DNA from: Verrucomicrobiaceae bacterium
Lineage (GTDB): Bacteria; Verrucomicrobiota; Verrucomicrobiia; Verrucomicrobiales; Verrucomicrobiaceae
Length of the DNA: 64,000 bases
Assembly: GCA_016795365.1 (NCBI GenBank)
Contig: JAEUHN010000001.1
Coordinates: forward strand, 1 to 64,000
Direction of reading: 5' to 3'
Shown: positions 1-64,000 of the stretch, one piece after another
Layout of the letters: every line of letters begins with the position of its first letter
How positions within the stretch are numbered: position 1 is the first letter of the stretch
Made by a program: the position numbers and the translations under genes
Notes under the pieces: generated by a model
Databases searched by the model: none
Told to the model about the DNA's origin: nothing
The model's input: only the letters and a program-made list of their open reading frames with translations

Positions 1-2715
1 GATGGTGCGGGTCAAGTCCTTGATCTCCAACACCAACACCCCGCCACCCAGATCCACAATCGTCACGGAGGTATTCGCCGCTCCCGGTGATCCCGTGGCG
101 TCGATCGTCAAAGTGCCAGAGGAGAGAGACATCGGGATCTCCGCAGTCACTGGCGTGTAGATGTAAGTCTCGCCACCATCGAAAGGCGTGTTGGTCACGG
201 CATTGCCCGCGAGGTCAAAGGTGCGCGGACCGGTGCCCGTGCCGACAATGCCAAAGTCGAAGGTGCCCTCGTCGGCGTCGTTGTTCGTGAAGCTCACGAG
301 CGCCGAATGCGTGCCAGCGGCTGAAGGGTCATACGTTACCGTAAAAGTCGTGCTGCTGCTGGGTGTCACCGTGGTGGTCACTGGCTGAGTCACGGCAAAG
401 TGAGCCGAACCTGAACCGGTTACGCCAACGGTGCCGAGCGTGAGGTTCCCCGTGCCGCTGTTGGTGATCGTGAATGTGCGCTGCACCACTCCGCCTTGCA
501 CTGGCGTGCTACCGAAGTCCGTGCCGATCGTCGTGTTAAGCACCGCCGAGCCGTCGGCAATGTTGTTGCTGTTGTAGCTGACGGCGATCTCAGGGGCCGT
601 CGCCGTGAAGTTCGCCGTGATCGACTTGGCCGCATCCATCGTCACTGTGGTTGCAGCGCTGCTCGCGTTAGCCACCGCACCAGTCCAGTTGGAGAAGACG
701 TAGCCCGAGTTCGCCGTGGCCGACACACTGACCACCGTGCCCGAATCGAAGAACGTCCCGCTTGCCGGCGTCACCGTGCCACCTGCGCCTGGACTCGCCG
801 CCGTGGTGAGCTGATACTGCGTGATGAAGCTGCCCGTGATCGAGAGCGGCGATGCTAAAACCGTGATCGAGTGCGAGATCGCGCCCAAATCCGACCACGA
901 GCTGAACACCGCCCGCGTCCCTGCGCCCAAGGTCTGCGGCGTAGTGGTGGACAAGGTGTAAGTCCCCGGTGGCAGCGGCACTGTCTGCGAGCCCGTGTAA
1001 GGCGTCCCGTTCAGCGTAAAGCCTACGCCCGCCGGCACAGTGACCGTGACATTCTGCGGTGCCGGATTGACCGTGCCGCTGATAGTGAAGTCATAGCTCC
1101 CTTCGTCCGCATCATTATTGGTGAAGGTCAATGTCCCGCTCGGCGAACCCGCCGACGCAGCGCTCATCGTGATCTGAAATGTCGTCGTCCCACCTCCCGC
1201 CGCCACCGTGCTGCTGGCGAAGTTCTGCGTAATGGTGAAGCCCAATGGCACCGAGAGCGCCGATAGGTTCAGTGTGGCCGTGCCGCTGTTGGTTACCGTG
1301 AAGGTCTTCGTCACTGGCGTGCCGACGGTCGTTGTGCCAAAGCTCAGCGAGCCACCATCCGCCACGTTCGCCGCGCTCTCCGTCACCGCAATCTCTGGGG
1401 CTGTGGCTACGGAGACAGTGTTTTGGAACCGCGCGGCGGTGAAGTTCTCCGCGCTGGTTGCCCCGCTTTCCAGTGCGACGAGGATCTTGCCATCGGCAGC
1501 CTGCCGGATCGAGACCGGGCGATTCTGACCCGAGCCGACGAGCAGCTTTTTGATGCCGCCTGTGGCAAACCCAGAGTCCAGGGTGCCGTTGGTATTCACG
1601 CGTATCAGCACCGTTTCCAGAACGTTGGGCCCAGGGTTCTGCCAGAAGCCGCCCGCAATGATTTTGCCATCCGCCTGAATGATCAACGAGTAAAAGGCAT
1701 CCGTCAGCGTGCCCAGAGGCAGGGTCAAAATGCCCGTGGTGTTGAAGCCGGCGTCCAGATCCCCTGCGGAGGTTAGTCGGAGCACCAAACCGTCAAGCTG
1801 GGTCGATACGTTGGCGGTGCCGCAAACTACGACCATGCCATCCGACTGCACCTTGACATCGTTCATCGCGTAGGGCACGGCGGCCCTGGCCGTGTATAAG
1901 CCGTCACCGCCGCCAAAGCTGGGGTCCACGACTCCCGTGGGCGTGAGGCGACCAACCACGGCGATATTGTCGCCATTCGCGGCAAACGACTGGCCGCAGA
2001 AGATGATTCTCCCGTCCGACTGCACCGTCAAGCCATTCGCCGAATCCTGCTGTTCTCCCACGTCCACGGTGACCTTGCCGGCAGTGCCGAAACTGCTGTC
2101 GAGCGCTCCGTTCGGAGTCAGTTTTGCCACACTGTAGTCAATGTCGGGGCTCAAGTTGAAATCGGAGGACATGCCGGCGATCACGATGGAATTATCCGAC
2201 AGGACTACGAGCGCGTTTGCCCGGTCGGTCCCGCCGTTGAAGTCCACCTTGGTGATGCCACTGGTGCCAAAGGTGGTGTCCAGGGTGCCGTTGGTGTTCA
2301 GACGGATGATCGCGTAGTCGTCATTGCCGGAGCCTGTGCGGGAGTAGCCGCCGATGATAATCTTGCCGTCGCTCTGAAGGCCCCCGCAGGTGCCACGATC
2401 CGTGGTGGTGGCCGGGTTGACATCGATGCTGAACTTGCCCGTGCCACCGCCAAAGGTCGCCGTGTCCAGGGTGCCGTCCGCATTGAACCGGGCCACGCTC
2501 ATCTCCTGGTTCGTCACCGGCCTGCCACCACCTATGACCAGAAACTTGCCGTCGGGCTGAAGGAAGCCTCCATAGACATTGTCCGAAGCACCAAAGCTTA
2601 CAGCGTTGAACCCGTTGGGCGTATTGTAGGTGGTGTCCATATCACCGTCGGCTGCAAAAGCTGCGGTGCTGAGGATCATCGCAGAGGCGAGGAGTCTTCG
2701 GAGCATGGATTGCAT
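1..2715 (-). CDS. Secreted delta-60 repeat / choice-of-anchor D protein, 3' end outside window
   Basis: The frame is open from 2715 to the window edge (905 codons) and was read directly from the minus strand. It starts with a signal peptide (MQSMLRRLLASAMILSTAAFA, cleavage before ADG). About 400 residues of delta-60 repeats follow, each of the form 'xxQxDGKIIxxG...RLxxxGxLDxxFGxxG', which probably build a beta-propeller. Next come a choice-of-anchor D (ASPM-SPD-2-Hydin) domain with 'FTVTNSGTATLNL', an InlB-type bacterial repeat around 'SGYVFSNWTG', and a second choice-of-anchor D domain. Such proteins are exported or surface-bound; the C-terminal sorting signal would lie outside the window. 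In-frame ATGs at 2760 and 2706 are alternatives; 2715 gives the most normal signal peptide. No substrate can be inferred. Confidence 0.85.
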   Translation of the reverse strand, partial: MQSMLRRLLASAMILSTAAFAADGDMDTTYNTPNGFNAVSFGASDNVYGGFLQPDGKFLVIGGGRPVTNQEMSVARFNADGTLDTATFGGGTGKFSIDVNPATTTDRGTCGGLQSDGKIIIGGYSRTGSGNDDYAIIRLNTNGTLDTTFGTSGITKVDFNGGTDRANALVVLSDNSIVIAGMSSDFNLSPDIDYSVAKLTPNGALDSSFGTAGKVTVDVGEQQDSANGLTVQSDGRIIFCGQSFAANGDNIAVVGRLTPTGVVDPSFGGGDGLYTARAAVPYAMNDVKVQSDGMVVVCGTANVSTQLDGLVLRLTSAGDLDAGFNTTGILTLPLGTLTDAFYSLIIQADGKIIAGGFWQNPGPNVLETVLIRVNTNGTLDSGFATGGIKKLLVGSGQNRPVSIRQAADGKILVALESGATSAENFTAARFQNTVSVATAPEIAVTESAANVADGGSLSFGTTTVGTPVTKTFTVTNSGTATLNLSALSVPLGFTITQNFASSTVAAGGGTTTFQITMSAASAGSPSGTLTFTNNDADEGSYDFTISGTVNPAPQNVTVTVPAGVGFTLNGTPYTGSQTVPLPPGTYTLSTTTPQTLGAGTRAVFSSWSDLGAISHSITVLASPLSITGSFITQYQLTTAASPGAGGTVTPASGTFFDSGTVVSVSATANSGYVFSNWTGAVANASSAATTVTMDAAKSITANFTATAPEIAVSYNSNNIADGSAVLNTTIGTDFGSTPVQGGVVQRTFTITNSGTGNLTLGTVGVTGSGSAHFAVTQPVTTTVTPSSSTTFTVTYDPSAAGTHSALVSFTNNDADEGTFDFGIVGTGTGPRTFDLAGNAVTNTPFDGGETYIYTPVTAEIPMSLSSGTLTIDATGSPGAANTSVTIVDLGGGVLVLEIKDLTRTI

Positions 2716-2781
2716 GGGTCTGGGGAGGCTGAGGCGTTTGGAGGAAGAAAAGAAAGACATCACAGGAAAGGGAAGGGTGGA

Positions 2782-4635
2782 TCAATCAATGACGCGGAGT
2801 CTGAACTCCCCTGTGCCGCCAGTGATGTTCACTGTGACGTCACGGGTGGAGCCGGTGCCGGTGACACTGGCGATGGTGCCGGTGATGGTGCCTCCGTTGA
2901 CGGAGACGATCGAGAAGTGCGAGGCTTCCGTGGCATTGAGTGCCACCGGTTCGGAATAGGTCACGCGGAATGTCACGCTGTTTGCGGAGGTATTTTGGCC
3001 AGTCGGAGTCTGGCGGACCACGGAGAGGACCGTCGGCGGCGTTTTGTCCATCGTGTAGCTCTGGCCATCGTAGGGCAGGCTGGTGGAGATCGAAGGCGAG
3101 AGGCCGGAGGCATTGGCGAGACGAAGCGTGAGAGTGCCATCCGTGCTGCCAGTGGTGACGGGCACGGTCCAGGTGAGGCCGCCATTGGTAGTGCTCGGCG
3201 CGGTCACGTTCGATCCGGTAGCAGCGGCTCCCGTGAGGGTGAAATTCGACGCCGTGAGACCGGTGACGGTGCTGGCGAAGGTCAGCGTCCAGTTCACCGT
3301 GCCCGCGTTCGAGGGATCGGTATTCACGCGGTTGAGCGAGCTGATCGCCACCGGGGCAGGCAGCGTGTTGAAGCTGATGTCCGTCCCGTAGCTGGTGTTC
3401 ACGCTGTTGGTGGCGTAAGCGCGGACGTGGATCAGTGTGTTCGAGGGCAGGCCATTGACCGTGGCGCTGAAGGCACCGGTGCCGGAGCCGTTCGTCACCT
3501 TGGTGTCGGCGGTGGTCGGGTTTGCATTGGTAGACCACACGATGCCGCGCTCGGTCACGCTCGCGCCGCCATCCGCCGTCACGTTGCCGCCGAGCGTGGC
3601 GCTGTTGTGCGTGACGGCGCTCTGCGTGGCGGTAGTCACCGCCGGTGCGGAGTTGCTAACAGTTGCAGCGCCTGCGATCAATTGCGACGCGCCACCCGCA
3701 AGGACCTTCGCTCCCGTGCTGTCGGTCCAAATGGCGTTCATGCTGTTGCCGAACCCTGTGTTCTCCAGCTGCCAGGCAGTGCCATCCCAGTGATACACAT
3801 GCGTGCTGCCACTTCCCGTCGCGACATATAGGTTGCTGGCAGAGCTGCCGCTGATGCCGTTGAGGGACACGGTGCTGACGATATTCGTGTTATTAAAAGG
3901 CGACCAACTGGAGCCGTTATAGCGCAGGATAGTCGCATTCCCACCTGTGGCGAAGATGTTACTCGCATCCAGGCCCCACACAGCGTTGAGCGCATTTGAT
4001 GTTCCAGAGGGTTCCTGGATGATCGAGGTGCCATTCCAGCGTCCGATATAGCCCCCGCTCCCGACCATGACCACGTTGTTCGCCGCCGTGCCCCAAACGG
4101 CCTGAAGTGTCTGCGTCCCAAGGCCGGGCACCGATACGAGTGACCAGGTGGTGCCATTCCAACGATAGGCGGCCCCGATGCTGGTGTTCGTTTCGATGCC
4201 CACCACCCAGATGTCGGTATTCGATGATCCCCACATTCCATTGGTCGTAAAGGTGCCGCTCAGGCCCGTGCTCCTGTTGGTCCAGGAAGCACCCGAGTCG
4301 GTGCTCTGCCTGGCGTTCCCAAACCGTCCTGCCACCCAGACCTCGGTGGCACTGAAACCAATGATGCCGCGCATCGCAAACGCCGAAAACTCCGCTGGTG
4401 CCGGCTCAGTCCATGAGGTGCCATCCCAGCGGAAAAACAGACCTGGTGACGAGTTGGCACCGCCCACTGCATAAACGTTGGTGGCACTCGTTCCCCAAAA
4501 GTTCCGCAGGGAACGAGTAGCTAGTGAGGTGGGAGTTTCATTCGTCCATGTCGCACCTTGAGCGAGCGACGTCAGTAGAAAGGTTGCTACCGAAATGAAC
4601 TTTGCAGCAGTCGAGTAGAGGGGAGTCAGCTTCAT
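2782..4635 (-). CDS. Secreted propeller plus Ig-like protein, probably C-terminally truncated
   Basis: A 617-aa protein with a signal peptide (residues 1-27, ending SLAQGA). Residues about 30-340 contain repeats of the type 'xWGTSxxNVYAVGG...WDGTSWT', a BNR/WD-like propeller. Residues about 345-430 resemble a fibronectin/Ig-like module ('TLGGNVTADGGASVTERGIVW'-type, shortened here), and 430-617 hold Ig-like modules of the 'bacterial surface' kind. It stops at ...GEFRLRVID, a point where this last module normally continues ('DNDxIxDxxGNxL'), so the C-terminus and any anchoring domain appear lost. Together with the downstream gene 66 bp away it forms a minus-strand pair of secreted repeat proteins. 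The function is unknown. Confidence 0.85.
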   Translation of the reverse strand: MKLTPLYSTAAKFISVATFLLTSLAQGATWTNETPTSLATRSLRNFWGTSATNVYAVGGANSSPGLFFRWDGTSWTEPAPAEFSAFAMRGIIGFSATEVWVAGRFGNARQSTDSGASWTNRSTGLSGTFTTNGMWGSSNTDIWVVGIETNTSIGAAYRWNGTTWSLVSVPGLGTQTLQAVWGTAANNVVMVGSGGYIGRWNGTSIIQEPSGTSNALNAVWGLDASNIFATGGNATILRYNGSSWSPFNNTNIVSTVSLNGISGSSASNLYVATGSGSTHVYHWDGTAWQLENTGFGNSMNAIWTDSTGAKVLAGGASQLIAGAATVSNSAPAVTTATQSAVTHNSATLGGNVTADGGASVTERGIVWSTNANPTTADTKVTNGSGTGAFSATVNGLPSNTLIHVRAYATNSVNTSYGTDISFNTLPAPVAISSLNRVNTDPSNAGTVNWTLTFASTVTGLTASNFTLTGAAATGSNVTAPSTTNGGLTWTVPVTTGSTDGTLTLRLANASGLSPSISTSLPYDGQSYTMDKTPPTVLSVVRQTPTGQNTSANSVTFRVTYSEPVALNATEASHFSIVSVNGGTITGTIASVTGTGSTRDVTVNITGGTGEFRLRVID

Positions 4636-5318
4636 TGAATCTTCGGGGGAGGGGCTTGATGAAAAGTGTTGAGGCTCTGTTGTGGCCTATTTAATCAGGC
4701 TCTCGTCTATGAGTGGCGTGAGAAGGGGGATAAACAGAGAGGACGCGAATGGGTGCAGCGTGGCAGGCAACGTGCCAAGAAAGCGGAATCAAAGAACCAA
4801 GGCTGGCAAGTCAGCCTCCGCGAATCGCGGAGAGTCCCTTTCAGCAAGCAGGCAGCATCTGAGCCAGCCTGAAACGGTTGTCGTGGGCATCAAGATCATG
4901 GGGAGGTGGGGTGGCTGCCTAAGCACAGCAACTCAGGTCTGATTCATCGCCCCTGGCCCGCCAAGGACCAGGAATGGAAGGAGAGTGAGAGAGCACAAGG
5001 TCGGCACCCCGTGCCAAAGAAAGAGCGGCGTGATAGTAATCACTTGCCCACTGGATGCGAACTTTTTCTGCGGTCGTTTTCGTTAGATCTTGGGCGCATG
5101 GACTGATCCTGAACGGGAATGACCCAGGACGTAGGCTGCGTCTACTGCTGACCATCTGAGCTGCGCGTCCCTCCACCTAATTCCACAGCTCTCCTGGCGC
5201 ATCATCAAGCAGGCCCCGAGTCTTGGTGGGTAAAAAAGATCACTTAAACCTTGCCTCAGGTCCCGATGGGAAGGCTGGAGCGGAAATGCGGAGGAGATCT
5301 TGATCAGGAGACGGTGGC
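4636..5318. other. 683-bp intergenic region without a recognisable gene
   Basis: The small open frames on both strands here have no recognisable motifs and no homologous look. The only clear structure is a perfect 7-bp stem with a 3-nt loop at 4816-4832 (CTCCGCG-aat-CGCGGAG), with no T-run. Presumably it contains the promoter of the minus-strand gene starting at 4635. No tRNA, terminator or IS ends were seen. Confidence 0.6.
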
Positions 5319-6608
5319 CTACAACTCCGACCGATGAGTCTCCCGCGCCAGGAACACACTCACAAGGGTGATGGCTGACATGATGGCCAGATAAACCACC
5401 ACCGGCCAGGGTGCGCCATCGCTCCAGCCCAGCAACTTGGTAGCAATCAACGGTGCCAGACCACCGGCCAGAGGCGAGGCGAGTTGGTAGCCGAGAGATG
5501 CGCCGCTGTAGCGGACGCGGGTGCTGAACAACTCGGAGAAAAACGCAGCCTGAGGGCCATACATGGCCGAGTGGCCCACAAGACCCATCACCACAGCAAG
5601 CGCCACGATCAGGGGACTCCGCGTGTCCAGCATCCAGAAGAACGGCATCGCGAACAGCATGAGGAACACCGCCCCACCGAGGTAAACGGGCCGTCGTCCC
5701 AGACGGTCCGAAAGCGCGCCGAACCAGGGAATTACCACCAACTGAACCGCCGACCCGACGAGCACTGCATTGAGCAGGGCGCCCTTCGACATGCCGAGTT
5801 GCTGCGTGCCGTAGCTGAGGATGAGAACGGTGAAGATGTAGAAGAACGCGTTCTCCGCAAACCGCGCGCCCATGGCCACCAGGACGTTGCCCGGATGCTC
5901 GCGCAGCACCGTCACGATGGGCATCGCCGGAGGTGGAGCCGCCTCAGCCTGAGCCCTCTGGAATACCGGGCTCTCCATTACCTTGAGCCGGATGAACAAC
6001 CCCACGCCTAACAAGGCACCCCCGATCAGGAATGGCACCCGCCAACCCCAGGAGAGAAACGAAGCCTCGGGCAGCGACGAGAAGATTTGGAACACGGCAT
6101 TGGCCAGCAGCAGCCCCACGGGCACACCTGCCTGCACCCAGCTCGCGTGAAAGCCGCGCTTGCCATGCTCATCGCGTTCCACGGCCATCAGCACCGCACC
6201 GCCCCATTCGCCACCAACACCGAAGCCCTGGATGAAACGCAGCGCCACGAGCAGGATCGAAGCCCACACACCAAGCGTTTCATACGTGGGCAGCAGCCCC
6301 ATCGCAAAGGTGGCCACCCCCATGAGCATCAGCGTGGTCACGAGCATGGACTTGCGGCCCAGCTTGTCGCCGTAGTGCCCAAAGACCAGACCTCCCACCG
6401 GACGAGCAAAGAACCCCACGGCGTAGGTGCTGAAGGCCATCAGCGTTCCGGTCGTCGCGTCGAAGGTGGGAAAGAAAAGCTTGTTGAACACCAAAGCCGA
6501 AGCGGTGCCGTAGAGGAAAAAATCATACCACTCCACGGTGGTGCCGATGAAGCCTGCGAGCACCACACGGCGCGTTTCGGATGAGGTTGAGGAGGAAGTC
6601 ACAGCCAT
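5319..6608 (-). CDS. MFS transporter, metabolite:H+ symporter (MHS/ProP-KgtP-like) family
   Basis: A 429-aa polytopic inner-membrane protein with about 12 predicted helices. The N-terminus 'GTTVEWYDFFLYGTASAL' is diagnostic of the MHS subfamily (ProP, KgtP, ShiA), and the TM2-TM3 loop carries the MFS motif 'GHYGDKLGRKSML'. A second copy of the loop motif, 'GALSDRLGRRPVYL', lies in the C-terminal half. The family imports organic acids, osmolytes or shikimate with protons; the substrate cannot be told from sequence. It is on the same strand as, and 53 bp downstream of, a DUF1501 gene, which may be co-transcribed. Confidence 0.92.
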   Translation of the reverse strand: MAVTSSSTSSETRRVVLAGFIGTTVEWYDFFLYGTASALVFNKLFFPTFDATTGTLMAFSTYAVGFFARPVGGLVFGHYGDKLGRKSMLVTTLMLMGVATFAMGLLPTYETLGVWASILLVALRFIQGFGVGGEWGGAVLMAVERDEHGKRGFHASWVQAGVPVGLLLANAVFQIFSSLPEASFLSWGWRVPFLIGGALLGVGLFIRLKVMESPVFQRAQAEAAPPPAMPIVTVLREHPGNVLVAMGARFAENAFFYIFTVLILSYGTQQLGMSKGALLNAVLVGSAVQLVVIPWFGALSDRLGRRPVYLGGAVFLMLFAMPFFWMLDTRSPLIVALAVVMGLVGHSAMYGPQAAFFSELFSTRVRYSGASLGYQLASPLAGGLAPLIATKLLGWSDGAPWPVVVYLAIMSAITLVSVFLARETHRSEL

Positions 6609-6661
6609 GAGCCTAGCGGACTAGCACGCCCGGCGGCAAGGCATTCCATCACGCCGTGTCA

Positions 6662-8062
6662 TCAGATCAGCTCCTTCAACGGCGCTCCACCATCGACGAT
6701 GAAGTTGGGGCGACCTTGGTGGTCGAGGTAGGTCGCGTTCAGCGGCACTTCCATGTGGTGGTAAATTGTCGCCGCGAGGTCGGCAGGCGTCACGGGCCGT
6801 TCGGCGATCTCACCGCCATCGCGTGAGGAGGCACCGATGACCTGGCCGTGCCGAAAGCCGCCGCCAGCCATGCACATGGACATGACATAGGGCCAGTGGT
6901 TACGACCATCGGTGCTGCCTTGCGTGCCAAGCGTGGGAGTGCGGCCAAATTCGCCCATGGCGATGACGAGGGTGTCGTCCAACATGCCGCGTTCGTCGAG
7001 ATCGCTCACGAGCGTCGTGATGACGTGATCGAAGACAGGAAGCAGCGGGCGCAGGCCATTCCAGATGCCACCATAGGGCGGGATGTTGTCGCCGTGATTG
7101 TCCCATGTGCCAGAGGCACCGTGGTTGCTGAGGTCGATGGTGACGAAAGATGATCCGCGCTCGACCAAGCGGCGCGCGAGCAGCGCTTGCTTCGCCCAGT
7201 CGTGCTCGCCGTAGCGTTCGAGGACCTTCTTGGGCTCCTTGGACATATCGAAGGCTTCCTGGGCGCGTCCACCGGCAACGATCTCGAAGGCTTTTTGTCC
7301 AAAGCTGTCGATGGCAGTCATCATACCGCTAGCGTCGATGTCAGCGCGCAGGCCGTCCATCTGTTGCGCCAGCGTGTGACGCGATTGCAGGCGATCCATG
7401 GTGAGGCCCGTGGGCAGGTGGAAGGCCTTGGCGGCGCTGTTACCATCAAAGGGATCGTATTGCGTGCCGAGGTAACCACCCCAGGCCACATGGGAGCGGG
7501 ACTTCATGTTAAGCACCACATATGGCGGCATGGCGGGGTGATTGGGTCCGCGATGTTTGGCAATAATGGAGCCGAAGGAAGGATAAAGCTTGGCTTTGGG
7601 ATTGGTGCGCGGCTCGTTGGCGAGGTTCGCGGTTTGCATCACCATGTTCGGCTCGTGATTGCTGTGACGGCAATCGACGGAGCGGATGAGGGTGAACTTG
7701 TCCAGCATGGCGGCCTGCTTCGGCAGATACTCGCAGATGTGGGTGCCGGGCAGCTTGGTGGGGATGGTCTTGAAGGGACCACGGATCTCGCGTGGCATGT
7801 TCACCTTCGGATCCCAGGTGTCGATGTGCGAAGGGCCGCCAGTCATCCACACGAGGATGACGGCCTTGTTGTTCGTCGGTGCCATGCCTTCCGCGCGCAG
7901 CTGCATGAGGCCTGGCAAAGTGATGCCACCGAGACCTGCGAGGCTGGTCTTCAAAACCGAGCGGCGGCTGTGCACGACGACGCCATCACGCACACGCGGG
8001 TTCATGAAGGTGAACGCGTGTGCTTCGCCATGACCAGAGCAGACATGATCGGGTAAGGACAT
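6662..8062 (-). CDS. DUF1501 domain-containing Tat-exported protein
   Basis: A 466-aa protein with a twin-arginine type leader (SRRSVLKTSLAGLGGITL near residue 32) followed by the typical DUF1501 core: 'WMTGGPSHIDTWDPK', 'RSVDCRHSNHEPNM' and 'LVIAMGEFGRTPTLG...GRNHWP'. DUF1501 belongs to the alkaline-phosphatase/sulfatase-like superfamily and is hugely expanded in Planctomycetes and Verrucomicrobia, usually beside DUF1549/DUF1553 cytochrome proteins. No such partner is adjacent here. An in-frame ATG at 8005 would give a shorter leader. The periplasmic role and substrate are unknown. Confidence 0.92.
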   Translation of the reverse strand: MSLPDHVCSGHGEAHAFTFMNPRVRDGVVVHSRRSVLKTSLAGLGGITLPGLMQLRAEGMAPTNNKAVILVWMTGGPSHIDTWDPKVNMPREIRGPFKTIPTKLPGTHICEYLPKQAAMLDKFTLIRSVDCRHSNHEPNMVMQTANLANEPRTNPKAKLYPSFGSIIAKHRGPNHPAMPPYVVLNMKSRSHVAWGGYLGTQYDPFDGNSAAKAFHLPTGLTMDRLQSRHTLAQQMDGLRADIDASGMMTAIDSFGQKAFEIVAGGRAQEAFDMSKEPKKVLERYGEHDWAKQALLARRLVERGSSFVTIDLSNHGASGTWDNHGDNIPPYGGIWNGLRPLLPVFDHVITTLVSDLDERGMLDDTLVIAMGEFGRTPTLGTQGSTDGRNHWPYVMSMCMAGGGFRHGQVIGASSRDGGEIAERPVTPADLAATIYHHMEVPLNATYLDHQGRPNFIVDGGAPLKELI

Positions 8063-8107
8063 CGCCCGACCATACGAACGACCACCGCAGACTCTAACTG
8101 CCGCGTG

Positions 8108-8629
8108 CTACTTCCCTTCTCCCGTCGTCAATTGCAGCACAAACAACAGCCTGCCATCGCGCCATTTGGGGCCTCCAATGAAAAGCGGACTGCCATGGCG
8201 CAGGACGGTATCCGTCTTCACCAGCACCTCCTGCTCACGCCAGAACTGGAGATCAAGCTTCATCCCGCCGCCGTCGGCAGGGCCCTTGGAATCCAACTTC
8301 ACGAACAGCTCCTTCGATGGCACCACCCAGCTCTCATACTGCCGGAAGATGTCCTGATGATGCTGGCCGATGATCTCGAAGCGCGTGAAGGGGAAGACCT
8401 TCGCCAAGCGCTGAGGCAGGTCCTTCAGATTGGCGGGCACATCGGCGGGCACATCGGCTGGCACCTCCATGGCATCGCCCTTGGAGGCATAGATCAAAGC
8501 GCCCCACACCTTACCATCGGTCGCAGGTTTCTTGACCGGCAGCGGCTCCTGCGCGTGCACGACCGAACCCGCTGCCAGCAGCATCATGGCGGTTGCCAAC
8601 CAAAGGCGTCGGGACGAGGGCGAGTGCAT
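8108..8629 (-). CDS. Small secreted hypothetical protein downstream of the anti-sigma factor
   Basis: A 173-aa protein with a clear signal peptide (ending SVVHA/QE). The mature part has no motif I recognise; it has aromatic/charged segments ('FEIIGQHHQDIFRQYESW') that suggest a small beta-rich periplasmic domain. Codons for residues about 55-66 come from a three-copy 12-bp repeat giving (ADVP)n. It lies 10 bp downstream of the anti-sigma gene on the same strand, so it is probably part of the sigma/anti-sigma operon and could belong to the signal-sensing pathway. That role is inferred from position only. Confidence 0.75.
   Translation of the reverse strand: MHSPSSRRLWLATAMMLLAAGSVVHAQEPLPVKKPATDGKVWGALIYASKGDAMEVPADVPADVPANLKDLPQRLAKVFPFTRFEIIGQHHQDIFRQYESWVVPSKELFVKLDSKGPADGGGMKLDLQFWREQEVLVKTDTVLRHGSPLFIGGPKWRDGRLLFVLQLTTGEGK
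8432..8467. repeat. Three-copy 12-bp in-frame tandem repeat
   Basis: GGCGGGCACATC occurs twice perfectly and a third time with two substitutions (GGCTGGCACCTC). Being a multiple of 3, it adds repeated Ala-Asp-Val-Pro units to the secreted protein encoded at 8108-8629 without breaking the frame. It could vary in copy number. Confidence 0.85.
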
Positions 8630-8639
8630 GGTGAGAAGC

Positions 8640-9275
8640 TTAGCGGGTGATCACACGCGGTTGATTGCGGCTGTCCTTGGCCAGCACCATCACGATCTCA
8701 CCCTTGTCTGAGAACATCGTGGTCATCGCCACCTGCTGATCCGTCTCGCTGCGATGAACACGAAAGCCGACTACCTTCTTGTCCGCCGGGATAGCATCCA
8801 GACCATCAAGCATGAGCACCGTGGCGTTCGCGTCACTGGAGTGGAAGGTGTTGGCCTTCACCGTGGTGTTAGGCGCATAAGTGCTGAGCACGACGGTGGA
8901 ACCTTTGCCACCAGGTGCTGCGGGCCACTGAAGCACCGCGATCAGCGCGCAGGAAGCAGCCGCCGCACCGAGAATCCAAGGGCGCAGCAGACCGAACCAC
9001 GACAGACCAGTGGCGGCCGATGCGGCCTTGCCTTCATCACGACGAAGCTCGGCAATACGCTGCTGGATCTGGCTGTTGAAGAAGTCGGCATGCGGCACCT
9101 CCGCGATGCGCGGGAATCCTTCCTGGAAGGCGGCGCGCAACGATTGCAGCGACTCGGCCTCGGCACGGAGTGCAGAGTCAGTCTTCAGCCGGGCGTCGAA
9201 GCTGGCGCGTTCGTCCGCGTCCATCTCGCCATCGAGCCAGCGGGCGAGCAGTTGTTCATCAGGGTTCGGGTTCAT
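8640..9275 (-). CDS. Anti-sigma factor-like membrane protein
   Basis: A 211-aa protein starting 'MNPNPDEQLLARWLDGEMDA', the N-terminal helix typical of transmembrane anti-sigma factors, followed by a helical cytoplasmic region. A single TM helix lies at about residues 96-114 (WILGAAAASCALIAVLQW), with a periplasmic tail of about 95 residues. The zinc-binding HxxxCxxC of ZAS-type anti-sigmas is absent. Its ATG lies inside the end of the upstream ECF sigma gene (17-bp overlap), so the two are translationally coupled and the protein very probably holds that sigma factor at the membrane. Confidence 0.85.
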   Translation of the reverse strand: MNPNPDEQLLARWLDGEMDADERASFDARLKTDSALRAEAESLQSLRAAFQEGFPRIAEVPHADFFNSQIQQRIAELRRDEGKAASAATGLSWFGLLRPWILGAAAASCALIAVLQWPAAPGGKGSTVVLSTYAPNTTVKANTFHSSDANATVLMLDGLDAIPADKKVVGFRVHRSETDQQVAMTTMFSDKGEIVMVLAKDSRNQPRVITR

Positions 9276-9888
9276 AAGCGTCCTTGAGGAGTTCCTGGAG
9301 TTTCTTGCGTGCGTAAAAAAGTCGGGACATCACCGTGCCGATGGACGAGCCCATCACCTTGGCGATCTCGTCGTATTGCAGGCCCTCCACCTCGCGCAGC
9401 AGGATGGCAGTGCGGTGATCGTCGGAGAGCTTGGCCACCGCCGCGCGGATGCGCGCTCCGAGTTCAGCGTTCGCCATCGCTTTGTCCGGCCGGGCAAAGG
9501 CATGCGGCACGGCCTCGGCGGTCGGATCAGGCTGATGATCCACGCGATTGTCATCAAACTCGCCCGCGCTCTGGATCTTCTTTTTGCGCAGCCAGTCGTA
9601 GCAGCAGTTGTGCGCGATGCGGTAGATCCAGGTGTAGAAGGACGCATCCAGCTTGAACTGCGGGAGAGCGCGCCATGCCTTGATGAAGGCCTCCTGCGAG
9701 AGGTCCCAGGCATCGGTTTCATTCTGGACGAGGTGGTAAGTCATAGAGTAAATCCGGCCCCGATACTTGGTCACCAGCGCGTCAAAGGCGCGGCTGTCGC
9801 CGCCCTGGGCACGACGGACAAGGTCCGTATCAAGGACCTCGGTGTCGGGCTCCGCAGCGGAGGGTGATGTCATATCCGGTGGATTCAC
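9259..9888 (-). CDS. ECF-type RNA polymerase sigma factor
   Basis: A 209-aa sigma-70 family protein. Region 2 runs from about residue 34 ('RRAQGGDSRAFDALVTKY') through 'DLSQEAFIKAWRAL' and 'FYTWIYRIAHNCCYDWLRKKK'. Region 4 near the C-terminus has 'LREVEGLQYDEIAKVMGSSI' followed by 'GTVMSRLFYARKKLQELL', the -35 recognition helix-turn-helix. There is no region 3, as expected for ECF sigmas. An ATG at 9873 is an alternative start. Overlapping anti-sigma and downstream secreted-protein genes suggest an envelope-stress or extracytoplasmic response; such factors usually activate their own promoter, here in the 133 bp between this gene and lpxC. Confidence 0.95.
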   Translation of the reverse strand: MNPPDMTSPSAAEPDTEVLDTDLVRRAQGGDSRAFDALVTKYRGRIYSMTYHLVQNETDAWDLSQEAFIKAWRALPQFKLDASFYTWIYRIAHNCCYDWLRKKKIQSAGEFDDNRVDHQPDPTAEAVPHAFARPDKAMANAELGARIRAAVAKLSDDHRTAILLREVEGLQYDEIAKVMGSSIGTVMSRLFYARKKLQELLKDAYEPEP

Positions 9889-10021
9889 AGTCTGGGACGA
9901 GCAGCGCGCGGAGTTTATTCGAGGGAAGTGATTTGGAAACGGATTTGAGCAAAAGACCGCGTCCCCGCCCCCGGCATTTCCCTTTGACCCTCCAAAGTCA
10001 CCGGGCTATGACCGCCGCCCT

Positions 10022-11341
10022 ATGGCCTTGTCCGACCGTCAACAAACCCTCGCCAAATCCGCCTCTCTCACCGGCACCTCTCTGCACACCGGCGAGCAGG
10101 TCACCCTGACGCTTCAGCCCGCGCCTGAGAATTTCGGCATCAAGTTCCGCCGCATCGACATCGAGGACAAGCCCTTCATCCCCGCGCTGGCGGAGAAGGT
10201 GCAGAAGGTCGAGCGCGCCACGACCATCGCCGAAGGCAGCGTGAAGGTGCACACGGTGGAGCACGTCCTCTCCGCCCTCAGCGCCATGGGCGTGGACAAC
10301 GCGATCATCGAGATGGACGCCAACGAGCCGCCGATCGCTGACGGCAGCGCGGCTCCCTTCGTCGAACTCATCAAGGCCGCCGGCATCCAGGAACAGAACG
10401 CCGCGCGCCGCATCTTTGAAGTGCGCGAACCGATCTACCAGGAGACGCGCGACGGCACGATCCTGCACATCGTTCCCGACAAGAAATTCCGCGTGAGCTG
10501 CACCAACGTGGGCCCCAACGGCCGCAACACGCAATACTACAGCACCGAGATCACGCCTGAACTCTACGAGAAGGAAATCGCTCCCGCGCGCACCTTCGTT
10601 TACTACGAGGACGTGGCCCCGCTGCTGGAGAAGGGCCTCATCAAGGGCGGCACGCTGGAGAGTGCGGTGGTCATCCGTGGCGACACGCTGCTGTCCAAGC
10701 ACCCCGCGCGCTTCAATGAGGAGTTCGCCCGCCACAAGATCCTCGACATCGTCGGCGACCTCATGCTTTCCGGCGTGCGCATCCTCGGCCACGTCATCGC
10801 CGTGCGCCCTGGCCACGGGCCGAACACGGAACTGGCCAAGACCATTGCCAATCAATACAGCCGGATGCGCGCCAGCGTGCCCGCACCGGTGAATGTGCCG
10901 CTAGGCGACGCTGTGCTCGACAACATCGAGGTGCAGAAGATCCTGCCGCATCGCTATCCGTTCCTCATGGTGGATCGCATCATCGGCTTCGAAGGCTCCA
11001 CCAAGTGCACGGGCGTTAAGCTCGTCACGATTAATGAGCCGTTCTTCCAAGGTCACTTCCCCGGCCATCCGATCATGCCCGGCGTGCTGCAACTCGAAGC
11101 CATGGCCCAGGTCGCCAGCGTGCTGCTGCTGCGCATGCCCGGCAACGAAGGCAAGATCGGCTACTTCCTCAGCGCCAACAACGTCAAGTGGCGCAAGCCC
11201 GTGCTGCCCGGCGATGTGCTCGTGATCGAAACCGAAGTGCTCAAGGCCAAGCGCGGCATTGGCCAGGCCGTGGGTCGCTGCTCGGTCAATGGACAGGTGG
11301 TCAGCGAAGCCGACCTCATGTTCAGCATCGTCGATCGCTAG
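10022..11341 (+). CDS. lpxC/fabZ: Bifunctional UDP-3-O-acyl-GlcNAc deacetylase / 3-hydroxyacyl-ACP dehydratase (LpxC-FabZ fusion)
   Basis: A 439-aa cytoplasmic fusion. Residues 1 to about 285 are LpxC, the zinc deacetylase that commits to lipid A synthesis: 'HTVEH' (H77, H81), 'RHKILDIVGD' (zinc ligands H238 and D242) and 'GHVIAVRPGH' (catalytic H265). Residues about 295-439 are FabZ, a hot-dog-fold dehydratase of fatty acid synthesis: 'ILPHRYPFLMVDRI' at 308-320 and 'GHFPGHPIMPGVLQLEAMAQ', with catalytic H349 and E359. All key residues are present in both halves. The fusion is known from Bacteroidetes and some other Gram-negatives. It supplies and uses 3-hydroxyacyl chains in one polypeptide and implies LPS synthesis in this organism. 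It is divergent from the ECF sigma gene. Confidence 0.97.
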   Translation: MALSDRQQTLAKSASLTGTSLHTGEQVTLTLQPAPENFGIKFRRIDIEDKPFIPALAEKVQKVERATTIAEGSVKVHTVEHVLSALSAMGVDNAIIEMDANEPPIADGSAAPFVELIKAAGIQEQNAARRIFEVREPIYQETRDGTILHIVPDKKFRVSCTNVGPNGRNTQYYSTEITPELYEKEIAPARTFVYYEDVAPLLEKGLIKGGTLESAVVIRGDTLLSKHPARFNEEFARHKILDIVGDLMLSGVRILGHVIAVRPGHGPNTELAKTIANQYSRMRASVPAPVNVPLGDAVLDNIEVQKILPHRYPFLMVDRIIGFEGSTKCTGVKLVTINEPFFQGHFPGHPIMPGVLQLEAMAQVASVLLLRMPGNEGKIGYFLSANNVKWRKPVLPGDVLVIETEVLKAKRGIGQAVGRCSVNGQVVSEADLMFSIVDR

Positions 11342-11344
11342 CGA

Positions 11345-11491
11345 TCAGCACGGCTGGTGACCCCAGTCGCTCTCTTTCAGCGCATCCTCGAAAGCTGCCA
11401 TCTGCTCCTCTTCGCTCAGCGGTGTGGGCTCATGCTCAGCCTTCTCGGCAGCGGGATCGTCTTCATTAGGCGAAGGCAAGGTAGTGGTCAT
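11345..11491 (-). CDS. Small acidic hypothetical protein, 48 aa
   Basis: Minus-strand frame of 49 codons starting MTTTLPSPNEDDPAAEKAEH and ending GHQPC before a TGA. It is rich in Glu/Asp, with a predicted amphipathic helix (LSEEEQMAAFEDALKE). An ATG three codons upstream (11500) is an alternative start. It sits tail-to-tail with lpxC/fabZ, only 3 bp between the stops. The composition and helix look like a real short protein and not a shadow of another frame, but I recognise no family and see no good Shine-Dalgarno site. Confidence 0.5.
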   Translation of the reverse strand: MTTTLPSPNEDDPAAEKAEHEPTPLSEEEQMAAFEDALKESDWGHQPC

Positions 11492-11584
11492 GGCGAGCAT
11501 CGGCGGGTGACAGGTCGTGTGAGGCCGTTACGATCTTATCGCCTGATCGGCTGCATTTCAAAAGCTCAGCCACTCCACCTCCTC

Positions 11585-14398
11585 ATGCGTCTCCTCGCCC
11601 TCGTCATCCTGCCCGTTATCGCTTTGGCCCAGGAGTCAAAGCTCCGACTCGTTCGCGAATCCGAGGCGCAATCGCCCGCGCAAGAGCGCGCAGGCTTTCA
11701 CGTGCCGCCGGGCTTCACGGTGCATCTCTTCGCCAGTGAGCCGATGATCAACAAGCCGATCAACATGGCCTTCGATGCGCGCGGCCGCTTGTGGGTTTCT
11801 TCCACCGTTGAGTATCCGTATGCGGCGGCGAAGGATCGCTGGGCCGACGCGCAAGGATCGCGGGTCAAAGACAGCCGCGACGCGATCAAGATCCTGGAAG
11901 ACACCGACGGCGACGGCAAGGCGGACAAGGTCACCGACTTCGCCGACGGCCTCAATATTCCTACCGGCGTGCTCCCCTGGCACAAGCCGGAGGACAAGGA
12001 CGGCTGCATCGCGTGGAGCATCCCGAACATCTGGTATTTCGCCGACACGGATGGCGATGGGAAGTGCGACCAAAGAGACGTGCTCTTCGGCCCGCTCGGC
12101 TACGAGAAGGACACGCACGGCATGTGCAGCAGTTTTCGCCTTGGTCTCGATGGCTGGGTGTATGCGACGCATGGGTTCAATAATACATCGCATCTGAAAG
12201 CGAAGGACGGCTCCACGCTCGACTTGCACAGCGGCAACGTGTTTCGCTTCCGCCCCGATGCCTCGCATGTCGAGATCTACTCGTGGGGCCAGGTCAATCC
12301 CTTCGGCCTCTGCTGGGATCGCTACGGCAATCTCTACAGCGCCGACTGCCACAGCAATCCGATCACGCAGCTCATTCGCGGGGCTTATTACCCGAGCTTC
12401 GGCAAGCCGCACGACGGCCTCGGCTTTGGTCCAAACATGTGCGAGCACAGCCACGGCAGCACCGGCCTGTGCGGCATCACCTACATCGACGGCGGCATCT
12501 GGGGACCGGAGTGGGATGATCACATGTTCCTGGGCAACTGCGTCACCTCGAAGGTGAACCACGACAAGATCACCTTCACCGGCAGCACACCGAAGGCGAA
12601 CGAAGCCCCCGACTTCATCACCAGCGACGACCTCTGGTTCCGCCCCGTCGATCTCCAACTCGGCCCCGACAACGCGCTCTACATCGCCGACTTCTACAAC
12701 AAGATCATCGGCCACTACGAGGTGCCGCTGGATCATCCAGGACGCGACAAGGAACGCGGAAGGATCTGGAGGGTGGTGAAGGATGGTGCTTCAGGGAAGC
12801 GGTCTTTGCGCCATGCTGATCAAAGCACGTATCCGCTCGATTGGCTCAGTGCGCCCGATGCTCGCAAGGTAAGAACGACCGCGGCCTTCTACGCCGAGAA
12901 CCCCAAGGTCGAGGCGCTGAGCTCATTGCTGTTGGCATTTGATCGCTGCGATCCGCTCGACCTCAGCTTGAGGCATCAGTTGAAGCTCTCGCTGCGCGAA
13001 CATCTCAAACTGCCCGGTGCCTTTGCGTCGCTGAGCGACAAGGACAATCCACACATCATCGACATCGCCAAAGCAGTCCCGACAGCAGACGCGGCCGCCT
13101 TCTTGTTCGATGAATGGAAAGCGAAGCGACTCAACGACTCGCTCAGCGGCCTGCTCGGCATCATCGCACGCAACAGCTCGTCTTCGTTGATCGACGAATC
13201 GCTGAACGAAGCACGCACACTCAAAGCAAGCGAAGCGATCGCTGCACTCTCAGCCATGCACAACGGCTTGCTCGAACGCGGCGCACTGCCGCCGCCTGCG
13301 TTGCTCGTGTGGGCCACCGAGCTGGCTGAGGCAGCCCTGGACTCGTCCGCCTCCCATCAGTCTCATTGGACCCATTTGCCCCATGCATCCCATCCAAACG
13401 ACAGCCCGTGGTGCCTCCAGGAGCGGAAGTGCGCGGACGGCCAGATGGCCACGGTGATCAGCAGCCTGGACAAGGACAAGAAGGCACCTGAGAAACTCAC
13501 CGGCATTCTCCGCAGCAAAGCGTTCGCCGCGCCTGCGAAGCTTTCGTTTTGGATCTGCGGTCATGATGGTTTCCCGAAGACCGAGGCGAACCACAAGAAC
13601 CTCGTGCGACTCATGGTGAACGACAAAGCCGTGCGAGAAGCCTTCCCGCCACGCAACGATGTTTGTCAGCACATCGACTGGGAACTCGCCGATCTGAAGG
13701 GCCAGCAGGTGCAACTGGAAGTCGTCGATGGCGACGATGGTCCTTCGTTCGCCTGGCTGGGCATCACGCGCATCGAGCCCGCGGTCGTGAGCATCGAGAG
13801 CTTCACTACGGACAATGAAAAGCAAAAGCAGCTCCGCACGCTGGCGGCGATTCTCAGGACGACCGCACCCGTCGGCCTGCGCGACCGGCTCGCGCCTTAC
13901 CTCCCAAAGCCTGCCGTGGCACCGGCACCTGCGAAACTTCGCCCGGAACTGGACGCCCTCATCGCCGCCCGGCGATCCTCCTTTGCCAAGGCAAAGCCTG
14001 ACCTCGCGAGAGGCGAGGCGGTCTTCAAAGCGAACTGCGCCGTGTGCCACACCCTCAAGGGCCAGGGGGGTGTGATCGGACCTCAACTCGACGGTGTGGG
14101 CAATCGCGGCGCCGATCGATTGATGGAAGACATTCTCGATCCGAACCGCAACGTGGACGCCCACTTCCATCTGCATCAACTCAGGCTCCGCGACGGCTCC
14201 ACGATCACCGGTTTCATCCGTGGCGAAGTCGGCCAGGTGACGATCCTCGTCGATGCCGCCAACAACGAGCAGCGCGTCGCCAAGGGCGACATCACGGAGG
14301 ACACCGACCTTCCCCAATCCTTGATGCCACCAATGTTTGGACAAATGATTCCAGAAGCGGCCTTCCACGATCTGATCGGATGGATGCTCAAGAACTGA
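11585..14398 (+). CDS. PVC-type membrane-bound dehydrogenase with C-terminal haem-binding CxxCH domain
   Basis: A 937-aa exported protein. The start at 11585 gives a normal signal peptide (MRLLALVILPVIALAQ); the frame is open further upstream but that part looks non-coding. The N-terminal half (about 40-420) is the PVC-superphylum propeller dehydrogenase domain ('FHVPPGFTVHLFASEP', 'INMAFDARGRLWVSSTVEYP', 'DTDGDGKADKVTDFADGLN', 'NPFGLCWDRYGNLYSADCHS'). A helical HEAT-like stretch and a beta-sandwich insert follow. At the C-terminus is the cytochrome-c-like module with C818-A-V-C-H822 and 'GVIGPQLDGVGNRG'. The protein probably passes electrons from oxidised sugars or alcohols to the respiratory chain in the periplasm; the substrate is unknown. 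Confidence 0.92.
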   Translation: MRLLALVILPVIALAQESKLRLVRESEAQSPAQERAGFHVPPGFTVHLFASEPMINKPINMAFDARGRLWVSSTVEYPYAAAKDRWADAQGSRVKDSRDAIKILEDTDGDGKADKVTDFADGLNIPTGVLPWHKPEDKDGCIAWSIPNIWYFADTDGDGKCDQRDVLFGPLGYEKDTHGMCSSFRLGLDGWVYATHGFNNTSHLKAKDGSTLDLHSGNVFRFRPDASHVEIYSWGQVNPFGLCWDRYGNLYSADCHSNPITQLIRGAYYPSFGKPHDGLGFGPNMCEHSHGSTGLCGITYIDGGIWGPEWDDHMFLGNCVTSKVNHDKITFTGSTPKANEAPDFITSDDLWFRPVDLQLGPDNALYIADFYNKIIGHYEVPLDHPGRDKERGRIWRVVKDGASGKRSLRHADQSTYPLDWLSAPDARKVRTTAAFYAENPKVEALSSLLLAFDRCDPLDLSLRHQLKLSLREHLKLPGAFASLSDKDNPHIIDIAKAVPTADAAAFLFDEWKAKRLNDSLSGLLGIIARNSSSSLIDESLNEARTLKASEAIAALSAMHNGLLERGALPPPALLVWATELAEAALDSSASHQSHWTHLPHASHPNDSPWCLQERKCADGQMATVISSLDKDKKAPEKLTGILRSKAFAAPAKLSFWICGHDGFPKTEANHKNLVRLMVNDKAVREAFPPRNDVCQHIDWELADLKGQQVQLEVVDGDDGPSFAWLGITRIEPAVVSIESFTTDNEKQKQLRTLAAILRTTAPVGLRDRLAPYLPKPAVAPAPAKLRPELDALIAARRSSFAKAKPDLARGEAVFKANCAVCHTLKGQGGVIGPQLDGVGNRGADRLMEDILDPNRNVDAHFHLHQLRLRDGSTITGFIRGEVGQVTILVDAANNEQRVAKGDITEDTDLPQSLMPPMFGQMIPEAAFHDLIGWMLKN

Positions 14399-14483
14399 GC
14401 ACCACAATCATCCGCAAATCTTGTCGCGAAGCCGCAGCTTTTGTTTTGACAAAAGACCCCGTCCTCGGCCACTCTGGCCACCC

Positions 14484-14687
14484 ATGAAAGTCATTACCCT
14501 TCTTTTTGCTGTTGCCGGTCTCTCCTCATGCGTGCCCAAGCCATGGATGGTGGGCAGCGTTAACGATCAACTCAAGCCCCCGCGTCTGGGTGCCAGCTAC
14601 AAGTCCGAAGCCGACAAGGCCAAGGCAGCTCAGGGCGGCGACATGATCAATCCTGTGGGTCACGTGAGCAGCAACCCAACGAAGTAA
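14484..14687 (+). CDS. Small lipoprotein, 67 aa
   Basis: The start at 14484 (MKVITLLFAVAGLSSC) gives an ideal lipoprotein signal with lipobox L-S-S-C at residues 13-16. The mature part is short and polar (KPPRLGASYKSEADKAKAAQ) and ends after 'NPVGHVSSNPTK'. It has no recognisable domain. A possible TTGACA -35 lies about 40 bp upstream (near 14446), and a strong terminator follows within 30 bp, so it is probably transcribed on its own and abundantly. The role, perhaps outer-membrane structural, is unknown. Confidence 0.8.
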   Translation: MKVITLLFAVAGLSSCVPKPWMVGSVNDQLKPPRLGASYKSEADKAKAAQGGDMINPVGHVSSNPTK

Positions 14688-14713
14688 TCATTGGCAACCG
14701 GTTCGATTTTGGT

Positions 14714-14743
14714 AAGCCAGGGGACGCGTCCCCTGGCTTTTTT
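14714..14743 (+). terminator. Rho-independent terminator
   Basis: A 26-bp perfect palindrome AAGCCAGGGGACG/CGTCCCCTGGCTT followed by a T-run. It ends the lipoprotein transcript and lies just before the convergent ThuA gene's stop. Confidence 0.9.
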
Positions 14744-14752
14744 GTGCCGTGG

Positions 14753-15664
14753 TTACTCGGCTTTCTTCTTCACAGCGCCGAGAGTCTTGCGATCCATGTT
14801 GGCAGTGAAGTCAGCCTCGTCAGCTGCAATGGCGGCACCACCGGCGGGGATCGCGACCTTGGCGGCCCAGAGGATGGAGTTCAGGATGAAGCGACGCTGG
14901 CTGTCGATGTGCCAGCTGCTGTGCAAGTCCGCGCCCGTGAACCCGACGGAGCGCGCGCCATCCGGGCGCTCGTAGGCCCAGGCGATCACTTCGTTGCGGC
15001 CTGAGTGCGCCTTCGCATCGGCGGTGGTGCGGCCTTTGTCGGCAATGGGTCCGGTAAGCAGAGGCGTCACGCCTTTGTCGGCAAAGTGAAGGTTGAAGAG
15101 CCAGCCGTCCTTCGGCGCATCGAAGGTCGTGACGCCGGTCAGCGTGGGATGGGCGGGAGTGGCGGGCGTGAGTGTCATGTCCCAGTGACCGCGGCTGCCG
15201 ATGTCTTTCTGCCAGACGGCACCGAGCCAGCTTTTGAATTCCTCAGCCTGTGCGGCGGGCACTTCCACGGACTGATGCATGGCGATCAGACCAGCGCCTG
15301 TGGCCATCACTTCTTTCATCTTCGCCCAGCGCTCAGGGGCCAGCCACGCGAGCTTCTCACCGGCATCCATATAGCTCACCACGGCCTTCGCGTTCTTGAA
15401 GATCGCTTCGTTCTTCGGCCAGCCTTCCGCGGCCATCACGGGCCACACGCCGGGCGTTTGCTTCAGGCATTTCATCAGCAAGGAGCAGCCCGCAAAGTAT
15501 TCGTGCTGGCCGGGCTTGTTACTCACGCTGCCCGCGAGCAGCACAATCTTCGTCATCGAAGCATCAGGGGCATCGACCTCCAGCGGCACCTGTTTTTGCT
15601 GATCGGTGAGGTCCGCATGAGCGGTGAGGGAGACGAGGACGATGGCTGCGAAGATGCGTTTCAT
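14753..15664 (-). CDS. Secreted ThuA-like domain protein
   Basis: A 303-aa protein with a signal peptide (MKRIFAAIVLVSLTAHA). The start at 15664 is preferred to an in-frame ATG 12 bp upstream because it begins the signal sequence directly. The ThuA/glutamine-amidotransferase-like fold is indicated by 'KIVLLAGSVSNKPGQHEYFA' near residue 40, 'AVVSYMDAGEKL', 'GLIAMHQSVEVP' and 'GHWDMTLTPATPAHPTL'. ThuA-like proteins in this phylum occur with sugar-derivative catabolism, but the exact reaction is unknown. It ends tail-to-tail with the lipoprotein gene. Confidence 0.85.
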   Translation of the reverse strand: MKRIFAAIVLVSLTAHADLTDQQKQVPLEVDAPDASMTKIVLLAGSVSNKPGQHEYFAGCSLLMKCLKQTPGVWPVMAAEGWPKNEAIFKNAKAVVSYMDAGEKLAWLAPERWAKMKEVMATGAGLIAMHQSVEVPAAQAEEFKSWLGAVWQKDIGSRGHWDMTLTPATPAHPTLTGVTTFDAPKDGWLFNLHFADKGVTPLLTGPIADKGRTTADAKAHSGRNEVIAWAYERPDGARSVGFTGADLHSSWHIDSQRRFILNSILWAAKVAIPAGGAAIAADEADFTANMDRKTLGAVKKKAE

Positions 15665-15705
15665 GGAGGCGCACACAACGCATCGTCACGCGCCGACTTT
15701 GCGCC

Positions 15706-16092
15706 TCATGTCGGCACCGCGATCAACTGCAAGCCATACGGCACGAAGCGCTCGAAGTCAGCGATGTTGCGCGTCGCCACCTTCACGCGATGCACGATGG
15801 CGGTCGCCGCTATCATGCAATCCGAGTGTGATCCCCGACGCCGACCCGTGTAATGAAACAAGCGCGACGCCTGCTCGGCCATCTCGCACGAGAAGTCGAT
15901 CACCTGCCGGTCCAGCACATGATACACAGCGTCCTTTTGCTCCTTGGAGTGTGGGCCGTTGCAGAACTCCGACCACGCGATCGCCGAGCACCCGAGGTCT
16001 TCGCCTTGCTCTAGCCACTTCCGAATCACCGCGATGTGCGGTGATCCGGTCGTGACCAGATCAATCATGAGGTTGGTGTCGAGATGAATCAT
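15706..16092 (-). CDS. PIN-domain ribonuclease toxin, VapC-like
   Basis: A 128-aa PIN-domain protein beginning MIHLDTNLMIDLV, with the conserved acidic residues D5 (LDTN), E in 'WSEFCNG', D in 'HSDCMIAATA' and D in 'RNIADFERF'. The family cleaves RNA, often tRNA or rRNA, using Mg2+. The start at 16092 is preferred; ATG 16101 adds three residues. Its start region overlaps the end of the upstream ribbon-helix-helix gene by 4 bp, the classic antitoxin-toxin arrangement. Confidence 0.9.
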   Translation of the reverse strand: MIHLDTNLMIDLVTTGSPHIAVIRKWLEQGEDLGCSAIAWSEFCNGPHSKEQKDAVYHVLDRQVIDFSCEMAEQASRLFHYTGRRRGSHSDCMIAATAIVHRVKVATRNIADFERFVPYGLQLIAVPT

Positions 16093-16370
16093 GATTCCCA
16101 CCAGTAGCGTTTGGCCTCGCGCTCGGCCTTCACCTCGGCACGGAATTTCTCAGCCTCCTCGCGGAGCAATCCACCGCCTTTCTGTAGCCAATCCAAGGCC
16201 TTGAGCGGACTCGGGCGACTGTCTTCCAGATCGGCCTGCTCCTTGAGTTTGCTGACGGCGCGGCGCATGACCTCGGCCTTGGAGATGTCCCACTTTTTGG
16301 CGAGGTTCTCCAGAGCTTTGAGGGTCATGCCGTCGAGTGACATGCTGGTTCTGACGAGGCGGTAATTCAT
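16089..16370 (-). CDS. Antitoxin, ribbon-helix-helix type, VapB-like
   Basis: A 93-aa protein from the ATG at 16370. Residues about 5-45 ('RTSMSLDGMTLKALENLAKK', then 'WDISKAEVMRRAV') fit a ribbon-helix-helix DNA-binding domain (beta strand, helix, turn, helix). The rest is a long charged helix likely to wrap the toxin. It precedes the PIN gene with a 4-bp overlap. A palindrome covers its start codon, so it is probably autoregulated, and the real start may be ATG 16343. No other family fits better. Confidence 0.85.
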   Translation of the reverse strand: MNYRLVRTSMSLDGMTLKALENLAKKWDISKAEVMRRAVSKLKEQADLEDSRPSPLKALDWLQKGGGLLREEAEKFRAEVKAEREAKRYWWES

Positions 16371-16390
16371 GTGGTAACATGTGACCACAT
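16369..16390. promoter_or_regulatory. Palindromic operator of the toxin-antitoxin module
   Basis: ATGTGGTAACATGTGACCACAT is a 22-bp palindrome with one mismatched pair, and it overlaps the antitoxin ATG at 16370. The likely ligand is the ribbon-helix-helix antitoxin. Confidence 0.65.
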
Positions 16391-16399
16391 TTTCTCCTC

Positions 16400-16405
16400 T
16401 GTCAA
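16400..16405 (-). promoter_or_regulatory. Putative -35 element (TTGACA) for the toxin-antitoxin operon
   Basis: A perfect TTGACA on the minus strand. An 18-bp spacer leads to CATGTT, a weak -10 inside the palindrome. The predicted transcription start falls at or next to the antitoxin ATG 16370. Confidence 0.45.
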
Positions 16406-16482
16406 CTATTCCCTCAGTCTCGATCAGGTGAACCACACGAAATGAGCAGGTGCCTCATGCCGTTGCACTCGTATCTTGAACC

Positions 16483-17826
16483 ATGTCCACCGTCACTGAA
16501 GCCCCCCCGACGACCGAGAAGAAGCCCCACGCCACCGAGGCGGGGAATTACTTTGTCTCGAACTACCCGCCCTTTTCGTTCTGGAAGCCAGAGTATGTGT
16601 CCGCGCTCGAATCCGTGATGCAGAAGCCTGCGCCGACCGACGTGCCGCTGGGCGTGTATTTCCACATCCCCTTCTGCCGCAAGCGCTGCCACTTCTGCTA
16701 CTTCAAGGTCTATACCGACAAGAACGCCGCCGAGATCCGCGCCTACATTAATGCAGGCATGAAGGAGATGGCGCGGTTCGCCGCGTCGCCCTACATCGCG
16801 GGACGCAAGGCGCAGTTCGTTTACTTCGGCGGTGGCACGCCCTCGTATCTGAGCACGCCGCAGCTTCATGAGCTGACCTCGCGCATGAAGGACCTCGTGC
16901 CCTGGGACGAAGCCGAGGAGGTCGCCTTTGAAGCCGAACCCGGCACGCTGAACGAGAAGAAGCTGGAGTGCATTCGCGAGATCGGCGTCACACGCTTGAG
17001 CCTCGGTGTCGAGCACTTCGATGATCACATCCTCGAATCCAATGGCCGCGCGCATCGCAGTGGCGAAGTTGATCGCGCGTTCAAGTTCGCTCGCACGCTG
17101 GGCTTCGAGCACATCAACATCGACCTCATCGCCGGGATGATGAACGAGACCGAGGAGAAGTGGAAATTTGCCGTGCAGCGCGCGGTCGAACTCGGTCCCG
17201 ATGCGCTCACGATTTATCAGATGGAAGTGCCTTACAACACCGGCATCTACCAGCAGATGAAGGCGGAGGGCAAGGTCACCGCGCCCGTGGCCGACTGGGA
17301 AACCAAGCGCCGCTGGGTCAGCTACGCCTTCGATGAATTCGTGAAGGCAGGCTACACGGTGACCAGCGCCTACACCGTGGTGAAAGACCCCAATCGCATC
17401 AAGTTCGTCTATCGCGACTCGCTCTGGAACGGCGCTGACCTGCTCAGCTGCGGCGTCGCATCGTTCGGCCATCTCGGCGGCGTGCATTATCAGAACCAAG
17501 CCGACGTGGGGCCCTACATGCAGCTCATCGACGCTGACAAGCTCGCCATCTTCCGCGCTTACCAGACCAACGCCGAGGAGCAGTTCGTGCGCGAGTTCAT
17601 CCTCAAGCTCAAGCTCGGCAGCTTCCGTCCGCAGTTCTACATCGACAAGCACGGCACCGATCCGCGTCAGTTCTTCGGCACTCAGCTCGACTGGATCGTG
17701 AAGGAAGGCTTCGGCGCATGGAATGGAGATGTCTTCACTCTCACCCGCGACGGTCTCCTGCAAGTGGACCGCCTCTGCCACGAGTTCTTCCTGCCGCAAC
17801 ATCGCCAGTATGCCCGCTACACTTGA
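16483..17826 (+). CDS. HemN-like radical SAM enzyme
   Basis: A 447-aa cytoplasmic radical SAM protein of the oxygen-independent coproporphyrinogen oxidase-like family. The 4Fe-4S motif is C65-x3-C69-x2-C72 ('HIPFCRKRCHFCYF'), with the SAM-binding 'FVYFGGGTPSYLS' and 'SLGVEHFDDHIL' later, and a HemN C-terminal helical domain. Besides HemN, this family includes HemW chaperones and C-methylases or cyclopropanases of natural-product pathways (NosN, Jaw5, C10P types). The 'CYFKVYTDKN' after the cluster differs from the usual HemN/HemW sequence, so a haem role should not be assumed. It overlaps the next gene by 17 bp, so the two probably share a pathway. Confidence 0.9.
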   Translation: MSTVTEAPPTTEKKPHATEAGNYFVSNYPPFSFWKPEYVSALESVMQKPAPTDVPLGVYFHIPFCRKRCHFCYFKVYTDKNAAEIRAYINAGMKEMARFAASPYIAGRKAQFVYFGGGTPSYLSTPQLHELTSRMKDLVPWDEAEEVAFEAEPGTLNEKKLECIREIGVTRLSLGVEHFDDHILESNGRAHRSGEVDRAFKFARTLGFEHINIDLIAGMMNETEEKWKFAVQRAVELGPDALTIYQMEVPYNTGIYQQMKAEGKVTAPVADWETKRRWVSYAFDEFVKAGYTVTSAYTVVKDPNRIKFVYRDSLWNGADLLSCGVASFGHLGGVHYQNQADVGPYMQLIDADKLAIFRAYQTNAEEQFVREFILKLKLGSFRPQFYIDKHGTDPRQFFGTQLDWIVKEGFGAWNGDVFTLTRDGLLQVDRLCHEFFLPQHRQYARYT

Positions 17827-18388
17827 TGCCGCCCGGAGCCACGAGAGCGCCTTGCATCTCGACCACCTTGCTCCGCTCATCTTCTTCTATGGCCTCGGCA
17901 ACGCGCGACCGCAGGTCACGTTCATCCAGCCTGAGGAAATGCCAGCCGAGGAGCGTCACCTGCTCGTTCACGACACGGACATGACCCCGCGTCTGCGCGA
18001 CCACAACGGCAGCGGGATCTTCCTGGACGTTCACGGCAAAGGAAAGATCGGCGAGTATTACGTCCGCGCTTCGGTGTTGAAGCTTTTGCGCGATGCCAAG
18101 GCGGTCGAGTTTGGTGCGATTGGCATCCACCTTGACCTGCTGCCTGAAGAAGCGCGTCGCCTCGTCATCGAAGGCAAGCGTCCCTTCGGCGGCATCCTCG
18201 AAGAGCAAAACGTGCCGCACAGCAGCCATCCGCGCGGCTACTTCCGCATCACGATCGACCACCGCCTTGCCGAACTGCTCAACACGACCGAAGGCGAAAC
18301 ACTCTACGGTCGCTGCAACGAACTGCGTCACGCCTCCGGCAAGACCTTGGCCGATGTGGTGGAGGTGCTGCCCCGCAGCGTCGCATAG
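17810..18388 (+). CDS. Chorismate-lyase-like (UbiC/DUF98 fold) protein
   Basis: A 192-aa protein starting at ATG 17810 inside the end of the radical SAM gene. The pattern 'HLLVHDTDMTPRLRDH', then 'GEYYVRASVLKLL', 'FGAIGIHLDLLPEEARR', 'PFGGILEEQNVPHS' and a final 'LYGRCNELRH...EVLP' matches the order of motifs in chorismate pyruvate-lyase-like proteins. In those proteins an HDxxMTxxL start and a GR(C/R)xxL-EVLP end flank the active site. True chorismate lyases make 4-hydroxybenzoate. Whether this one does is unknown; the assignment comes from pattern recognition only. It ends exactly where the convergent gene ends. Confidence 0.65.
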   Translation: MPATLDAARSHESALHLDHLAPLIFFYGLGNARPQVTFIQPEEMPAEERHLLVHDTDMTPRLRDHNGSGIFLDVHGKGKIGEYYVRASVLKLLRDAKAVEFGAIGIHLDLLPEEARRLVIEGKRPFGGILEEQNVPHSSHPRGYFRITIDHRLAELLNTTEGETLYGRCNELRHASGKTLADVVEVLPRSVA

Positions 18389-19018
18389 CTAGTGCTTCAT
18401 CAGCCGCCCCGCGATCAGCCACAGCACCGCTGGCACAGCGATGCTCAGCGCGATCGTCAGTCCCGGCCGATCCACACCGATCGCGCCAATCGCTGCAAAC
18501 GTGAATCCTAGCGGCAACGTGCCGCAGCCCAGCGCGATCACGAATGTCTTCCACGGCATCCGCACGAGTCCCGCGAGACATGCCAGCGCCTCGGGTAGCA
18601 CCGGCAACGAGCGCGACAGCGCCACCAGCCAGCCACCGTGCTTCTCGAACAAGCGCTCCGCCTTCGCTAGGCCATCCTTGCCCGCGATCCATTCCGCCGC
18701 GCTGTGCCCCGCGAACCGACACGCCACATACGCGATCAGCCCGGACAAAAACGAGCCCGCCGAAGCGATCAAGCCGCCGAGCCACCAGCCATAGATCAAG
18801 CCGAGAGCCGACATCACAATCGTGCTCGGCACCGGCAGCACGATGTCCGCGCACAGCAGCGCGATCCCCGCCAGCCAGGCCCACGCGCCGTAGCGCTCCA
18901 TCCAGCCCTTCGCGCCCTCCAGGCTCAGCGCCGCATCGAATTGCTCCCCCCAGATCATGAAGGGCACAATGATGCTCGCCAGGAGCAGGAGGATGAGAAG
19001 CCAGAGACGAGAGGTCAT
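18389..19018 (-). CDS. VTT-domain (DedA/TVP38-like) membrane protein
   Basis: A 209-aa inner-membrane protein with about five hydrophobic segments. The VTT signature is 'LLCADIVLPVPSTIVMSALG' followed by a glycine-rich 'GWWLGGLIASAGSFLSGLIA' and 'VALSRSLPVLPEALACLAGL'. DedA/TVP38 proteins act in phospholipid scrambling and membrane homeostasis. Its stop codon abuts the stop of the convergent chorismate-lyase-like gene with no base between them. Confidence 0.88.
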   Translation of the reverse strand: MTSRLWLLILLLLASIIVPFMIWGEQFDAALSLEGAKGWMERYGAWAWLAGIALLCADIVLPVPSTIVMSALGLIYGWWLGGLIASAGSFLSGLIAYVACRFAGHSAAEWIAGKDGLAKAERLFEKHGGWLVALSRSLPVLPEALACLAGLVRMPWKTFVIALGCGTLPLGFTFAAIGAIGVDRPGLTIALSIAVPAVLWLIAGRLMKH

Positions 19019-19197
19019 CAGTGAAACAGTAGGTCGGTGGGACAGTAGATCAGCAACAACGATTCACCGACAGACTCCTCTGGCTCAATCTCGTCAAGTC
19101 GGTCAATCTTGTCCTAGGATCGGCGGAGAATTCCACCTCGCTCATCGCCAAAAACTTGCAACTCGCCACCCGGAACTCGCGTGCTAGACTCCGCGCC

Positions 19198-20283
19198 ATG
19201 GCTTCGACCAAAAGCTACGACTGGGGCAATGCGGCCCGCGATTCTGGATTCCGTTCCCGGCAGGACTGGGCGCTGAAGTGGTGGATCATGCTCGCAGTGA
19301 TTCTCTCCTTCGCCTTTCACGGCGTGCTCATCTGGTGCTTCGAGAATCTCGGCTGGAGCGCCGCGCCGCCCACCTTTGAAGAGCGCATCATGCCCGACAG
19401 GCTCAAGATCAATCCTGAGCTCCTCAAGCAGCAGGATACGATTCGCGACATCCCCAAGGACATCGCCCCTGTTCAAAAGCCAGACGTGGAAGCCTTCAAG
19501 CCCGACCTCGATGCCTTCGACAAGGCCAGCATGATTCCCGAAAATCAGGAGATCGATCTCTCACCCAACGTGAAGGAGATTCAGAACCTCGTGCGCGCCA
19601 CCACGCCCGATGAGAAGAAGGGCAACATGCGCGCCAACGTGTCCGCCTTGGCCGAGGCCATGGCCGCCGCGCCGCCTGCGGGTCCATCGCAAGCCGACGT
19701 GGCCAGCGCGATGGCGGCGGTGAAGAGTTCGGTGTTATCGAAGCCTGTCTCCAGCAAACAGATGGTGCTCGACGCCAATCCGTTAGGCAAAGGCGACCAA
19801 AAGATCGGCATGGAATTGCTCGACAGCATTGGTGACGGCAACGCCCGCACCGCTGCCAACACCAAGGTTCGCGGCTTCAGCAACCTGGATGAACTGCTCG
19901 CCGGTGGCGGACAAGTCGGCGGCAGCACCGATCCGATCCTGATGCCCACCGATCTGCTTTTCGACTTCGGCAGCGACCAGCTTGCCGACGGCGCACGTCT
20001 CAGCCTGATGAAGCTCGGCTTCCTCATCCAGAAGAACCCGCAGTCCCTGTTCATCATCGAAGGACACACCGATTCGATTGGTTCCGACCAGTCCAATCTC
20101 GACCTCAGCCAACGTCGCGCCGCCGCCGTGGTCGAGTGGCTCATGACCTCGCTTCGGCTCACCTCCGATCGCATTCGCGCCGTGGGCATGGGCGAGAGCC
20201 GTCCGATAGCCAACCCGAATGGCGACAAGGATCAGCAGTCGATCAATCGACGCGTGGAAATCAAAGTTCGTCCCCGCCAATAG
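19198..20283 (+). CDS. OmpA-family peptidoglycan-binding membrane protein
   Basis: A 361-aa protein. The start at 19198 (MASTKSYDWGNAARDS) is chosen because the upstream 14 codons look non-coding. A single TM helix at about residues 27-48 (WWIMLAVILSFAFHGVLIW) anchors it in the inner membrane. A Pro/Lys/Asp-rich linker follows, and a C-terminal OmpA domain (about 245-361) contains 'LFDFGSDQLADGA', 'IIEGHTDSIGSDQSNLDLSQ', 'RRAAAVVEWL' and 'SINRRVEIKV'. The D and R residues that bind meso-diaminopimelate in OmpA domains are present. It probably ties the membrane to the cell wall. The next gene starts 9 bp downstream. Confidence 0.92.
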   Translation: MASTKSYDWGNAARDSGFRSRQDWALKWWIMLAVILSFAFHGVLIWCFENLGWSAAPPTFEERIMPDRLKINPELLKQQDTIRDIPKDIAPVQKPDVEAFKPDLDAFDKASMIPENQEIDLSPNVKEIQNLVRATTPDEKKGNMRANVSALAEAMAAAPPAGPSQADVASAMAAVKSSVLSKPVSSKQMVLDANPLGKGDQKIGMELLDSIGDGNARTAANTKVRGFSNLDELLAGGGQVGGSTDPILMPTDLLFDFGSDQLADGARLSLMKLGFLIQKNPQSLFIIEGHTDSIGSDQSNLDLSQRRAAAVVEWLMTSLRLTSDRIRAVGMGESRPIANPNGDKDQQSINRRVEIKVRPRQ

Positions 20284-20292
20284 TTGTTCCTC

Positions 20293-21828
20293 ATGCTGTC
20301 GAACGCAGCCTTTCATACCTATCAGCGTTGGTGGCTGCGAGCGGGGCGCTGGCTGGCCCTTGCGCTCGGACTGCTGCTCATCGGTTCCGCGTATATCAAG
20401 ATCGGTGGCCTGCTCATCACGCAGACGAATAACACCGACAAACGCATCCTCGGCGGCGATCAGAAGCACAACATGAAGCTCGCGCTCATCACGCGCGACG
20501 ACCTCAAGCCCGACTTCTCCAAGGGCGTTAGCGAGCCCATCAAGAACTGGTTCCCGCACCGCACCGATGGCGTGGTGAATCCCCTCTGGCCGTGGATCGC
20601 CGCATGGCTGGCAGACAAAGACCACGTCATCTCCGGCGAGACCGAGGTCACTGACAAAGACCGCGAGTTCTTCAATCGCGGCCGCTGGTTTCATGTCGGG
20701 TGGACCCTCGGCGCGCTCATCATCCTCGGCGTCGGATGCGCTCGCCAATTCTCCATCGGCGGCAGCTTGGTGGTCGTGCTGCTCGCCGGCTTTGGCGCAC
20801 TGCTGCCCCGCACCGCCTACTTCCAGCCTGAGCCACTCTACTTCGTCCTCTTCGGCATCACCTGGGTAGCCTGCCTGCTCGCCTTGCAGAAGAATTCGCT
20901 CTGGATGCACGCCATCATCGGCGTCTTCGGCGGGCTGGCGTATCTGGCCAAGGGCAGCGTGCAGCCGCTGCTGATGTGCTACGTCGGCATCGCCACCCTG
21001 CGCTGGGCCTGGGGCTGGATCGAGGCCCGGCGCACCGCTCCCGATGGCGGCACCACGCTCTGGCTTCGCCGCAATCACTGGCTGGCCCTCTTCATCCTTG
21101 GCTTCTGTTTCCTCATGACCGCCGGCCCGCGTCTGAGCTACTCGGCCAAGGTCTTCGGCGATCCGTTTCATAGCTACCCAGGCTACTGGATGTGGTTCGA
21201 TGACTTCGACAGCCAGGGCTACGCCTGGATGGGCGCTCACAATACGAAGGACAAGCTGCTCGCCATCCCACCCGAACAAAAGCCCTCCTTCAAAACCTAT
21301 GCCGCCACGCACACCTCACAGCAGATGGGGGATCGTCTCGTCGAGGGCACCAAGGCCAAGCTCACCGAACTCCTCTGGCCCGGCTACACCACGCCGAGCA
21401 AGAAGAGTCCGAAACCCTGGAAGGGAGTGCTGGAGTTTCGCGGGCTCTACCTTGGCTGGCTCGTGCTGATGTTCGCGGGCTTCATGATCGCCCTGCGCTT
21501 CGCCGCCCCCAAGCCCGCACACGCAGCGCATCGACTCCACCCCGAGACCACCACGCAGGTGCTCTTTGTCGTGGGTGCTTTCGTCGGGTTCTCGCTCGCC
21601 TACGGCTGGTATCATCCGATCGGACGCGGCGACCGCTTCATGCTCTCGCTCTACTCCCCGCTCGTGCTCAGCCTCGTGTGGGGATGCGAAAGCCTCGTCC
21701 ATCGTGCCCGCCGCCGCGAGGCCGCTGTCTGGTTCTTCTACGCCTACCACCTTGCCATCTGGCTGCTCGTGGGTGCCATCGGGTGGCGACTCGTCGAGAT
21801 CCTCCGCTTCCCCTATTTCAAGGCGTAA
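20293..21828 (+). CDS. Polytopic membrane protein, possibly GT-C glycosyltransferase-like
   Basis: A 511-aa protein from ATG 20293 with about 9-10 TM helices, beginning with a cytoplasmic 'YQRWWLRAGRW' and a first helix near residue 16. A large extracytoplasmic loop lies between TM1 and TM2 (about residues 40-130). The pattern 'LLPRTAYFQPEPLYFVLFGI' and 'GGLAYLAKGSVQPLL' recalls PMT/GT-C family membrane glycosyltransferases, but I see no clear catalytic DD motif. It probably forms an operon with the OmpA-family gene. The function is unknown. Confidence 0.75.
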   Translation: MLSNAAFHTYQRWWLRAGRWLALALGLLLIGSAYIKIGGLLITQTNNTDKRILGGDQKHNMKLALITRDDLKPDFSKGVSEPIKNWFPHRTDGVVNPLWPWIAAWLADKDHVISGETEVTDKDREFFNRGRWFHVGWTLGALIILGVGCARQFSIGGSLVVVLLAGFGALLPRTAYFQPEPLYFVLFGITWVACLLALQKNSLWMHAIIGVFGGLAYLAKGSVQPLLMCYVGIATLRWAWGWIEARRTAPDGGTTLWLRRNHWLALFILGFCFLMTAGPRLSYSAKVFGDPFHSYPGYWMWFDDFDSQGYAWMGAHNTKDKLLAIPPEQKPSFKTYAATHTSQQMGDRLVEGTKAKLTELLWPGYTTPSKKSPKPWKGVLEFRGLYLGWLVLMFAGFMIALRFAAPKPAHAAHRLHPETTTQVLFVVGAFVGFSLAYGWYHPIGRGDRFMLSLYSPLVLSLVWGCESLVHRARRREAAVWFFYAYHLAIWLLVGAIGWRLVEILRFPYFKA

Positions 21829-21834
21829 TCGGGT

Positions 21835-22671
21835 TCACTTCAGCGTCTTGCGCAGCCAGTCGATGAGCTTCGCCTGGTAGTCGGAGCCCAGCTTTTCCCA
21901 GCCGCCCATGCCGTGGATACCGCCGGGGATGGTGATGGTTTCGCAGCTGTTGCCAGCGGCCTTCATCTTCTTTTCAAACTCCACACTCTGCGAATGCGGC
22001 ACCTTGTCGTCCTTGTCGCCGTGGATTTGAAGGAAAGGCGGCAGACCAGGCTTGATGCGGTTCATCGGCGACATGTCGGCCAGCTTCTTCATCGTTGCGT
22101 CGTTCATTTCTTCGCTGCCGATCAGGCCCGCGAGGCCACCGAGCGCGTTGCGCATCTTCACCTGCACCACCAGATCATGCGGCGCATAGAACGGCACCAC
22201 CGCAGCGACGCGTGTGTCGCCTTCGCCCGTCACACCCGCCCACGAAACGAGGTGACCGCCCGCTGATTCGCCGATGAGCGCGATGCGTTTCGGATCCGCC
22301 TTGTAGTCCGCAGCGTGCGCCTTCACCCACTTGATCGCGGTTGCGACATCATCCGCGCACGCCGGCCACTGATGCTGCGGCGCGAGGCGATAGTTGATCG
22401 TGAACCACACAAAGCCCGCCTTCGCCAGTGGCTCGAACAGCGGCTTGATGAACGACTGCTTGTCCCCCTTCGTGAACCCGCCGCCATGCACTAGGATGCA
22501 AGTCGCGAACGGTCCCGAGCCCTCCGGCACATAAGCATCCAGCGTCAGCGACACATCGCCCACCTTGGCGAACTCGATGTCGTGCTTCATGCCCGGCAGG
22601 TCGAAGGACTTGTCAGCGGCATGCAGGGCGGTGGTGAGCAGGAGGGAGAGGAGCAAGGCGAGGCGTTTCAT
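21835..22671 (-). CDS. Secreted alpha/beta-hydrolase esterase (BD-FAE/carboxylesterase-like)
   Basis: A 278-aa protein. The start at 22671 gives a clean signal peptide (MKRLALLLSLLLTTALHA). It carries the esterase oxyanion motif 'LVHGGGFTKGDK', the nucleophile elbow 'GESAGG', a distal Asp in 'HGDKDDKVPHSQSV' and the catalytic His in 'IPGGIHGMGG'. This fits the BD-FAE/hormone-sensitive-lipase group that removes acyl or feruloyl groups from plant polysaccharides. It ends convergently 6 bp from the preceding plus-strand gene. Confidence 0.92.
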   Translation of the reverse strand: MKRLALLLSLLLTTALHAADKSFDLPGMKHDIEFAKVGDVSLTLDAYVPEGSGPFATCILVHGGGFTKGDKQSFIKPLFEPLAKAGFVWFTINYRLAPQHQWPACADDVATAIKWVKAHAADYKADPKRIALIGESAGGHLVSWAGVTGEGDTRVAAVVPFYAPHDLVVQVKMRNALGGLAGLIGSEEMNDATMKKLADMSPMNRIKPGLPPFLQIHGDKDDKVPHSQSVEFEKKMKAAGNSCETITIPGGIHGMGGWEKLGSDYQAKLIDWLRKTLK

Positions 22672-22803
22672 GGCCAGCAGAGAACGGTGCCCTCGCGTGA
22701 GTCCTGCGCGCGATTTTGGCTGGTGACGCCGTGAAGCCATAGCACCTGCACAACGCCCCCCTCGGAGGGCTCAATCGTCCTCGTCCTCCTTCTCGTCCTC
22801 CTT

Positions 22804-22849
22804 CTCGTCCTCGTCCTCGAAACGCTGGACCTTCGAGGACGAGAACGAG
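22804..22849. repeat. Long imperfect inverted repeat (18-bp stem, 10-nt loop)
   Basis: CTCGTCCTCGTCCTCGAA pairs with TTCGAGGACGAGAACGAG with a single mismatch. It lies in a GAGGACGAG-type low-complexity stretch (22776-22849) between the esterase and regulator genes. The lack of a T-run argues against a standard terminator. Confidence 0.85.
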
Positions 22850-22897
22850 CACGACTCGGTTTTCAACGCGCAGGGTCGCTGCGCTGGCGCCAACGTG

Positions 22898-23290
22898 TCA
22901 TGCACTGAAGCGCAGCACCACACTGCCGAAGTCCAGCACCCGCGCCCCGTCCGGCAGACTGCTGCGGAAGGCCGCCGGGATCTGGTAATACTTCGCCCGC
23001 TGATCCGCCTCATCGCCTGGATTCACACGGATGAGCAGTCCCGCCGTCTTCATGCGTTGCAAATGGCGGCCCATCTGGTCGGGGTGACAGCCCAGCTTCT
23101 TCGCCAGCGAAATGACCGGCGGATAGCTGCCGTCCGCCAGCTCGCGCAGCACCGCATAGCGCATCGGGTCCGTGATCGCATTCAGCACCTCCAGCGGTGC
23201 ACCCATCGCGGGCCGCACCACCGGAGTCGCCACCGCCGCAGCAGGCGCAGCGGACGTTCCAGGCATCGAGTCCTCACTCATGCGCCGCAT
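22898..23290 (-). CDS. Winged helix-turn-helix transcriptional regulator (ArsR-like)
   Basis: A 130-aa protein from ATG 23290 (ATG 23281 is an alternative). After an Ala/Pro-rich N-terminus, 'LNAITDPMRYAVLRELADGS' and 'VISLAKKLGCHPDQMGRHLQ' plus 'RMKTAGLLIRV' form a winged helix in the ArsR/HTH_20 style. No metal-binding cysteine pair of ArsR is visible (one Cys in the recognition helix). The C-terminus is a short beta segment (VLDFGSVVLRF). It is probably a dimeric repressor. The upstream region holds the 43-bp repeat array. Confidence 0.85.
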   Translation of the reverse strand: MRRMSEDSMPGTSAAPAAAVATPVVRPAMGAPLEVLNAITDPMRYAVLRELADGSYPPVISLAKKLGCHPDQMGRHLQRMKTAGLLIRVNPGDEADQRAKYYQIPAAFRSSLPDGARVLDFGSVVLRFSA

Positions 23291-23354
23291 CCTGCCAGCC
23301 CCGCGCTGCGGAGGCAATCCTGGAATGCGCCCCCCGCCCCCGCTCTGCTGCCGC

Positions 23355-23599
23355 AAAACCAGAGCCTCCAGGCAGGGTAATCGCAGCCCTTGGGCACCGA
23401 AACCAGAGCCCAGAGCAAGGTAATCGGAGCCCGCAGGCATCGAAACCAGAGCCCAGAGCAGGGTAATCGCAGCTCCAAGCTCCCACGAACCACCTCTCAG
23501 GCTCCGATACCAGAGCTATGAAGGTGGGTAATCGGAGCCCCAAGGCTCCCATGCCCGAGCCTGGAGTCGGGTATCAGGTGCCCCGGGCTGCGATTACCC
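23355..23599. repeat. 43-bp intergenic repeat array with a terminal inverted copy
   Basis: Units of about 43 bp share 'GAAACCAGAGCCCAGAGCAGGGTAATCGSAGC'-like sequence. The core GGTAATCGSAGC occurs at 23376, 23419, 23462 and 23527, alternating CGCAGC and CGGAGC, with spacings 43, 43 and 65. A fifth, decayed unit follows (about 23553-23578). An inverted copy of GGGTAATCGCAGCCC lies at 23585-23599. The array fills most of the gap between the wHTH regulator and the PIN gene. Confidence 0.85.
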
Positions 23600-23772
23600 G
23601 ACACCACCCTCTGGCATCGGGCCAAGAGGGGTCCATAAGCCGGTTTGGGGGTCGTCGAGAGCCCAGGTTGGGCTTTCGGGGAGGGGATTCAATCAGATGA
23701 AGGGCAAGCAAGGGTTGTGGTCGTGCTCCAGGCGTCGCAAACACTTGTCCGTGACAGGAGGACTTGTTCTCC

Positions 23773-24318
23773 TCAAATCACATCTAGCCAGTTTTCCATC
23801 CGCAGTTGAACTGGGAAGATGCCTTTCTGGAAAACCGAATCGGCGGCTTGCTTTACCCGTGCCATCCCGGCATTCCGATCATCAGTGACCAGCACCAAGT
23901 TCTGGGCCATCGCGATGCTGGCGATCATCAAATCGGGTTCATCGATGCCCAGTTCCTCCCCTGTCACTTTGTCGAGGAGCTCTTCGGGATGATGCTCTTT
24001 GTGTTTGCCGGGCCGATTCTTTGACGTGCCATGAGCAAGCCAGAGTTCAGCTCGCACGAAGGCATACGGTTGCACGCAATGCTCACCGAAGGGCAACTGG
24101 TTGAAGTCAGCGATGAAGTCGCGGAGGATCTGCCGCTTGTCCGGTTTCAAGTTCGGAGCCTTTGCCATGCCGAACTCGATTTCGCCTACCGCTGGTGATG
24201 GCAGGAGAACAAAATCGCGTGCTCGTTCGAGTCTGCGGACGGCAGATTCGTGAGTTGTGCGAGTCGCATCGGCGAGCGCACAGATGATGTTGGTGTCCAG
24301 CAAGTAGGCGTCGGTCAT
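23773..24318 (-). CDS. PIN-domain nuclease, VapC-like, paired with a DNA methyltransferase
   Basis: A 181-aa PIN-domain protein, longer than a typical VapC of about 130 residues. The acidic active-site residues are visible: D8 in 'LLDTNIICALAD', E in 'VGEIEFG', D in 'IDEPDLMIASIAMAQ' and the final D pair in 'LVTDDRNAGMARV'. It begins 3 bp after the stop of the DNA methyltransferase gene, so the two are co-transcribed and probably coupled. No antitoxin gene is adjacent, so it may be controlled by the methyltransferase or act with it. Its sequence is more AT-rich than its neighbours, which hints at transfer. Confidence 0.88.
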   Translation of the reverse strand: MTDAYLLDTNIICALADATRTTHESAVRRLERARDFVLLPSPAVGEIEFGMAKAPNLKPDKRQILRDFIADFNQLPFGEHCVQPYAFVRAELWLAHGTSKNRPGKHKEHHPEELLDKVTGEELGIDEPDLMIASIAMAQNLVLVTDDRNAGMARVKQAADSVFQKGIFPVQLRMENWLDVI

Positions 24319-24321
24319 GGT

Positions 24322-26880
24322 TTATCCAACCTCCTCCAAGGCAGCGCTAAGAGCTTCGTCTCTCATATGAGGGACACGCGGTAAAATCCTGGCGGCAGTG
24401 CTCGCCTGAAATGTCTGCGAGATCAGCACGCGCAGGGGAATATTGGGTGCGAAGTCTGGTGGATAGTAGTCGCCAAAGGCAAAAGGCACGGGCCTTGCCT
24501 CGCCCTTGAAGAAATCCAGCAAACGCCGTTCAAGCCACGGGGGCAGCCCATAGGCCTTCAGGAGCAGCGCATCCATTTCGAGCAGAATGCGCCTGGATCT
24601 CGATTCCCAAGTGCCTCCACCCCATAGCTCATAACGACTCTCTGTGCCTTCGTTCATGACAGCCATGTAGGAGTCCACGAGCCCATCAAGTGTGACCATT
24701 TCGCTCGGAGAGAGACGAGGGATGGGGCAGGCAAGGAGTGTTTGCTTCCGGACGTGTTTCTTCCCTTCATGAACAGCGACGTGTGCGGATGCAACAGGTG
24801 AGTTGAGCAAGGCTGAGAGCGCCTTGATGCTCCAGCCATTGGACGGCCAAAGACATTGATAGGATTGCGTGCAAACCAATCCAGAACTGTCGGGCGCAGC
24901 AGCTAACCTCCACGATCCGCGAGCCTTTCTGACAGCATTGATGATGACCTTTGGTTTAGACCAGTCAAAGTCCCAAGCATTGCGGCGGCGATACTCCGGC
25001 TTTGGGTTGAGCCAACACGGTGCGGGTGGCGAAAACGAATCAAAGCCTTGCTCCACGTTGCGGAGGCCTTTCCACCATCCCCTGACTTCCTTGAGTGAGA
25101 TATACTTCTTCTCGTCAAACGGTGGTTGCCATTCGACTCCCCGATGGATTTCGACCACTGATCCAAGTTTGGGCAGATGATCCAAGTGATCCCAAATCGC
25201 CTGAAGCTCTGGCACATGAAACCCGACCTTCTCGGCATCGTCTGTCGACAAAGCGCCGGTGTCTTCACGAGCAAATCCACCTCGATCGTAGAAGCCTGGA
25301 AGGGTGGGCTTTGTGACCTCGCCAAAATGCACGGTGACTCGTTCACTCGCAGTTCCAGATGCGAGCATGAGCACAGTTTCGACATCGGCGTGGCGGAAGA
25401 CTCGATCAGGCAGCGTGACGAGATCAAGACGCCCATATCGACGAGCAAGCTCGCCGCGCACCTCACGATAGCTTTGCCCATCAATCATCGTGCGAGGGAG
25501 CACAAAGCCGAGGCAGGCGTTCGGGCTCGTATCGCGCAGCACACGCCGCAAGACTTCGAGCGGCTTAAGTGAGCCGACGGCGGCACCGTATTGCACACGC
25601 TCAGCTTTGCTAAACTCCTCGAAAGGTGGATTGCACAAAACGATCCGCGCCTTGCCAAGCGCATCGCCGAGCTTCCGAGAGGTGAACACGTCCGTCTTCT
25701 CGAGATTCCAGCCGTTGGGATTGGGGAAGTCCGCCAACGTTAGGCAGAGCTTGCTGACTTCACGAGCGAACGGATCGCGTTCAAAGCCCAGCAGCCTCTC
25801 TGCGAAATAGCGATGCCGCTTTTTTGCATCCCAATCGGGATCAAGGAGATCACGCATTCGCTTGAGCGCTGCGACCAGGAACACCCCATGTCCTGAGCAC
25901 GGCTCCACGACGACGCGGTCGCTTTCGGGAATGCTCTCGAAGGGCAGTTTCTCCACGATGTAGCGGGCGATACGATGAGGCGTGCTGTGGATGCCGTTGT
26001 CGCGCCGCAGTTTGTCATCCACTAGCGTGTTCTCATAGACGAAGGCCAGTGCATCGACAGAGAGATTCTGAAAGCTGAGCCCTGTCCAAAGAGCTGACGC
26101 CACCGCCTGCTGTGCCTCGCGGTTGGCGAGGTAGTTGTTGGGCTCCTGATAGTAGTCGCAGACAGTGCGGAGCACTTCCCGAGCGTTCTGATTTGCATCA
26201 AGCTGACGGAATGCAGCGACCTTGCGGTCATGAAAAACCTTGCCTGCGAGAAGTCGGAACACCAGACGGTAAAGCTCCTCGGCATCGGGCTCGTTGCCGG
26301 TTGCACTCTTGTAGGCCAGTTGGCCTGCTGATAGCGCTCGGGTGAGCAATCCATCGAGCTTGCCGCTGATCTCGCCTTCTAGCGCCGGAATGAGTCCCAT
26401 GTCGATCCAGTCGATCTCGGTCGCCGTCACTCCACTTCCGATATTCTTGGTTCGGAGAACCTCTGGTGGACTCCACTTCTTCTGAATGGCAGCAAAGAAG
26501 CGATCCAGGGCGTCCGCTGGAATCCTGCCCACAGGAGCCCGTGTTGTGGAGGCGTCCCGGCCAATGCTCCACGGCACAATCGCATCTTCCTGAACCTCAA
26601 TGCCAAACGGTGCACCGAGAGAACGGTAGCGAAGCGGCGGCCCCCCTCCGTTTTGGAGAAACACCGCCACACATGCCGAGTCGTAGTCAGCAGGTTGTCT
26701 GGCAAACGTCGCTGCGGGAACCCGGATACGCTCACCACTTCCGCCGAACCAATCCGAGAACTCATAGCCTTTCTGGCAAAGCTTGCCTCCATAACCCAGC
26801 GCTTCGACTCCGCTGATCACGGAATCAAAGAGTCGTTTTTGGCGGTCACTGCGGAAGGTTTCGGTCATGTTGGCAGCCAT
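24322..26880 (-). CDS. N6-adenine DNA methyltransferase with C-terminal recognition region (Eco57I/type IIG-like)
   Basis: An 852-aa protein from ATG 26880; ATG 26868 and an unlikely TTG at 26943 are alternatives. Residues about 1-230 have no identifiable nuclease motif. The methyltransferase core has the SAM-binding 'VVVEPCSGHGVFLVAALKRM' near 323-342 and the catalytic 'CNPPFEEF' near 417. Around 280-310 'YENTLVDDKLRRDNGIHSTP' is the usual segment before motif I in HsdM/Eco57I enzymes. Residues about 550-852 ('IHRGVEWQPPF', 'VRKQTLLACPIPRLSPSEM') look like a target-recognition/specificity region. A PIN nuclease gene follows 3 bp downstream. Solitary epigenetic or defence roles are both possible. 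Confidence 0.88.
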   Translation of the reverse strand: MAANMTETFRSDRQKRLFDSVISGVEALGYGGKLCQKGYEFSDWFGGSGERIRVPAATFARQPADYDSACVAVFLQNGGGPPLRYRSLGAPFGIEVQEDAIVPWSIGRDASTTRAPVGRIPADALDRFFAAIQKKWSPPEVLRTKNIGSGVTATEIDWIDMGLIPALEGEISGKLDGLLTRALSAGQLAYKSATGNEPDAEELYRLVFRLLAGKVFHDRKVAAFRQLDANQNAREVLRTVCDYYQEPNNYLANREAQQAVASALWTGLSFQNLSVDALAFVYENTLVDDKLRRDNGIHSTPHRIARYIVEKLPFESIPESDRVVVEPCSGHGVFLVAALKRMRDLLDPDWDAKKRHRYFAERLLGFERDPFAREVSKLCLTLADFPNPNGWNLEKTDVFTSRKLGDALGKARIVLCNPPFEEFSKAERVQYGAAVGSLKPLEVLRRVLRDTSPNACLGFVLPRTMIDGQSYREVRGELARRYGRLDLVTLPDRVFRHADVETVLMLASGTASERVTVHFGEVTKPTLPGFYDRGGFAREDTGALSTDDAEKVGFHVPELQAIWDHLDHLPKLGSVVEIHRGVEWQPPFDEKKYISLKEVRGWWKGLRNVEQGFDSFSPPAPCWLNPKPEYRRRNAWDFDWSKPKVIINAVRKARGSWRLAAAPDSSGLVCTQSYQCLWPSNGWSIKALSALLNSPVASAHVAVHEGKKHVRKQTLLACPIPRLSPSEMVTLDGLVDSYMAVMNEGTESRYELWGGGTWESRSRRILLEMDALLLKAYGLPPWLERRLLDFFKGEARPVPFAFGDYYPPDFAPNIPLRVLISQTFQASTAARILPRVPHMRDEALSAALEEVG

Positions 26881-26976
26881 TCGTAACTTGTTTGATTCAG
26901 GGAAGCAAGGCACCCGTTCGAGCTTGGGTGCCTTGGCAGGCAAATGTGATCGAGCCTGGAATTATCAATGGGCATG

Positions 26977-27006
26977 ACAAAAGGCGGCTGAGTTGCCTCA
27001 GCCGCC
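26977..27006 (-). terminator. Rho-independent terminator of gnd
   Basis: On the minus strand, GGCGGCTGAG-gcaa-CTCAGCCGCC is followed by TTTTG. It lies downstream of the gnd stop codon. Confidence 0.88.
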
Positions 27007-27084
27007 TTCGCGTTGATTGAATGATGCGGACAAGAGAGCCGAGGCTCTGCGAGACAGGCGAAGCCAATCCGCGCTCCCTTCAGA

Positions 27085-28527
27085 TTAGCCGATTACCTCC
27101 GGCCATTCCGTGTGGAACATCTGGCCTTCGGGTTTGTCGGTGCGCTCGTAGGTGTGGGCACCGAAGAAGTCGCGCTGGGCCTGGAGGAGGTTGGCGGGGA
27201 GGCGTTCGGCGCGGTAGCTGTCGTAGTAGCCGAGGGAGGCCGAGAACGCGGGCACCGGGATGCCGTTCAGCGTGGCGATGCTTACCACTTCGCGCCAATT
27301 CTGCTGGGTCTTGCTGAGCACGTCCTTGAAGAACGGATCCAGCATGAGGTTCGCCAGGCTGGCGTTGTTGCGATACGCATCGGTGATGCGGTTCAGGAAG
27401 CGGGCGCGGATGATGCAACCGCCACGCCAGATGGCGGCGATGCGACCGAGATCGAGGCCCCACTGCTTCTTCTCGCCGGTGGTCTTGATCAAATCCAGGC
27501 CCTGCGCATAGCTGATGATCTTGGAGGCGTAGAGAGCGTCGTGCACCTTCTTCACCAGCTCGGCCTTGGCCACGGTGATGTTCGGTGTCGGGCCGGTGAG
27601 TTCTTTGCTGGCGGCCACACGTTGTTTCTTCTGCGAGGACAGGATGCGGGCCTCGACGGCGGCGTTGATGGTGCTGATGACGACGGCGTTTTCGGCGGCG
27701 TTGAGCAGCGTCCACTGGCCGGTGCCTTTCTGGCCGGCTTTATCGACGATGAGTTCGACGACGGGCTTGCCGGTTTCGGGGTCTTTTTGCTCCAAAGCCT
27801 TGCCGGAGATCTGGATGAGGTAGCTGAGCAGGTCGCCCTCGTTCCACTCGTTGAAGATGGCGGCCATCTCGTCGGTGGTGAAGCCGGCGTGCTTGAAGAT
27901 GTTGTAGGCTTCGCAGATGAGCTGCATGTCGCCGTATTCGATGCCGTTGTGGATCATCTTGACGTAGTGACCGGCGCCGCCGGGGCCGATGTGGATGACG
28001 CAGGGCTCGCCATCGACCTTGGCGGCGATGGATTCAAAGATGGGCTTCATCACTTCCCAGGTGGAAGCAGGGCCGCCGGGCATGATGGAGGGGCCTTTGC
28101 GGGCGCCTTCTTCACCGCCGGAGACGCCGGCACCGATGAAGCGGAGGCCTTTTTCGCTGAGGTAGGCGTCGCGACGCTCGGTGGTCTGGTAGAAGCTGTT
28201 GCCGCCGTCGATGACGATGTCGCCTTTGTCCAAAAGCGGGATGAGCTGCTCAATGACCGCGTCCACGGCGTCGCGGTCGCTGTCCTTAACGGCGGTCGAT
28301 TTGACCATGATGTGGATCTTGCGCGGCAGAGCGAGGGACTGGACGAACTCTTCGAGCGTCTTGGTGCCAACCAGCTTCTTGCCGGGGTGCTTCGCGACGA
28401 ACTCATCGGTGACGCTCGTGGTGCGGTTGTAAACGCTGACCTGGAAGCCGCGGCTTTCCACGTTCAAGACAAGGTTTTGGCCCATGACGGCAAGGCCAAT
28501 CAATCCGAAGTCGCTCTTCTGTGACAT
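27085..28527 (-). CDS. gnd: 6-phosphogluconate dehydrogenase (decarboxylating)
   Basis: A 480-aa enzyme, normal length, from ATG 28527 (the frame is open upstream but unlike the family). The N-terminal NADP-binding fold is 'GLIGLAVMGQNLVLNVESRG'. The substrate-binding signature is 'GVSGGEEGARKGPSIMPGG' with catalytic 'GGAGHYVKMIHNGIEYGDMQ' (K and E). It has the 'GTGQWT' region and a C-terminal 'SLGYYDSYR'. It converts 6-phosphogluconate to ribulose-5-phosphate, making NADPH in the cytoplasmic oxidative pentose-phosphate pathway. It stands alone, with a terminator behind it. Confidence 0.97.
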   Translation of the reverse strand: MSQKSDFGLIGLAVMGQNLVLNVESRGFQVSVYNRTTSVTDEFVAKHPGKKLVGTKTLEEFVQSLALPRKIHIMVKSTAVKDSDRDAVDAVIEQLIPLLDKGDIVIDGGNSFYQTTERRDAYLSEKGLRFIGAGVSGGEEGARKGPSIMPGGPASTWEVMKPIFESIAAKVDGEPCVIHIGPGGAGHYVKMIHNGIEYGDMQLICEAYNIFKHAGFTTDEMAAIFNEWNEGDLLSYLIQISGKALEQKDPETGKPVVELIVDKAGQKGTGQWTLLNAAENAVVISTINAAVEARILSSQKKQRVAASKELTGPTPNITVAKAELVKKVHDALYASKIISYAQGLDLIKTTGEKKQWGLDLGRIAAIWRGGCIIRARFLNRITDAYRNNASLANLMLDPFFKDVLSKTQQNWREVVSIATLNGIPVPAFSASLGYYDSYRAERLPANLLQAQRDFFGAHTYERTDKPEGQMFHTEWPEVIG

Positions 28528-28709
28528 GTGAGTGTGTGAGGGTGGGTTCGTTCTCCCGCCCCTGTGAGAAGCGGGCGGGCAAGTAACCCCATTCCCCCCG
28601 TCTGCAACTGACTTTTCCGCAACGAAACGATGAGCCGGATTCACGCTGGGGCCGCGCAGGGCGCAGGAATGCGTGGAATACTTGGGTCTATCACCTCGTT
28701 AGCCAGCGC

Positions 28710-29915
28710 ATGAAGCCCCTGCTCGCCTTCCCCCTGGTTCTGATCTCGTCCTTCTCCGTGCATGCGGCCTCCATCGTCGTGGAAGGCGGTGCCGTGGAGC
28801 GCAGTCCGGCCATCGTGACCTTCGATGCGCCAGCGGACCTGCGCGATGCGTGGGTAAGCGATGGCAAAGGCGCGCCGCTGCCGGTGCAAGTGGATGACCA
28901 GGGCAAGGCGGTCGTGGTGATTCCCCATCTCGCGGCCAACGAGACGCTCACCCTCAAGCCCACGACACCACCCTTCGCCCCCGAGATCCCAGTGAACGCC
29001 ACGAAGCAAGGCAGCGTGCTGCGTTTCACCAAGGGCGCAGAGCCGATGTTCGACTACCAGATGGAGGCGGGCGATGTGCCTGCGGGGGTGTCCGAGGTCT
29101 TCAAGCACGGCGCGCATCTGCATCCGATCTACTCGCCCGGTGGACTGCTCGTGACCGGCAATCATCCCGCGGATCATCGCTGGCATCGCGGCGTGTGGAT
29201 GGCCTGGACGAAGACAGAGTTCGGCAGCAGCCATCCCGACTTTTGGAATCAAGGCAAAGGTGAGGGCAAGGACAAGAGCAGCGAGAAGATCGACGCCGAG
29301 GTGCGCTTCGACTCGTTGGTGAAAAGCTGGAGTGGTCCCGTGCAAGCGGGCTTCGTGAGCAAGCATCGCTTCATCGATTATCACGAAGGCACCAAAGACG
29401 TGCTGAACGAGACGTGGGAAGTCACCGCCACCCGCGCGAAGGCTGGCGACAAGGCGATCAACGTCATCGACCTCACCAGCACGCAGACCTGCGCCAGCAG
29501 CACCGCGTTGAAGCTGCCGCAGTATCACTACGGCGGCCTGGGCGTGCGCGGCAACGCCTTGTGGGACCCGGTTGATGCCGTGACCATGCTGACCAGCGAA
29601 GGCAAGGACCGCGTCCAAGGCGACTCCAGCAAGGGCAAGTGGGTGCACATCGGCGGACAGGTCGATGGCAAGCCGACCGGCATGGTGATCCTGATCCATC
29701 CCTCGAACTTCCGCTTCCCCCAGCCGCTGCGCCTCAATCCGAAGAACCCGCAGCTCTGCATCGCGCCCTCGCAAGACGGCGACTGGAGCATCGAACCCGG
29801 CAAGCCGTATGTCTCGCGCTACCGCCTCGTCACCGTCGATGGACCGGCGGATGTGGCGTTGTTTGAGAGGCTGTGGATCGACTACGCAGCGCCCGCAAAG
29901 GCGAGCGTGAAATAG
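28710..29915 (+). CDS. Secreted DUF6807 (PmoA-like) protein
   Basis: A 401-aa protein with a signal peptide (MKPLLAFPLVLISSFSVHA). The diagnostic region 'GNHPADHRWHRGVWMAWTKT' around residues 149-169 and the later 'GGLGVRGNA', 'WVHIGGQVDGKPTGMVIL' and 'YRLVTVDGPAD' fit the DUF6807/PmoA family of beta-sandwich proteins found in sugar-utilisation contexts of Planctomycetes, Verrucomicrobia and Bacteroidetes. The enzymatic role is not known. It is divergent from gnd. Confidence 0.88.
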   Translation: MKPLLAFPLVLISSFSVHAASIVVEGGAVERSPAIVTFDAPADLRDAWVSDGKGAPLPVQVDDQGKAVVVIPHLAANETLTLKPTTPPFAPEIPVNATKQGSVLRFTKGAEPMFDYQMEAGDVPAGVSEVFKHGAHLHPIYSPGGLLVTGNHPADHRWHRGVWMAWTKTEFGSSHPDFWNQGKGEGKDKSSEKIDAEVRFDSLVKSWSGPVQAGFVSKHRFIDYHEGTKDVLNETWEVTATRAKAGDKAINVIDLTSTQTCASSTALKLPQYHYGGLGVRGNALWDPVDAVTMLTSEGKDRVQGDSSKGKWVHIGGQVDGKPTGMVILIHPSNFRFPQPLRLNPKNPQLCIAPSQDGDWSIEPGKPYVSRYRLVTVDGPADVALFERLWIDYAAPAKASVK

Positions 29916-29995
29916 GTTGGTGAGGCATTCGAGATTCCAAGCTCGGATCGTCTTTAGACTTGCTCCATTGTTGGCGTTCCGTTCATGCTCGCCCG

Positions 29996-30922
29996 ATGAT
30001 TTCTGAATGTTCCGAGCCCGAGATGGTGGTCCATGAGTCACCGAGGGTGGTTCTAGAGACGAAGAGTTTGCGCCGTCATTTTGGGGCAGTGCACGCGGTG
30101 GACGACGTGAGCCTGTCCGTCAGAGAAGGCGAGATCTATGGCTTCCTCGGCGTCAATGGTGCAGGCAAGACGACCACGATTCGCCTGCTCATGGGCATCA
30201 TCGCAGCACAGGCGGGCACGATCACGCTCATGGGCGAGACCTCGAAGCGCACGACGGTGCGGCAGAAGCGGCGCATCGGCTACGTCTCGCAGGAGCAGAA
30301 CTTCTATCCGTGGATGACATGCCGTCAGTTGGGGCGCTTCGTGGGCTCGATGTATCCGACGTGGCAAAAGGCAGAGTTTGCCCGGCTGCTGGAAGTCTTC
30401 GAGATCCCGGAGCACCGTCGCGTGTCTCATCTCTCGGGAGGCATGAAGGCGAAGCTGGGACTCGCCCTCGCACTCGCTCCCCGACCCGACTTGCTCATCC
30501 TCGATGAGCCCACGGCCGGCCTCGATCCTGTCGCACGACGTGAGTTCATGCAGATCATCGTGGCGCAGGCGAGGCAACATCGGCGCACGACGTTCTTCTC
30601 CTCGCATCTGATTGATGAAGTGGAGCGCTGCGCGGATCGCGTGGGCATTCTGCACGGTGGCAGGATGCGCTTTGAAGGCCGGCTGGATGACCTGCGAACG
30701 GAAGTGCGCCGGGTGGTGATGCCGGGTGAAGTGGCGGTGGAGATGCCACCCGAGTTTGAGTGCTGGCGCGAAGAGCAATTCGAGGACCGCACAGCGCTGA
30801 TCTTGCGCGCGGCACCCGAGGTGTGGGAGGAGATGGAACTGCCAGACGGCGGTGAAGTCGAATGGCTGTCACTGGAGGACATCTTCATCGCCTGTGTGGG
30901 GTCGCGGAGGCTGCAACTATGA
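29996..30922 (+). CDS. ABC transporter ATP-binding protein
   Basis: A 308-aa ATPase from ATG 29996 (ATG 30023 is an alternative). It has Walker A 'GVNGAGKTTTIRLL' near residue 52, the Q-loop around 'YVSQEQNFYPWMT', the signature 'SHLSGGMKAKLGLALAL', Walker B 'LLILDEPTAGLDP' and the switch His in 'FFSSHLIDEVERC'. The C-terminal about 70 residues are an extra regulatory domain as in NatA/CcmA-like exporters. Its stop overlaps the next permease ATG (ATGA), so the three genes form one exporter operon. Confidence 0.95.
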   Translation: MISECSEPEMVVHESPRVVLETKSLRRHFGAVHAVDDVSLSVREGEIYGFLGVNGAGKTTTIRLLMGIIAAQAGTITLMGETSKRTTVRQKRRIGYVSQEQNFYPWMTCRQLGRFVGSMYPTWQKAEFARLLEVFEIPEHRRVSHLSGGMKAKLGLALALAPRPDLLILDEPTAGLDPVARREFMQIIVAQARQHRRTTFFSSHLIDEVERCADRVGILHGGRMRFEGRLDDLRTEVRRVVMPGEVAVEMPPEFECWREEQFEDRTALILRAAPEVWEEMELPDGGEVEWLSLEDIFIACVGSRRLQL

Positions 30923-32460
30923 TTCGCGGGCTGATCGAGAAGGAACTGCGGCAAAGCCGGATGGCCTTCCTCATGATGCTGCTGTTTCTTGGCACGGGAC
31001 TCTGGGCGGTGTTTCGCTCGCCATTGGTGCTGAGGTCAGGCGGCAGTTCGTTCGATGCCATGCGCATGCTGCTCTTCGTCTTCATGCCACTGGCTTGCCT
31101 CGTGCTGGCGCAATCGGTGATCGCTGGCGAGTTCCGGCAAAAGGCGCAGCTCTTCCTCGAAGGGCTGCCGCTGCCACGCTGGCAGATGATCGCGGTGAAA
31201 TACACGCTCGGTCTCGGCATCGTCTGGCTGGTCACACTCGCGATGGGTGCCGGAGCATGGTGGCACACGCAGGGTGCCGAGTTGCTCACTCATCGCTTCG
31301 TCTCGCTCATCGCAGTGAAGGCTCTGTCATGGGGAACTTTTTGCTGGAGCGTGTTCTTCGCGCTGGGATTCCTCGGGCGCTATCGCACCTTCATCACCCT
31401 CATCCTTGTGATCGGCCTGCTGATGGCGGAACAGGAAGGCGTGCCAGTGAGCCGGTTTGGTCCCTTCGATTTGATGAATGGACGCTTCGCATTCGAGCGG
31501 TTCGTCTGGCCTGAAAAAGCCCTGTGGATCACAGGCGCAATCGTCGTCAGCACCGCATTGTTAGGCTTTGCCCTGGGTCTCGTTCGCGATGCCTCCGTGG
31601 CCACAATGCTAGCGGAGAAAATGTCCACTCGCGAGAAAGTGATGATTGGCATCATCACCCTCATCGCCCTCATGAGTATTGGCTTCGTGGAGCAACGGAA
31701 GCGAGACGCTGGGCCGGTGCACCTCCCAGGATCGGTCGATGTGGTGAAAGGCGCAGCCACCGTGTCCGCAGCGGCCGCTGTGGAGACCTTGACGCCCGAG
31801 GAATCCGCTGCGCTCAACACCTTCACCAATGCCACCGCCTCCGAGCTGGATGAGATGGCGAAATGGCTGAAGTGCGAATCGTTGCCACCTCTGTTCCTCG
31901 TCCATCGCCGGGACTTTGATGCGAAGCAGCGCGAGGATGGCGAACTCGATTCTCGCCAGGGCTACATGATCCGCCTCAATCTCACGAAGCAGAAGCCCGA
32001 CGATCCTGAACTTCAGGAAGAGATAATCTGGATGCTTCTCCGAGTGCATCATCACTACCGGCTGCCATCGGATGACAGAGGTTGGGTGGTGGATGGCTTT
32101 GCCCGCTGGTGGCCACGCCGCCATGAAGAAGAGAAGCTCGGCAGCAACGCGAATCTCCCGGCCGCCAAAGCGGAAGATCTGAGGGCATGGCTGAAGGTTC
32201 GCGAAGTAAGCGGAGATGACGCCGCCAAGAACTTGGCCGCTGCTGGACTCGTCGCTCTGGCTCACACGGCAGGCGGGCAAAAGCGGCAGCTCTTTGTGTC
32301 TTCGATTCTGGGACCACCAACGCCCCACGATGCACGAGCCTCGTTGCTCGAATGGCTGCATCCGGTTTCCCGTCGCTTCGAGCAGACCACGGGCATGACC
32401 TTGGAGGAGTTCGCCTCTGCTTGGGCCAAGGCTTCTTCGACGAAGGAGGTGAAGCCATGA
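30919..32460 (+). CDS. ABC-2 type permease fused to a degenerate peptidase-like domain
   Basis: A 513-aa protein starting in an ATGA overlap with the ATPase. Six or so TM helices (about 17-37, 54-75, 95-118, 138-158, 197-218, 238-256) form an ABC-2 permease. The remaining about 255 residues are extracytoplasmic. There, 'WMLLRVHHHYRL' (H377-H379) sits where the partner permease has its HExxH, and 'WVVDGFARWW' sits where the partner has its glutamate, so this copy looks like a catalytically dead gluzincin-like domain. It ends in an ATGA overlap with the partner permease. The assignment of the domain is by comparison with the neighbouring gene. Confidence 0.85.
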   Translation: MIRGLIEKELRQSRMAFLMMLLFLGTGLWAVFRSPLVLRSGGSSFDAMRMLLFVFMPLACLVLAQSVIAGEFRQKAQLFLEGLPLPRWQMIAVKYTLGLGIVWLVTLAMGAGAWWHTQGAELLTHRFVSLIAVKALSWGTFCWSVFFALGFLGRYRTFITLILVIGLLMAEQEGVPVSRFGPFDLMNGRFAFERFVWPEKALWITGAIVVSTALLGFALGLVRDASVATMLAEKMSTREKVMIGIITLIALMSIGFVEQRKRDAGPVHLPGSVDVVKGAATVSAAAAVETLTPEESAALNTFTNATASELDEMAKWLKCESLPPLFLVHRRDFDAKQREDGELDSRQGYMIRLNLTKQKPDDPELQEEIIWMLLRVHHHYRLPSDDRGWVVDGFARWWPRRHEEEKLGSNANLPAAKAEDLRAWLKVREVSGDDAAKNLAAAGLVALAHTAGGQKRQLFVSSILGPPTPHDARASLLEWLHPVSRRFEQTTGMTLEEFASAWAKASSTKEVKP

Positions 32461-34409
32461 CGCTGACCATCCTGAGCAAAGAATTGCGGTCGCTTCGCAT
32501 CTACGTGCTGCTGGTGTTTGGATACGTGTTGCTGGAGTTTGGCTACGTCTGCGTCACAGAGTTCCCCGATCTCCAAAGCTTCGCTGCCGCAGACCACATG
32601 AACGGCGAGAAGTCCGAGATCATCGCCTTCTCCGTGATCTTCGGTTCCATCATCGGTGCCTTCGCCCTCGGGCAGGAGCGTGAACAAAGAACGCAGAGTT
32701 TCCTCGATGGTCTGCCGGTGAGCCGTTGGCAGGTGTTCCTGATGAAACTGATCGCTGCGTGCCTGATCGCCATCCTATGGCCCATCGCTCACATGGCCCT
32801 GCACGTTGGGTGCGGTGCTTTGTCAATGACGTCCATATCCGAGCCGATCAACTGGGCCTACACAGGCGCGGTGATCGCCTCAGGGTCGATTCTCGTGACG
32901 ATGATCGTGTGCATCGCGATGATGCTTTCTTTCCTGCGCCAATGGTTCGCGCTCGGGGCAGGCCTCGCCGTCTGGGGCGTGATCTGGCTGCGCATGAATG
33001 CACCTGATTGGGCCCGATGGTTCAACACGACCGAGCTTTTCGTTTTTGAACTCAAGGACGGCATGGTGATAGCGTGGCCGTGGCAGACCATGATGGCCCA
33101 CGCGGGCGTCGCCCTGGCGGCGATGATCATCGCTGGCTGCGCCTATGCCTGGCGCGATGGCTGGTGGTCGCGCCTGCTGCAGCGATGGGGGCGCTGGCGG
33201 TTCTTCGCCTGGCTGAAGGTGCTGGCACCGGTGGGTGCAGTGGTGGCCTGGATCGGAGTGATGATCCAGGTCAGCAAAGACGATGATGAGCCTCCATCCC
33301 GGCGGCAGACCACTCAGATCGCCGCAGGCACCGCGAGCCAGCCCAAGCCCGGCAAGGACACTGCAGAGGGCTCTGACTTCGATCCCTTCGATTCGCGGGA
33401 AACCAAGCACTATGACTTCTTGCTTCGAAGGTCTCAGGCCGACAAGGCCAGTGGTCTCATCCGTCTGGCTGATGTTGTTCACGACGAAGCCGCATCATTC
33501 TTTGGTTCGGCTCCGGCACCGCCCGAACGCATCGTGGTGGACCTCGCGAGTGCCGTAGTCTCCCATGCCGCCGGGCAGACCAACTGGACCAAGGTGCGGA
33601 TGCCGCTTCGCCCCGAGTTCTCCAGCGATGAACTGCGCCGCATCCTGCGCCACGAGACGGCGCATGTTTACATCGAGCAGCTCAGCGATGGCGGGGCCTC
33701 GTCCTTCTTCAACGAAATGCGCGCCTTCCATGAAGGAGCGGCCACGGCAGCCGAGTTCGCCACCCCCAGCAAGGACTCCGAAAAGACCCGCGCCGAGATG
33801 GAACTCTGGGCCGCCCTCGCCCACTCGCGCGGCACCATCTCGCTCGACCTGCTCTGCAACAACAAAGCCCTGAGCCGCGATCGCGATGGCTTCCTGGTTT
33901 ATCCGCTGGGCTATGTTTTCACACGTGCGCTCATTCGCGCAGGCGGGGTCGATGTTCCTCGCCGTGCGATGGAAACGCTGCGCGATTCGCCCCCCGCGCC
34001 TGGCACCTCGGGTGCGGATGTGTGGCGCCACATCAGCCAACGATGCGGAGTTTCCTGGGAACGAGTGATCGCGATCTACGCGGATGAACTGAACACGCTA
34101 GTCAAGCGCGAGCAGGCGACGATCGCCCGACTGCCTCGGGTGAAGGCCAAGGTGCAGGTCGTGGGCGATCAGATCGTCATTCACCCTCAACTCGGCGCGA
34201 TGGCGGTGCCTGCGCGCTTGCGCTGCCGCGTGGAGAAGGATCGTGGTCTCATCGACGAGCCCGTTTCGCTGCGAATGAATGCCAGTGGCGACTTCGTCCT
34301 GCCACGCGCCGAGCACGCGGGGATCAAGCTCCGCTACCTGATCGGCTGGCAAACGCATCAGGGCATGGCATCGGCCTATGAGCCCTGGGAAGAAGTGACG
34401 CTCGAGTAA
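32457..34409 (+). CDS. ABC-2 type permease fused to a gluzincin (HExxH) peptidase-like domain
   Basis: A 650-aa protein starting in an ATGA overlap with the preceding permease. Residues about 1-280 are an ABC-2 permease with six TM helices, the N-terminal 'LTILSKELRSLRIYVLLV' and 'FLDGLPVSRWQVFLMKL' matching permease 1. The extracytoplasmic C-terminal half contains 'RRILRHETAHVYIEQLSD' (H399-E400-T-A-H403) and 'MRAFHEGAATAAEFA' (E426), a plausible zinc site (HExxH plus a downstream Glu) of the gluzincin/peptidase MA type. A final beta domain is at 560-650. It may cleave exported peptides or the cell wall, but the substrate is unknown. Confidence 0.85.
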   Translation: MTLTILSKELRSLRIYVLLVFGYVLLEFGYVCVTEFPDLQSFAAADHMNGEKSEIIAFSVIFGSIIGAFALGQEREQRTQSFLDGLPVSRWQVFLMKLIAACLIAILWPIAHMALHVGCGALSMTSISEPINWAYTGAVIASGSILVTMIVCIAMMLSFLRQWFALGAGLAVWGVIWLRMNAPDWARWFNTTELFVFELKDGMVIAWPWQTMMAHAGVALAAMIIAGCAYAWRDGWWSRLLQRWGRWRFFAWLKVLAPVGAVVAWIGVMIQVSKDDDEPPSRRQTTQIAAGTASQPKPGKDTAEGSDFDPFDSRETKHYDFLLRRSQADKASGLIRLADVVHDEAASFFGSAPAPPERIVVDLASAVVSHAAGQTNWTKVRMPLRPEFSSDELRRILRHETAHVYIEQLSDGGASSFFNEMRAFHEGAATAAEFATPSKDSEKTRAEMELWAALAHSRGTISLDLLCNNKALSRDRDGFLVYPLGYVFTRALIRAGGVDVPRRAMETLRDSPPAPGTSGADVWRHISQRCGVSWERVIAIYADELNTLVKREQATIARLPRVKAKVQVVGDQIVIHPQLGAMAVPARLRCRVEKDRGLIDEPVSLRMNASGDFVLPRAEHAGIKLRYLIGWQTHQGMASAYEPWEEVTLE

Positions 34410-34481
34410 CGGCCAACCGAGAATAAAACGTCTCGCCACCGCGCCCTCACGCTCCTAGCTTCGCCGGAACCACCTCCCTCC

Positions 34482-35483
34482 ATGACTTCCTCCCATTCGT
34501 TCATCTTCGCACTCACTCTCGGCCTCGCAGGCATCGACTCCCTTCACGCGGGAGACGCCTTCTTCTCCGCCGATGGCCGCACCGTGACCTACGTGCCCAC
34601 TTTTGACACGGGTTGCCTGAAGCGGATCAACCTTGAGACTAAGGTGGTAGAGAAGATCACCGTCAGCCTGCCGAAGGACGAAGGCATCGTTGCACTCGCC
34701 AGCGGCGCGGATGGTGAGGCTCTGTTCACGACCGAAAAGGCGGCCTGGGTCCACGATGCCAAGGGCACGCGAAAGCTCTGTGATCTCGGCGCGATCGAAA
34801 ACTCCACCTCCCTCATCGTTGCGCCGTCGAAAGGCGAGCACTTCGCGGACTATCTCTTCGTGACAGGCTCTGAGAAGGACGATCCGAACCGCCACCTCTT
34901 CTTCTACCGCAAGCCGGGGCAGAAGACGTTCAAGAGCACGTTCTGCCGCCGAGTTCAGACGATCTACACCGGAGCTTTCACCGCCGACGGGCGCTTCTTT
35001 TTCGATGGCGATGGCGATCTCTGGGAAGGTGGGTTCGAGCCGGAAGACGAACAAGCCGAGATGCCTCCCGTTCTCAATGGCGTGCGCATCGCTCCGCTCG
35101 GACTCTTCAACACTGACTCGGCCAATGGTGGCAGCTTGTATGTGAATCGCATCTTACCCGCAGGCAAAAGCATCTTCGTCGTGCTGCGGGGTCACCACAT
35201 GGGCCACCTGCTGCGCGTGGCGATGAATCCCACATCCGCGATGAAGGAAGGCTCGGGTGCCAACGACACGGTGCAAGGCAACTACGCCTACATGGCCAAG
35301 AGCCTCGCAAGCGTGCAGATCATCGACGACAGCTTTGACCCCATCACCACGGCGGCTGCGATCTCGATCAACGGCACCGAGCGACTGCTCTACTCCAAGG
35401 GCAACACCAACCAGACTTTTTATCTCTGGGACTCTGCCTCAGGCAAGAGCGTGGAGATCGCGAAGGACGAAGAGCAGCCGTAG
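34482..35483 (+). CDS. Secreted hypothetical protein, propeller-like
   Basis: A 333-aa protein with a signal peptide (about residues 1-23, ending LHAG). The mature part contains recurring 'FFSADGRTVTYV', 'GAFTADGRFFFDGDGDLWEG' and 'LLYSKGNTNQTFYLWDSASG' segments, which suggest a beta-propeller of the WD/TolB type. I recognise no named family. It lies 73 bp downstream of the exporter operon on the same strand and could be a cargo or partner, but there is no direct evidence. It ends convergently with serS. Confidence 0.8.
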   Translation: MTSSHSFIFALTLGLAGIDSLHAGDAFFSADGRTVTYVPTFDTGCLKRINLETKVVEKITVSLPKDEGIVALASGADGEALFTTEKAAWVHDAKGTRKLCDLGAIENSTSLIVAPSKGEHFADYLFVTGSEKDDPNRHLFFYRKPGQKTFKSTFCRRVQTIYTGAFTADGRFFFDGDGDLWEGGFEPEDEQAEMPPVLNGVRIAPLGLFNTDSANGGSLYVNRILPAGKSIFVVLRGHHMGHLLRVAMNPTSAMKEGSGANDTVQGNYAYMAKSLASVQIIDDSFDPITTAAAISINGTERLLYSKGNTNQTFYLWDSASGKSVEIAKDEEQP

Positions 35484-35494
35484 TCGAAGGGAGA

Positions 35495-36769
35495 TCAGCC
35501 GATCTTCTCCGCGTGGAAATAAGGCTGGAGCGCGGGTGGAATCGCGATCGTGCCATCGGCCTGCTGGTAGGTTTCCAGCAGCGCGACGTAAAGACGTGCG
35601 AGAGCGGTGCCTGAGCCATTGAGGGTGTGGCAAAACACGGTCTTCTTCTCGCCCTCGGGCTTGTAGCGCAGGTTCATGCGGCGCGCCTGGAAGTCGCCGA
35701 AGTTGGAGCAACTGGAGACTTCGAGGTAACCATCCTGCCCTGGTGCCCAGACTTCGATGTCGTAGGTCTTGGTGCTGCCAAAGCCAATGTCACCAGTGCA
35801 GAGTTCGATCACGCGGTAGTGCAGGCCGAGCAATTGCAGCACTTTCTCTGCATCCGCGGTCAGGTTTTCCAGTTCAGCGAAGGAGGTCTCGGGTGTGGTG
35901 ATCTTCACGAGTTCCACCTTGTCGAACTGATGCATGCGGATCATGCCGCGCGTGCCAACGCCTGCGGCTCCGGCTTCACTGCGGAAGCACGGGGTGTAGC
36001 CTGCATATTTGATCGGCAGCTTGTCGGTAGCGACGATCTCTTCGCGATGAAGATTAGTGACCGGCACCTCGGCGGTGGGAATGAGGTAAAGGTTGTCGCG
36101 CTCGCACTTGTAGAGCTGGTCGTCGAACTTCGGCAACTGACCGGTGCCCACGAGGCAGTCGGGCTTCACGAGGTGTGGCACGGCGACCTCGGTGTAGCCG
36201 TGCTGCGAGGTGTGGAGATCAAGAAGGAAGTTGAGCAAGGCACGCTCGAGCTTCGCTCCCTGGCCGCGATAAACGATGAAGGCGCTGCCGCTGATCTTGA
36301 TGCCTGCGTCAAAATCGATGAGGCCGAGTGAAGTGGCGAGGCTGATGTGGTCCTTCGGCTGGAAGGTGAACTCCGGTTTGCTGCCCCAGGTGCGAACCTC
36401 GGGATTCTCCTCGCTGCTGGCACCCACGGGGCAGGCCTCGTGCGGCATGTTGGGCAGGCCGAGCATGATGTCACGCTGACGCACATCAAGGGCATCGGCT
36501 TCACGTCCGATCTCGTCGATGCGAGTGCCGATGCCGCGCACTTCGGCTTCGATGGCACTGGTGTCCTGGCCGTTTTTCTTGGCAATGCCGATCTCCTTGC
36601 TGATCCGATTGCGATCGCTCTGCAAATTCTGGCGCACGGTTTCGGCGGCGCGACGCTGTTCGTCGATGGAAAGGATCTCATCAATGACGCTGGTGTAGTC
36701 AGTGCCGCGTTGATTGAGGCGGCGTTTCACATCGTCGGGCTGCTTGCGGATGAGTTGGATGTCGAGCAT
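35495..36769 (-). CDS. serS: Seryl-tRNA synthetase
   Basis: A 424-aa class II aminoacyl-tRNA synthetase of normal length. The N-terminal antiparallel coiled-coil arm covers about residues 25-100 ('RNRISKEIGIAKKNGQDTSA'). Motif 2 is 'CFRSEAGAAGVGTRGMIRMH' and 'QFDKVELVKI'; motif 3 is 'LNGSGTALARLYVALLETYQ'. It charges tRNA-Ser. The end is convergent with the secreted protein gene 11 bp away. The start at 36769 (MLDIQLIRKQPDDV) is the standard SerRS N-terminus. Confidence 0.97.
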   Translation of the reverse strand: MLDIQLIRKQPDDVKRRLNQRGTDYTSVIDEILSIDEQRRAAETVRQNLQSDRNRISKEIGIAKKNGQDTSAIEAEVRGIGTRIDEIGREADALDVRQRDIMLGLPNMPHEACPVGASSEENPEVRTWGSKPEFTFQPKDHISLATSLGLIDFDAGIKISGSAFIVYRGQGAKLERALLNFLLDLHTSQHGYTEVAVPHLVKPDCLVGTGQLPKFDDQLYKCERDNLYLIPTAEVPVTNLHREEIVATDKLPIKYAGYTPCFRSEAGAAGVGTRGMIRMHQFDKVELVKITTPETSFAELENLTADAEKVLQLLGLHYRVIELCTGDIGFGSTKTYDIEVWAPGQDGYLEVSSCSNFGDFQARRMNLRYKPEGEKKTVFCHTLNGSGTALARLYVALLETYQQADGTIAIPPALQPYFHAEKIG

Positions 36770-36823
36770 GGGAAGGCGGAGTTTAGAGGGACGGAGGGTT
36801 TTGTCGAGTCGCAGGAGGACAAA

Positions 36824-36854
36824 GAAAAAGGCCGCCCGGTTGCCCAGGCGGCCT
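36824..36854 (-). terminator. Rho-independent terminator of the peroxiredoxin gene
   Basis: Minus-strand AGGCCGCC-tgggcaaccg-GGCGGCCT followed by TTTTT. It lies between the peroxiredoxin stop and serS. Confidence 0.85.
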
Positions 36855-36872
36855 GCGAGGAGATGCTTCGCT

Positions 36873-37400
36873 TTACTTCTTCAACTCAGCGAGCACAGCC
36901 TTGATGTCGTCGGCCTGCTTTTCAGTGGAGGCCTTGGCATCATGCCAAACGACTTTGCCGTCCTTGATCACGAAGCACTGGCGTGTGGCGAGCCCGACCA
37001 CGGGGATCTTGTCCACCTTGAAGGCTTCGAGCACCTTGCCTTCAGGATCGCACACGAGTGTGAAGGGCAGCTTGAACTTGTCTTTGAACTTCTTGTTCGC
37101 CTCTGGCTTGTCGGTGCTGACGCCGAGGACGGTCACGCCCTGCGAGGTGAGATCGGTGTGAGCATCGCGCAGGCTGCAACCTTGCTTCGTGCAGCCAGGG
37201 GTATCGGCCTTGGGATAGAAATACACGACCGTGATGCCCTTCTTGTAGATGTCGGCGAAGTTGATCGCATTGCCGTCCTGATCGACGGAGGACACTGCGG
37301 GTGCATCATAAGGCGGAGTGACTATCTTGCCCTGATTGCCAAAGCAGGAACTAGTGATGAGAGCAACGAGCGCGGTGAGGGACTTGAAGAGCTTTTTCAT
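36873..37400 (-). CDS. Exported peroxiredoxin, PrxQ/BCP type
   Basis: A 175-aa thioredoxin-fold peroxidase from ATG 37400. An N-terminal hydrophobic leader (MKKLFKSLTALVALITSSC) suggests export; the lipobox-like end has Cys 19, but Thr-Ser-Ser before it is not an ideal lipobox. The peroxidatic and resolving cysteines are in 'PKADTPGCTKQGCSLRD', five residues apart, as in PrxQ/BCP enzymes. 'VTVLGVSTDKPEANKKFKDK' matches the family's central helix region. It reduces peroxides with a thiol partner, probably in the periplasm. Confidence 0.9.
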   Translation of the reverse strand: MKKLFKSLTALVALITSSCFGNQGKIVTPPYDAPAVSSVDQDGNAINFADIYKKGITVVYFYPKADTPGCTKQGCSLRDAHTDLTSQGVTVLGVSTDKPEANKKFKDKFKLPFTLVCDPEGKVLEAFKVDKIPVVGLATRQCFVIKDGKVVWHDAKASTEKQADDIKAVLAELKK

Positions 37401-37541
37401 GGTAGGTGAAGTGCGTGTGAGCAAAGGCAGATACGACATAACGGTCCACATCGCGCCAACAAAGTTCAGCACCGGGTCATTCGAATGAAGGGGCGAAAAA
37501 GGAATTCCCCGCATGCACTGAATTTGTTTTGATCACGGCCT

Positions 37542-37820
37542 ATGAATCCTGCGCCTCCTCCCACTGACCAGATCGCCACCGCCGCCCTTGAAGCCCTTCA
37601 CCAATCGCATCCCAGCATTCCGCAGTCGCTGGGCTTGATAGCCATTTATGCCCTGGCTGGCGTCCTGGTGGCCGTGCTGGGCTACAAGCTCTTCGACCTC
37701 TGCACGCCGGGCGACCTTCACAAGGAGATCATCGAGAACAGAAACGTCGCCGCCGCGATCATCGGTGCTGCCATCATCGTGGGCGTCTGTATTTTGGTGG
37801 CCGCATCCATCATGGGCTGA
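37542..37820 (+). CDS. DUF350 membrane protein, YjfL-like
   Basis: A 92-aa small inner-membrane protein with two TM helices ('SLGLIAIYALAGVLVAVLGY' and 'AAAIIGAAIIVGVCILVAAS'), joined by the conserved DUF350 segment 'LFDLCTPGDLHKEIIENRNV'. DUF350 normally has two such units; this is a single-unit version. It starts the plus-strand run with the Ser/Gly-rich protein and a glutathionylspermidine synthase-like enzyme, as in E. coli yjfL-yjfM-yjfC. The function is unknown, possibly stress-related. Confidence 0.85.
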   Translation: MNPAPPPTDQIATAALEALHQSHPSIPQSLGLIAIYALAGVLVAVLGYKLFDLCTPGDLHKEIIENRNVAAAIIGAAIIVGVCILVAASIMG

Positions 37821-37825
37821 CCACC

Positions 37826-38416
37826 ATGAGAAAGCCTGAAAACATCGCGCTCGGCATCATGGGTGCCGTGGCTGGAGGTCTGGCGATCAGCGCCCTAAAC
37901 AGTCGCGTGACGGACCGTCCGTCCGTGCCCGTGTCGAGCTACCGGGCGTCCAGCGGAACCCGCAGCAATCCCATTCCCTTCCAGGAACGCGACTACCAGA
38001 ACGGCGAGTATGTGCCGACCATCGGCTACTACCACGCGCCGTATCACAACTTCTTTTTCTACCCGTGGAACCACTACGATACCTCGAAGGGCTACTACCG
38101 CGGTGGACAATGGTTTCCTCAGATGCTGTCCGGGATCGTGCCAGCCTCTCGACCGTCAGCTGAAGCCTTGCGACGACTCCGCGAACTCTATGCTCAGCAG
38201 CAACAACAGCAATCGCAGCAGCCCGCGTCGTCATCCAGCGGACACAGCAGCGCCTTCCGATACCACTCGGGCAGTTCCTTCGGGGGCACCTCGCGCGGTT
38301 TTGGCGGCAGCAGTTCGTCAAGCACTCAGCATTCATCCTTCAGCAGCGGCAGAAGCAGCAGCAGCTCACACACGAGCTTCGGTGGATTCGGCTCGCACGG
38401 AAGTTCCAGTTCCTAG
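37826..38416 (+). CDS. Ser/Gly-rich exported protein, YjfM/YgiB-position
   Basis: A 196-aa protein. The N-terminus (IALGIMGAVAGGLAISAL) is a signal anchor. Residues about 45-110 ('VPTIGYYHAPYHNFFFYP', 'KGYYRGGQWFP') are aromatic-rich. A Gln run (about 124-129) and a low-complexity Ser/Gly tail (about 135-196) follow. Position between the DUF350 and synthase genes matches the DUF1190 (YjfM/YgiB) slot, although sequence similarity is weak. Such proteins may bind to the cell surface. It starts 5 bp after the DUF350 stop. Confidence 0.75.
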   Translation: MRKPENIALGIMGAVAGGLAISALNSRVTDRPSVPVSSYRASSGTRSNPIPFQERDYQNGEYVPTIGYYHAPYHNFFFYPWNHYDTSKGYYRGGQWFPQMLSGIVPASRPSAEALRRLRELYAQQQQQQSQQPASSSSGHSSAFRYHSGSSFGGTSRGFGGSSSSSTQHSSFSSGRSSSSSHTSFGGFGSHGSSSS

Positions 38417-38422
38417 TTCGTC

Positions 38423-39544
38423 ATGATCCGACAAACCCTCAGCCCCCGCACCGACTGGCAGAGCAAGGTGGAGTCCGTGGGGCTCGTCTTCCACACCATC
38501 GATGGCGCGCCCTACTGGGATGAATCAGCCTGCTATCAGCTCTCCGCCTCCGAAGTGGACACATTGGAAGCCGCAGCCAACGAGGTCCACCTGCGCTGCC
38601 TCGATGCCGCTCAGGCGATCATTGATCGCAAGCTGTGGCAGAGCATGGCCATTCCCGAGGCGGCGATTTCCGAGATCGAGCAGTCCTGGAGACTCGATGA
38701 CGCGAGCATCTACGGGCGCTTCGACTTCGCCTGGGATGGTGTGAGTCCGCCTCAACTGCTGGAATACAATGCCGACACGCCGACTGCTCTGCTCGAGGCC
38801 AGCGTGGTGCAATGGCACTGGCTGCAAGAGGCCCAGCCCGACGCTGACCAGTTCAATTCCATTCACGAGCGACTCATCGCCGCCTGGAAGAAACTCGATG
38901 CCGACAGTGTCCACTTTGCCAGCGTCGCTGATTCAACCGAAGACGGCATGACGGCGCTTTACCTGCGCGACACCTGCGAGCAGGCCGGCAAGCAAACCGC
39001 CTCCCTCGACATGAGCGAGATCGGCTGGAACAGGCTGGCCAAACGCTTCGTGGATCCCGACGGGCGGTTCATCGACAAGCTCTTCAAACTCTACCCATGG
39101 GAATGGATGTGGGACGAGGAATTCGGTGCCCACATCACCGGCCAGGGCCATCATTTCATCGAGCCAGTGTGGAAGATGATGCTGAGCAACAAAGCCATCC
39201 TGCCACTGCTGTGGGAAATGTTTCCGCACCATCCCAACCTCCTCCCCGCCTTCCACCAGCCGGAGCCTCTGCGCGGCACCTATGTCCGCAAACCCAAGCT
39301 CAGCCGTGAAGGGGCTAACATCGAATGGCGACAAAACGATGCCCTGCTGGAAAGCAGCGACGGCGAGTATGGCGAAGATGGTTACATCTATCAGGCTCCG
39401 GCCTCGATGCCTTGCCACGAGGGCAACTACCCCGTCTTCGGCGTCTGGATGATCGACGGCGAAGCCGCGGGACTCGGCATTCGCGAAGACCGACGACGCA
39501 TCACCAGCAACCTGAGCCGCTTCGTGCCGCACTTTTTCCGCTAA
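38423..39544 (+). CDS. Glutathionylspermidine synthase-like ATP-grasp enzyme (YjfC/YgiC family)
   Basis: A 373-aa cytoplasmic protein of the GSP_synth preATP-grasp family. It shows 'YGRFDFAWDGVSPPQLLEYN' followed by 'ADTPTALLEASVVQWHWLQE' near residues 93-132, and 'LRGTYVRKPKLSREGANIEW' plus 'YPVFGVWMIDGEAAGLGIRE' near the end, as in YgiC/YjfC. The family ligates an amine to a peptide with ATP; the real substrate of YjfC-type members is unknown and no amidase domain is present. It starts 6 bp after the preceding gene and ends the yjfL/M/C-like operon. Confidence 0.92.
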   Translation: MIRQTLSPRTDWQSKVESVGLVFHTIDGAPYWDESACYQLSASEVDTLEAAANEVHLRCLDAAQAIIDRKLWQSMAIPEAAISEIEQSWRLDDASIYGRFDFAWDGVSPPQLLEYNADTPTALLEASVVQWHWLQEAQPDADQFNSIHERLIAAWKKLDADSVHFASVADSTEDGMTALYLRDTCEQAGKQTASLDMSEIGWNRLAKRFVDPDGRFIDKLFKLYPWEWMWDEEFGAHITGQGHHFIEPVWKMMLSNKAILPLLWEMFPHHPNLLPAFHQPEPLRGTYVRKPKLSREGANIEWRQNDALLESSDGEYGEDGYIYQAPASMPCHEGNYPVFGVWMIDGEAAGLGIREDRRRITSNLSRFVPHFFR

Positions 39545-39562
39545 CCATAAACCTCACCTCCC

Positions 39563-39910
39563 ATGAAACTCTCGGACCTCATCTTCTCAGGCTTCAACAA
39601 ACGTGTGGCTGCCCTTCATCGGCAAACCGGACACATTCTCTGGCAATGGACGGCCCCTTCAGGACGGTCATATGTCAGCCTGCTGCTCGATGGCGATCTG
39701 CTCGTCGTCTCCGTGGATGGCTACATGTATGGGCTGGATGCGCTCACTGGGAAACTCCGCTGGGCCAATGATATGAAGGGCTTCGGGATGGGCGTCACGG
39801 CGTTGGTTTCCCAAAATGGCAGCCCCTCCCAAGCATCCGTCTTGGCTGCCTCAGCCCTTCAGGCCGCTCATCAGCACCAGCATCAAACGACGTTTCACTC
39901 CAATCCCTGA
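39563..39910 (+). CDS. Short PQQ-like beta-propeller repeat protein
   Basis: A 115-aa protein without a signal peptide. Two copies of the PQQ-propeller blade pattern are visible: 'RVAALHRQTGHILWQW' and 'YMYGLDALTGKLRWAN', each with the 'LxxxTGxxxW' core, and 'LLLDGDLLVVSVDG' between them. A full propeller needs 7-8 blades, so this single protein must oligomerise or be a fragment. The C-terminal about 40 residues (AASALQAAHQHQHQ) are low-complexity. It lies 18 bp after the synthase gene and may be in the same operon. Confidence 0.8.
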   Translation: MKLSDLIFSGFNKRVAALHRQTGHILWQWTAPSGRSYVSLLLDGDLLVVSVDGYMYGLDALTGKLRWANDMKGFGMGVTALVSQNGSPSQASVLAASALQAAHQHQHQTTFHSNP

Positions 39911-39922
39911 TGACGGTCGCCA

Positions 39923-41368
39923 TCAGCCCAGCGCACGGATCTTGGTGAAGGGATTGCCTTCATTCTGATCGATGCGCTCCGGGCGGCCTTTGTGGGTATA
40001 AACGAGCTTCGTGTGGTCAATGCCCATAAGGTGGAGGATCGTGGCGTGGAAGTCGTGGACGTGAATCTTGTCCTCCACGGCGCGCAGGCCCAAGTCATCT
40101 GTGCTGCCGATCGTGTGCCCAGCCTTCACGCCGCCGCCGGCCATCCACATGGTGAAGCCGGTGGGGTTGTGGTCGCGACCGTCGCCCTTCTCACTCATCG
40201 GCGTGCGCCCGAACTCGCCGCCCCAGATGACGAGTGTCTCATCGAGCATGCCACGCGATTTCAGATCACGCAGCAGACCGGCCACGGGCTTGTCTTGTTC
40301 GCCGCAGTATTTCGTGTGGTTCTCCTCGATCTTGGCGTGGGCGTCCCACTTGCTGCCAGAGCCGTGGTAGAGCTGGATGAAACGCACACCGCGCTCGACG
40401 AGACGACGGGCGAGGAGGCAGTTGCGGCCCATGACGGCGGTCTTGGGATCGTCGATGCCGTAGAGCTTCTTGGTCGCATCCGATTCACTGCCGAGATCGA
40501 CGGCCTCGGGTGCATGAGCTTGCATGCGGAAGGCCAGCTCGTAGGCGCGGATGCGGGCGTCGAGTTCGGTGTTGTCCTCGCGCCCCGTGCCGAAGTCGCG
40601 ATTGATCTTGCCGAGGAATTTTAGCTTCGCCTGCTGGCGGGCATCGCTGATGGACTTAGGGTGCGCGAGGTTGGCGATCGGCGCGGTGCCGCCCTCGAAT
40701 TCCACGCCCTGATAGGTGGCGGGCATGAAGCCAGCGCCCCAGTTGCGCACGCCATTGACCACGGAGGTCTCGGTGTCCTTGATCACGACAAAGGCGGGCA
40801 GGTTCTGGTTTTCGGTGCCGAGGCCGTAGTTGACCCATGCGCCGAGTGACGGACGCCCGCCAAAGATGGAGCCCGTGTTCATCTGGCACACGCCGCCGGA
40901 GTGGTTGATACCATCGGAGACCACGGAGCGCACCACACAGAGATCATCGGCCAGCTTTGCCGTGTGCGGCACCCAATCTGAGATCCACAGGCCGCTCTCG
41001 CCGTGCTGCTTCCACTCGCGTTTGTCGGCCAGGAGCGGTGCCTTGGACTCGCCCATCGCGGTGATCACGGTGCCAAAGCTGTCCGGCATCCGCTGCCCGG
41101 CGAGCTGGCGGAGCAGCGGTTTGGGATCGAAGAGGTCGATGTGGCTCGGCCCGCCCTCCATGAAGAGAAAGATCACGCTTTTCGCCCGCCCTGCCTTGTG
41201 CGCCACCTTCGGCGAAGCCGGGCTGGCTGGCTTGCCGTTCGCGTCGCCAAACGCCGCCATCAGCGGGTCCTCACCCATCAGTGCGGCCAGGGCGACAGCG
41301 CCAAAGCCAGCGCCCCCACGGCGGAGGATGTCACGGCGGTTGGTGAGGAGTTCGTGGTGCGGGATCAT
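39923..41368 (-). CDS. DUF1501 domain-containing Tat-exported protein (second copy)
   Basis: A 481-aa protein with a Tat-like leader (NRRDILRRGGAGFGAVALAA). The DUF1501 core has 'FLFMEGGPSHIDLFDPKPLL', 'VVRSVVSDGINHSGG', 'RLVERGVRFIQLYHGSGSKW' and 'IWGGEFGRTPMSEKGDGRDHN'. It is a different subgroup from the copy at 6662-8062. No DUF1549 partner is nearby. The end is convergent, 12 bp from the PQQ-like gene. Confidence 0.92.
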   Translation of the reverse strand: MIPHHELLTNRRDILRRGGAGFGAVALAALMGEDPLMAAFGDANGKPASPASPKVAHKAGRAKSVIFLFMEGGPSHIDLFDPKPLLRQLAGQRMPDSFGTVITAMGESKAPLLADKREWKQHGESGLWISDWVPHTAKLADDLCVVRSVVSDGINHSGGVCQMNTGSIFGGRPSLGAWVNYGLGTENQNLPAFVVIKDTETSVVNGVRNWGAGFMPATYQGVEFEGGTAPIANLAHPKSISDARQQAKLKFLGKINRDFGTGREDNTELDARIRAYELAFRMQAHAPEAVDLGSESDATKKLYGIDDPKTAVMGRNCLLARRLVERGVRFIQLYHGSGSKWDAHAKIEENHTKYCGEQDKPVAGLLRDLKSRGMLDETLVIWGGEFGRTPMSEKGDGRDHNPTGFTMWMAGGGVKAGHTIGSTDDLGLRAVEDKIHVHDFHATILHLMGIDHTKLVYTHKGRPERIDQNEGNPFTKIRALG

Positions 41369-41536
41369 GGAGAGCGCGGGGGATTTTGTGAACGCTTTGA
41401 GGCAGGCAAAGCGTGCAAAGCGATCTCACATTTTCAGCCAACGACGGTATTTCAAAAAATACTACGATGTTGGACGAAAAGTTGAAAAAGATTACGTGCG
41501 CTGGTAATCTGGACTTCCTCACAATCGACTTTCCTC

Positions 41537-42160
41537 ATGTATCGGATCGCCACCTCGTCTCCATCCCCTACCGGCCAACAACCGGTCGATGCTGCCATTT
41601 CATTCGAGGGCATTTCCCCTCGCGACCGCGCCGAAAGTCTGGGGCGACAGGGCTGGGCCTGCCAACAGAAGCAGCAGCTTGCTGAAGCTCTGGAACACTA
41701 CCGTTCCGCTCTGGCGCTGCTCGAGACAGGAGAAAACCGTCCGCTCTGGCGCCTGATCGTGCCTTTGAAAAACAATGTGGCGACGATTCTCCGGGCCAAA
41801 GGACATCTTCGTGAGGCCGAGGGCTACTACATTCAGGCCATTAACATGATGGAGGAGTGCGACACGCCCCCCTGGGGCAAGGAACTCGCCGACCTCTATG
41901 CCAATCTGGCGGCACTCTACAGCTCGGCCAGCATGCCCGAAGCATCAGTTCGGATGCAGGAGCAATCTCTTCGCATTCTGGAAGGTGCATGCCCCCCTGG
42001 CACGCTGATGGACCACCTCCATTGCCTTCGGCAGCTGGAGGGATTCTATCGACGGGCCGGCATGACAGAGGCCGCAGCGCGGTGCTCAGCACATTCTGCG
42101 GAGGTGGCTCAGCTGCCTGCTCCAGCGTTGAGTTGGTCTTCACAAGACCTTTTGGCATAA
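41537..42160 (+). CDS. TPR-repeat protein
   Basis: A 207-aa cytoplasmic-looking protein without a signal peptide. Tetratricopeptide-like repeats start near residue 35: 'GWACQQKQQLAEALEHYRSA', 'NNVATILRAKGHLREAEGYY' and 'NLAALYSSASMPEASVRMQE', each with the A/G-x3-Y/A and L-spacing of TPRs. It is clearly related to the larger TPR protein starting at 42360. No enzyme domain. A partner-binding scaffold role is likely. Confidence 0.85.
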   Translation: MYRIATSSPSPTGQQPVDAAISFEGISPRDRAESLGRQGWACQQKQQLAEALEHYRSALALLETGENRPLWRLIVPLKNNVATILRAKGHLREAEGYYIQAINMMEECDTPPWGKELADLYANLAALYSSASMPEASVRMQEQSLRILEGACPPGTLMDHLHCLRQLEGFYRRAGMTEAAARCSAHSAEVAQLPAPALSWSSQDLLA

Positions 42161-42245
42161 GGCCATTGCTTAGAAAGTAAGTTCGAGCCAAAAAGCTCCA
42201 GGCATTGTCCTGTGGGCGTTCCACGCTGTTCCTCAACTTTGTGAA

Positions 42246-42289
42246 AACACAAATATTTTACTTGTGTTAGTTATTAACTGGTTATTAAC
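42246..42289. promoter_or_regulatory. AT-rich candidate regulatory region upstream of the second TPR gene
   Basis: An inverted repeat AACACAA (42246-42252) / TTGTGTT (42262-42268) is followed by a direct repeat GTTATTAAC at 42270-42278 and 42281-42289, 11 bp apart, i.e. one helical turn. This is unusually AT-rich for the window. It may be a promoter with operator sites. Confidence 0.4.
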
Positions 42290-42359
42290 ACACTCCAACC
42301 CCTTTGACCTGAGCTGATCCTACCCCACCCGACTATTCTATTCACATTCCCCCACTCCG

Positions 42360-43703
42360 ATGACCTCGACTCCAGAAAGCCGCCTCATCAGCTTCCGCTC
42401 CCAAGGATCTGCCGATACCTCTACCAGCCGCCGAACTTCCGAAACGGAGTTCGATTCACCACGGGAAAAACGAAGCGGTCCAGTGCTCGTAGCGCTTGAA
42501 GCCCAGCGCCGCCCGGACACGACGAGAGGACGCTGGGGAGACTCAATCCCACTCCTGGATGGCAGAAACACGCACAAGGCAGCTCAGCAGTTCCAAGCTT
42601 TGTCACACCAAGCCGAGTCAGCGCCGGACGCCGAAGTGCGCACCCGTGCGTTGATTGAGATGGCCGTCGCCCATCAGGACGGCTGCCGCTGGGATGAAGC
42701 CGCCAAGCTCTATGAAAAGGTCATCGACCTGTTTGAGTCACATCAGGAGTTCAGCGATGCCAAAGCCGCAGCACGCCTGCAGAACAATCTCGCGATGGTC
42801 TATCGGGAAATGGACCGGAGTGCCGAGGCTGAAAGCTGCTACCTCAGAGCGCTCGCACATTACAAACAGCTTAACGACTCGACACTCGTCGGCGATCTGG
42901 CCAACCTGCACTGCAATCTGGCCTATCTCTATTTTGATCAGGGCGACTTTACCAACGCTCTTCAGATGCAAAGGCGGGCGCTGGACATCACCCTACAACA
43001 CCTCAGCTATCAACCGGAGTGGGTATTTGAAGCCGAGCGCCGCATGGGAATCTTCGCCTACTTCGCCGAAGAACCCGACACCGCTCTCCGCCACCTCAAG
43101 TCCGCCCATCAGGTGCTCAAGGACGAAGATGAACTGGGCAGTTCGGCAGCCGCCGAATTGCTGGTCAACATCGCCGCCACCCTGCTGAAGATCAACAGGC
43201 CCAATGAAGCGCTGGTCACCTACGGAGAGGCCGCGCGACTGATCACGCAGCAAAGAGGCCCCGCCGATCTTTTCTTTGCCGCTGTGCTGAACAACGAAGG
43301 ATGCATCCACCTTCAGCTCGGCCAGATCGAACAGGCCCAGGAATGCTTCAACCGCTGCCTCTGGGCCTACAAGCACAATCCGGCCACCGACGATTCCAGC
43401 CGCGCCGAAGTGTTTCACAACCTTGCCGTCACCCTCGAAAAGGCAGGTAACACAGCGCTTGCCACCGTTTATCGCCGGTCCGCCGCCGAACTGCTCGAAC
43501 AGCTGACGCAGGAATGCCGCGAAAAGCTGATCATCGCCAGTCGCACCGGAACTGGCATCTCATCCCCTAACGCAACAGTGCCCGGTGCGGAGCGCCCCGC
43601 GGTTCAGACCTTCGCCCGCCTTCCATCACCACAGGCCAACCGGGTCAAAGTCAGCCGCCTCGCCCTGCCGATCAAAACGGAGACCATCGACTGGGACTTC
43701 TGA
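42360..43703 (+). CDS. TPR-repeat protein, larger paralogue
   Basis: A 447-aa protein without a signal peptide. After a disordered N-terminus of about 75 residues (Ser/Thr/Arg-rich), TPR repeats run from about 80 to 380: 'AVAHQDGCRWDEAAKLYEKV', 'NNLAMVYREMDRSAEAESCY', 'NLAYLYFDQGDFTNALQMQR' and 'NEGCIHLQLGQIEQAQECFN'. It ends in a disordered tail with 'LALPIKTETIDWDF'. Shared repeat sequences with the gene at 41537 indicate duplication. It probably acts as a scaffold or sensor; no function is inferable. Confidence 0.88.
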   Translation: MTSTPESRLISFRSQGSADTSTSRRTSETEFDSPREKRSGPVLVALEAQRRPDTTRGRWGDSIPLLDGRNTHKAAQQFQALSHQAESAPDAEVRTRALIEMAVAHQDGCRWDEAAKLYEKVIDLFESHQEFSDAKAAARLQNNLAMVYREMDRSAEAESCYLRALAHYKQLNDSTLVGDLANLHCNLAYLYFDQGDFTNALQMQRRALDITLQHLSYQPEWVFEAERRMGIFAYFAEEPDTALRHLKSAHQVLKDEDELGSSAAAELLVNIAATLLKINRPNEALVTYGEAARLITQQRGPADLFFAAVLNNEGCIHLQLGQIEQAQECFNRCLWAYKHNPATDDSSRAEVFHNLAVTLEKAGNTALATVYRRSAAELLEQLTQECREKLIIASRTGTGISSPNATVPGAERPAVQTFARLPSPQANRVKVSRLALPIKTETIDWDF

Positions 43704-43763
43704 AACCGAGAGGTTTTGTTAGCCGCGCACGATGAGTATTTTTGCACGACGGGGAGAAACGCA

Positions 43764-43793
43764 TTGACGTTAGGAACCGCGATCCGCTAAATA
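43764..43793 (+). promoter_or_regulatory. Putative promoter of the proline-rich gene
   Basis: TTGACG at 43764-43769 and TAAATA at 43788-43793 with an 18-bp spacer, 38 bp before the ATG at 43832. The match is moderate. Confidence 0.35.
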
Positions 43794-43831
43794 AGCGCTC
43801 TTAAATCCATTTTCCCGAACCGGATCCATCC

Positions 43832-44806
43832 ATGAGCGACGCCGAAAATACACCACCGACACCCAAGACCGCCGCAATTCCACCTCCTGGCGCCCCGAAA
43901 ACCTCAGCAGTTCCGCTGAAGAAGGAGACGGTGCGTATCACGCTTCGCGCTCGCCCGGGTGCTGGTGCGGTTCAACCTCGCGAAGCCACGGCCCCGGTCC
44001 CCATGCCAACCTCAGGCGGTGGCCTGCCACCTCCGACAGAAACCAAGCGCGCCACGGCTCCCATTCAGCTGCCATCAGCCCCGCTGCCTCCGCCTTCTCC
44101 CAAGGCTTCGACCAATCCTGTCTCGTTGCCTCCAGCTCCGATCCCACCTCCGGGCCGCAAGACCATGCAGGTGACCCCGGCTCCCAGCCTTGGATCAGCT
44201 CCTACCGAAGTCACCCCTCCACGTCCTGCGGCACCTCCCGCTCCGGCTGTTCCCCGTCCGGTGGCACCGAGCGCTCCAGGAGCCCCTCGTCCGCCAGCAC
44301 CAGCAGCCCCTTCCGCTCCTCGCGTTGAAGCCGGCGCAGTGACGCAGCCTTTGGCTGCTGCCCCTCGTCCTCCCGTCGGTGCTCCACGTCCGCCTTCCGG
44401 CACCGGCACGGCACCCTTGGGTGGCAGCCCCACGGCAGCCCTGCCAAAGGCGACCCAGAAACTTCAGGCTACCCAGCCTTTGAACCGTCCCGCGGCCATG
44501 CCCGCCCCTCCAAGCGCTCCAGTGAAGCGCACGATGGCGGACGCCGAGCAGTTCTACGAAGAGAAGGATCCTGATGCCGGTCTCGCTCCGATCTCTGCTT
44601 TCTGCCTTGTGATCGCTGTCGTTCTCATGGGCATCCAGGTGCTCTCCACGGATCGAGTGTTCTCGGCTCCGGCATCGGAGGAGTCCGGCCTCATGGTTCC
44701 CGCTTATCAGTCGGTGCCGTGGGAAATGAGAAACGACGAAACTCACGAAGTCACTTCCAAGTTCAAGGAACTCATCCACGGCAGCGACTACGAGTTGCCT
44801 CAGTGA
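43832..44806 (+). CDS. Proline/alanine-rich single-pass membrane protein
   Basis: A 324-aa protein. Residues 1 to about 235 are a disordered, Pro/Ala/Thr-rich stretch with repeated 'PPxP'-type motifs (for example 'TSGGGLPPPTETKRATAPIQ'). A TM helix lies at about 250-272 (ISAFCLVIAVVLMGIQVL), followed by a tail of about 50 residues facing the periplasm, ending 'LIHGSDYELPQ'. With no N-terminal signal peptide the Pro-rich part stays in the cytoplasm. It is likely a scaffold, perhaps with the neighbouring TPR proteins; that is inferred from position only. Confidence 0.75.
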   Translation: MSDAENTPPTPKTAAIPPPGAPKTSAVPLKKETVRITLRARPGAGAVQPREATAPVPMPTSGGGLPPPTETKRATAPIQLPSAPLPPPSPKASTNPVSLPPAPIPPPGRKTMQVTPAPSLGSAPTEVTPPRPAAPPAPAVPRPVAPSAPGAPRPPAPAAPSAPRVEAGAVTQPLAAAPRPPVGAPRPPSGTGTAPLGGSPTAALPKATQKLQATQPLNRPAAMPAPPSAPVKRTMADAEQFYEEKDPDAGLAPISAFCLVIAVVLMGIQVLSTDRVFSAPASEESGLMVPAYQSVPWEMRNDETHEVTSKFKELIHGSDYELPQ

Positions 44807-44840
44807 TTTTGCCTGACTCAAGTCAACCCTCCTTCCACCC

Positions 44841-44927
44841 GTGAATACTCTTCTTCCCCTCGTCGTTTTCGTGCTTGCCGTTGTTACCCTGGTCCTCAAT
44901 TTCCTGACCAAGGGTGGCACGATGTAA
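44841..44927 (+). CDS. 28-aa membrane peptide with GTG start
   Basis: Frame of 28 codons from GTG: VNTLLPLVVFVLAVVTLVLN then FLTKGGTM and a stop. It is a single hydrophobic helix (about residues 3-22) with a short charged tail. It lies 34 bp after the proline-rich membrane gene and is followed by a strong terminator, so it is the last gene of that transcript. No Shine-Dalgarno site is visible, so coding is inferred from composition and position. Confidence 0.5.
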   Translation: MNTLLPLVVFVLAVVTLVLNFLTKGGTM

Positions 44928-44957
44928 CCCCCCGTTGCACAAGCAGGACTCCCATCC

Positions 44958-45001
44958 CGCCCACCGTCGCTGCGATGCAGTGCGGTGGGCGTTGGTTTTT
45001 C
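44958..45001 (+). terminator. Rho-independent terminator
   Basis: CGCCCACCG (44958-44966) pairs with CGGTGGGCG (44983-44991), and a T-run follows at 44996-45001. It ends the proline-rich/28-aa peptide transcript. Confidence 0.85.
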
Positions 45002-45043
45002 AACCCTTGAGATTCTCGATCAATCTTCGCTTCCCCAGAGCTG

Positions 45044-45592
45044 ATGAGCCCGCCGCTTGAACCCGATGAAGTGATTCCACCGTCCGCGCAACGCTCACCG
45101 ATCAAGGCCCCGGGCGACACCGCCAACGAGCGAGATGCCACAGCGAAGATCGTGGCTCGCTGGCTGGACGAATTGCTTCAGATTCCAGGCACCAAGTTCA
45201 AGATCGGGCTCGATCCTCTGATCGCTTTCATTCCAGGCATCGGCGATTTTTTGTCGTCCAGTGTCAGCGCGGTTGTCATCCTCGAGTCCGTGCGCAAAGG
45301 CGTCGCCTTATCCGTCATCTTCCGCATGGGACTGAACATGGTGATCAATGCCCTGCTCGACGCCATCCCGGGCATCGGCCCCTTTTTCTCGGCCTTCTTC
45401 AAGTCGAACTCCCGCAATCTCATGCTGCTTCAGCGCTGGCAGGAAGGCGAACATCAGGCGGTGAAGCGCAGCAGTCACATCGTGTTGTTGTGTGTGGTGG
45501 TCCTTTTCTGTCTCTGCCTTGCCCTCGCACTGCTGGTCTGGAGCGCCTACATGTGGGCGCTGATGAAACTCCTCACTCCTCAGCTCGTTTGA
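45044..45592 (+). CDS. DUF4112 membrane protein
   Basis: A 182-aa protein with the DUF4112 pattern: 'ARWLDELLQIPGTKFKIGLD', then 'PLIAFIPGIGDFLSSSVSAV' and 'NMVINALLDAIPGIGPFFSA' with the two conserved 'PGIG' turns. A C-terminal TM helix is at about 145-168 (HIVLLCVVVLFCLCLALALL). No enzymatic role is known for the family. The N-terminal about 30 residues are polar and disordered. Confidence 0.88.
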   Translation: MSPPLEPDEVIPPSAQRSPIKAPGDTANERDATAKIVARWLDELLQIPGTKFKIGLDPLIAFIPGIGDFLSSSVSAVVILESVRKGVALSVIFRMGLNMVINALLDAIPGIGPFFSAFFKSNSRNLMLLQRWQEGEHQAVKRSSHIVLLCVVVLFCLCLALALLVWSAYMWALMKLLTPQLV

Positions 45593-45621
45593 AGCTCCTG
45601 TCCTAACCTTTTCTCCAACCT

Positions 45622-46641
45622 ATGAAACGTGTTCTCACCCTGCTCACTCTCGGTTCGCTGGCTGCGAGCCTGCCCGCTCAGCAAACACCACCTGAGCCGA
45701 CGGCAGCGCCCGCTCCCAAGACAACCCTGACTCCTGACCAGGCCACCAACGTGCTCAAGCAGCTTGCCGAACTGGAACGCACCATCCTCCAGCAGCGTGG
45801 GACCAACCTCGGCAGCATCATTCAGAAGCTGCGCACCGCCGCGAGTAGCGATGCCGCAGCGATCAGCTTCATTGAAGACTGCGACAAGCTGGTCAATGTA
45901 GAGCGCAAGGATGCGGATCGCGATGAGGCACGGAAGATCGAACAGAAGGCAGAGCAGGCGAAACGCAATGAGACCAAGAAGACCGAGGACAAAGAAGGTG
46001 ATCTGGCGATGTCCCTTCGGCTGTCACTTGAATACCTCGCGCTGACCCTGGAAGCTGCCGATGCCAAAGACCTGGCTCTCATGGTGCCCAAGGTGCAGGC
46101 TTTCCATCAGTCGCTGATCACCCACGGAAAGAAGCTTCATGGTCAGGCTGGAGAAATGCTGATGCGTCCTGTCGCTGGCGGAGGTGGTGGTCGGCGCGGC
46201 GGTCTAGCACTAGACGTGCGCGTGGTGATCGAAGCTTACCAGCTGGACCGATACCTCCGCCGTGAAGGATGGCCAATGGAGCCCGGCAACATTGTCCGAA
46301 TGTATCAGCAGGTGATCCTCAAGCCATCGCTTGAGAAGCACAAAGACGACATCGCGACCATTTGGGACTCCGCGATCAACGCCGAGGCCACCTTCCGCAA
46401 GGAGCGGCTGCCTGAAGGCGAGTTCGCCATCTGGCAGCAGAGTGAGTATCCAGCTCTTAGATGGATGCGCGCCGTTGACCTCGCCGGAAGCGGCCCCAAC
46501 CCCGTGAGCGGCATGGCCGAAATGCTCAAAGTGATCAAAGACCATCCTGGCCATCCCTCCTCACCCGAGTGGATCAAGCAGCTGCGCCAGCTCGTGGCTC
46601 CCTCATTGCCAGACCCTGCCCCAGCAACAGTCGCCCCTTGA
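45622..46641 (+). CDS. Secreted hypothetical protein with coiled-coil region
   Basis: A 339-aa protein with a signal peptide (MKRVLTLLTLGSLAASLPAQ). A Pro/Ala-rich linker is followed by helices. A charged coiled-coil-like stretch occurs at about 95-130 (EARKIEQKAEQAKRNETKKT), then a compact helical domain. A glycine run (GGGGGRRGG near 190) separates two parts. No family recognised. It starts 29 bp after DUF4112. Confidence 0.8.
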   Translation: MKRVLTLLTLGSLAASLPAQQTPPEPTAAPAPKTTLTPDQATNVLKQLAELERTILQQRGTNLGSIIQKLRTAASSDAAAISFIEDCDKLVNVERKDADRDEARKIEQKAEQAKRNETKKTEDKEGDLAMSLRLSLEYLALTLEAADAKDLALMVPKVQAFHQSLITHGKKLHGQAGEMLMRPVAGGGGGRRGGLALDVRVVIEAYQLDRYLRREGWPMEPGNIVRMYQQVILKPSLEKHKDDIATIWDSAINAEATFRKERLPEGEFAIWQQSEYPALRWMRAVDLAGSGPNPVSGMAEMLKVIKDHPGHPSSPEWIKQLRQLVAPSLPDPAPATVAP

Positions 46642-46673
46642 TTCAGCACCAAACCTTCGTCACATCGTCAATC

Positions 46674-47555
46674 ATGTCTCAAACCGTCGCATTTGTTGGA
46701 GTTGGCCGCATGGGTGCCAACATGGCCCGTCGTCTCAAGGATTGCGGTTACACCGTTGCCGCCGTGTATGACGTCAATCGCGAAGCCGCCAGTGCGCTCG
46801 CCGCTGAGCTGGGTGCCAAGGATTGCACCTCCCTCGCCGACGTCACCGCCTCCGCCGATGTGATCTTCACCGTGGTCACGAACGATGCCGCCATGCGCAG
46901 CATCTTCTTCGGAGCCGACAACCTGTTCACCGGAGCCGCAGGCAAGATCTTCATCAACTGCGCCACCCTCTCGCCCGCCATCCATCGCGAGGTCTATGAC
47001 GCCGCGGGCAAAGTCGGCGCACACTCACTCGAAGCCTGCATGGCCTCGTCCATCAGCCACGCTCGTGAAGGCAAGCTCTACCTCATGCTTGCTGGCGATC
47101 AGGCGATTTACGACAAGGTCAGCGCGATGATCGAGCAGATGTCTGTGAACCGTCGCTTCATTGGAGGCCCTGGTCGGGCAGCGGAGGTGAAGGCGTTGGT
47201 CAACATGGTCATGAACATCAACACGGCGGGCCTCGCTGAAGGTCTGGGCCTCGCCGCCGCCCTGGGACACGACCTCGGCATGATTCGCGAAGTTTTCTCC
47301 CAAACCGGAGCCAATTCCCGTGTGCTCGAAACCGACGGCGGCGACATGGTGGCCCGTGAGCACGACTGCTGGTTCTCCGCCGATCACGCCGCCAAGGACA
47401 GCGGCATCGCCGCAGGCCTCGCCTCGGAAGTCGGCCTCAACCTTCCCCTGAACAATGCCACCGTCGCGCAGTATGAAAAGATGGTGGCCCTCGGCCTCGG
47501 CGGGCTCGACAAGTCCGGCATCGCCGAACTGACGTTCAAGGGAAGGCACGCGTAG
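46674..47555 (+). CDS. NAD(P)-dependent beta-hydroxyacid dehydrogenase (3-hydroxyisobutyrate dehydrogenase family)
   Basis: A 293-aa enzyme from ATG 46674; the frame is open upstream but unlike the family. It has the Rossmann motif 'VAFVGVGRMGANMARRLKDC', the 'FINCATLSPAIHREVYDAAG' segment with the catalytic-site 'SLEACMASSISHAREGKLYL' that follows, and 'VKALVNMVMNINTAGLAEGL' with the catalytic-Lys region (AAEVKALVN). The substrate may be tartronate semialdehyde, glyoxylate or 3-hydroxyisobutyrate; none can be selected from sequence. Confidence 0.92.
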   Translation: MSQTVAFVGVGRMGANMARRLKDCGYTVAAVYDVNREAASALAAELGAKDCTSLADVTASADVIFTVVTNDAAMRSIFFGADNLFTGAAGKIFINCATLSPAIHREVYDAAGKVGAHSLEACMASSISHAREGKLYLMLAGDQAIYDKVSAMIEQMSVNRRFIGGPGRAAEVKALVNMVMNINTAGLAEGLGLAAALGHDLGMIREVFSQTGANSRVLETDGGDMVAREHDCWFSADHAAKDSGIAAGLASEVGLNLPLNNATVAQYEKMVALGLGGLDKSGIAELTFKGRHA

Positions 47556-47627
47556 TTGCCGTCAGATCGTGCATCGTCGCATCGACAGCCTCGAGGTCTG
47601 TTTGACAGTGGCAAATGGCAAAGGAAA

Positions 47628-47700
47628 AGCATTCCGGGAATGCTACACCATTCGACATTCGGACTTGGGACATTCATTCGTCATTCCGCATTCGTCATTG
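47628..47700. repeat. Palindrome plus degenerate CATTCG-type short repeats
   Basis: AGCATTCC-g-GGAATGCT is a 17-bp palindrome (47628-47644). It is followed by six or so degenerate copies of CATTCGN over about 47649-47700. This is an intergenic short-repeat tract upstream of the small gene at 47743. Confidence 0.7.
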
Positions 47701-47742
47701 ATCTCCCGCCGTCCATACTGCCCCAATTCGACCGTCTCGCCA

Positions 47743-48009
47743 ATGCCTGCGAAAAAGAAACCCAACGCCGCACCGCTCACTGGCTCTGCCTTGGTGAAGG
47801 AGACGTGCCGACGCTTGCGAGCGGCGAGGTCGTTGTGGGATTCACATCGCAATGATGCCTGCCGGCATGAGCGTGCAAAGGCGCTGGAGCTTTACGAGTC
47901 GCTCAGCGAGGGGCAGCGCGAGCAGGTGCCGCAGGTGCTTCGTGTGTGGCTGCGCTATCGCAGCGAGAAATACTTCGGTCCCCACCGCACTCCTCCAGGG
48001 AAGAAATAA
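47743..48009 (+). CDS. Small basic hypothetical protein, 88 aa
   Basis: Frame from ATG 47743 (MPAKKKPNAAPLTGSALVKE) to 48009. It is strongly basic, with helices in 'ETCRRLRAARSLWDSH', 'HERAKALELYESLSEGQREQ' and 'VPQVLRVWLRYRSEKYFG'. Possibly a nucleic-acid or ribosome-binding protein given its position 6 bp before rlmF, but no family was recognised. Upstream sequence in this frame crosses the repeat tract and is unlikely to be coding. Confidence 0.7.
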   Translation: MPAKKKPNAAPLTGSALVKETCRRLRAARSLWDSHRNDACRHERAKALELYESLSEGQREQVPQVLRVWLRYRSEKYFGPHRTPPGKK

Positions 48010-48015
48010 GCCCAC

Positions 48016-48918
48016 GTGTCCACGCCTTCGACCAAGAGCCTCCTCCACCCGCGCAGCTGTCATCGCGATGGCTACGACTTTGCGGCACTGACGGCCTGCT
48101 CGCCAGCGCTGAAGGCCTTTGTTCGCCAAAGCCCTGCGGGCACGGACAGCATTGACTTCGGCAATCCCACGGCGGTGAAGACGCTCAATCAGGCCCTGCT
48201 TCAACACCATTACGGCATCCAGCACTGGGACATCCCTGCGGACTATCTTTGTCCTCCGATTCCCGGTCGTGCTGATTACATCCATCACGTGGCTGATCTG
48301 CTCGCCGCTGGAAAAGAGGTTCCTACGGGACCCGAGGTGCGCGTGCTGGACATCGGCACAGGTGCCAATGCGATCTACCCGCTCATCGGCGTGGCCGAGT
48401 ATGGCTGGAGCTTTGTCGCCACGGACATTGATGCTGACGCCTTGCGCTCAGCGCGAGCGATCCTCGCGGGCAATCCCCAGATCGCCGATCGCATCGAATT
48501 GCGCCTGCAATGGTCGCGCCAGCAGTGCCTGCAGGATGTGATCAAGCCCCAGGAGACATTCCATGTCACCCTGTGCAATCCGCCCTTCTTCCGCAACATG
48601 AAGGAGGCAACGGCAAGCACCCAACGCAAGGTGAGCAACCTGACGGGCAAGCCCGCCGCATCGCCTGTGCGCCAGTGCGCTGGCAAGGAGGGTGAACTCT
48701 GCTGCCCTGGGGGTGAACTCGGATTCATCACCCGGCTCATTGAGGAAAGTGCCCGCCGCCCCACGCTCAGCCAATGGTTCACCAGCCTGGTATCGAGGAG
48801 CGAGCACCTGCCCGATCTCCAGCGCACACTGCGCCACAAAGGTGCCCGCCAGGTTCGCGTGCTGGAGATGGCCCAGGGCCAGAAGAAGTCGCGGGCGCTC
48901 GCGTGGTCGTTCCTTTGA
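48016..48918 (+). CDS. rlmF: 23S rRNA (adenine(1618)-N6)-methyltransferase
   Basis: A 300-aa SAM-dependent methyltransferase. It carries the RlmF signature 'HRDGYDFAALTACSPALKAF' near the start, 'IDFGNPTAVKTLNQALLQHH', the SAM-binding 'VLDIGTGANAIYPLIGVAEY' and the catalytic 'VTLCNPPFFRNMKEATAST'. RlmF methylates A1618 of 23S rRNA in the E. coli numbering. Position next to the small basic gene and scpA suggests a housekeeping cluster. Its end is about 70 bp from scpA. Confidence 0.95.
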   Translation: MSTPSTKSLLHPRSCHRDGYDFAALTACSPALKAFVRQSPAGTDSIDFGNPTAVKTLNQALLQHHYGIQHWDIPADYLCPPIPGRADYIHHVADLLAAGKEVPTGPEVRVLDIGTGANAIYPLIGVAEYGWSFVATDIDADALRSARAILAGNPQIADRIELRLQWSRQQCLQDVIKPQETFHVTLCNPPFFRNMKEATASTQRKVSNLTGKPAASPVRQCAGKEGELCCPGGELGFITRLIEESARRPTLSQWFTSLVSRSEHLPDLQRTLRHKGARQVRVLEMAQGQKKSRALAWSFL

Positions 48919-48990
48919 GTTGGGCCTCGGGACCTCATTCCACCGGTTCCCCGCTTGCCGCGCCGGGTGCCCTGCGCTACTCCCAGCCGC

Positions 48991-49719
48991 GTGGATCAGG
49001 ATTACAAAGTCAAACTGGAGATATTCGAAGGGCCGCTCGACCTGCTGCTTTACCTCGTCAAGAAGGACGAGCTGGACATCTACGACATCTCCATTGAGCG
49101 CATCACGAAGCAGTATCTCGACTACATCGACACCTTCAAGATGCTGAACATCGAGCTGGCCAGCGAGTTCATCGTGATGGCAGCCAACCTGATGTATATC
49201 AAAAGCCGCGAGCTGCTGCCCAAGACGCTGCAGCCGCCTGAGGAGGAAGGCGAAGACAGCGATCCGCGCTGGGACCTCATCCGTCAGCTGGTGGAATACA
49301 AGAAGTTCAAGGAAGCCGCCCAGTTCCTAGGCGTGCAGGAAGTGCGTGGCGATGCCTTCTTCGCTGCCAACCCCGAACCGCCCGACCTCGAAGCCCTGCC
49401 CGCAGGCATCGGCCAGGTGGGCATCTTCGATCTCATCCGCGCCTTCCAGCGCATGCTCAAGCGCTTCGAGAAGGCGGATGACATTCGTGAGATCGTCGAT
49501 GACCGCTACACCGTCAGCGGCAAGATCGATCACCTGCTGGAGATTATCCCCGTCGGCGCCCGGGTGAAGTTTGAAACGCTCTTCACCGACGTGAGCAGCC
49601 GCAGCGAGATGATCGTCACCTTCCTCGCGATGCTGGAACTCATGAAGCTCAATCACCTCGAAGTAGAGCAAGAGTATCTCCTCGGCGAGATTTTGGTGGT
49701 GCGGCCGGAGAAGCAGTAA
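48991..49719 (+). CDS. scpA: Segregation and condensation protein A
   Basis: A 242-aa kleisin, normal length, from a GTG at 48991 (VDQDYKVKLEIFEGPLDLLL). The frame extends to a TTG at 48955, but the ScpA domain begins at the GTG. Conserved features: 'FEGPLDLLLYLVKKDELDIY', 'DISIERITKQYLDYI', 'ELASEFIVMAANLMYIKSRE' and the C-terminal winged helix 'TFLAMLELMKLNHLEVEQEY'. It binds SMC and ScpB in chromosome segregation. The ScpB gene is not in this window. Confidence 0.93.
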   Translation: MDQDYKVKLEIFEGPLDLLLYLVKKDELDIYDISIERITKQYLDYIDTFKMLNIELASEFIVMAANLMYIKSRELLPKTLQPPEEEGEDSDPRWDLIRQLVEYKKFKEAAQFLGVQEVRGDAFFAANPEPPDLEALPAGIGQVGIFDLIRAFQRMLKRFEKADDIREIVDDRYTVSGKIDHLLEIIPVGARVKFETLFTDVSSRSEMIVTFLAMLELMKLNHLEVEQEYLLGEILVVRPEKQ

Positions 49720-49785
49720 TCCGGCGGTTGGCTGCGCGAACGGTGAGCGCCATCGCGTATTGGCTGCGAACTCATCCAACCCGCC

Positions 49786-51135
49786 ATGCTTTCCCGTCGT
49801 CGCTTCATCGCTCAATCGTCCGCCGCAGCATCGTTGCTCGGCTTCCCCGCCATCGTCAGCAGCAAATCGCCGAACAAGAAGCTCAACATCGCCTTCATCG
49901 GTGTGGGCGGTCGTGGCGGTGCCGATCTGAAGGAGGTGGCCAAGGCGACCGACATCACCAATGTGGTCGCTCTCTGCGATGTGAATGAGCAGAACCTCTA
50001 CCGCGCCGCCGAGCAGCATCAGGGTGCGGTGAAGTATAAGGACTTCCGCCGCCTCTACGACGATCAGAAGGACATCGACGCCGTAGTCGTCGCCACCACG
50101 GAGCACACCCATGCCTTCGCCACGATTCCCGCCTTGCAGCGCAAGCTGCCGGTGTATTGCGAGAAGCCGCTCACTCACAACGTGCGCGAAGCCGTGCTAG
50201 TGATCGAAGCAGCTGCCAAGGCGGGTGTGCCCACCCAGATGGGCACCCAGATTCACGGCATGCCGAATTACCGGCGCGTGGTCGAATTGATCCAGAGCGG
50301 TGCCATTGGCAAAGTCACCGAATGCCACGTCTGGGTCTCTCGCGCCTGGGGCCTCCAGAGCAAGGAAGACGCGGACAAGTATGGCGACAAGATGTGGGTA
50401 GCCGAGCGTCCCGCCAAAGAAGACAAGGTGCCCGAGGGACTTGATTGGGACCTCTGGATCGGCCCGGCTCCGTATCGTCCCTTCAGCAATGCATACTTCC
50501 CTGGACCTAAGTGGTATCGCTGGTGGGACTTCGGCAATGGCACGATGTCCGACCTCGGCAGTCACTGGAACGACCTGCCCTGGTGGGCGCTGAAGCTGGA
50601 CTCCCCGCTCTCGATCGAGTCCACCTCGCCCTTCGGTCCTGCCCATCCTGAGATCGCGCCGGCCTCGCTCACCGCCGTCTATGAGTATGGCCCGCGCGGC
50701 GACATGCCCGCATGCAAGCTCTCCTTCCATCAAGGCGCGAACAAGCCCCAGATCTGGCACGAGAACCCCGACATCCAGAAGTGGCAGAACGCCGTGCTCT
50801 TCATCGGTGACAAGGGGATGCTCATCTCCGATTACGGCAAGCATCAGCTGCTGCCCGAGAAGGACTTCAAGGACTTCACTCCACCCAAGCCGTTCATTCC
50901 CGATTCTCCCGGCCAGCACCAGGAATGGCTGGATGCCATCGTTCACGGCACGCCCACGGGCAGCCCCTTCGCCACGTATGCCGGGCCGCTCACCATTGCC
51001 AATCACCTGGGCAATGTGGCCTACCGCACCGGGAAGAAGATCCTCTGGGATGGCAAGGCCAACAAGGTCACGAATACCACGGATGCCGACCGATTCCTCG
51101 GTCGCGAGCCGCGCGCCGGATGGAAGCTTGGATAA
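49786..51135 (+). CDS. Gfo/Idh/MocA family oxidoreductase, Tat-exported
   Basis: A 449-aa protein. Its leader ([20 protein letters not shown]) carries the twin arginine. The N-terminal Rossmann fold has '[20 protein letters not shown]' and '[20 protein letters not shown]', and the conserved '[20 protein letters not shown]' (EKP motif, Lys as catalytic residue). The C-terminal domain is typical of the PVC expansion of this family ('[20 protein letters not shown]'). Exported members act on periplasmic sugars or sugar derivatives; the cofactor must be exported with the folded protein. Confidence 0.93.
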
Positions 51136-51162
51136 CCCGACGAACCCAATTCCAGCGCGGAG

Positions 51163-52263
51163 ATGCGCCAGCCTGGGGCAGGAATACCGGTTGCGAAACA
51201 GGGGTTTGTCCCGCACATAAGCGCGCCTTCCAGCCAACCTCTGTTTTTACGTCCAGTGTCTTCTGAATCAGCTTCCGCTACTGCCGGTCAGCCCAAGTCC
51301 TTTTTGGGCCGTGTCTGTAACGCTACCGTCATCATGCTCAAGCAATGGTGGGATTCCGATTATCACCCCGAAGGCGTTGAAGTGGTGATGAACAAACCCG
51401 AGGCGGTGGACATGAAGCGCACCATGCCCTTCATCATCCTTCACCTGTGCTGCTTGTTCGTTTTCCTCGTGGGCTTCAGTTGGTTCGCCTTCTTCGCCGC
51501 GATCGCATTCTATGCCTTCCGCATGTTTGCGATCACCGCCTTTTATCATCGCTACTTCTCCCATCGTGCCTACAAGACCTCGCGCGTGGGCCAGTTCATG
51601 TTCGCCTTGATCGGCAACATGGCTTGCCAGCGCGGCGCTCTTTGGTGGGCATCGACGCATCGCCATCACCACAAGCACAGCGATGACGAGCAAGACATCC
51701 ACTCGCCCCGCCACAAGGGCTTCCTCTGGTCCCACATCGGCTGGATCACCAGCCAGCGGAACTTCCCCACGGACTACAGCCGCATCAAGGACCTAGCCCG
51801 TTTCCCTGAACTCGTGTTCCTCAATCGCCATGACTTCTTCATCCCCGTCATCATGGGGGCCTCGATTTACGGCATCGGCATGTTGCTGGAGAAATACTTC
51901 CCTGGGCTGAACTGCACGGCTGGCCAGCTCTTCGTCTGGTGCTTTTTCATCAGCACGGTCGCCCTGATGCACGGCACCTTCTTCATCAACTCGCTGGCCC
52001 ACGTCTTCGGTCGCAAGCGCTTCAAGACCACGGACGACAGCCGCAACAGCTTCCTCCTCGCCATCATCACGCTGGGCGAAGGCTGGCACAACAATCACCA
52101 CCGCTATCAATACAGTGCCCGTCAGGGCTTCTACTGGTGGGAGATCGACGTGAGTTATTACGTGCTCAAGGTGCTCTCCTGGTTCCACATCGTCTGGGAC
52201 CTGCAGCCCGTGCCCTCCCGCATCTACGCTGAGGCCAAGGACCTGACCTCCCCTCAGCACTAG
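51163..52263 (+). CDS. Fatty acid desaturase (acyl-CoA/acyl-lipid delta-9 type)
   Basis: A membrane di-iron enzyme. It has the three histidine boxes 'ITAFYHRYFSHRAYKTSR', 'WWASTHRHHHKHSDDEQDIH' and 'LGEGWHNNHHRYQYSARQGF', with four TM helices. It introduces a cis double bond to keep membranes fluid. The first about 31 residues from ATG 51163 do not look like the family, so GTG 51256 (VSSESASATAG) may be the true start; ATG 51334 is a third option. It lies between two Gfo/Idh/MocA genes, but that link looks accidental. Confidence 0.92.
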   Translation: MRQPGAGIPVAKQGFVPHISAPSSQPLFLRPVSSESASATAGQPKSFLGRVCNATVIMLKQWWDSDYHPEGVEVVMNKPEAVDMKRTMPFIILHLCCLFVFLVGFSWFAFFAAIAFYAFRMFAITAFYHRYFSHRAYKTSRVGQFMFALIGNMACQRGALWWASTHRHHHKHSDDEQDIHSPRHKGFLWSHIGWITSQRNFPTDYSRIKDLARFPELVFLNRHDFFIPVIMGASIYGIGMLLEKYFPGLNCTAGQLFVWCFFISTVALMHGTFFINSLAHVFGRKRFKTTDDSRNSFLLAIITLGEGWHNNHHRYQYSARQGFYWWEIDVSYYVLKVLSWFHIVWDLQPVPSRIYAEAKDLTSPQH

Positions 52264-52288
52264 GCCTCGGTTTCTGCTCATTTTCGAT

Positions 52289-52323
52289 AGTGCCGCCCGG
52301 TTCATTGCCAGGCGGCGCTTTTT
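52289..52323 (+). terminator. Rho-independent terminator of the desaturase gene
   Basis: AGTGCCGCC-cggttcattgcca-GGCGGCGCT with one G-T wobble, followed by TTTTT. Confidence 0.85.
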
Positions 52324-52388
52324 GTTGGGGGGGGTAGCATGATCGTGCCGTCCGCAAGCAAGCTCCGTGCTGCCACGTTGGTAGGCGC

Positions 52389-53831
52389 ATGTCCTCACGC
52401 CGCCGTTTCATCCAGCAGTCCGTCGCCGCCAGCACGGGAGTCTTCTACATTGCCAAAACCTCATGGGCCAAGAGCCCCGGTGATTCGATCAACGTCGCCG
52501 TCATCGGCTTCAACGGTCGGGGTGGCAGTCACATCAGTGGCTACAAGGGCCTCAAGAAGGAGGGCGTCAATGTCGCCGCCCTCTGCGATGTGGATCAGAA
52601 GGTGCTGGATCGCGGCCTGAGCGGGCTCGACAAGGACAAGATCAAAGCCAAAGGCTACACCGATCTGCGCAAGCTGCTGGAGAACAAAGACATCGACGCC
52701 GTCAGCATCGCCACCCCCAATCACTGGCACTCACTTGCCTCGATCTGGGCCATGCAAGCAGGCAAGGACGTGTATGTGGAGAAGCCAGTCTCTCACAACG
52801 TCTGGGAAGGTCGCCAGATGGTGAAGTGGGCACGCAAGCTGGGCAAGATCGTGCAAACCGGCACCCAGGCCCGCTCCAGCCGCGAGGGCATCTTTGCCGC
52901 CGTGAAATGGGTGCAGGAGGGCAACCTCGGAGCCATCAAGCTCTCGCGTGGTCTGTGCTACAAACGCCGCGCCAGCATCGGCAAAGCCGAAGGCGAACAA
53001 GCTATCCCGGACACCATCGACTACGATCTCTGGTGCGGCCCCGCGCCCAAGACTGGCCTCACCCGCAAGAAGCTGCACTACGACTGGCACTGGACCTGGA
53101 ACTACGGCAACGGCGACCTCGGCAACCAAGGCATCCATCAGATGGACATCGCGCGCTGGTTCCTCGGCGAGATGCAGCTTTCGCCCATCGTCTGGAGCGT
53201 GGGCGGACGTCTTGGCTACGAGGACGATGGCGAGACGGCCAACACCCAGATCGTGTATCACGGTTACGAAAAGGCACCTCTCATCTTCGAAGTGCGCGGG
53301 CTGCCAGCCTCGAAGGACAGCAAGGACATGGACAAGTTCAAGGGCGCAGGCGTGGGAGTGATCGTCGAGTGCGAAAAGGGTTACGTCGTGGTGCCCAGCT
53401 ACGGATCAGCCATCGCCTACGATCCTGCGGGCAAGGTCATCAAGGAGTGGAAGGGCGCTGACGATCACTTCAAGAACTTCATCAATGCCTGCCGCAGCCG
53501 CCGCATCGACGACCTGCACGCCGACATCCTGGAGGGTCACCTTTCCAGCGCCCTCTGCCACACGGGCAACATCAGCTACCGCCTTGGTCAGCAACAGAAC
53601 CCCGATGAGATCCTCGAGAAGATCAAAGGCGAACGCTTTGCCGCCGAGTCCTTCGAACGCATGAAGGAGCACCTGGCGAAGAACGATGTGGACATTGCGA
53701 AGGGCAAACTCACCCTCGGCCCCGTGCTCAAGTTTGATCCCGTTGCGGAGCAGTTCATCGACAACGATGCTGCGAATGCCCACGTGAAGCCCAAGTATCG
53801 CGAGCCCTTCGTCGTGCCCGAAGCCGTCTAA
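52389..53831 (+). CDS. Gfo/Idh/MocA family oxidoreductase, Tat-exported (second copy)
   Basis: A 480-aa protein with a leader containing twin arginine (SSRRRFIQQSVAASTGVFYI). It has a Rossmann fold ('INVAVIGFNGRGGSHISGYK'), the catalytic 'GKDVYVEKPVSHNVWEGRQM' (EKP), and C-terminal 'WHWTWNYGNGDLGNQGIHQM' followed by 'DIARWFLG'. It differs strongly from the copy at 49786, so it is not a recent duplication. Probably a periplasmic sugar-derivative oxidoreductase. Confidence 0.93.
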   Translation: MSSRRRFIQQSVAASTGVFYIAKTSWAKSPGDSINVAVIGFNGRGGSHISGYKGLKKEGVNVAALCDVDQKVLDRGLSGLDKDKIKAKGYTDLRKLLENKDIDAVSIATPNHWHSLASIWAMQAGKDVYVEKPVSHNVWEGRQMVKWARKLGKIVQTGTQARSSREGIFAAVKWVQEGNLGAIKLSRGLCYKRRASIGKAEGEQAIPDTIDYDLWCGPAPKTGLTRKKLHYDWHWTWNYGNGDLGNQGIHQMDIARWFLGEMQLSPIVWSVGGRLGYEDDGETANTQIVYHGYEKAPLIFEVRGLPASKDSKDMDKFKGAGVGVIVECEKGYVVVPSYGSAIAYDPAGKVIKEWKGADDHFKNFINACRSRRIDDLHADILEGHLSSALCHTGNISYRLGQQQNPDEILEKIKGERFAAESFERMKEHLAKNDVDIAKGKLTLGPVLKFDPVAEQFIDNDAANAHVKPKYREPFVVPEAV

Positions 53832-53924
53832 AGCCCTTCCCAGCGCCCGAATTGCAGATAAATTCCGCCTTTGGAGAACCAGCTTGCCAAGGGCGGGAGT
53901 CCCCGCATATTCCGCGCCCCTCGT

Positions 53925-54491
53925 ATGGACCTTCTTATCACGTTGCTCACCATTGTTGAGGTGCTGGTTTGCCTGCTCCTCATTCTTATCATCCTCATGC
54001 AGCGCCCGCGTCAGGAAGGCCTCGGCGCATCCTTCGGCGAAGGTGTGACCAATCAGATGTGGGGAGCCCAGACCACGAACGTGCTTCAGAAAGGCACTGG
54101 TTGGCTGGCAGGCGCGCTGTTCCTGATCACGGTCATTCTCGCATCACTGATCGCGAAGAAGCACAACGTCAACAAGGGTGACCCGATCTTCACGGCGAAA
54201 CCTGCTGCCGCAGCACCAGCCACTCCTGCACCTGCTCCGGCTCCCGCCGCCAATCAGTCGGCTACCCCGACTCCTGCAGCCACCGCAACACCAGCTCCTG
54301 CCGCTACTGCAACACCAGCTCCCGCAGCCAAGGCTGACGCGCCCAAACCAGCTACGCCCGCTCCAGCAGCACCCAAGGCTGACGCTCCGAAAGCTGATGC
54401 GCCCAAGTCTGCTGCTCCGGCACCTGCCGCAGCTCCCAAGGCTGACGCACCCAAGCCAGCGGCCACTCCGGCCCCAGCTCCTGCGAAGTAA
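53925..54491 (+). CDS. secG: Preprotein translocase subunit SecG with long Ala/Pro/Lys tail
   Basis: A 188-aa protein from ATG 53925. SecG proper occupies residues 1 to about 85: two TM helices ('LLTIVEVLVCLLLILIILMQ' and 'GWLAGALFLITVILASLIAK') joined by the conserved 'GLGASFGEGVTNQMWGAQ'. About 100 residues of low-complexity Ala/Pro/Lys repeats follow ('APKADAPKADAPKSAAPA'-type). The usual SecG is about 75-115 residues, so the tail is unusual. SecG assists SecYE-dependent export. The repeats could vary in length. Confidence 0.9.
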   Translation: MDLLITLLTIVEVLVCLLLILIILMQRPRQEGLGASFGEGVTNQMWGAQTTNVLQKGTGWLAGALFLITVILASLIAKKHNVNKGDPIFTAKPAAAAPATPAPAPAPAANQSATPTPAATATPAPAATATPAPAAKADAPKPATPAPAAPKADAPKADAPKSAAPAPAAAPKADAPKPAATPAPAPAK

Positions 54492-54517
54492 TAGCTCTAG
54501 CATTCAGGTAGTCTTCC

Positions 54518-54550
54518 AAGCGTGCCGTGGTCTTGCCCGGCACGCTTTTT
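54518..54550 (+). terminator. Rho-independent terminator of secG
   Basis: AGCGTGCCG-tggtcttgcc-CGGCACGCT with a T-run to 54550. Confidence 0.88.
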
Positions 54551-54676
54551 CTTTGTCCTGGAAGATCGTGGATCGGCTTCACAAAAGAGTGCGGGCACCT
54601 CGCTGTTTGCATTGACGATGCCTTTGCAATGTGAAGAATCGGCGACCTTCACATTAGGCCGCTACGGTTCGTCCCC

Positions 54677-56392
54677 ATGCAAACACCTTGGCAAATTCTG
54701 GAACTCGATCCCTGTGCCGCCTCCGAGAAGGACATCAAGATCGCGTATGCCCGCCTGGTGAAGCAGCATCGCCCGGACACGGACCCCGAGGGCTTCCGCC
54801 GCGTGCGCGAGGCTTATGAGATCGGTCTGGAAGTGATTCGTGGCGTGGCCGCTGAGCCTACGCCGCCCCCAGCGATAGCTGAAGAACCCTCGCCCATCGA
54901 GGCTCCCATCGAAGCACCTGCGGAGCCTGTGTTCCCAGCGCTGGTTGAAGCCGAGCAACTCGTGGCGAAAGCCGAGGCGTCCAAGGATTTCCACGCGATG
55001 ACCAAGGCGATCGGAAGTCTTTTCTTCACTTGCCGCCTGATCGACCCTGGCACAGCGGGGATTCGCCTCTGGCAACAGAGCCTGCACCGAGTGACCAGTG
55101 GCCGGAGCGAACTGGTAGCAGCGGGCGTGACCACTTCGCAGTTGATCGCCGAGATGGAGGCGGGCAGCTCTCTCATCGCCCATGCGTGCATGTCGCAGTG
55201 GGAAGCCGTGCATGATGTGAGCGCAATGATCCAACTGGCCGATTCAATGCTGACGGAACCCCAGCGGCTCAATGCCCCTGAGGCCGCGATCGTGGCTCTG
55301 CGACTCGCGCTGGAGACAGGATTCGCGTCCCCTGCACTCTCGATGCGCCTGGTCAACTTTGCCTTCCCCCACCTCGATCGCGAGACGCGCGAACAACTGC
55401 TGCCACGCGTGGAGCAGCAATCGCAGCTCGGGGCTACCTTTGCGGGCTTTCGTGAGGACCAACTTTCGTTCTGGCATCAGCGTTTCCGCCGTTCGAATGC
55501 GAACTGGAACTGGAGCGATCCTGCATCCGATGCGGCCATCGAATACCTGGCGTCCTCACGCGACCGACAGTGGCCTGGATATGCCGCTATCAAGAGCATC
55601 GCTCCAGTTTCGTGGTTTGACCGCCTCGACGCTGCGCTCGACCGCAAGCGACCCGCTCCGCTCGTCCGGGAAATCTCCGAGGCGGCATGCCCGCTCTCCA
55701 CATCCTCTAGGTCGAGCGGCAGGATTTGGTTCAATCTGATCTGGGCGATTCCTTTGCTCGTTTTTCTGGCCGCCCGCTCCTTCCTTCCGGCCGACATCAA
55801 GCACAAGCCGAGCACCTCATCTGCCTCGCCTGGCTGGGCTGTGATCCCTGAAAAAGATGCTGCCTCCACCGCACTTCCCACCGCGCAACGTTTTGATTTC
55901 GAAGCCGGGCGCGCCACGTGCAAATCACGCGCTGACGAGCTGCTGAAGAAAGCGGGAGTGGCCCCGTGGAATCAGCTTCTCTGCACGATGGAAAAGAACT
56001 CGCCCGTGCCCGAGGCCAATCTGAAACTTGGGATCGAGAGTCCGGCCATCAATGCACTCCGAATGGAAATCCAGAAGCTCCTCAACGGCATCTCACTGGC
56101 CGAGACAGATCCCACGATCGAGCACTCGCTGCTGGAGTTCCTCATCATGAATCCCGAGACCAGCGAGATCTTGAAGCAGGAAGCCTTGTTCCGCCAGGTC
56201 ACCACCTTGCCGCCATCGATCTTCATTCCCATCTGGCAAAAAGCCATCCAGGGCAGTGCCGATCACGTGCGCCTGATCGGGCGAACAGCCCAGTGGTTCA
56301 TCACGAATCACGGCAACGATTTGTCACTCACCGCCTCCGAGCGCCAGGACCTGGAGATCCTTACTCGTGGACCGCAGCCAAAGGCTCCATGA
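54677..56392 (+). CDS. J-domain-like membrane protein
   Basis: A 571-aa protein. The N-terminal J-like segment reads 'PWQILELDPCAASEKDIKIA' then 'YARLVKQHRPDTDPEGFRRV', i.e. the HPD is replaced by H-R-P-D with an inserted Arg, as in a known divergent J-domain subgroup. A Pro/Ala-rich linker follows (60-90), then a large helical region. A TM helix is at about 352-370 (FNLIWAIPLLVFLAARSFL). The last about 190 residues are probably extracytoplasmic. It may recruit DnaK to a membrane complex; the partner is unknown. Confidence 0.8.
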   Translation: MQTPWQILELDPCAASEKDIKIAYARLVKQHRPDTDPEGFRRVREAYEIGLEVIRGVAAEPTPPPAIAEEPSPIEAPIEAPAEPVFPALVEAEQLVAKAEASKDFHAMTKAIGSLFFTCRLIDPGTAGIRLWQQSLHRVTSGRSELVAAGVTTSQLIAEMEAGSSLIAHACMSQWEAVHDVSAMIQLADSMLTEPQRLNAPEAAIVALRLALETGFASPALSMRLVNFAFPHLDRETREQLLPRVEQQSQLGATFAGFREDQLSFWHQRFRRSNANWNWSDPASDAAIEYLASSRDRQWPGYAAIKSIAPVSWFDRLDAALDRKRPAPLVREISEAACPLSTSSRSSGRIWFNLIWAIPLLVFLAARSFLPADIKHKPSTSSASPGWAVIPEKDAASTALPTAQRFDFEAGRATCKSRADELLKKAGVAPWNQLLCTMEKNSPVPEANLKLGIESPAINALRMEIQKLLNGISLAETDPTIEHSLLEFLIMNPETSEILKQEALFRQVTTLPPSIFIPIWQKAIQGSADHVRLIGRTAQWFITNHGNDLSLTASERQDLEILTRGPQPKAP

Positions 56393-56458
56393 GGTGCTCC
56401 CCGTGGTCGTGCACTCCCGCAAGATAGAGTGCTGCGGGCTCGTTGAGCCCAGCCCTTC

Positions 56459-57325
56459 ATGAAATCTTTGCACGTCCTCTCCGCCCTCGCTCTGGCATTC
56501 GCTCCCGCTTTCGCCGCTCCTCAAGACGATCAATACGTCCTCGGCCCTGATTCCCAGGTGAAGCCAGGAGTGCCTCAGGGCAAGGTGACCACCCATCAGT
56601 GGACCGAGAGCAAAATCTATCCCGGCACCGTGCGCGACTATGCGGTGTATGTGCCTGCTCAGTATGACAAAGCGAAGCCTGCCGCCGTGATGGTCTTCCA
56701 GGACGGCATGGGCATGTATAGCGAAAAGGGCCAGTTCCGTGCGGCGACCGTGTTCGACAATCTGATCGCCGCTGGCGAGATGCCCGTGACCATTGGGATC
56801 TTCATCAATCCCGGCATGTTCCCCGCGGCCAAGCCCGGCGAAAAAGGCCGCAGCAATCGCAGCTTCGAATACGACTCCCTCGGTGACCTGTATTCGCGCT
56901 TCCTTCTCGACGAGATCCTGCCCGAGGTGGGCAAAAGCTACAACCTCACGACCGATCCCGAGATGCGTGCGATCTGCGGCAACAGCAGCGGCGGCATCTG
57001 CGCCTTCACCGTTGCCTGGGAGCATCCCGAGGCCTTCCGCAAGGTGGTCAGCCACATTGGTTCATTCACCAACATTCGCGGCGGCAACGTCTATCCAGCC
57101 ATGATCCGCAAGGCGGAGAAGAAGCCAATCCGCGTCTTCCTCCAGGACGGTCGCAACGATCTCGACAACCAATTCGGCAACTGGCCGCTGGCGAATCAGG
57201 ACATGGCCGCCTCGCTCAAGTTCATGGGCTATGACTACAAGTTCGTGCTCGGCGAAGGCACGCACAATGGCAAGCACGGTGCCTCGATGCTGCCAGACAC
57301 GCTCCGCTGGCTCTGGCGGAAATAG
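56459..57325 (+). CDS. Secreted alpha/beta-hydrolase, enterochelin-esterase-like
   Basis: A 288-aa protein with a signal peptide (ending APAFA/AP). It matches the esterase D/enterochelin-esterase group (PF00756): '[20 protein letters not shown]', '[12 protein letters not shown]', the nucleophile elbow '[13 protein letters not shown]', an Asp in '[19 protein letters not shown]' and the catalytic His in '[14 protein letters not shown]'. It is probably a periplasmic or secreted carbohydrate esterase. Its stop codon abuts that of the PBP gene with no intervening base. Confidence 0.92.
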
Positions 57326-59905
57326 TTACTGCGCGAGGAGCAGCTTCAGAGGCGCGGGAGGCGGCAACCGGACAGGGATCTGAGTCCCCGTTCCCTCATC
57401 GTCCTCGACTTTTGTCGCGCGCTTCACAGCCGACCCTTCCTTGCGCAAGTCCGCAGGGCGAATCGCTGGCTTGATGCTGTTGTAAGGGTCCTCACCTTTG
57501 ACCGTGTCTTCCTGCATCCGCACCGGATCAATGCCAGGAAGACTGGCGCCAGCCATGCCCACGATGTCGTTCTTCCCAATCGGCGATGAGAAGGCGATCA
57601 AATCAAGCGCGATGCCTTCCCCGACATGCTCGGTGCAGAAGTCATTGAAGACGGTGCCCTGCCTGGCGATCTCGAAGAAGGTGTCCTTCACGGAGCGCTC
57701 GCGACCATCAGCATCCTTTACCTTGGTGAAGCAGAAGTCCGTGGCACGATGGCCGCTCTTCCGGCACAGCTCGATGGTTCCAAGTGCCTGCGGCTTGACG
57801 AAGGGCTCGGGCGGATGCCCAGCAATCGAAGCGTTCATGATGTCGCTCCAGATAGGGAGTGCAATCTGGCTTGAGACGGCACCCGTGAAGATGGTCTTCG
57901 GTTTATCGAAGCCCACCCACACACCGCAGGTGACACGGCTGGTGTAGCCGAGGAACCAGAGGTCCTTGAAGCCATCGTGGGTGCCCGTTTTGCCACCCGC
58001 AGGGAACTTCTTCAGTCCAAAGTTGGCTCGGGCAGCCCGGCCAGTGCCACGCTCCAGCGCATCGACGAGGCAGGAGTTCACCTGTGCGGCGGCAATTTCA
58101 TCCATGGCCTGCACTGGCGCACTTGCCTCTTCGTCGAGCTCAAAAATCACCTGGTCCTTGGCATCGGTGATCTTGTTGATCAGATGCACCTGAGCAGGCC
58201 GAGTGCCGTTGTTGGCGAAGCAGGTGTAGGCCAGCGTCATCTCATCAAGGTAGGCCGGGCTCACCCCGAGAAAGCTGGCGGGACGCTCAAGGATCTCGCT
58301 CTCGATGCCGCACTTCTTCACCAACTCTGTCAGCGGCACATAGTCCAGCCGGTCTTGATCGGTCTGAAACGCTTGATAGCACAAACGCATCGTGGTGCCG
58401 TTGCGTCCCTGCACAAGCGACTCACGAGCACTGATGTAGCCCATGGTGTAGCTCATCTTCTCGGCCTCCACACCCCACTCGCCCAAGCGTCCCTGAAAGG
58501 CTCCTATCATCACCAGGCTGTTGTCGAAGGGCAAGTCTTCCAGCGGTGTGCCAGGGAAGAACAACGGCGTGCTGAATGCCGCTGCGTAATTGAACGGAAT
58601 GAACGCGGTGCCCACGGGACGTGGCTTGGCGAAGGGTGAGGTGAAGGCGCGATTCAGCTGGCTGTCGATGTAATCACGGCCGCCTACGAGACCGAGCACC
58701 GCACCGTCTTTGTTGTCGAGCACGAGCGCTGATCCCTGCAAATACTGTGCCTCCGGCTTGGGTGTCTTCGGGTCAATCTCCTTGCTGGAGATCTTGGCAC
58801 GCCAGTCAGACAGGATCGCACGATACTGGGCATAGGTCTGGTGCGGTTGCCCTTTGCTATCGACCGCCTCCTGGAAGGCCTTCTGACTCTCTACCTCGGC
58901 CAGGCGCTTGCGCACGGACTCCTCGGCGGCGCGCTGAATGTCAGGGTCGATGGAGGTGTAGATTTTGAATCCCCCGGTGGTTGCCCGTTCTTCACCCACG
59001 AGTTTCTTCACCTGCCGGGTCGCCTCGTCATACACGTAGGTCAGGCGTGAATCGACGGTCTGGATGGAGGTCATCATCGGCTTGAGCGAAAGCGCCTGCT
59101 CCTCCTCCACCGTGATGTGCCCCTCCTCCATCATGCGGTGGAAGACCATGTTGCGCGACTTGATGGATGCCGTCACGTGACGCAGCGGAGAGTAGAGATT
59201 CGGTGCCTTGATCAGGCCCACGATCGTCGCGGCTTCCTCCACGTTGATGTCCTTCACGTCCTTCCCGAAGTAACCTCTCGAAGCTGCCTGAATGCCGTAA
59301 AACTGCTGCCCGTTGCCGCTGCCGAAAAAGATGCGGTTCAGGTAAAGCTCCAAGATCTCGTTCTTGGTGTAATGCTTTTCCAATTCCTGCGCGACGAAGG
59401 CTTCGAGCAGCTTGCGCCGGACGCTCTTCTCACGGAGTTCGAAGGTGTTACGTGCGAGCTGCTGGGTGAGCGTGCTCGCTCCTTGGGTCACACGCCCGAC
59501 TTTGATGGTCAGCCAGATGGCACGCGCAATGCCGATGTAGTCCACACCGTCATGCTCGAAAAATCGCGAGTCCTCCTGAGCTGTCAGCGCTTTGATCAGA
59601 TGGGAGGGAACCTCGGACAGCTCAACCCGCGTGCGGTTCATCACGTAGAACCTGCCCAGCTCGCCGCCGTGGCGGTCGTAGATCACACTCGCCTCCTCAA
59701 GGCGCTTGCACTCCTCCATGTCATAAGTGAGCGCCTTTTCCCGCAGCGGCTGAACCACAAAAACCAGCACGCCAAACGCCACGCAGATCCCCAGAATGCC
59801 AAGCGCCACCAGCGCACGGAACCAAGTGCGCTTGAAGAAAGGTGGCTTGCGCTTGCCACCGGGGCCGCGCCAGCTGCTTTCGCCGAGCAGTTCAAGATCG
59901 AGCAT
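57326..59905 (-). CDS. Class A penicillin-binding protein with degenerate transpeptidase site
   Basis: An 859-aa bitopic membrane protein. TM helix at 29-50. The GT51 peptidoglycan glycosyltransferase domain (about 85-260) is intact: E111 in 'AQEDSRFFEHDGVDYIG', 'GASTLTQQLARNTFELREKS', 'RRKLLEAFVAQELEKHYTKN' and 'EILELYLNRIFFGSGNGQQF'. In the transpeptidase domain the SxxK motif reads T433-A-F-I436 ('VGTAFIPFNYAAAF') and SxN reads G500-R-N502, while K639-T-G-T ('GGKTGTHDGFKD') is kept. So it probably polymerises glycan but cannot cross-link by the usual serine mechanism. Start 59905 (MLDLELLGES). Confidence 0.93.
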   Translation of the reverse strand: MLDLELLGESSWRGPGGKRKPPFFKRTWFRALVALGILGICVAFGVLVFVVQPLREKALTYDMEECKRLEEASVIYDRHGGELGRFYVMNRTRVELSEVPSHLIKALTAQEDSRFFEHDGVDYIGIARAIWLTIKVGRVTQGASTLTQQLARNTFELREKSVRRKLLEAFVAQELEKHYTKNEILELYLNRIFFGSGNGQQFYGIQAASRGYFGKDVKDINVEEAATIVGLIKAPNLYSPLRHVTASIKSRNMVFHRMMEEGHITVEEEQALSLKPMMTSIQTVDSRLTYVYDEATRQVKKLVGEERATTGGFKIYTSIDPDIQRAAEESVRKRLAEVESQKAFQEAVDSKGQPHQTYAQYRAILSDWRAKISSKEIDPKTPKPEAQYLQGSALVLDNKDGAVLGLVGGRDYIDSQLNRAFTSPFAKPRPVGTAFIPFNYAAAFSTPLFFPGTPLEDLPFDNSLVMIGAFQGRLGEWGVEAEKMSYTMGYISARESLVQGRNGTTMRLCYQAFQTDQDRLDYVPLTELVKKCGIESEILERPASFLGVSPAYLDEMTLAYTCFANNGTRPAQVHLINKITDAKDQVIFELDEEASAPVQAMDEIAAAQVNSCLVDALERGTGRAARANFGLKKFPAGGKTGTHDGFKDLWFLGYTSRVTCGVWVGFDKPKTIFTGAVSSQIALPIWSDIMNASIAGHPPEPFVKPQALGTIELCRKSGHRATDFCFTKVKDADGRERSVKDTFFEIARQGTVFNDFCTEHVGEGIALDLIAFSSPIGKNDIVGMAGASLPGIDPVRMQEDTVKGEDPYNSIKPAIRPADLRKEGSAVKRATKVEDDEGTGTQIPVRLPPPAPLKLLLAQ

Positions 59906-60015
59906 GGATTATGAAAGGAATGGGTGGGTTGGAGGGCGCGCATTGTAACCATCCGGTTAGGGGGCGCGAGTGAAACGATGATGAAAGCTTTGTGAATTCG
60001 GGCAAGGATCGCCCT

Positions 60016-61056
60016 ATGCCCACTACGCCCCTGGTCCCTGCCACCGCTACCTTTGCCGAGGTCATGAGCCGCGCGCTCTATGATCCCGCGCTCGGCTACT
60101 ACGGCCGCGGACCTCGCCGCATCGGGCGCAGCGGCGACTTCTTCACCGCTGTGAGCGTGGGGCCGCTCTATGGGCAACTGCTCGCCCAGGTCGCATGCGA
60201 TGTCTGGGAATCGCTCGGACGCCCGATGGATTTCACCTTGGTCGAGCAGGGCGCGCACGATGGCCAGCTCGCCGAGGATATCTGGAATGGCTGGCCGAGT
60301 GGACACAAGCCACGCTACGCCATCATCGAACCACAACCCGCCTATCGCGAGGCCCAGCGCGCGCGCCTTGAGCCGCTGATGGGAGATCAAATCGCCTGGA
60401 GTGAGTCCGTTTCGTCCTTCGACCTCCCCTCTTCGTCCTTCTTCCTCAGCAACGAACTCCTCGATGCCTTCCCCGTCCATCGCGTGCGCTGGACAGGCAG
60501 TGCTTGGAAGGAACTCCACGTCACGCCCGCGCTCGAATGGATCGAGGGCGAGCTGAGCGACGCTGCGCGAGCTGAGGTTGCTCTGCTGCCAAACGACCTG
60601 CCCGCAGGCTACACGACTGAGGTGCATCCGGCGGCGGTCGAGTGGATGAAGGCGATGGCCGCGCTGCCGTTTCGTGGCGCGATCCTCATCGCCGACTACG
60701 GCTACGAAGCCGCCGAATACTACACGCCCGAGCGCGCCGACGGCACGCTGCGCCGCTACTTCCATCATCGTAGCGATGGCAATGTGCTTGACCGTCTGGG
60801 CGAATGCGATCTCACCGCGCACATCAACTTCACTCGCCTGATCCATATCGCCGAGGCCGCCGGGCTCACCGTCGAGCGCTTCATGGATCAAGGCCGCTTC
60901 CTCACGCACGCCGCGACGCCGTGGCTGAAGTCGCTCGATGGCAAACCCATGTCCAGCGCCACCGCGACCGCACTCCGGCAATTCCACACGCTCACGCATC
61001 CGACCCACATGGGGGCGGCGTTTCGGATGCTGCTGCTAAAGAAAGACCACCATTGA
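60016..61056 (+). CDS. MidA/NDUFAF7-type SAM-dependent methyltransferase
   Basis: A 346-aa protein from ATG 60016 (GTG 59992 is an upstream alternative). It has the family start 'VMSRALYDPALGYYGRG' plus 'SGDFFTAVSVGPLYGQLLAQ', the SAM-binding 'TLVEQGAHDGQLAEDI', 'FFLSNELLDAFPVHRVRW' and 'GAILIADYGYEAAEYYTPER'. Relatives (NDUFAF7/MidA) methylate an arginine in a complex I subunit; whether this bacterial member does so is unknown. Confidence 0.92.
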   Translation: MPTTPLVPATATFAEVMSRALYDPALGYYGRGPRRIGRSGDFFTAVSVGPLYGQLLAQVACDVWESLGRPMDFTLVEQGAHDGQLAEDIWNGWPSGHKPRYAIIEPQPAYREAQRARLEPLMGDQIAWSESVSSFDLPSSSFFLSNELLDAFPVHRVRWTGSAWKELHVTPALEWIEGELSDAARAEVALLPNDLPAGYTTEVHPAAVEWMKAMAALPFRGAILIADYGYEAAEYYTPERADGTLRRYFHHRSDGNVLDRLGECDLTAHINFTRLIHIAEAAGLTVERFMDQGRFLTHAATPWLKSLDGKPMSSATATALRQFHTLTHPTHMGAAFRMLLLKKDHH

Positions 61057-61090
61057 CCCCGCCACCCGAGGTCCCTACACTCCCCCCATC

Positions 61091-61834
61091 ATGCGAACCA
61101 ACAATCCAACCCTCAGTCCCGCAGCCTTTGATCGTGCTGGCCCAGCCATCGGCGACTCGGTGATGACAATCAATGGCACCCTCTTCAAGACCGCCATCCT
61201 ACTGATGCTCGTGCTCGTTGCAGGCTCCTGGAGCTGGGGTCAGGTAGGATCCGCGACCACGCCAGCTTGGTTCAGCATCGCACTCAAGTTTGGCTGGATA
61301 TTGCCCATGATCACGGCGCTCGTGATCAGTTTTGTTCCCCGCACCGCACCCTGGCTCTCGCCTGTGTATGCCGTCACCAAGGGCGTCATCCTCGGCATCA
61401 TCTCCGCCATGTATGACGCTCAGTTCAAAGGCATCGTTCTCACCTCCGTGCTCCTCACCGTCGGCGTGCTCTGCGCCCTGCTCGCGCTCTACTCCACCGG
61501 CATCGTTAGGGCCACCGAGAAGTTCCGCGCTGGCATCTTCGCCGCCACCCTTGGTATTGCCTTGTTCTATCTCGTGTCCTTCGTCCTCAGCCTGTTCGGC
61601 ATCCAAATCCCTGGCCTGTTCGGCAATGGCATGATCGGCATCGGTTTCTCGCTCTTCGTGGTCGCTATCGCAGCCCTGAACCTCGTCCTCGACTTCGACT
61701 TCATCGAACGCGGAGCCGCTGGCGGTGCCCCGAAGTTCATGGAGTGGTATGGCGCCTTCGGCTTGCTCGTCACACTGGTCTGGCTCTACCTCGAGATCCT
61801 GCGCCTGCTCTCCAAGCTACGCAGCCGCAACTAA
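61091..61834 (+). CDS. Bax inhibitor-1/YccA-family membrane protein
   Basis: A 247-aa inner-membrane protein with seven hydrophobic segments. Hallmarks are 'PWLSPVYAVTKGVILGIISA', 'QFKGIVLTSVLLTVGVLCAL' and 'NLVLDFDFIERGAAGGAPKF' with the conserved DFDxIExG and 'WYGAFGLLVTLVWLYLEIL'. It may be an ion channel or modulate membrane proteases. A terminator follows 17 bp downstream. Confidence 0.93.
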   Translation: MRTNNPTLSPAAFDRAGPAIGDSVMTINGTLFKTAILLMLVLVAGSWSWGQVGSATTPAWFSIALKFGWILPMITALVISFVPRTAPWLSPVYAVTKGVILGIISAMYDAQFKGIVLTSVLLTVGVLCALLALYSTGIVRATEKFRAGIFAATLGIALFYLVSFVLSLFGIQIPGLFGNGMIGIGFSLFVVAIAALNLVLDFDFIERGAAGGAPKFMEWYGAFGLLVTLVWLYLEILRLLSKLRSRN

Positions 61835-61850
61835 CGCCCACCCTTTCTCC

Positions 61851-61886
61851 ACGGCGCGGAGTTCCACCGGAGCCCGCGCCGTTTTT
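61851..61886 (+). terminator. Rho-independent terminator, 6 bp upstream of the next ATG
   Basis: ACGGCGCGG-agttccaccggagc-CCGCGCCGT followed by TTTTATT. It ends the YccA-like gene, but the next gene starts at 61893, directly behind it. Confidence 0.88.
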
Positions 61887-61892
61887 ATTGCC

Positions 61893-62657
61893 ATGACGAC
61901 CTGTCTCACCTCACATCGCGCGCACGACTTCGCTGCCCTGATGGCCGCGTGGCATCGCGTGGCGCGTGCCGCACGATTGCACTCGATCATCCTGGGCCAC
62001 GCCGAGGGTCTGCCAGTGGTAGCCTTTGAAACCAAGACCGCAGCGCAAGGCGAGCCCGCTGCCTACCTTTCGACCGGCGTGCATGGCGATGAAGCCGCGC
62101 CACCGTGGGGACTGCTGACGTGGGCGGAGCAGAACATCGAGCGCCTCCGCACCGAGCCCTTCCTGATCGCTCCGTGTCTGAACCCCGTGGGCCTCATTCG
62201 CAACACGCGCGTCGATCAGCGCGGCATCGATCTCAACCGTCGCTTTCATCTCACACGCGATCCGCTGATCAAAGCTTGGCAGCAGTGGATCAAGCCGAAG
62301 ACCTTGCGCTTTGGCCTCTGCCTGCATGAGGACTACGATGCGCAGGGTTGCTACCTCTACGAGCTAAGTCATCAAAAGCGCCCACTTAGCGAGCCCGTGA
62401 TGGAAGCTGTCGCCGCCATCATCCCACCAGACCTGCGTGGCACCATCGAAGGCAGCAAAGCCAAGCGTGGCATCATCCGTCGCAAGGTGCTGCCGGAAGG
62501 CTTGCTCGGACCCGAGGCCATCGTGCTGCACAAGCTCGGTTGCCCTGTCACCTTCACGTTTGAAACGCCGTCCGAGTTCGCGCTCGACCACCGCATCCAC
62601 GCCCAGCGCACCTGCATTGAAGCTACCACCGAACATCTCGCGATCCTTCGCTCTTAG
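61893..62657 (+). CDS. M14-family metallocarboxypeptidase (MpaA/aspartoacylase-like)
   Basis: A 254-aa protein from ATG 61893. It carries the zinc-binding motif H-x2-E in 'LSTGVHGDEAAPPWGLLTWA', 'NPVGLIRNTRVDQRGIDLNR' with the substrate-binding Asn-Arg pair, and the second zinc His in 'FGLCLHEDYDAQGCYLYELS'. The final Glu region is 'VTFTFETPSEFALDHR'. The length of 254 residues without a propeptide is near MpaA, the murein tripeptide amidase, so a cytoplasmic cell-wall-recycling role is plausible but unproven. A terminator lies just upstream of its ATG. Confidence 0.85.
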   Translation: MTTCLTSHRAHDFAALMAAWHRVARAARLHSIILGHAEGLPVVAFETKTAAQGEPAAYLSTGVHGDEAAPPWGLLTWAEQNIERLRTEPFLIAPCLNPVGLIRNTRVDQRGIDLNRRFHLTRDPLIKAWQQWIKPKTLRFGLCLHEDYDAQGCYLYELSHQKRPLSEPVMEAVAAIIPPDLRGTIEGSKAKRGIIRRKVLPEGLLGPEAIVLHKLGCPVTFTFETPSEFALDHRIHAQRTCIEATTEHLAILRS

Positions 62658-63582
62658 CGCCCTCGCGTTGCTGCTGGCCTCGTGCAACACGTTGAAGCGT
62701 GAGCACGCGAAGCCCGGACTCGGTCCCACCGCCTGGACCACCTTCGATGGCAAGCAGATGCCGTGGAAGGAATGGAAGGTGCCCAGCGGCATCGAGACCA
62801 AGACCGTGGTGATCGCCATCCATGGTCTCAGCGGTGCAGCCTCGGACTTCTGGCTGCTCGGTGAACGACTGCCACCCCAAGGCATCGCCGTGTATGGCTA
62901 CGAGCTGCGCGGCCAGGGCAATGATCCCGACACGGCCCGGCGCGGCGACATCGACAGCGCGAGTCTCTGGCTCCGCGACTTGCTCACCTTCCATCGTCTG
63001 GTGAGGGCGCGACATCCCAAGACGCCCATCGTCTGGTATGGCGAAAGCCTCGGCTCCCTCATCGCGCTGCACACCGCGGCCAAGGATTATCGGCACACGC
63101 CGGACGCGCTCATCCTTGCCTCACCGGTCGCTGGCTTGCGCCAAAAACTCAGCGACATCGAACGCTGGCTCCTGCTCGGTGCCTCACACGCGCTGCCCAC
63201 CATGCGGCTTAAGCTCGGCGACCTGGCAGGTGTCGATGAAAGCAAGATGCGCGTCACCAGCACCAGCACGCACGGCGATCAGATGCAGAAGACCCCTCAT
63301 CACGTTGGGAGCTTCACCTTGCGCACGCTGCGCGAGATCGACGAGCTGCTGCAGGAGAACGCGCGAGCCGCCCATCGCATCGACGTGCCCGTGCTCATCG
63401 TCGCCTCGCCGCACGACATCGTCAGCACCCCGGATCAGGTGCAGCAGTTGTTCGAGGAACTCGGCACCGAGGACAAGCTCATGCACTGGTATTCCCGCAG
63501 CTACCACCTCCTGCTGCACGACGTGCAACGCGAGAAGGTGCTCGACGATGTGACACGCTGGATTCGGAAGCGTGCGTTGTAG
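62617..63582 (+). CDS. Lipoprotein alpha/beta-hydrolase, lysophospholipase-like
   Basis: A 321-aa protein, with no ATG at the right place. A TTG at 62617 gives a lipoprotein signal 'ISRSFALSALALLLASC' with lipobox L-A-S-C, overlapping the M14 gene by 41 bp. The hydrolase core has 'VVIAIHGLSGAASDFWLLGE', 'VYGYELRGQGNDPDTARRGD', the nucleophile elbow 'PIVWYGESLGSLIALHTAAK', Asp in 'VLIVASPHDIVSTPDQV' and the catalytic His in 'WYSRSYHLLLHDVQREKV'. This fits monoacylglycerol lipase/lysophospholipase (PldB-like). It is likely anchored in the outer membrane. Confidence 0.85.
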   Translation: MKLPPNISRSFALSALALLLASCNTLKREHAKPGLGPTAWTTFDGKQMPWKEWKVPSGIETKTVVIAIHGLSGAASDFWLLGERLPPQGIAVYGYELRGQGNDPDTARRGDIDSASLWLRDLLTFHRLVRARHPKTPIVWYGESLGSLIALHTAAKDYRHTPDALILASPVAGLRQKLSDIERWLLLGASHALPTMRLKLGDLAGVDESKMRVTSTSTHGDQMQKTPHHVGSFTLRTLREIDELLQENARAAHRIDVPVLIVASPHDIVSTPDQVQQLFEELGTEDKLMHWYSRSYHLLLHDVQREKVLDDVTRWIRKRAL

Positions 63583-63596
63583 CGTTCGAATGGAAT

Positions 63597-63615
63597 CCAG
63601 TTGCGGCGCAACTGG
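63597..63615. repeat. Perfect 19-bp palindrome
   Basis: CCAGTTGCG-G-CGCAACTGG, with no T-run, 15 bp after the lipase stop and 18 bp before the next ATG. It could be an operator or a weak terminator. Confidence 0.75.
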
Positions 63616-63633
63616 ACTACTTTACCGCACCCC

Positions 63634-64000
63634 ATGCCCGCTCCCGATCAGATCCTCGCCGCCGTCGATACACTTTGCGATGCCTTGCGCCCGCTGACGT
63701 TTGGCGCGCCGATCACGCACGTCTATAACCCGCTCGAATACGCGCGCGCCGCGCATGAGCAATACGTGCGACGCTTTGGCAATGGCAAGAAGCGCGTCGT
63801 CTTCCTCGGCATGAATCCGGGGCCGTGGGGCATGGCGCAGACGGGCGTGCCCTTCGGCGAGATCAACGCGGTGCGTGACTGGATGGGCATCAGTGCGCCA
63901 GTGCTGCACCCGACCAACGAGCATCCGAAGCGGCCCATCGTCGGCTTTGACTGCACGCAGTCGGAGGTCAGCGGCCGCCGTCTTTGGGGCCTCTTCTCGG
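63634..64000 (+). CDS. SMUG1-like uracil-DNA glycosylase, 3' end outside window
   Basis: A partial frame of 122 codons starting [20 protein letters not shown]. The diagnostic SMUG1/UDG family motif '[20 protein letters not shown]' (motif A with GMNPGP) is clear at about residues 54-73, followed by '[11 protein letters not shown]'. It excises uracil or 5-hydroxymethyluracil from DNA. The C-terminal active-site motif lies outside the window. Confidence 0.9.

Follow-up and report, generated by a model that had tools for sequence, protein, structure and literature searches.

What is an ABC transporter doing when both of its permeases carry a large C-terminal domain, one with the look of a zinc peptidase and the other a degenerate version of it? 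The question is raised by three genes in the window (the whole 64,000-nucleotide stretch of Verrucomicrobiaceae DNA that was analyzed), which encode an ABC ATPase and two permeases, here called P1 and P2. No paper describing an ATPase-P1-P2 system was found in the literature searched.

The operon and its ABC-2 core

The three genes overlap through ATGA sequences at positions 30919 and 32457, exactly at the coordinates given in the first-pass annotation, and form a self-contained operon (Table 1). The order ATPase-P1-P2 is kept in every locus for which the contig is long enough. Within the ATPase we identified intact Walker A (GVNGAGKTT), signature (LSGGM) and Walker B (LLILDEPT) motifs as well as the H-loop, which marks the product as an ABC ATPase. 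Its nearest relatives in NCBIfam are PmtA, RbbA and DrrA, all far under their cut-offs; PmtA, the nearest model, is matched with a score of 182.8 against a cut-off of 350, and the protein is thus not a member of this family.

Table 1. Features of the ATPase-P1-P2 operon (window coordinates).
Feature	Position	Strand	Remarks
ABC ATPase (NBD)	29996..30922	+	ATG 29996, stop 30922; Pfam ABC_tran PF00005, E 1.3e-31
Permease P1, 513 aa	30919..32460	+	ABC-2 transmembrane domain and degenerate gluzincin-like domain, predicted periplasmic
P1 C-terminal pseudopeptidase domain (residues 264-513)	31708..32457	+	homology to P2 domain, hhalign E 1.4e-6
P1 V376-HHH-Y380 (VHHHY)	32044..32058	+	end of matching helix
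P1 D392 (WVVDGF)	32092..32094	+	opposite P2 E426; D in 14/31, C in 11/31 P1s
Permease P2, 650 aa	32457..34409	+	ABC-2 transmembrane domain followed by an M1-like gluzincin domain and a beta domain at the C-terminus
P2 seventh transmembrane helix (247-274)	33195..33278	+	hydropathy; model helix 248-276; basic stretch precedes
P2 AGQTNW (372-377), edge strand	33570..33587	+	place of M1 GxMEN motif; Glu is Thr/Ala in all relatives
P2 zinc motif H399-E400-T-A-H403 (HETAH)	33651..33665	+	invariant 32/32
P2 E426 in FHEG (FHEGAAT)	33732..33734	+	predicted third zinc ligand; invariant 32/32
P2 Y482 of YPLG	33900..33902	+	counterpart of the transition-state tyrosine of M1; M1 enzymes of the order read YPKG here, most P1s have Ala

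Structure comparison of the AlphaFold2 models (mean pLDDT 86 for P2 and 82 for P1) gave NosY as the closest fold for both transmembrane domains (residues 1-234 of P2, Z 17.4; residues 1-224 of P1, Z 15.4). ABCG, ABCA and PmtCD are matched as well, PmtCD being among the fold matches of P1. The ABC-2 fold is also recognized by Pfam, through PF12679 in P2 (E 1.6e-7) and through ABC2_membrane_4 in 31 of 32 P2 and 27 of 31 P1 sequences. Based on hydropathy and the models, in which the six ABC-2 helices are joined by a seventh, both C-terminal domains are predicted to be periplasmic.

Upstream of the operon, at positions 28710-29915 of the window, lies a gene for a DUF6807 protein (Pfam, E 1.6e-54), which elsewhere is not conserved beside the operon. 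Across the loci no conserved neighbors were found, save for synteny among close relatives, and no substrate gene was found next to the operon; the lack of conserved neighbors suggests that the substrate is perhaps encoded elsewhere.

Two known systems resemble this core. The phenol-soluble modulin exporter PmtABCD is likewise an ABC-2 exporter with paired permeases, and it contains the ATPase to which the nearest NCBIfam model belongs, but it lacks periplasmic domains, unlike P1 and P2. NosFY(D) shares the transmembrane fold and the single ATPase gene, whereas NosY has no peptidase domain and NosD is a separate periplasmic protein. The latter likeness bears on the main rival to an export function. 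In FtsEX the ABC unit serves to activate cell-wall hydrolases, and in NosFY to drive NosD, with NosY as the mechanotransmitter; by analogy, the ABC motor could transport nothing and open or activate the periplasmic peptidase by conformational change, with the P1 pseudopeptidase as a moving gate. Such an arrangement would fit the NosY fold of both transmembrane domains, the neighborhood devoid of a substrate gene, and a peptidase that is tethered to the permease instead of being free. However, the likeness to NosY is that of the general ABC-2 fold, as the matches to ABCG, ABCA and PmtCD illustrate, and no periplasmic partner gene is conserved beside the operon. We consider an ATP-gated peptidase of this kind unlikely.

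The C-terminal domains of P2 and P1

In the model of P2, residues ~310-548 match ERAP2, IRAP, LTA4H and other M1 enzymes (Z ~15.5 for ERAP2 and LTA4H), and the best Foldseek match of the domain is IRAP (6ydx, E 3.8e-5), which points to a gluzincin fold. The first-pass annotation had proposed HETAH and E426 as a zinc site of the HExxH+E type. These residues were confirmed: H399, E400, H403, H425, E426, G427, Y482 and G485 are invariant in all 32 aligned P2 sequences, each of which holds the HExxH motif and downstream Glu that define clan MA(E). Most of these sequences came from a scan with motif patterns, which is biased towards an intact P2, whereas the searches with the P2 sequence and with the P1 profile are free of this bias; HExxH and HEG were also present in eight P2s from the whole-sequence search and in two that adjoin P1 matches (L115 and L145). 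Because the site is invariant, with support from these motif-independent finds, it is not due to chance. Conservation at this level supports the prediction that P2 carries a complete gluzincin site and is an active-looking peptidase.

Compared with the M1 aminopeptidases and leukotriene A4 hydrolase (clan MA gluzincins), the P2 domain is alike in its modeled fold and in the collinear arrangement of HExxH, downstream Glu and the Tyr of YPxG, all of which align in order with M1 enzymes of the same bacterial order. The Tyr that follows the zinc site in M1 enzymes (YxKG) has its counterpart in Y482, found in 32/32 P2s and aligned with YPKG. The P2 domain differs from M1 enzymes in the spacing between HExxH and Glu (22 residues versus 18), in the absence of the N-terminal M1 domain and in its fusion to an ABC-2 permease. 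It also lacks the Glu of the exopeptidase motif GxMEN: the corresponding sequence reads AGQTNW or AGQAYW, with Ala at the Glu position in 24/32 and Thr in 8/32 P2s. Because of this replacement, the usual M1 aminopeptidase activity is not supported for P2. Of the M1/gluzincin likeness drawn initially, the fold and the motif order thus stand for P2, and the aminopeptidase part does not.

The score between P2 and M1 sequences (56.5) is dominated by the motif block and lies barely above that of the best motif-keeping block shuffle (55.3), so that sequence alone is no proof of M1 kinship. When PDB sequences were searched with the P2 profile, no M1 enzyme was found and NosY was returned at E 2.1; the curated Peptidase_M1 model matches only 4 of the 32 P2 relatives (best E 0.12). 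The assignment of a probable M1-like fold to P2 rests on the structure model. In the P1 and P2 of the window, Pfam and NCBIfam name only the ABC-2 membrane parts, with a SprT-like match at E 0.18. Among the P2 relatives Pfam finds SprT-like in 12/32 and Peptidase_MA_2 in 11/32 (E up to 0.5), and it finds no peptidase match in the P1 domain across the relatives. As the domain is nearly invisible to both collections, the most that annotation is likely to give for such genes is an ordinary ABC permease.

BLAST of P1 against P2 aligns essentially only the membrane parts, and profiles are therefore needed to assess the homology of the C-terminal domains. With hhalign, the two domains align over 306 columns with a score of 55.0 (E 1.4e-6), compared with 16.2 for the reversed control and 29.9 for the best of 60 block shuffles. 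The AlphaFold2 models show the secondary-structure elements of both domains in one and the same order: a pair of strands, then a helix, three more strands, the helix of the zinc motif and further helices. These results support the homology of the P1 and P2 domains, with one fold and a common origin, and answer the check for a shared fold that the first-pass annotation had put forward. The P1 domain matches known structures weakly, with the M1 tricorn factor F3 (1z1w) found by Foldseek at a probability of 0.99 but an E-value of 0.25; in the structure comparison of P1, gluzincins are not among the matches listed, all of which belong to the membrane part.

In no P1 does HExxH occur at the matching place. 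The sequence HEWAH in the P1 of one locus (L054) was rejected as a zinc site, as it lies off the site position. Across the 31 P1 sequences the catalytic positions are variable or lost, the Tyr position being Ala in 25. In the profile alignment G393 lies opposite G427, and D392 aligns with E426 as originally proposed; VHHHY, which had been placed opposite HETAH, falls after the HETAH turn and is not conserved among P1s. The contrast between one active-looking and one degenerate domain holds across the aligned set, with the site present in 32/32 aligned P2s and absent from every P1. The P1s of L039, L040, L041, L043, L046, L053, L054 and L056 extend ~110 residues further at the C-terminus and appear to keep the beta domain found at the end of P2, which the P1 of the window lacks.

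Distribution and conservation of the pair

Among 115 related genomes searched, P2 was found at full length in representatives of the window's own family and order, and the motif-pattern scan of the collection yielded 43 loci, of which 32 are ABC-fused. The loci are found mainly in Verrucomicrobiota MAGs (Prosthecobacter-labelled, Verrucomicrobiales and Chthoniobacter-labelled), with others in bins labelled Pirellula, Pirellulaceae, Planctomycetaceae and Acidobacteriota; such MAG bin labels may be wrong. Searching for P1 gave matches in 23/387 genomes of the order. Fourteen of these were new in that search, and their contigs, judged by length, correspond to loci that the P2 scan had located before and in which P2 is intact. 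P1-profile searches in samples of two other phyla matched 4/396 and 3/392 genomes. P1 paralogs in the window's own genome are limited to a single weak partial match.

One further complete operon (L145; P2 with HETVH) was found in Acidobacteriota, and two divergent ones (L146 and L147) in Planctomycetota. The ATPases of L146 (G1306:C74, 1-5988) and L147 (G1146:C357) are degenerate, with DVPH/DVPG for DEPT and no LSGGQ, and the P2 of L146 reads HATAH, with loss of the catalytic Glu and replacement of Tyr by Ala. Judged by its motifs, L146 is apparently a fully dead exporter that has kept the architecture. The weak phylum matches L068, L069 and L071 were rejected, as they cover the membrane part only and have no HExxH. 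We also rejected L057-L067 as members of the exporter group, as these are standalone genes, flanked neither by a matching ABC ATPase nor by a matching permease; they derive from Acidobacteria and one deltaproteobacterium and encode Peptidase_MA_2-like proteins (RHEVAHV) that resemble the P2 domain, with L064 reading into HTH and MerB-like parts. A second, divergent P1-P2 pair (L115; G523:C141, 1726-5719) is present in a genome that also has a standard pair. In the P2 of this pair HELAH/FHEG is retained and an F5/8 type C domain (E 4.7e-16) is added at the C-terminus; the accompanying P1 is without HExxH.

The genome survey for active/degenerate pairs envisaged at the outset thus found the pair conserved across relatives. 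The pairing is old, occurring in Verrucomicrobiota, Planctomycetota and Acidobacteriota, and sporadic in the latter two. Pairwise identities of P1 and P2 correlate strongly (r = 0.96, 31 loci; Mantel 0 of 2000), as explained by shared descent, and this correlation speaks against frequent partner swapping.

The sparse, patchy spread is of interest in view of the ATPase, which resembles DrrA, PmtA and gallidermin-immunity ATPases. Both would agree with a self-protection system, in which the pump would clear the inner membrane of membrane-active peptides, to be destroyed by the peptidase in the periplasm. Loss, however, also explains patchiness, and no bacteriocin or immunity genes were recognized nearby; sequence by itself does not separate self-protection from processing. 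We hold self-protection to be quite improbable.

The P1 domain is under purifying selection: its dN/dS is ~0.07-0.27 in most pairs, similar to that of the P2 domain and of both membrane domains. In one very close pair (L027/L028) a value of 0.96 rests on very few changes and carries no information. W389 is invariant among the 31 P1s, and G393 and R381 are nearly so. The loss of all catalytic positions, and a C-terminus ~110 residues shorter in the window's family than in other lineages (L039, L056), could be taken to mean that the P1 domain is a decaying remnant without function, but its dN/dS, the retained residues and its maintenance in three phyla make this highly improbable.

A possible peptidase/pseudopeptidase exporter

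The reading that we favor, at a probability of about one half, is an exporter in which a zinc peptidase in P2, paired with a dead domain in P1, cuts a peptide at the exit. As there are two permease genes and a single ATPase gene, we infer that the complex is most simply a P1-P2 heterodimer with two ATPase copies, which would constitute an ABC-2 (type V) exporter. Each permease would contribute six NosY-like transmembrane helices, the seventh helix and a large, presumably periplasmic domain of M1/gluzincin fold. In P2 this domain is predicted to act as a zinc peptidase, with H399, H403 and E426 holding the zinc, E400 as the base and Y482 stabilizing the transition state; the domain of P1 would be its conserved, catalytically dead paralog. 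Both domains may lie side by side over the channel exit, the dead one holding or positioning the emerging peptide, or closing the active chamber, and that of P2 cutting. In favor of this reading are the constant gene order, the site kept in P2 and missing from P1, the joint divergence of P1 and P2, the modeled M1 fold of P2, the homology of the two C-terminal domains and the purifying selection on P1, together with the intact ATPase motifs, the peptide exporter ATPase PmtA among the nearest named families and PmtCD among the fold matches of P1. It is weakened by the neighborhood, which is not conserved and shows no substrate gene, by the motif-dominated sequence score between P2 and M1 enzymes, by the weak Foldseek match of P1 and by L146, in which the architecture can persist without catalysis. 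More tentatively, the operon may represent a class of exporters with a peptidase/pseudopeptidase heterodimer in the permease pair, where the dead subunit would be a substrate receptor or an ATP-driven gate and cutting would be coupled to the transport cycle.

Pairs of an active and a dead paralog are known, among other enzyme/pseudoenzyme pairs, from the mitochondrial processing peptidase (alpha/beta). P1/P2 resembles it in this pairing; the mitochondrial enzyme, in contrast, belongs to M16 (inverted HxxEH), is soluble and involves no transporter. ABC transporter permease/M1 family aminopeptidase fusions exist as NCBI protein names, and none was found in the literature searched. Going by their names, they likewise join an M1-like periplasmic domain to an ABC-2 permease, whereas here there are two separate permeases with one domain each, one of them dead. 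While permease/M1 fusions were thus already annotated, the novelty lies in the conserved division of an active and a dead domain between two permeases.

ABC exporters with a C39-type peptidase cut in the cytoplasm before transport. In contrast, the peptidase of P1/P2 would act on the far side of the membrane, as an active/dead pair with one domain per permease. The pair thereby provides a clean test of the work done by a pseudoenzyme partner and of the coupling between ATP use and proteolysis.
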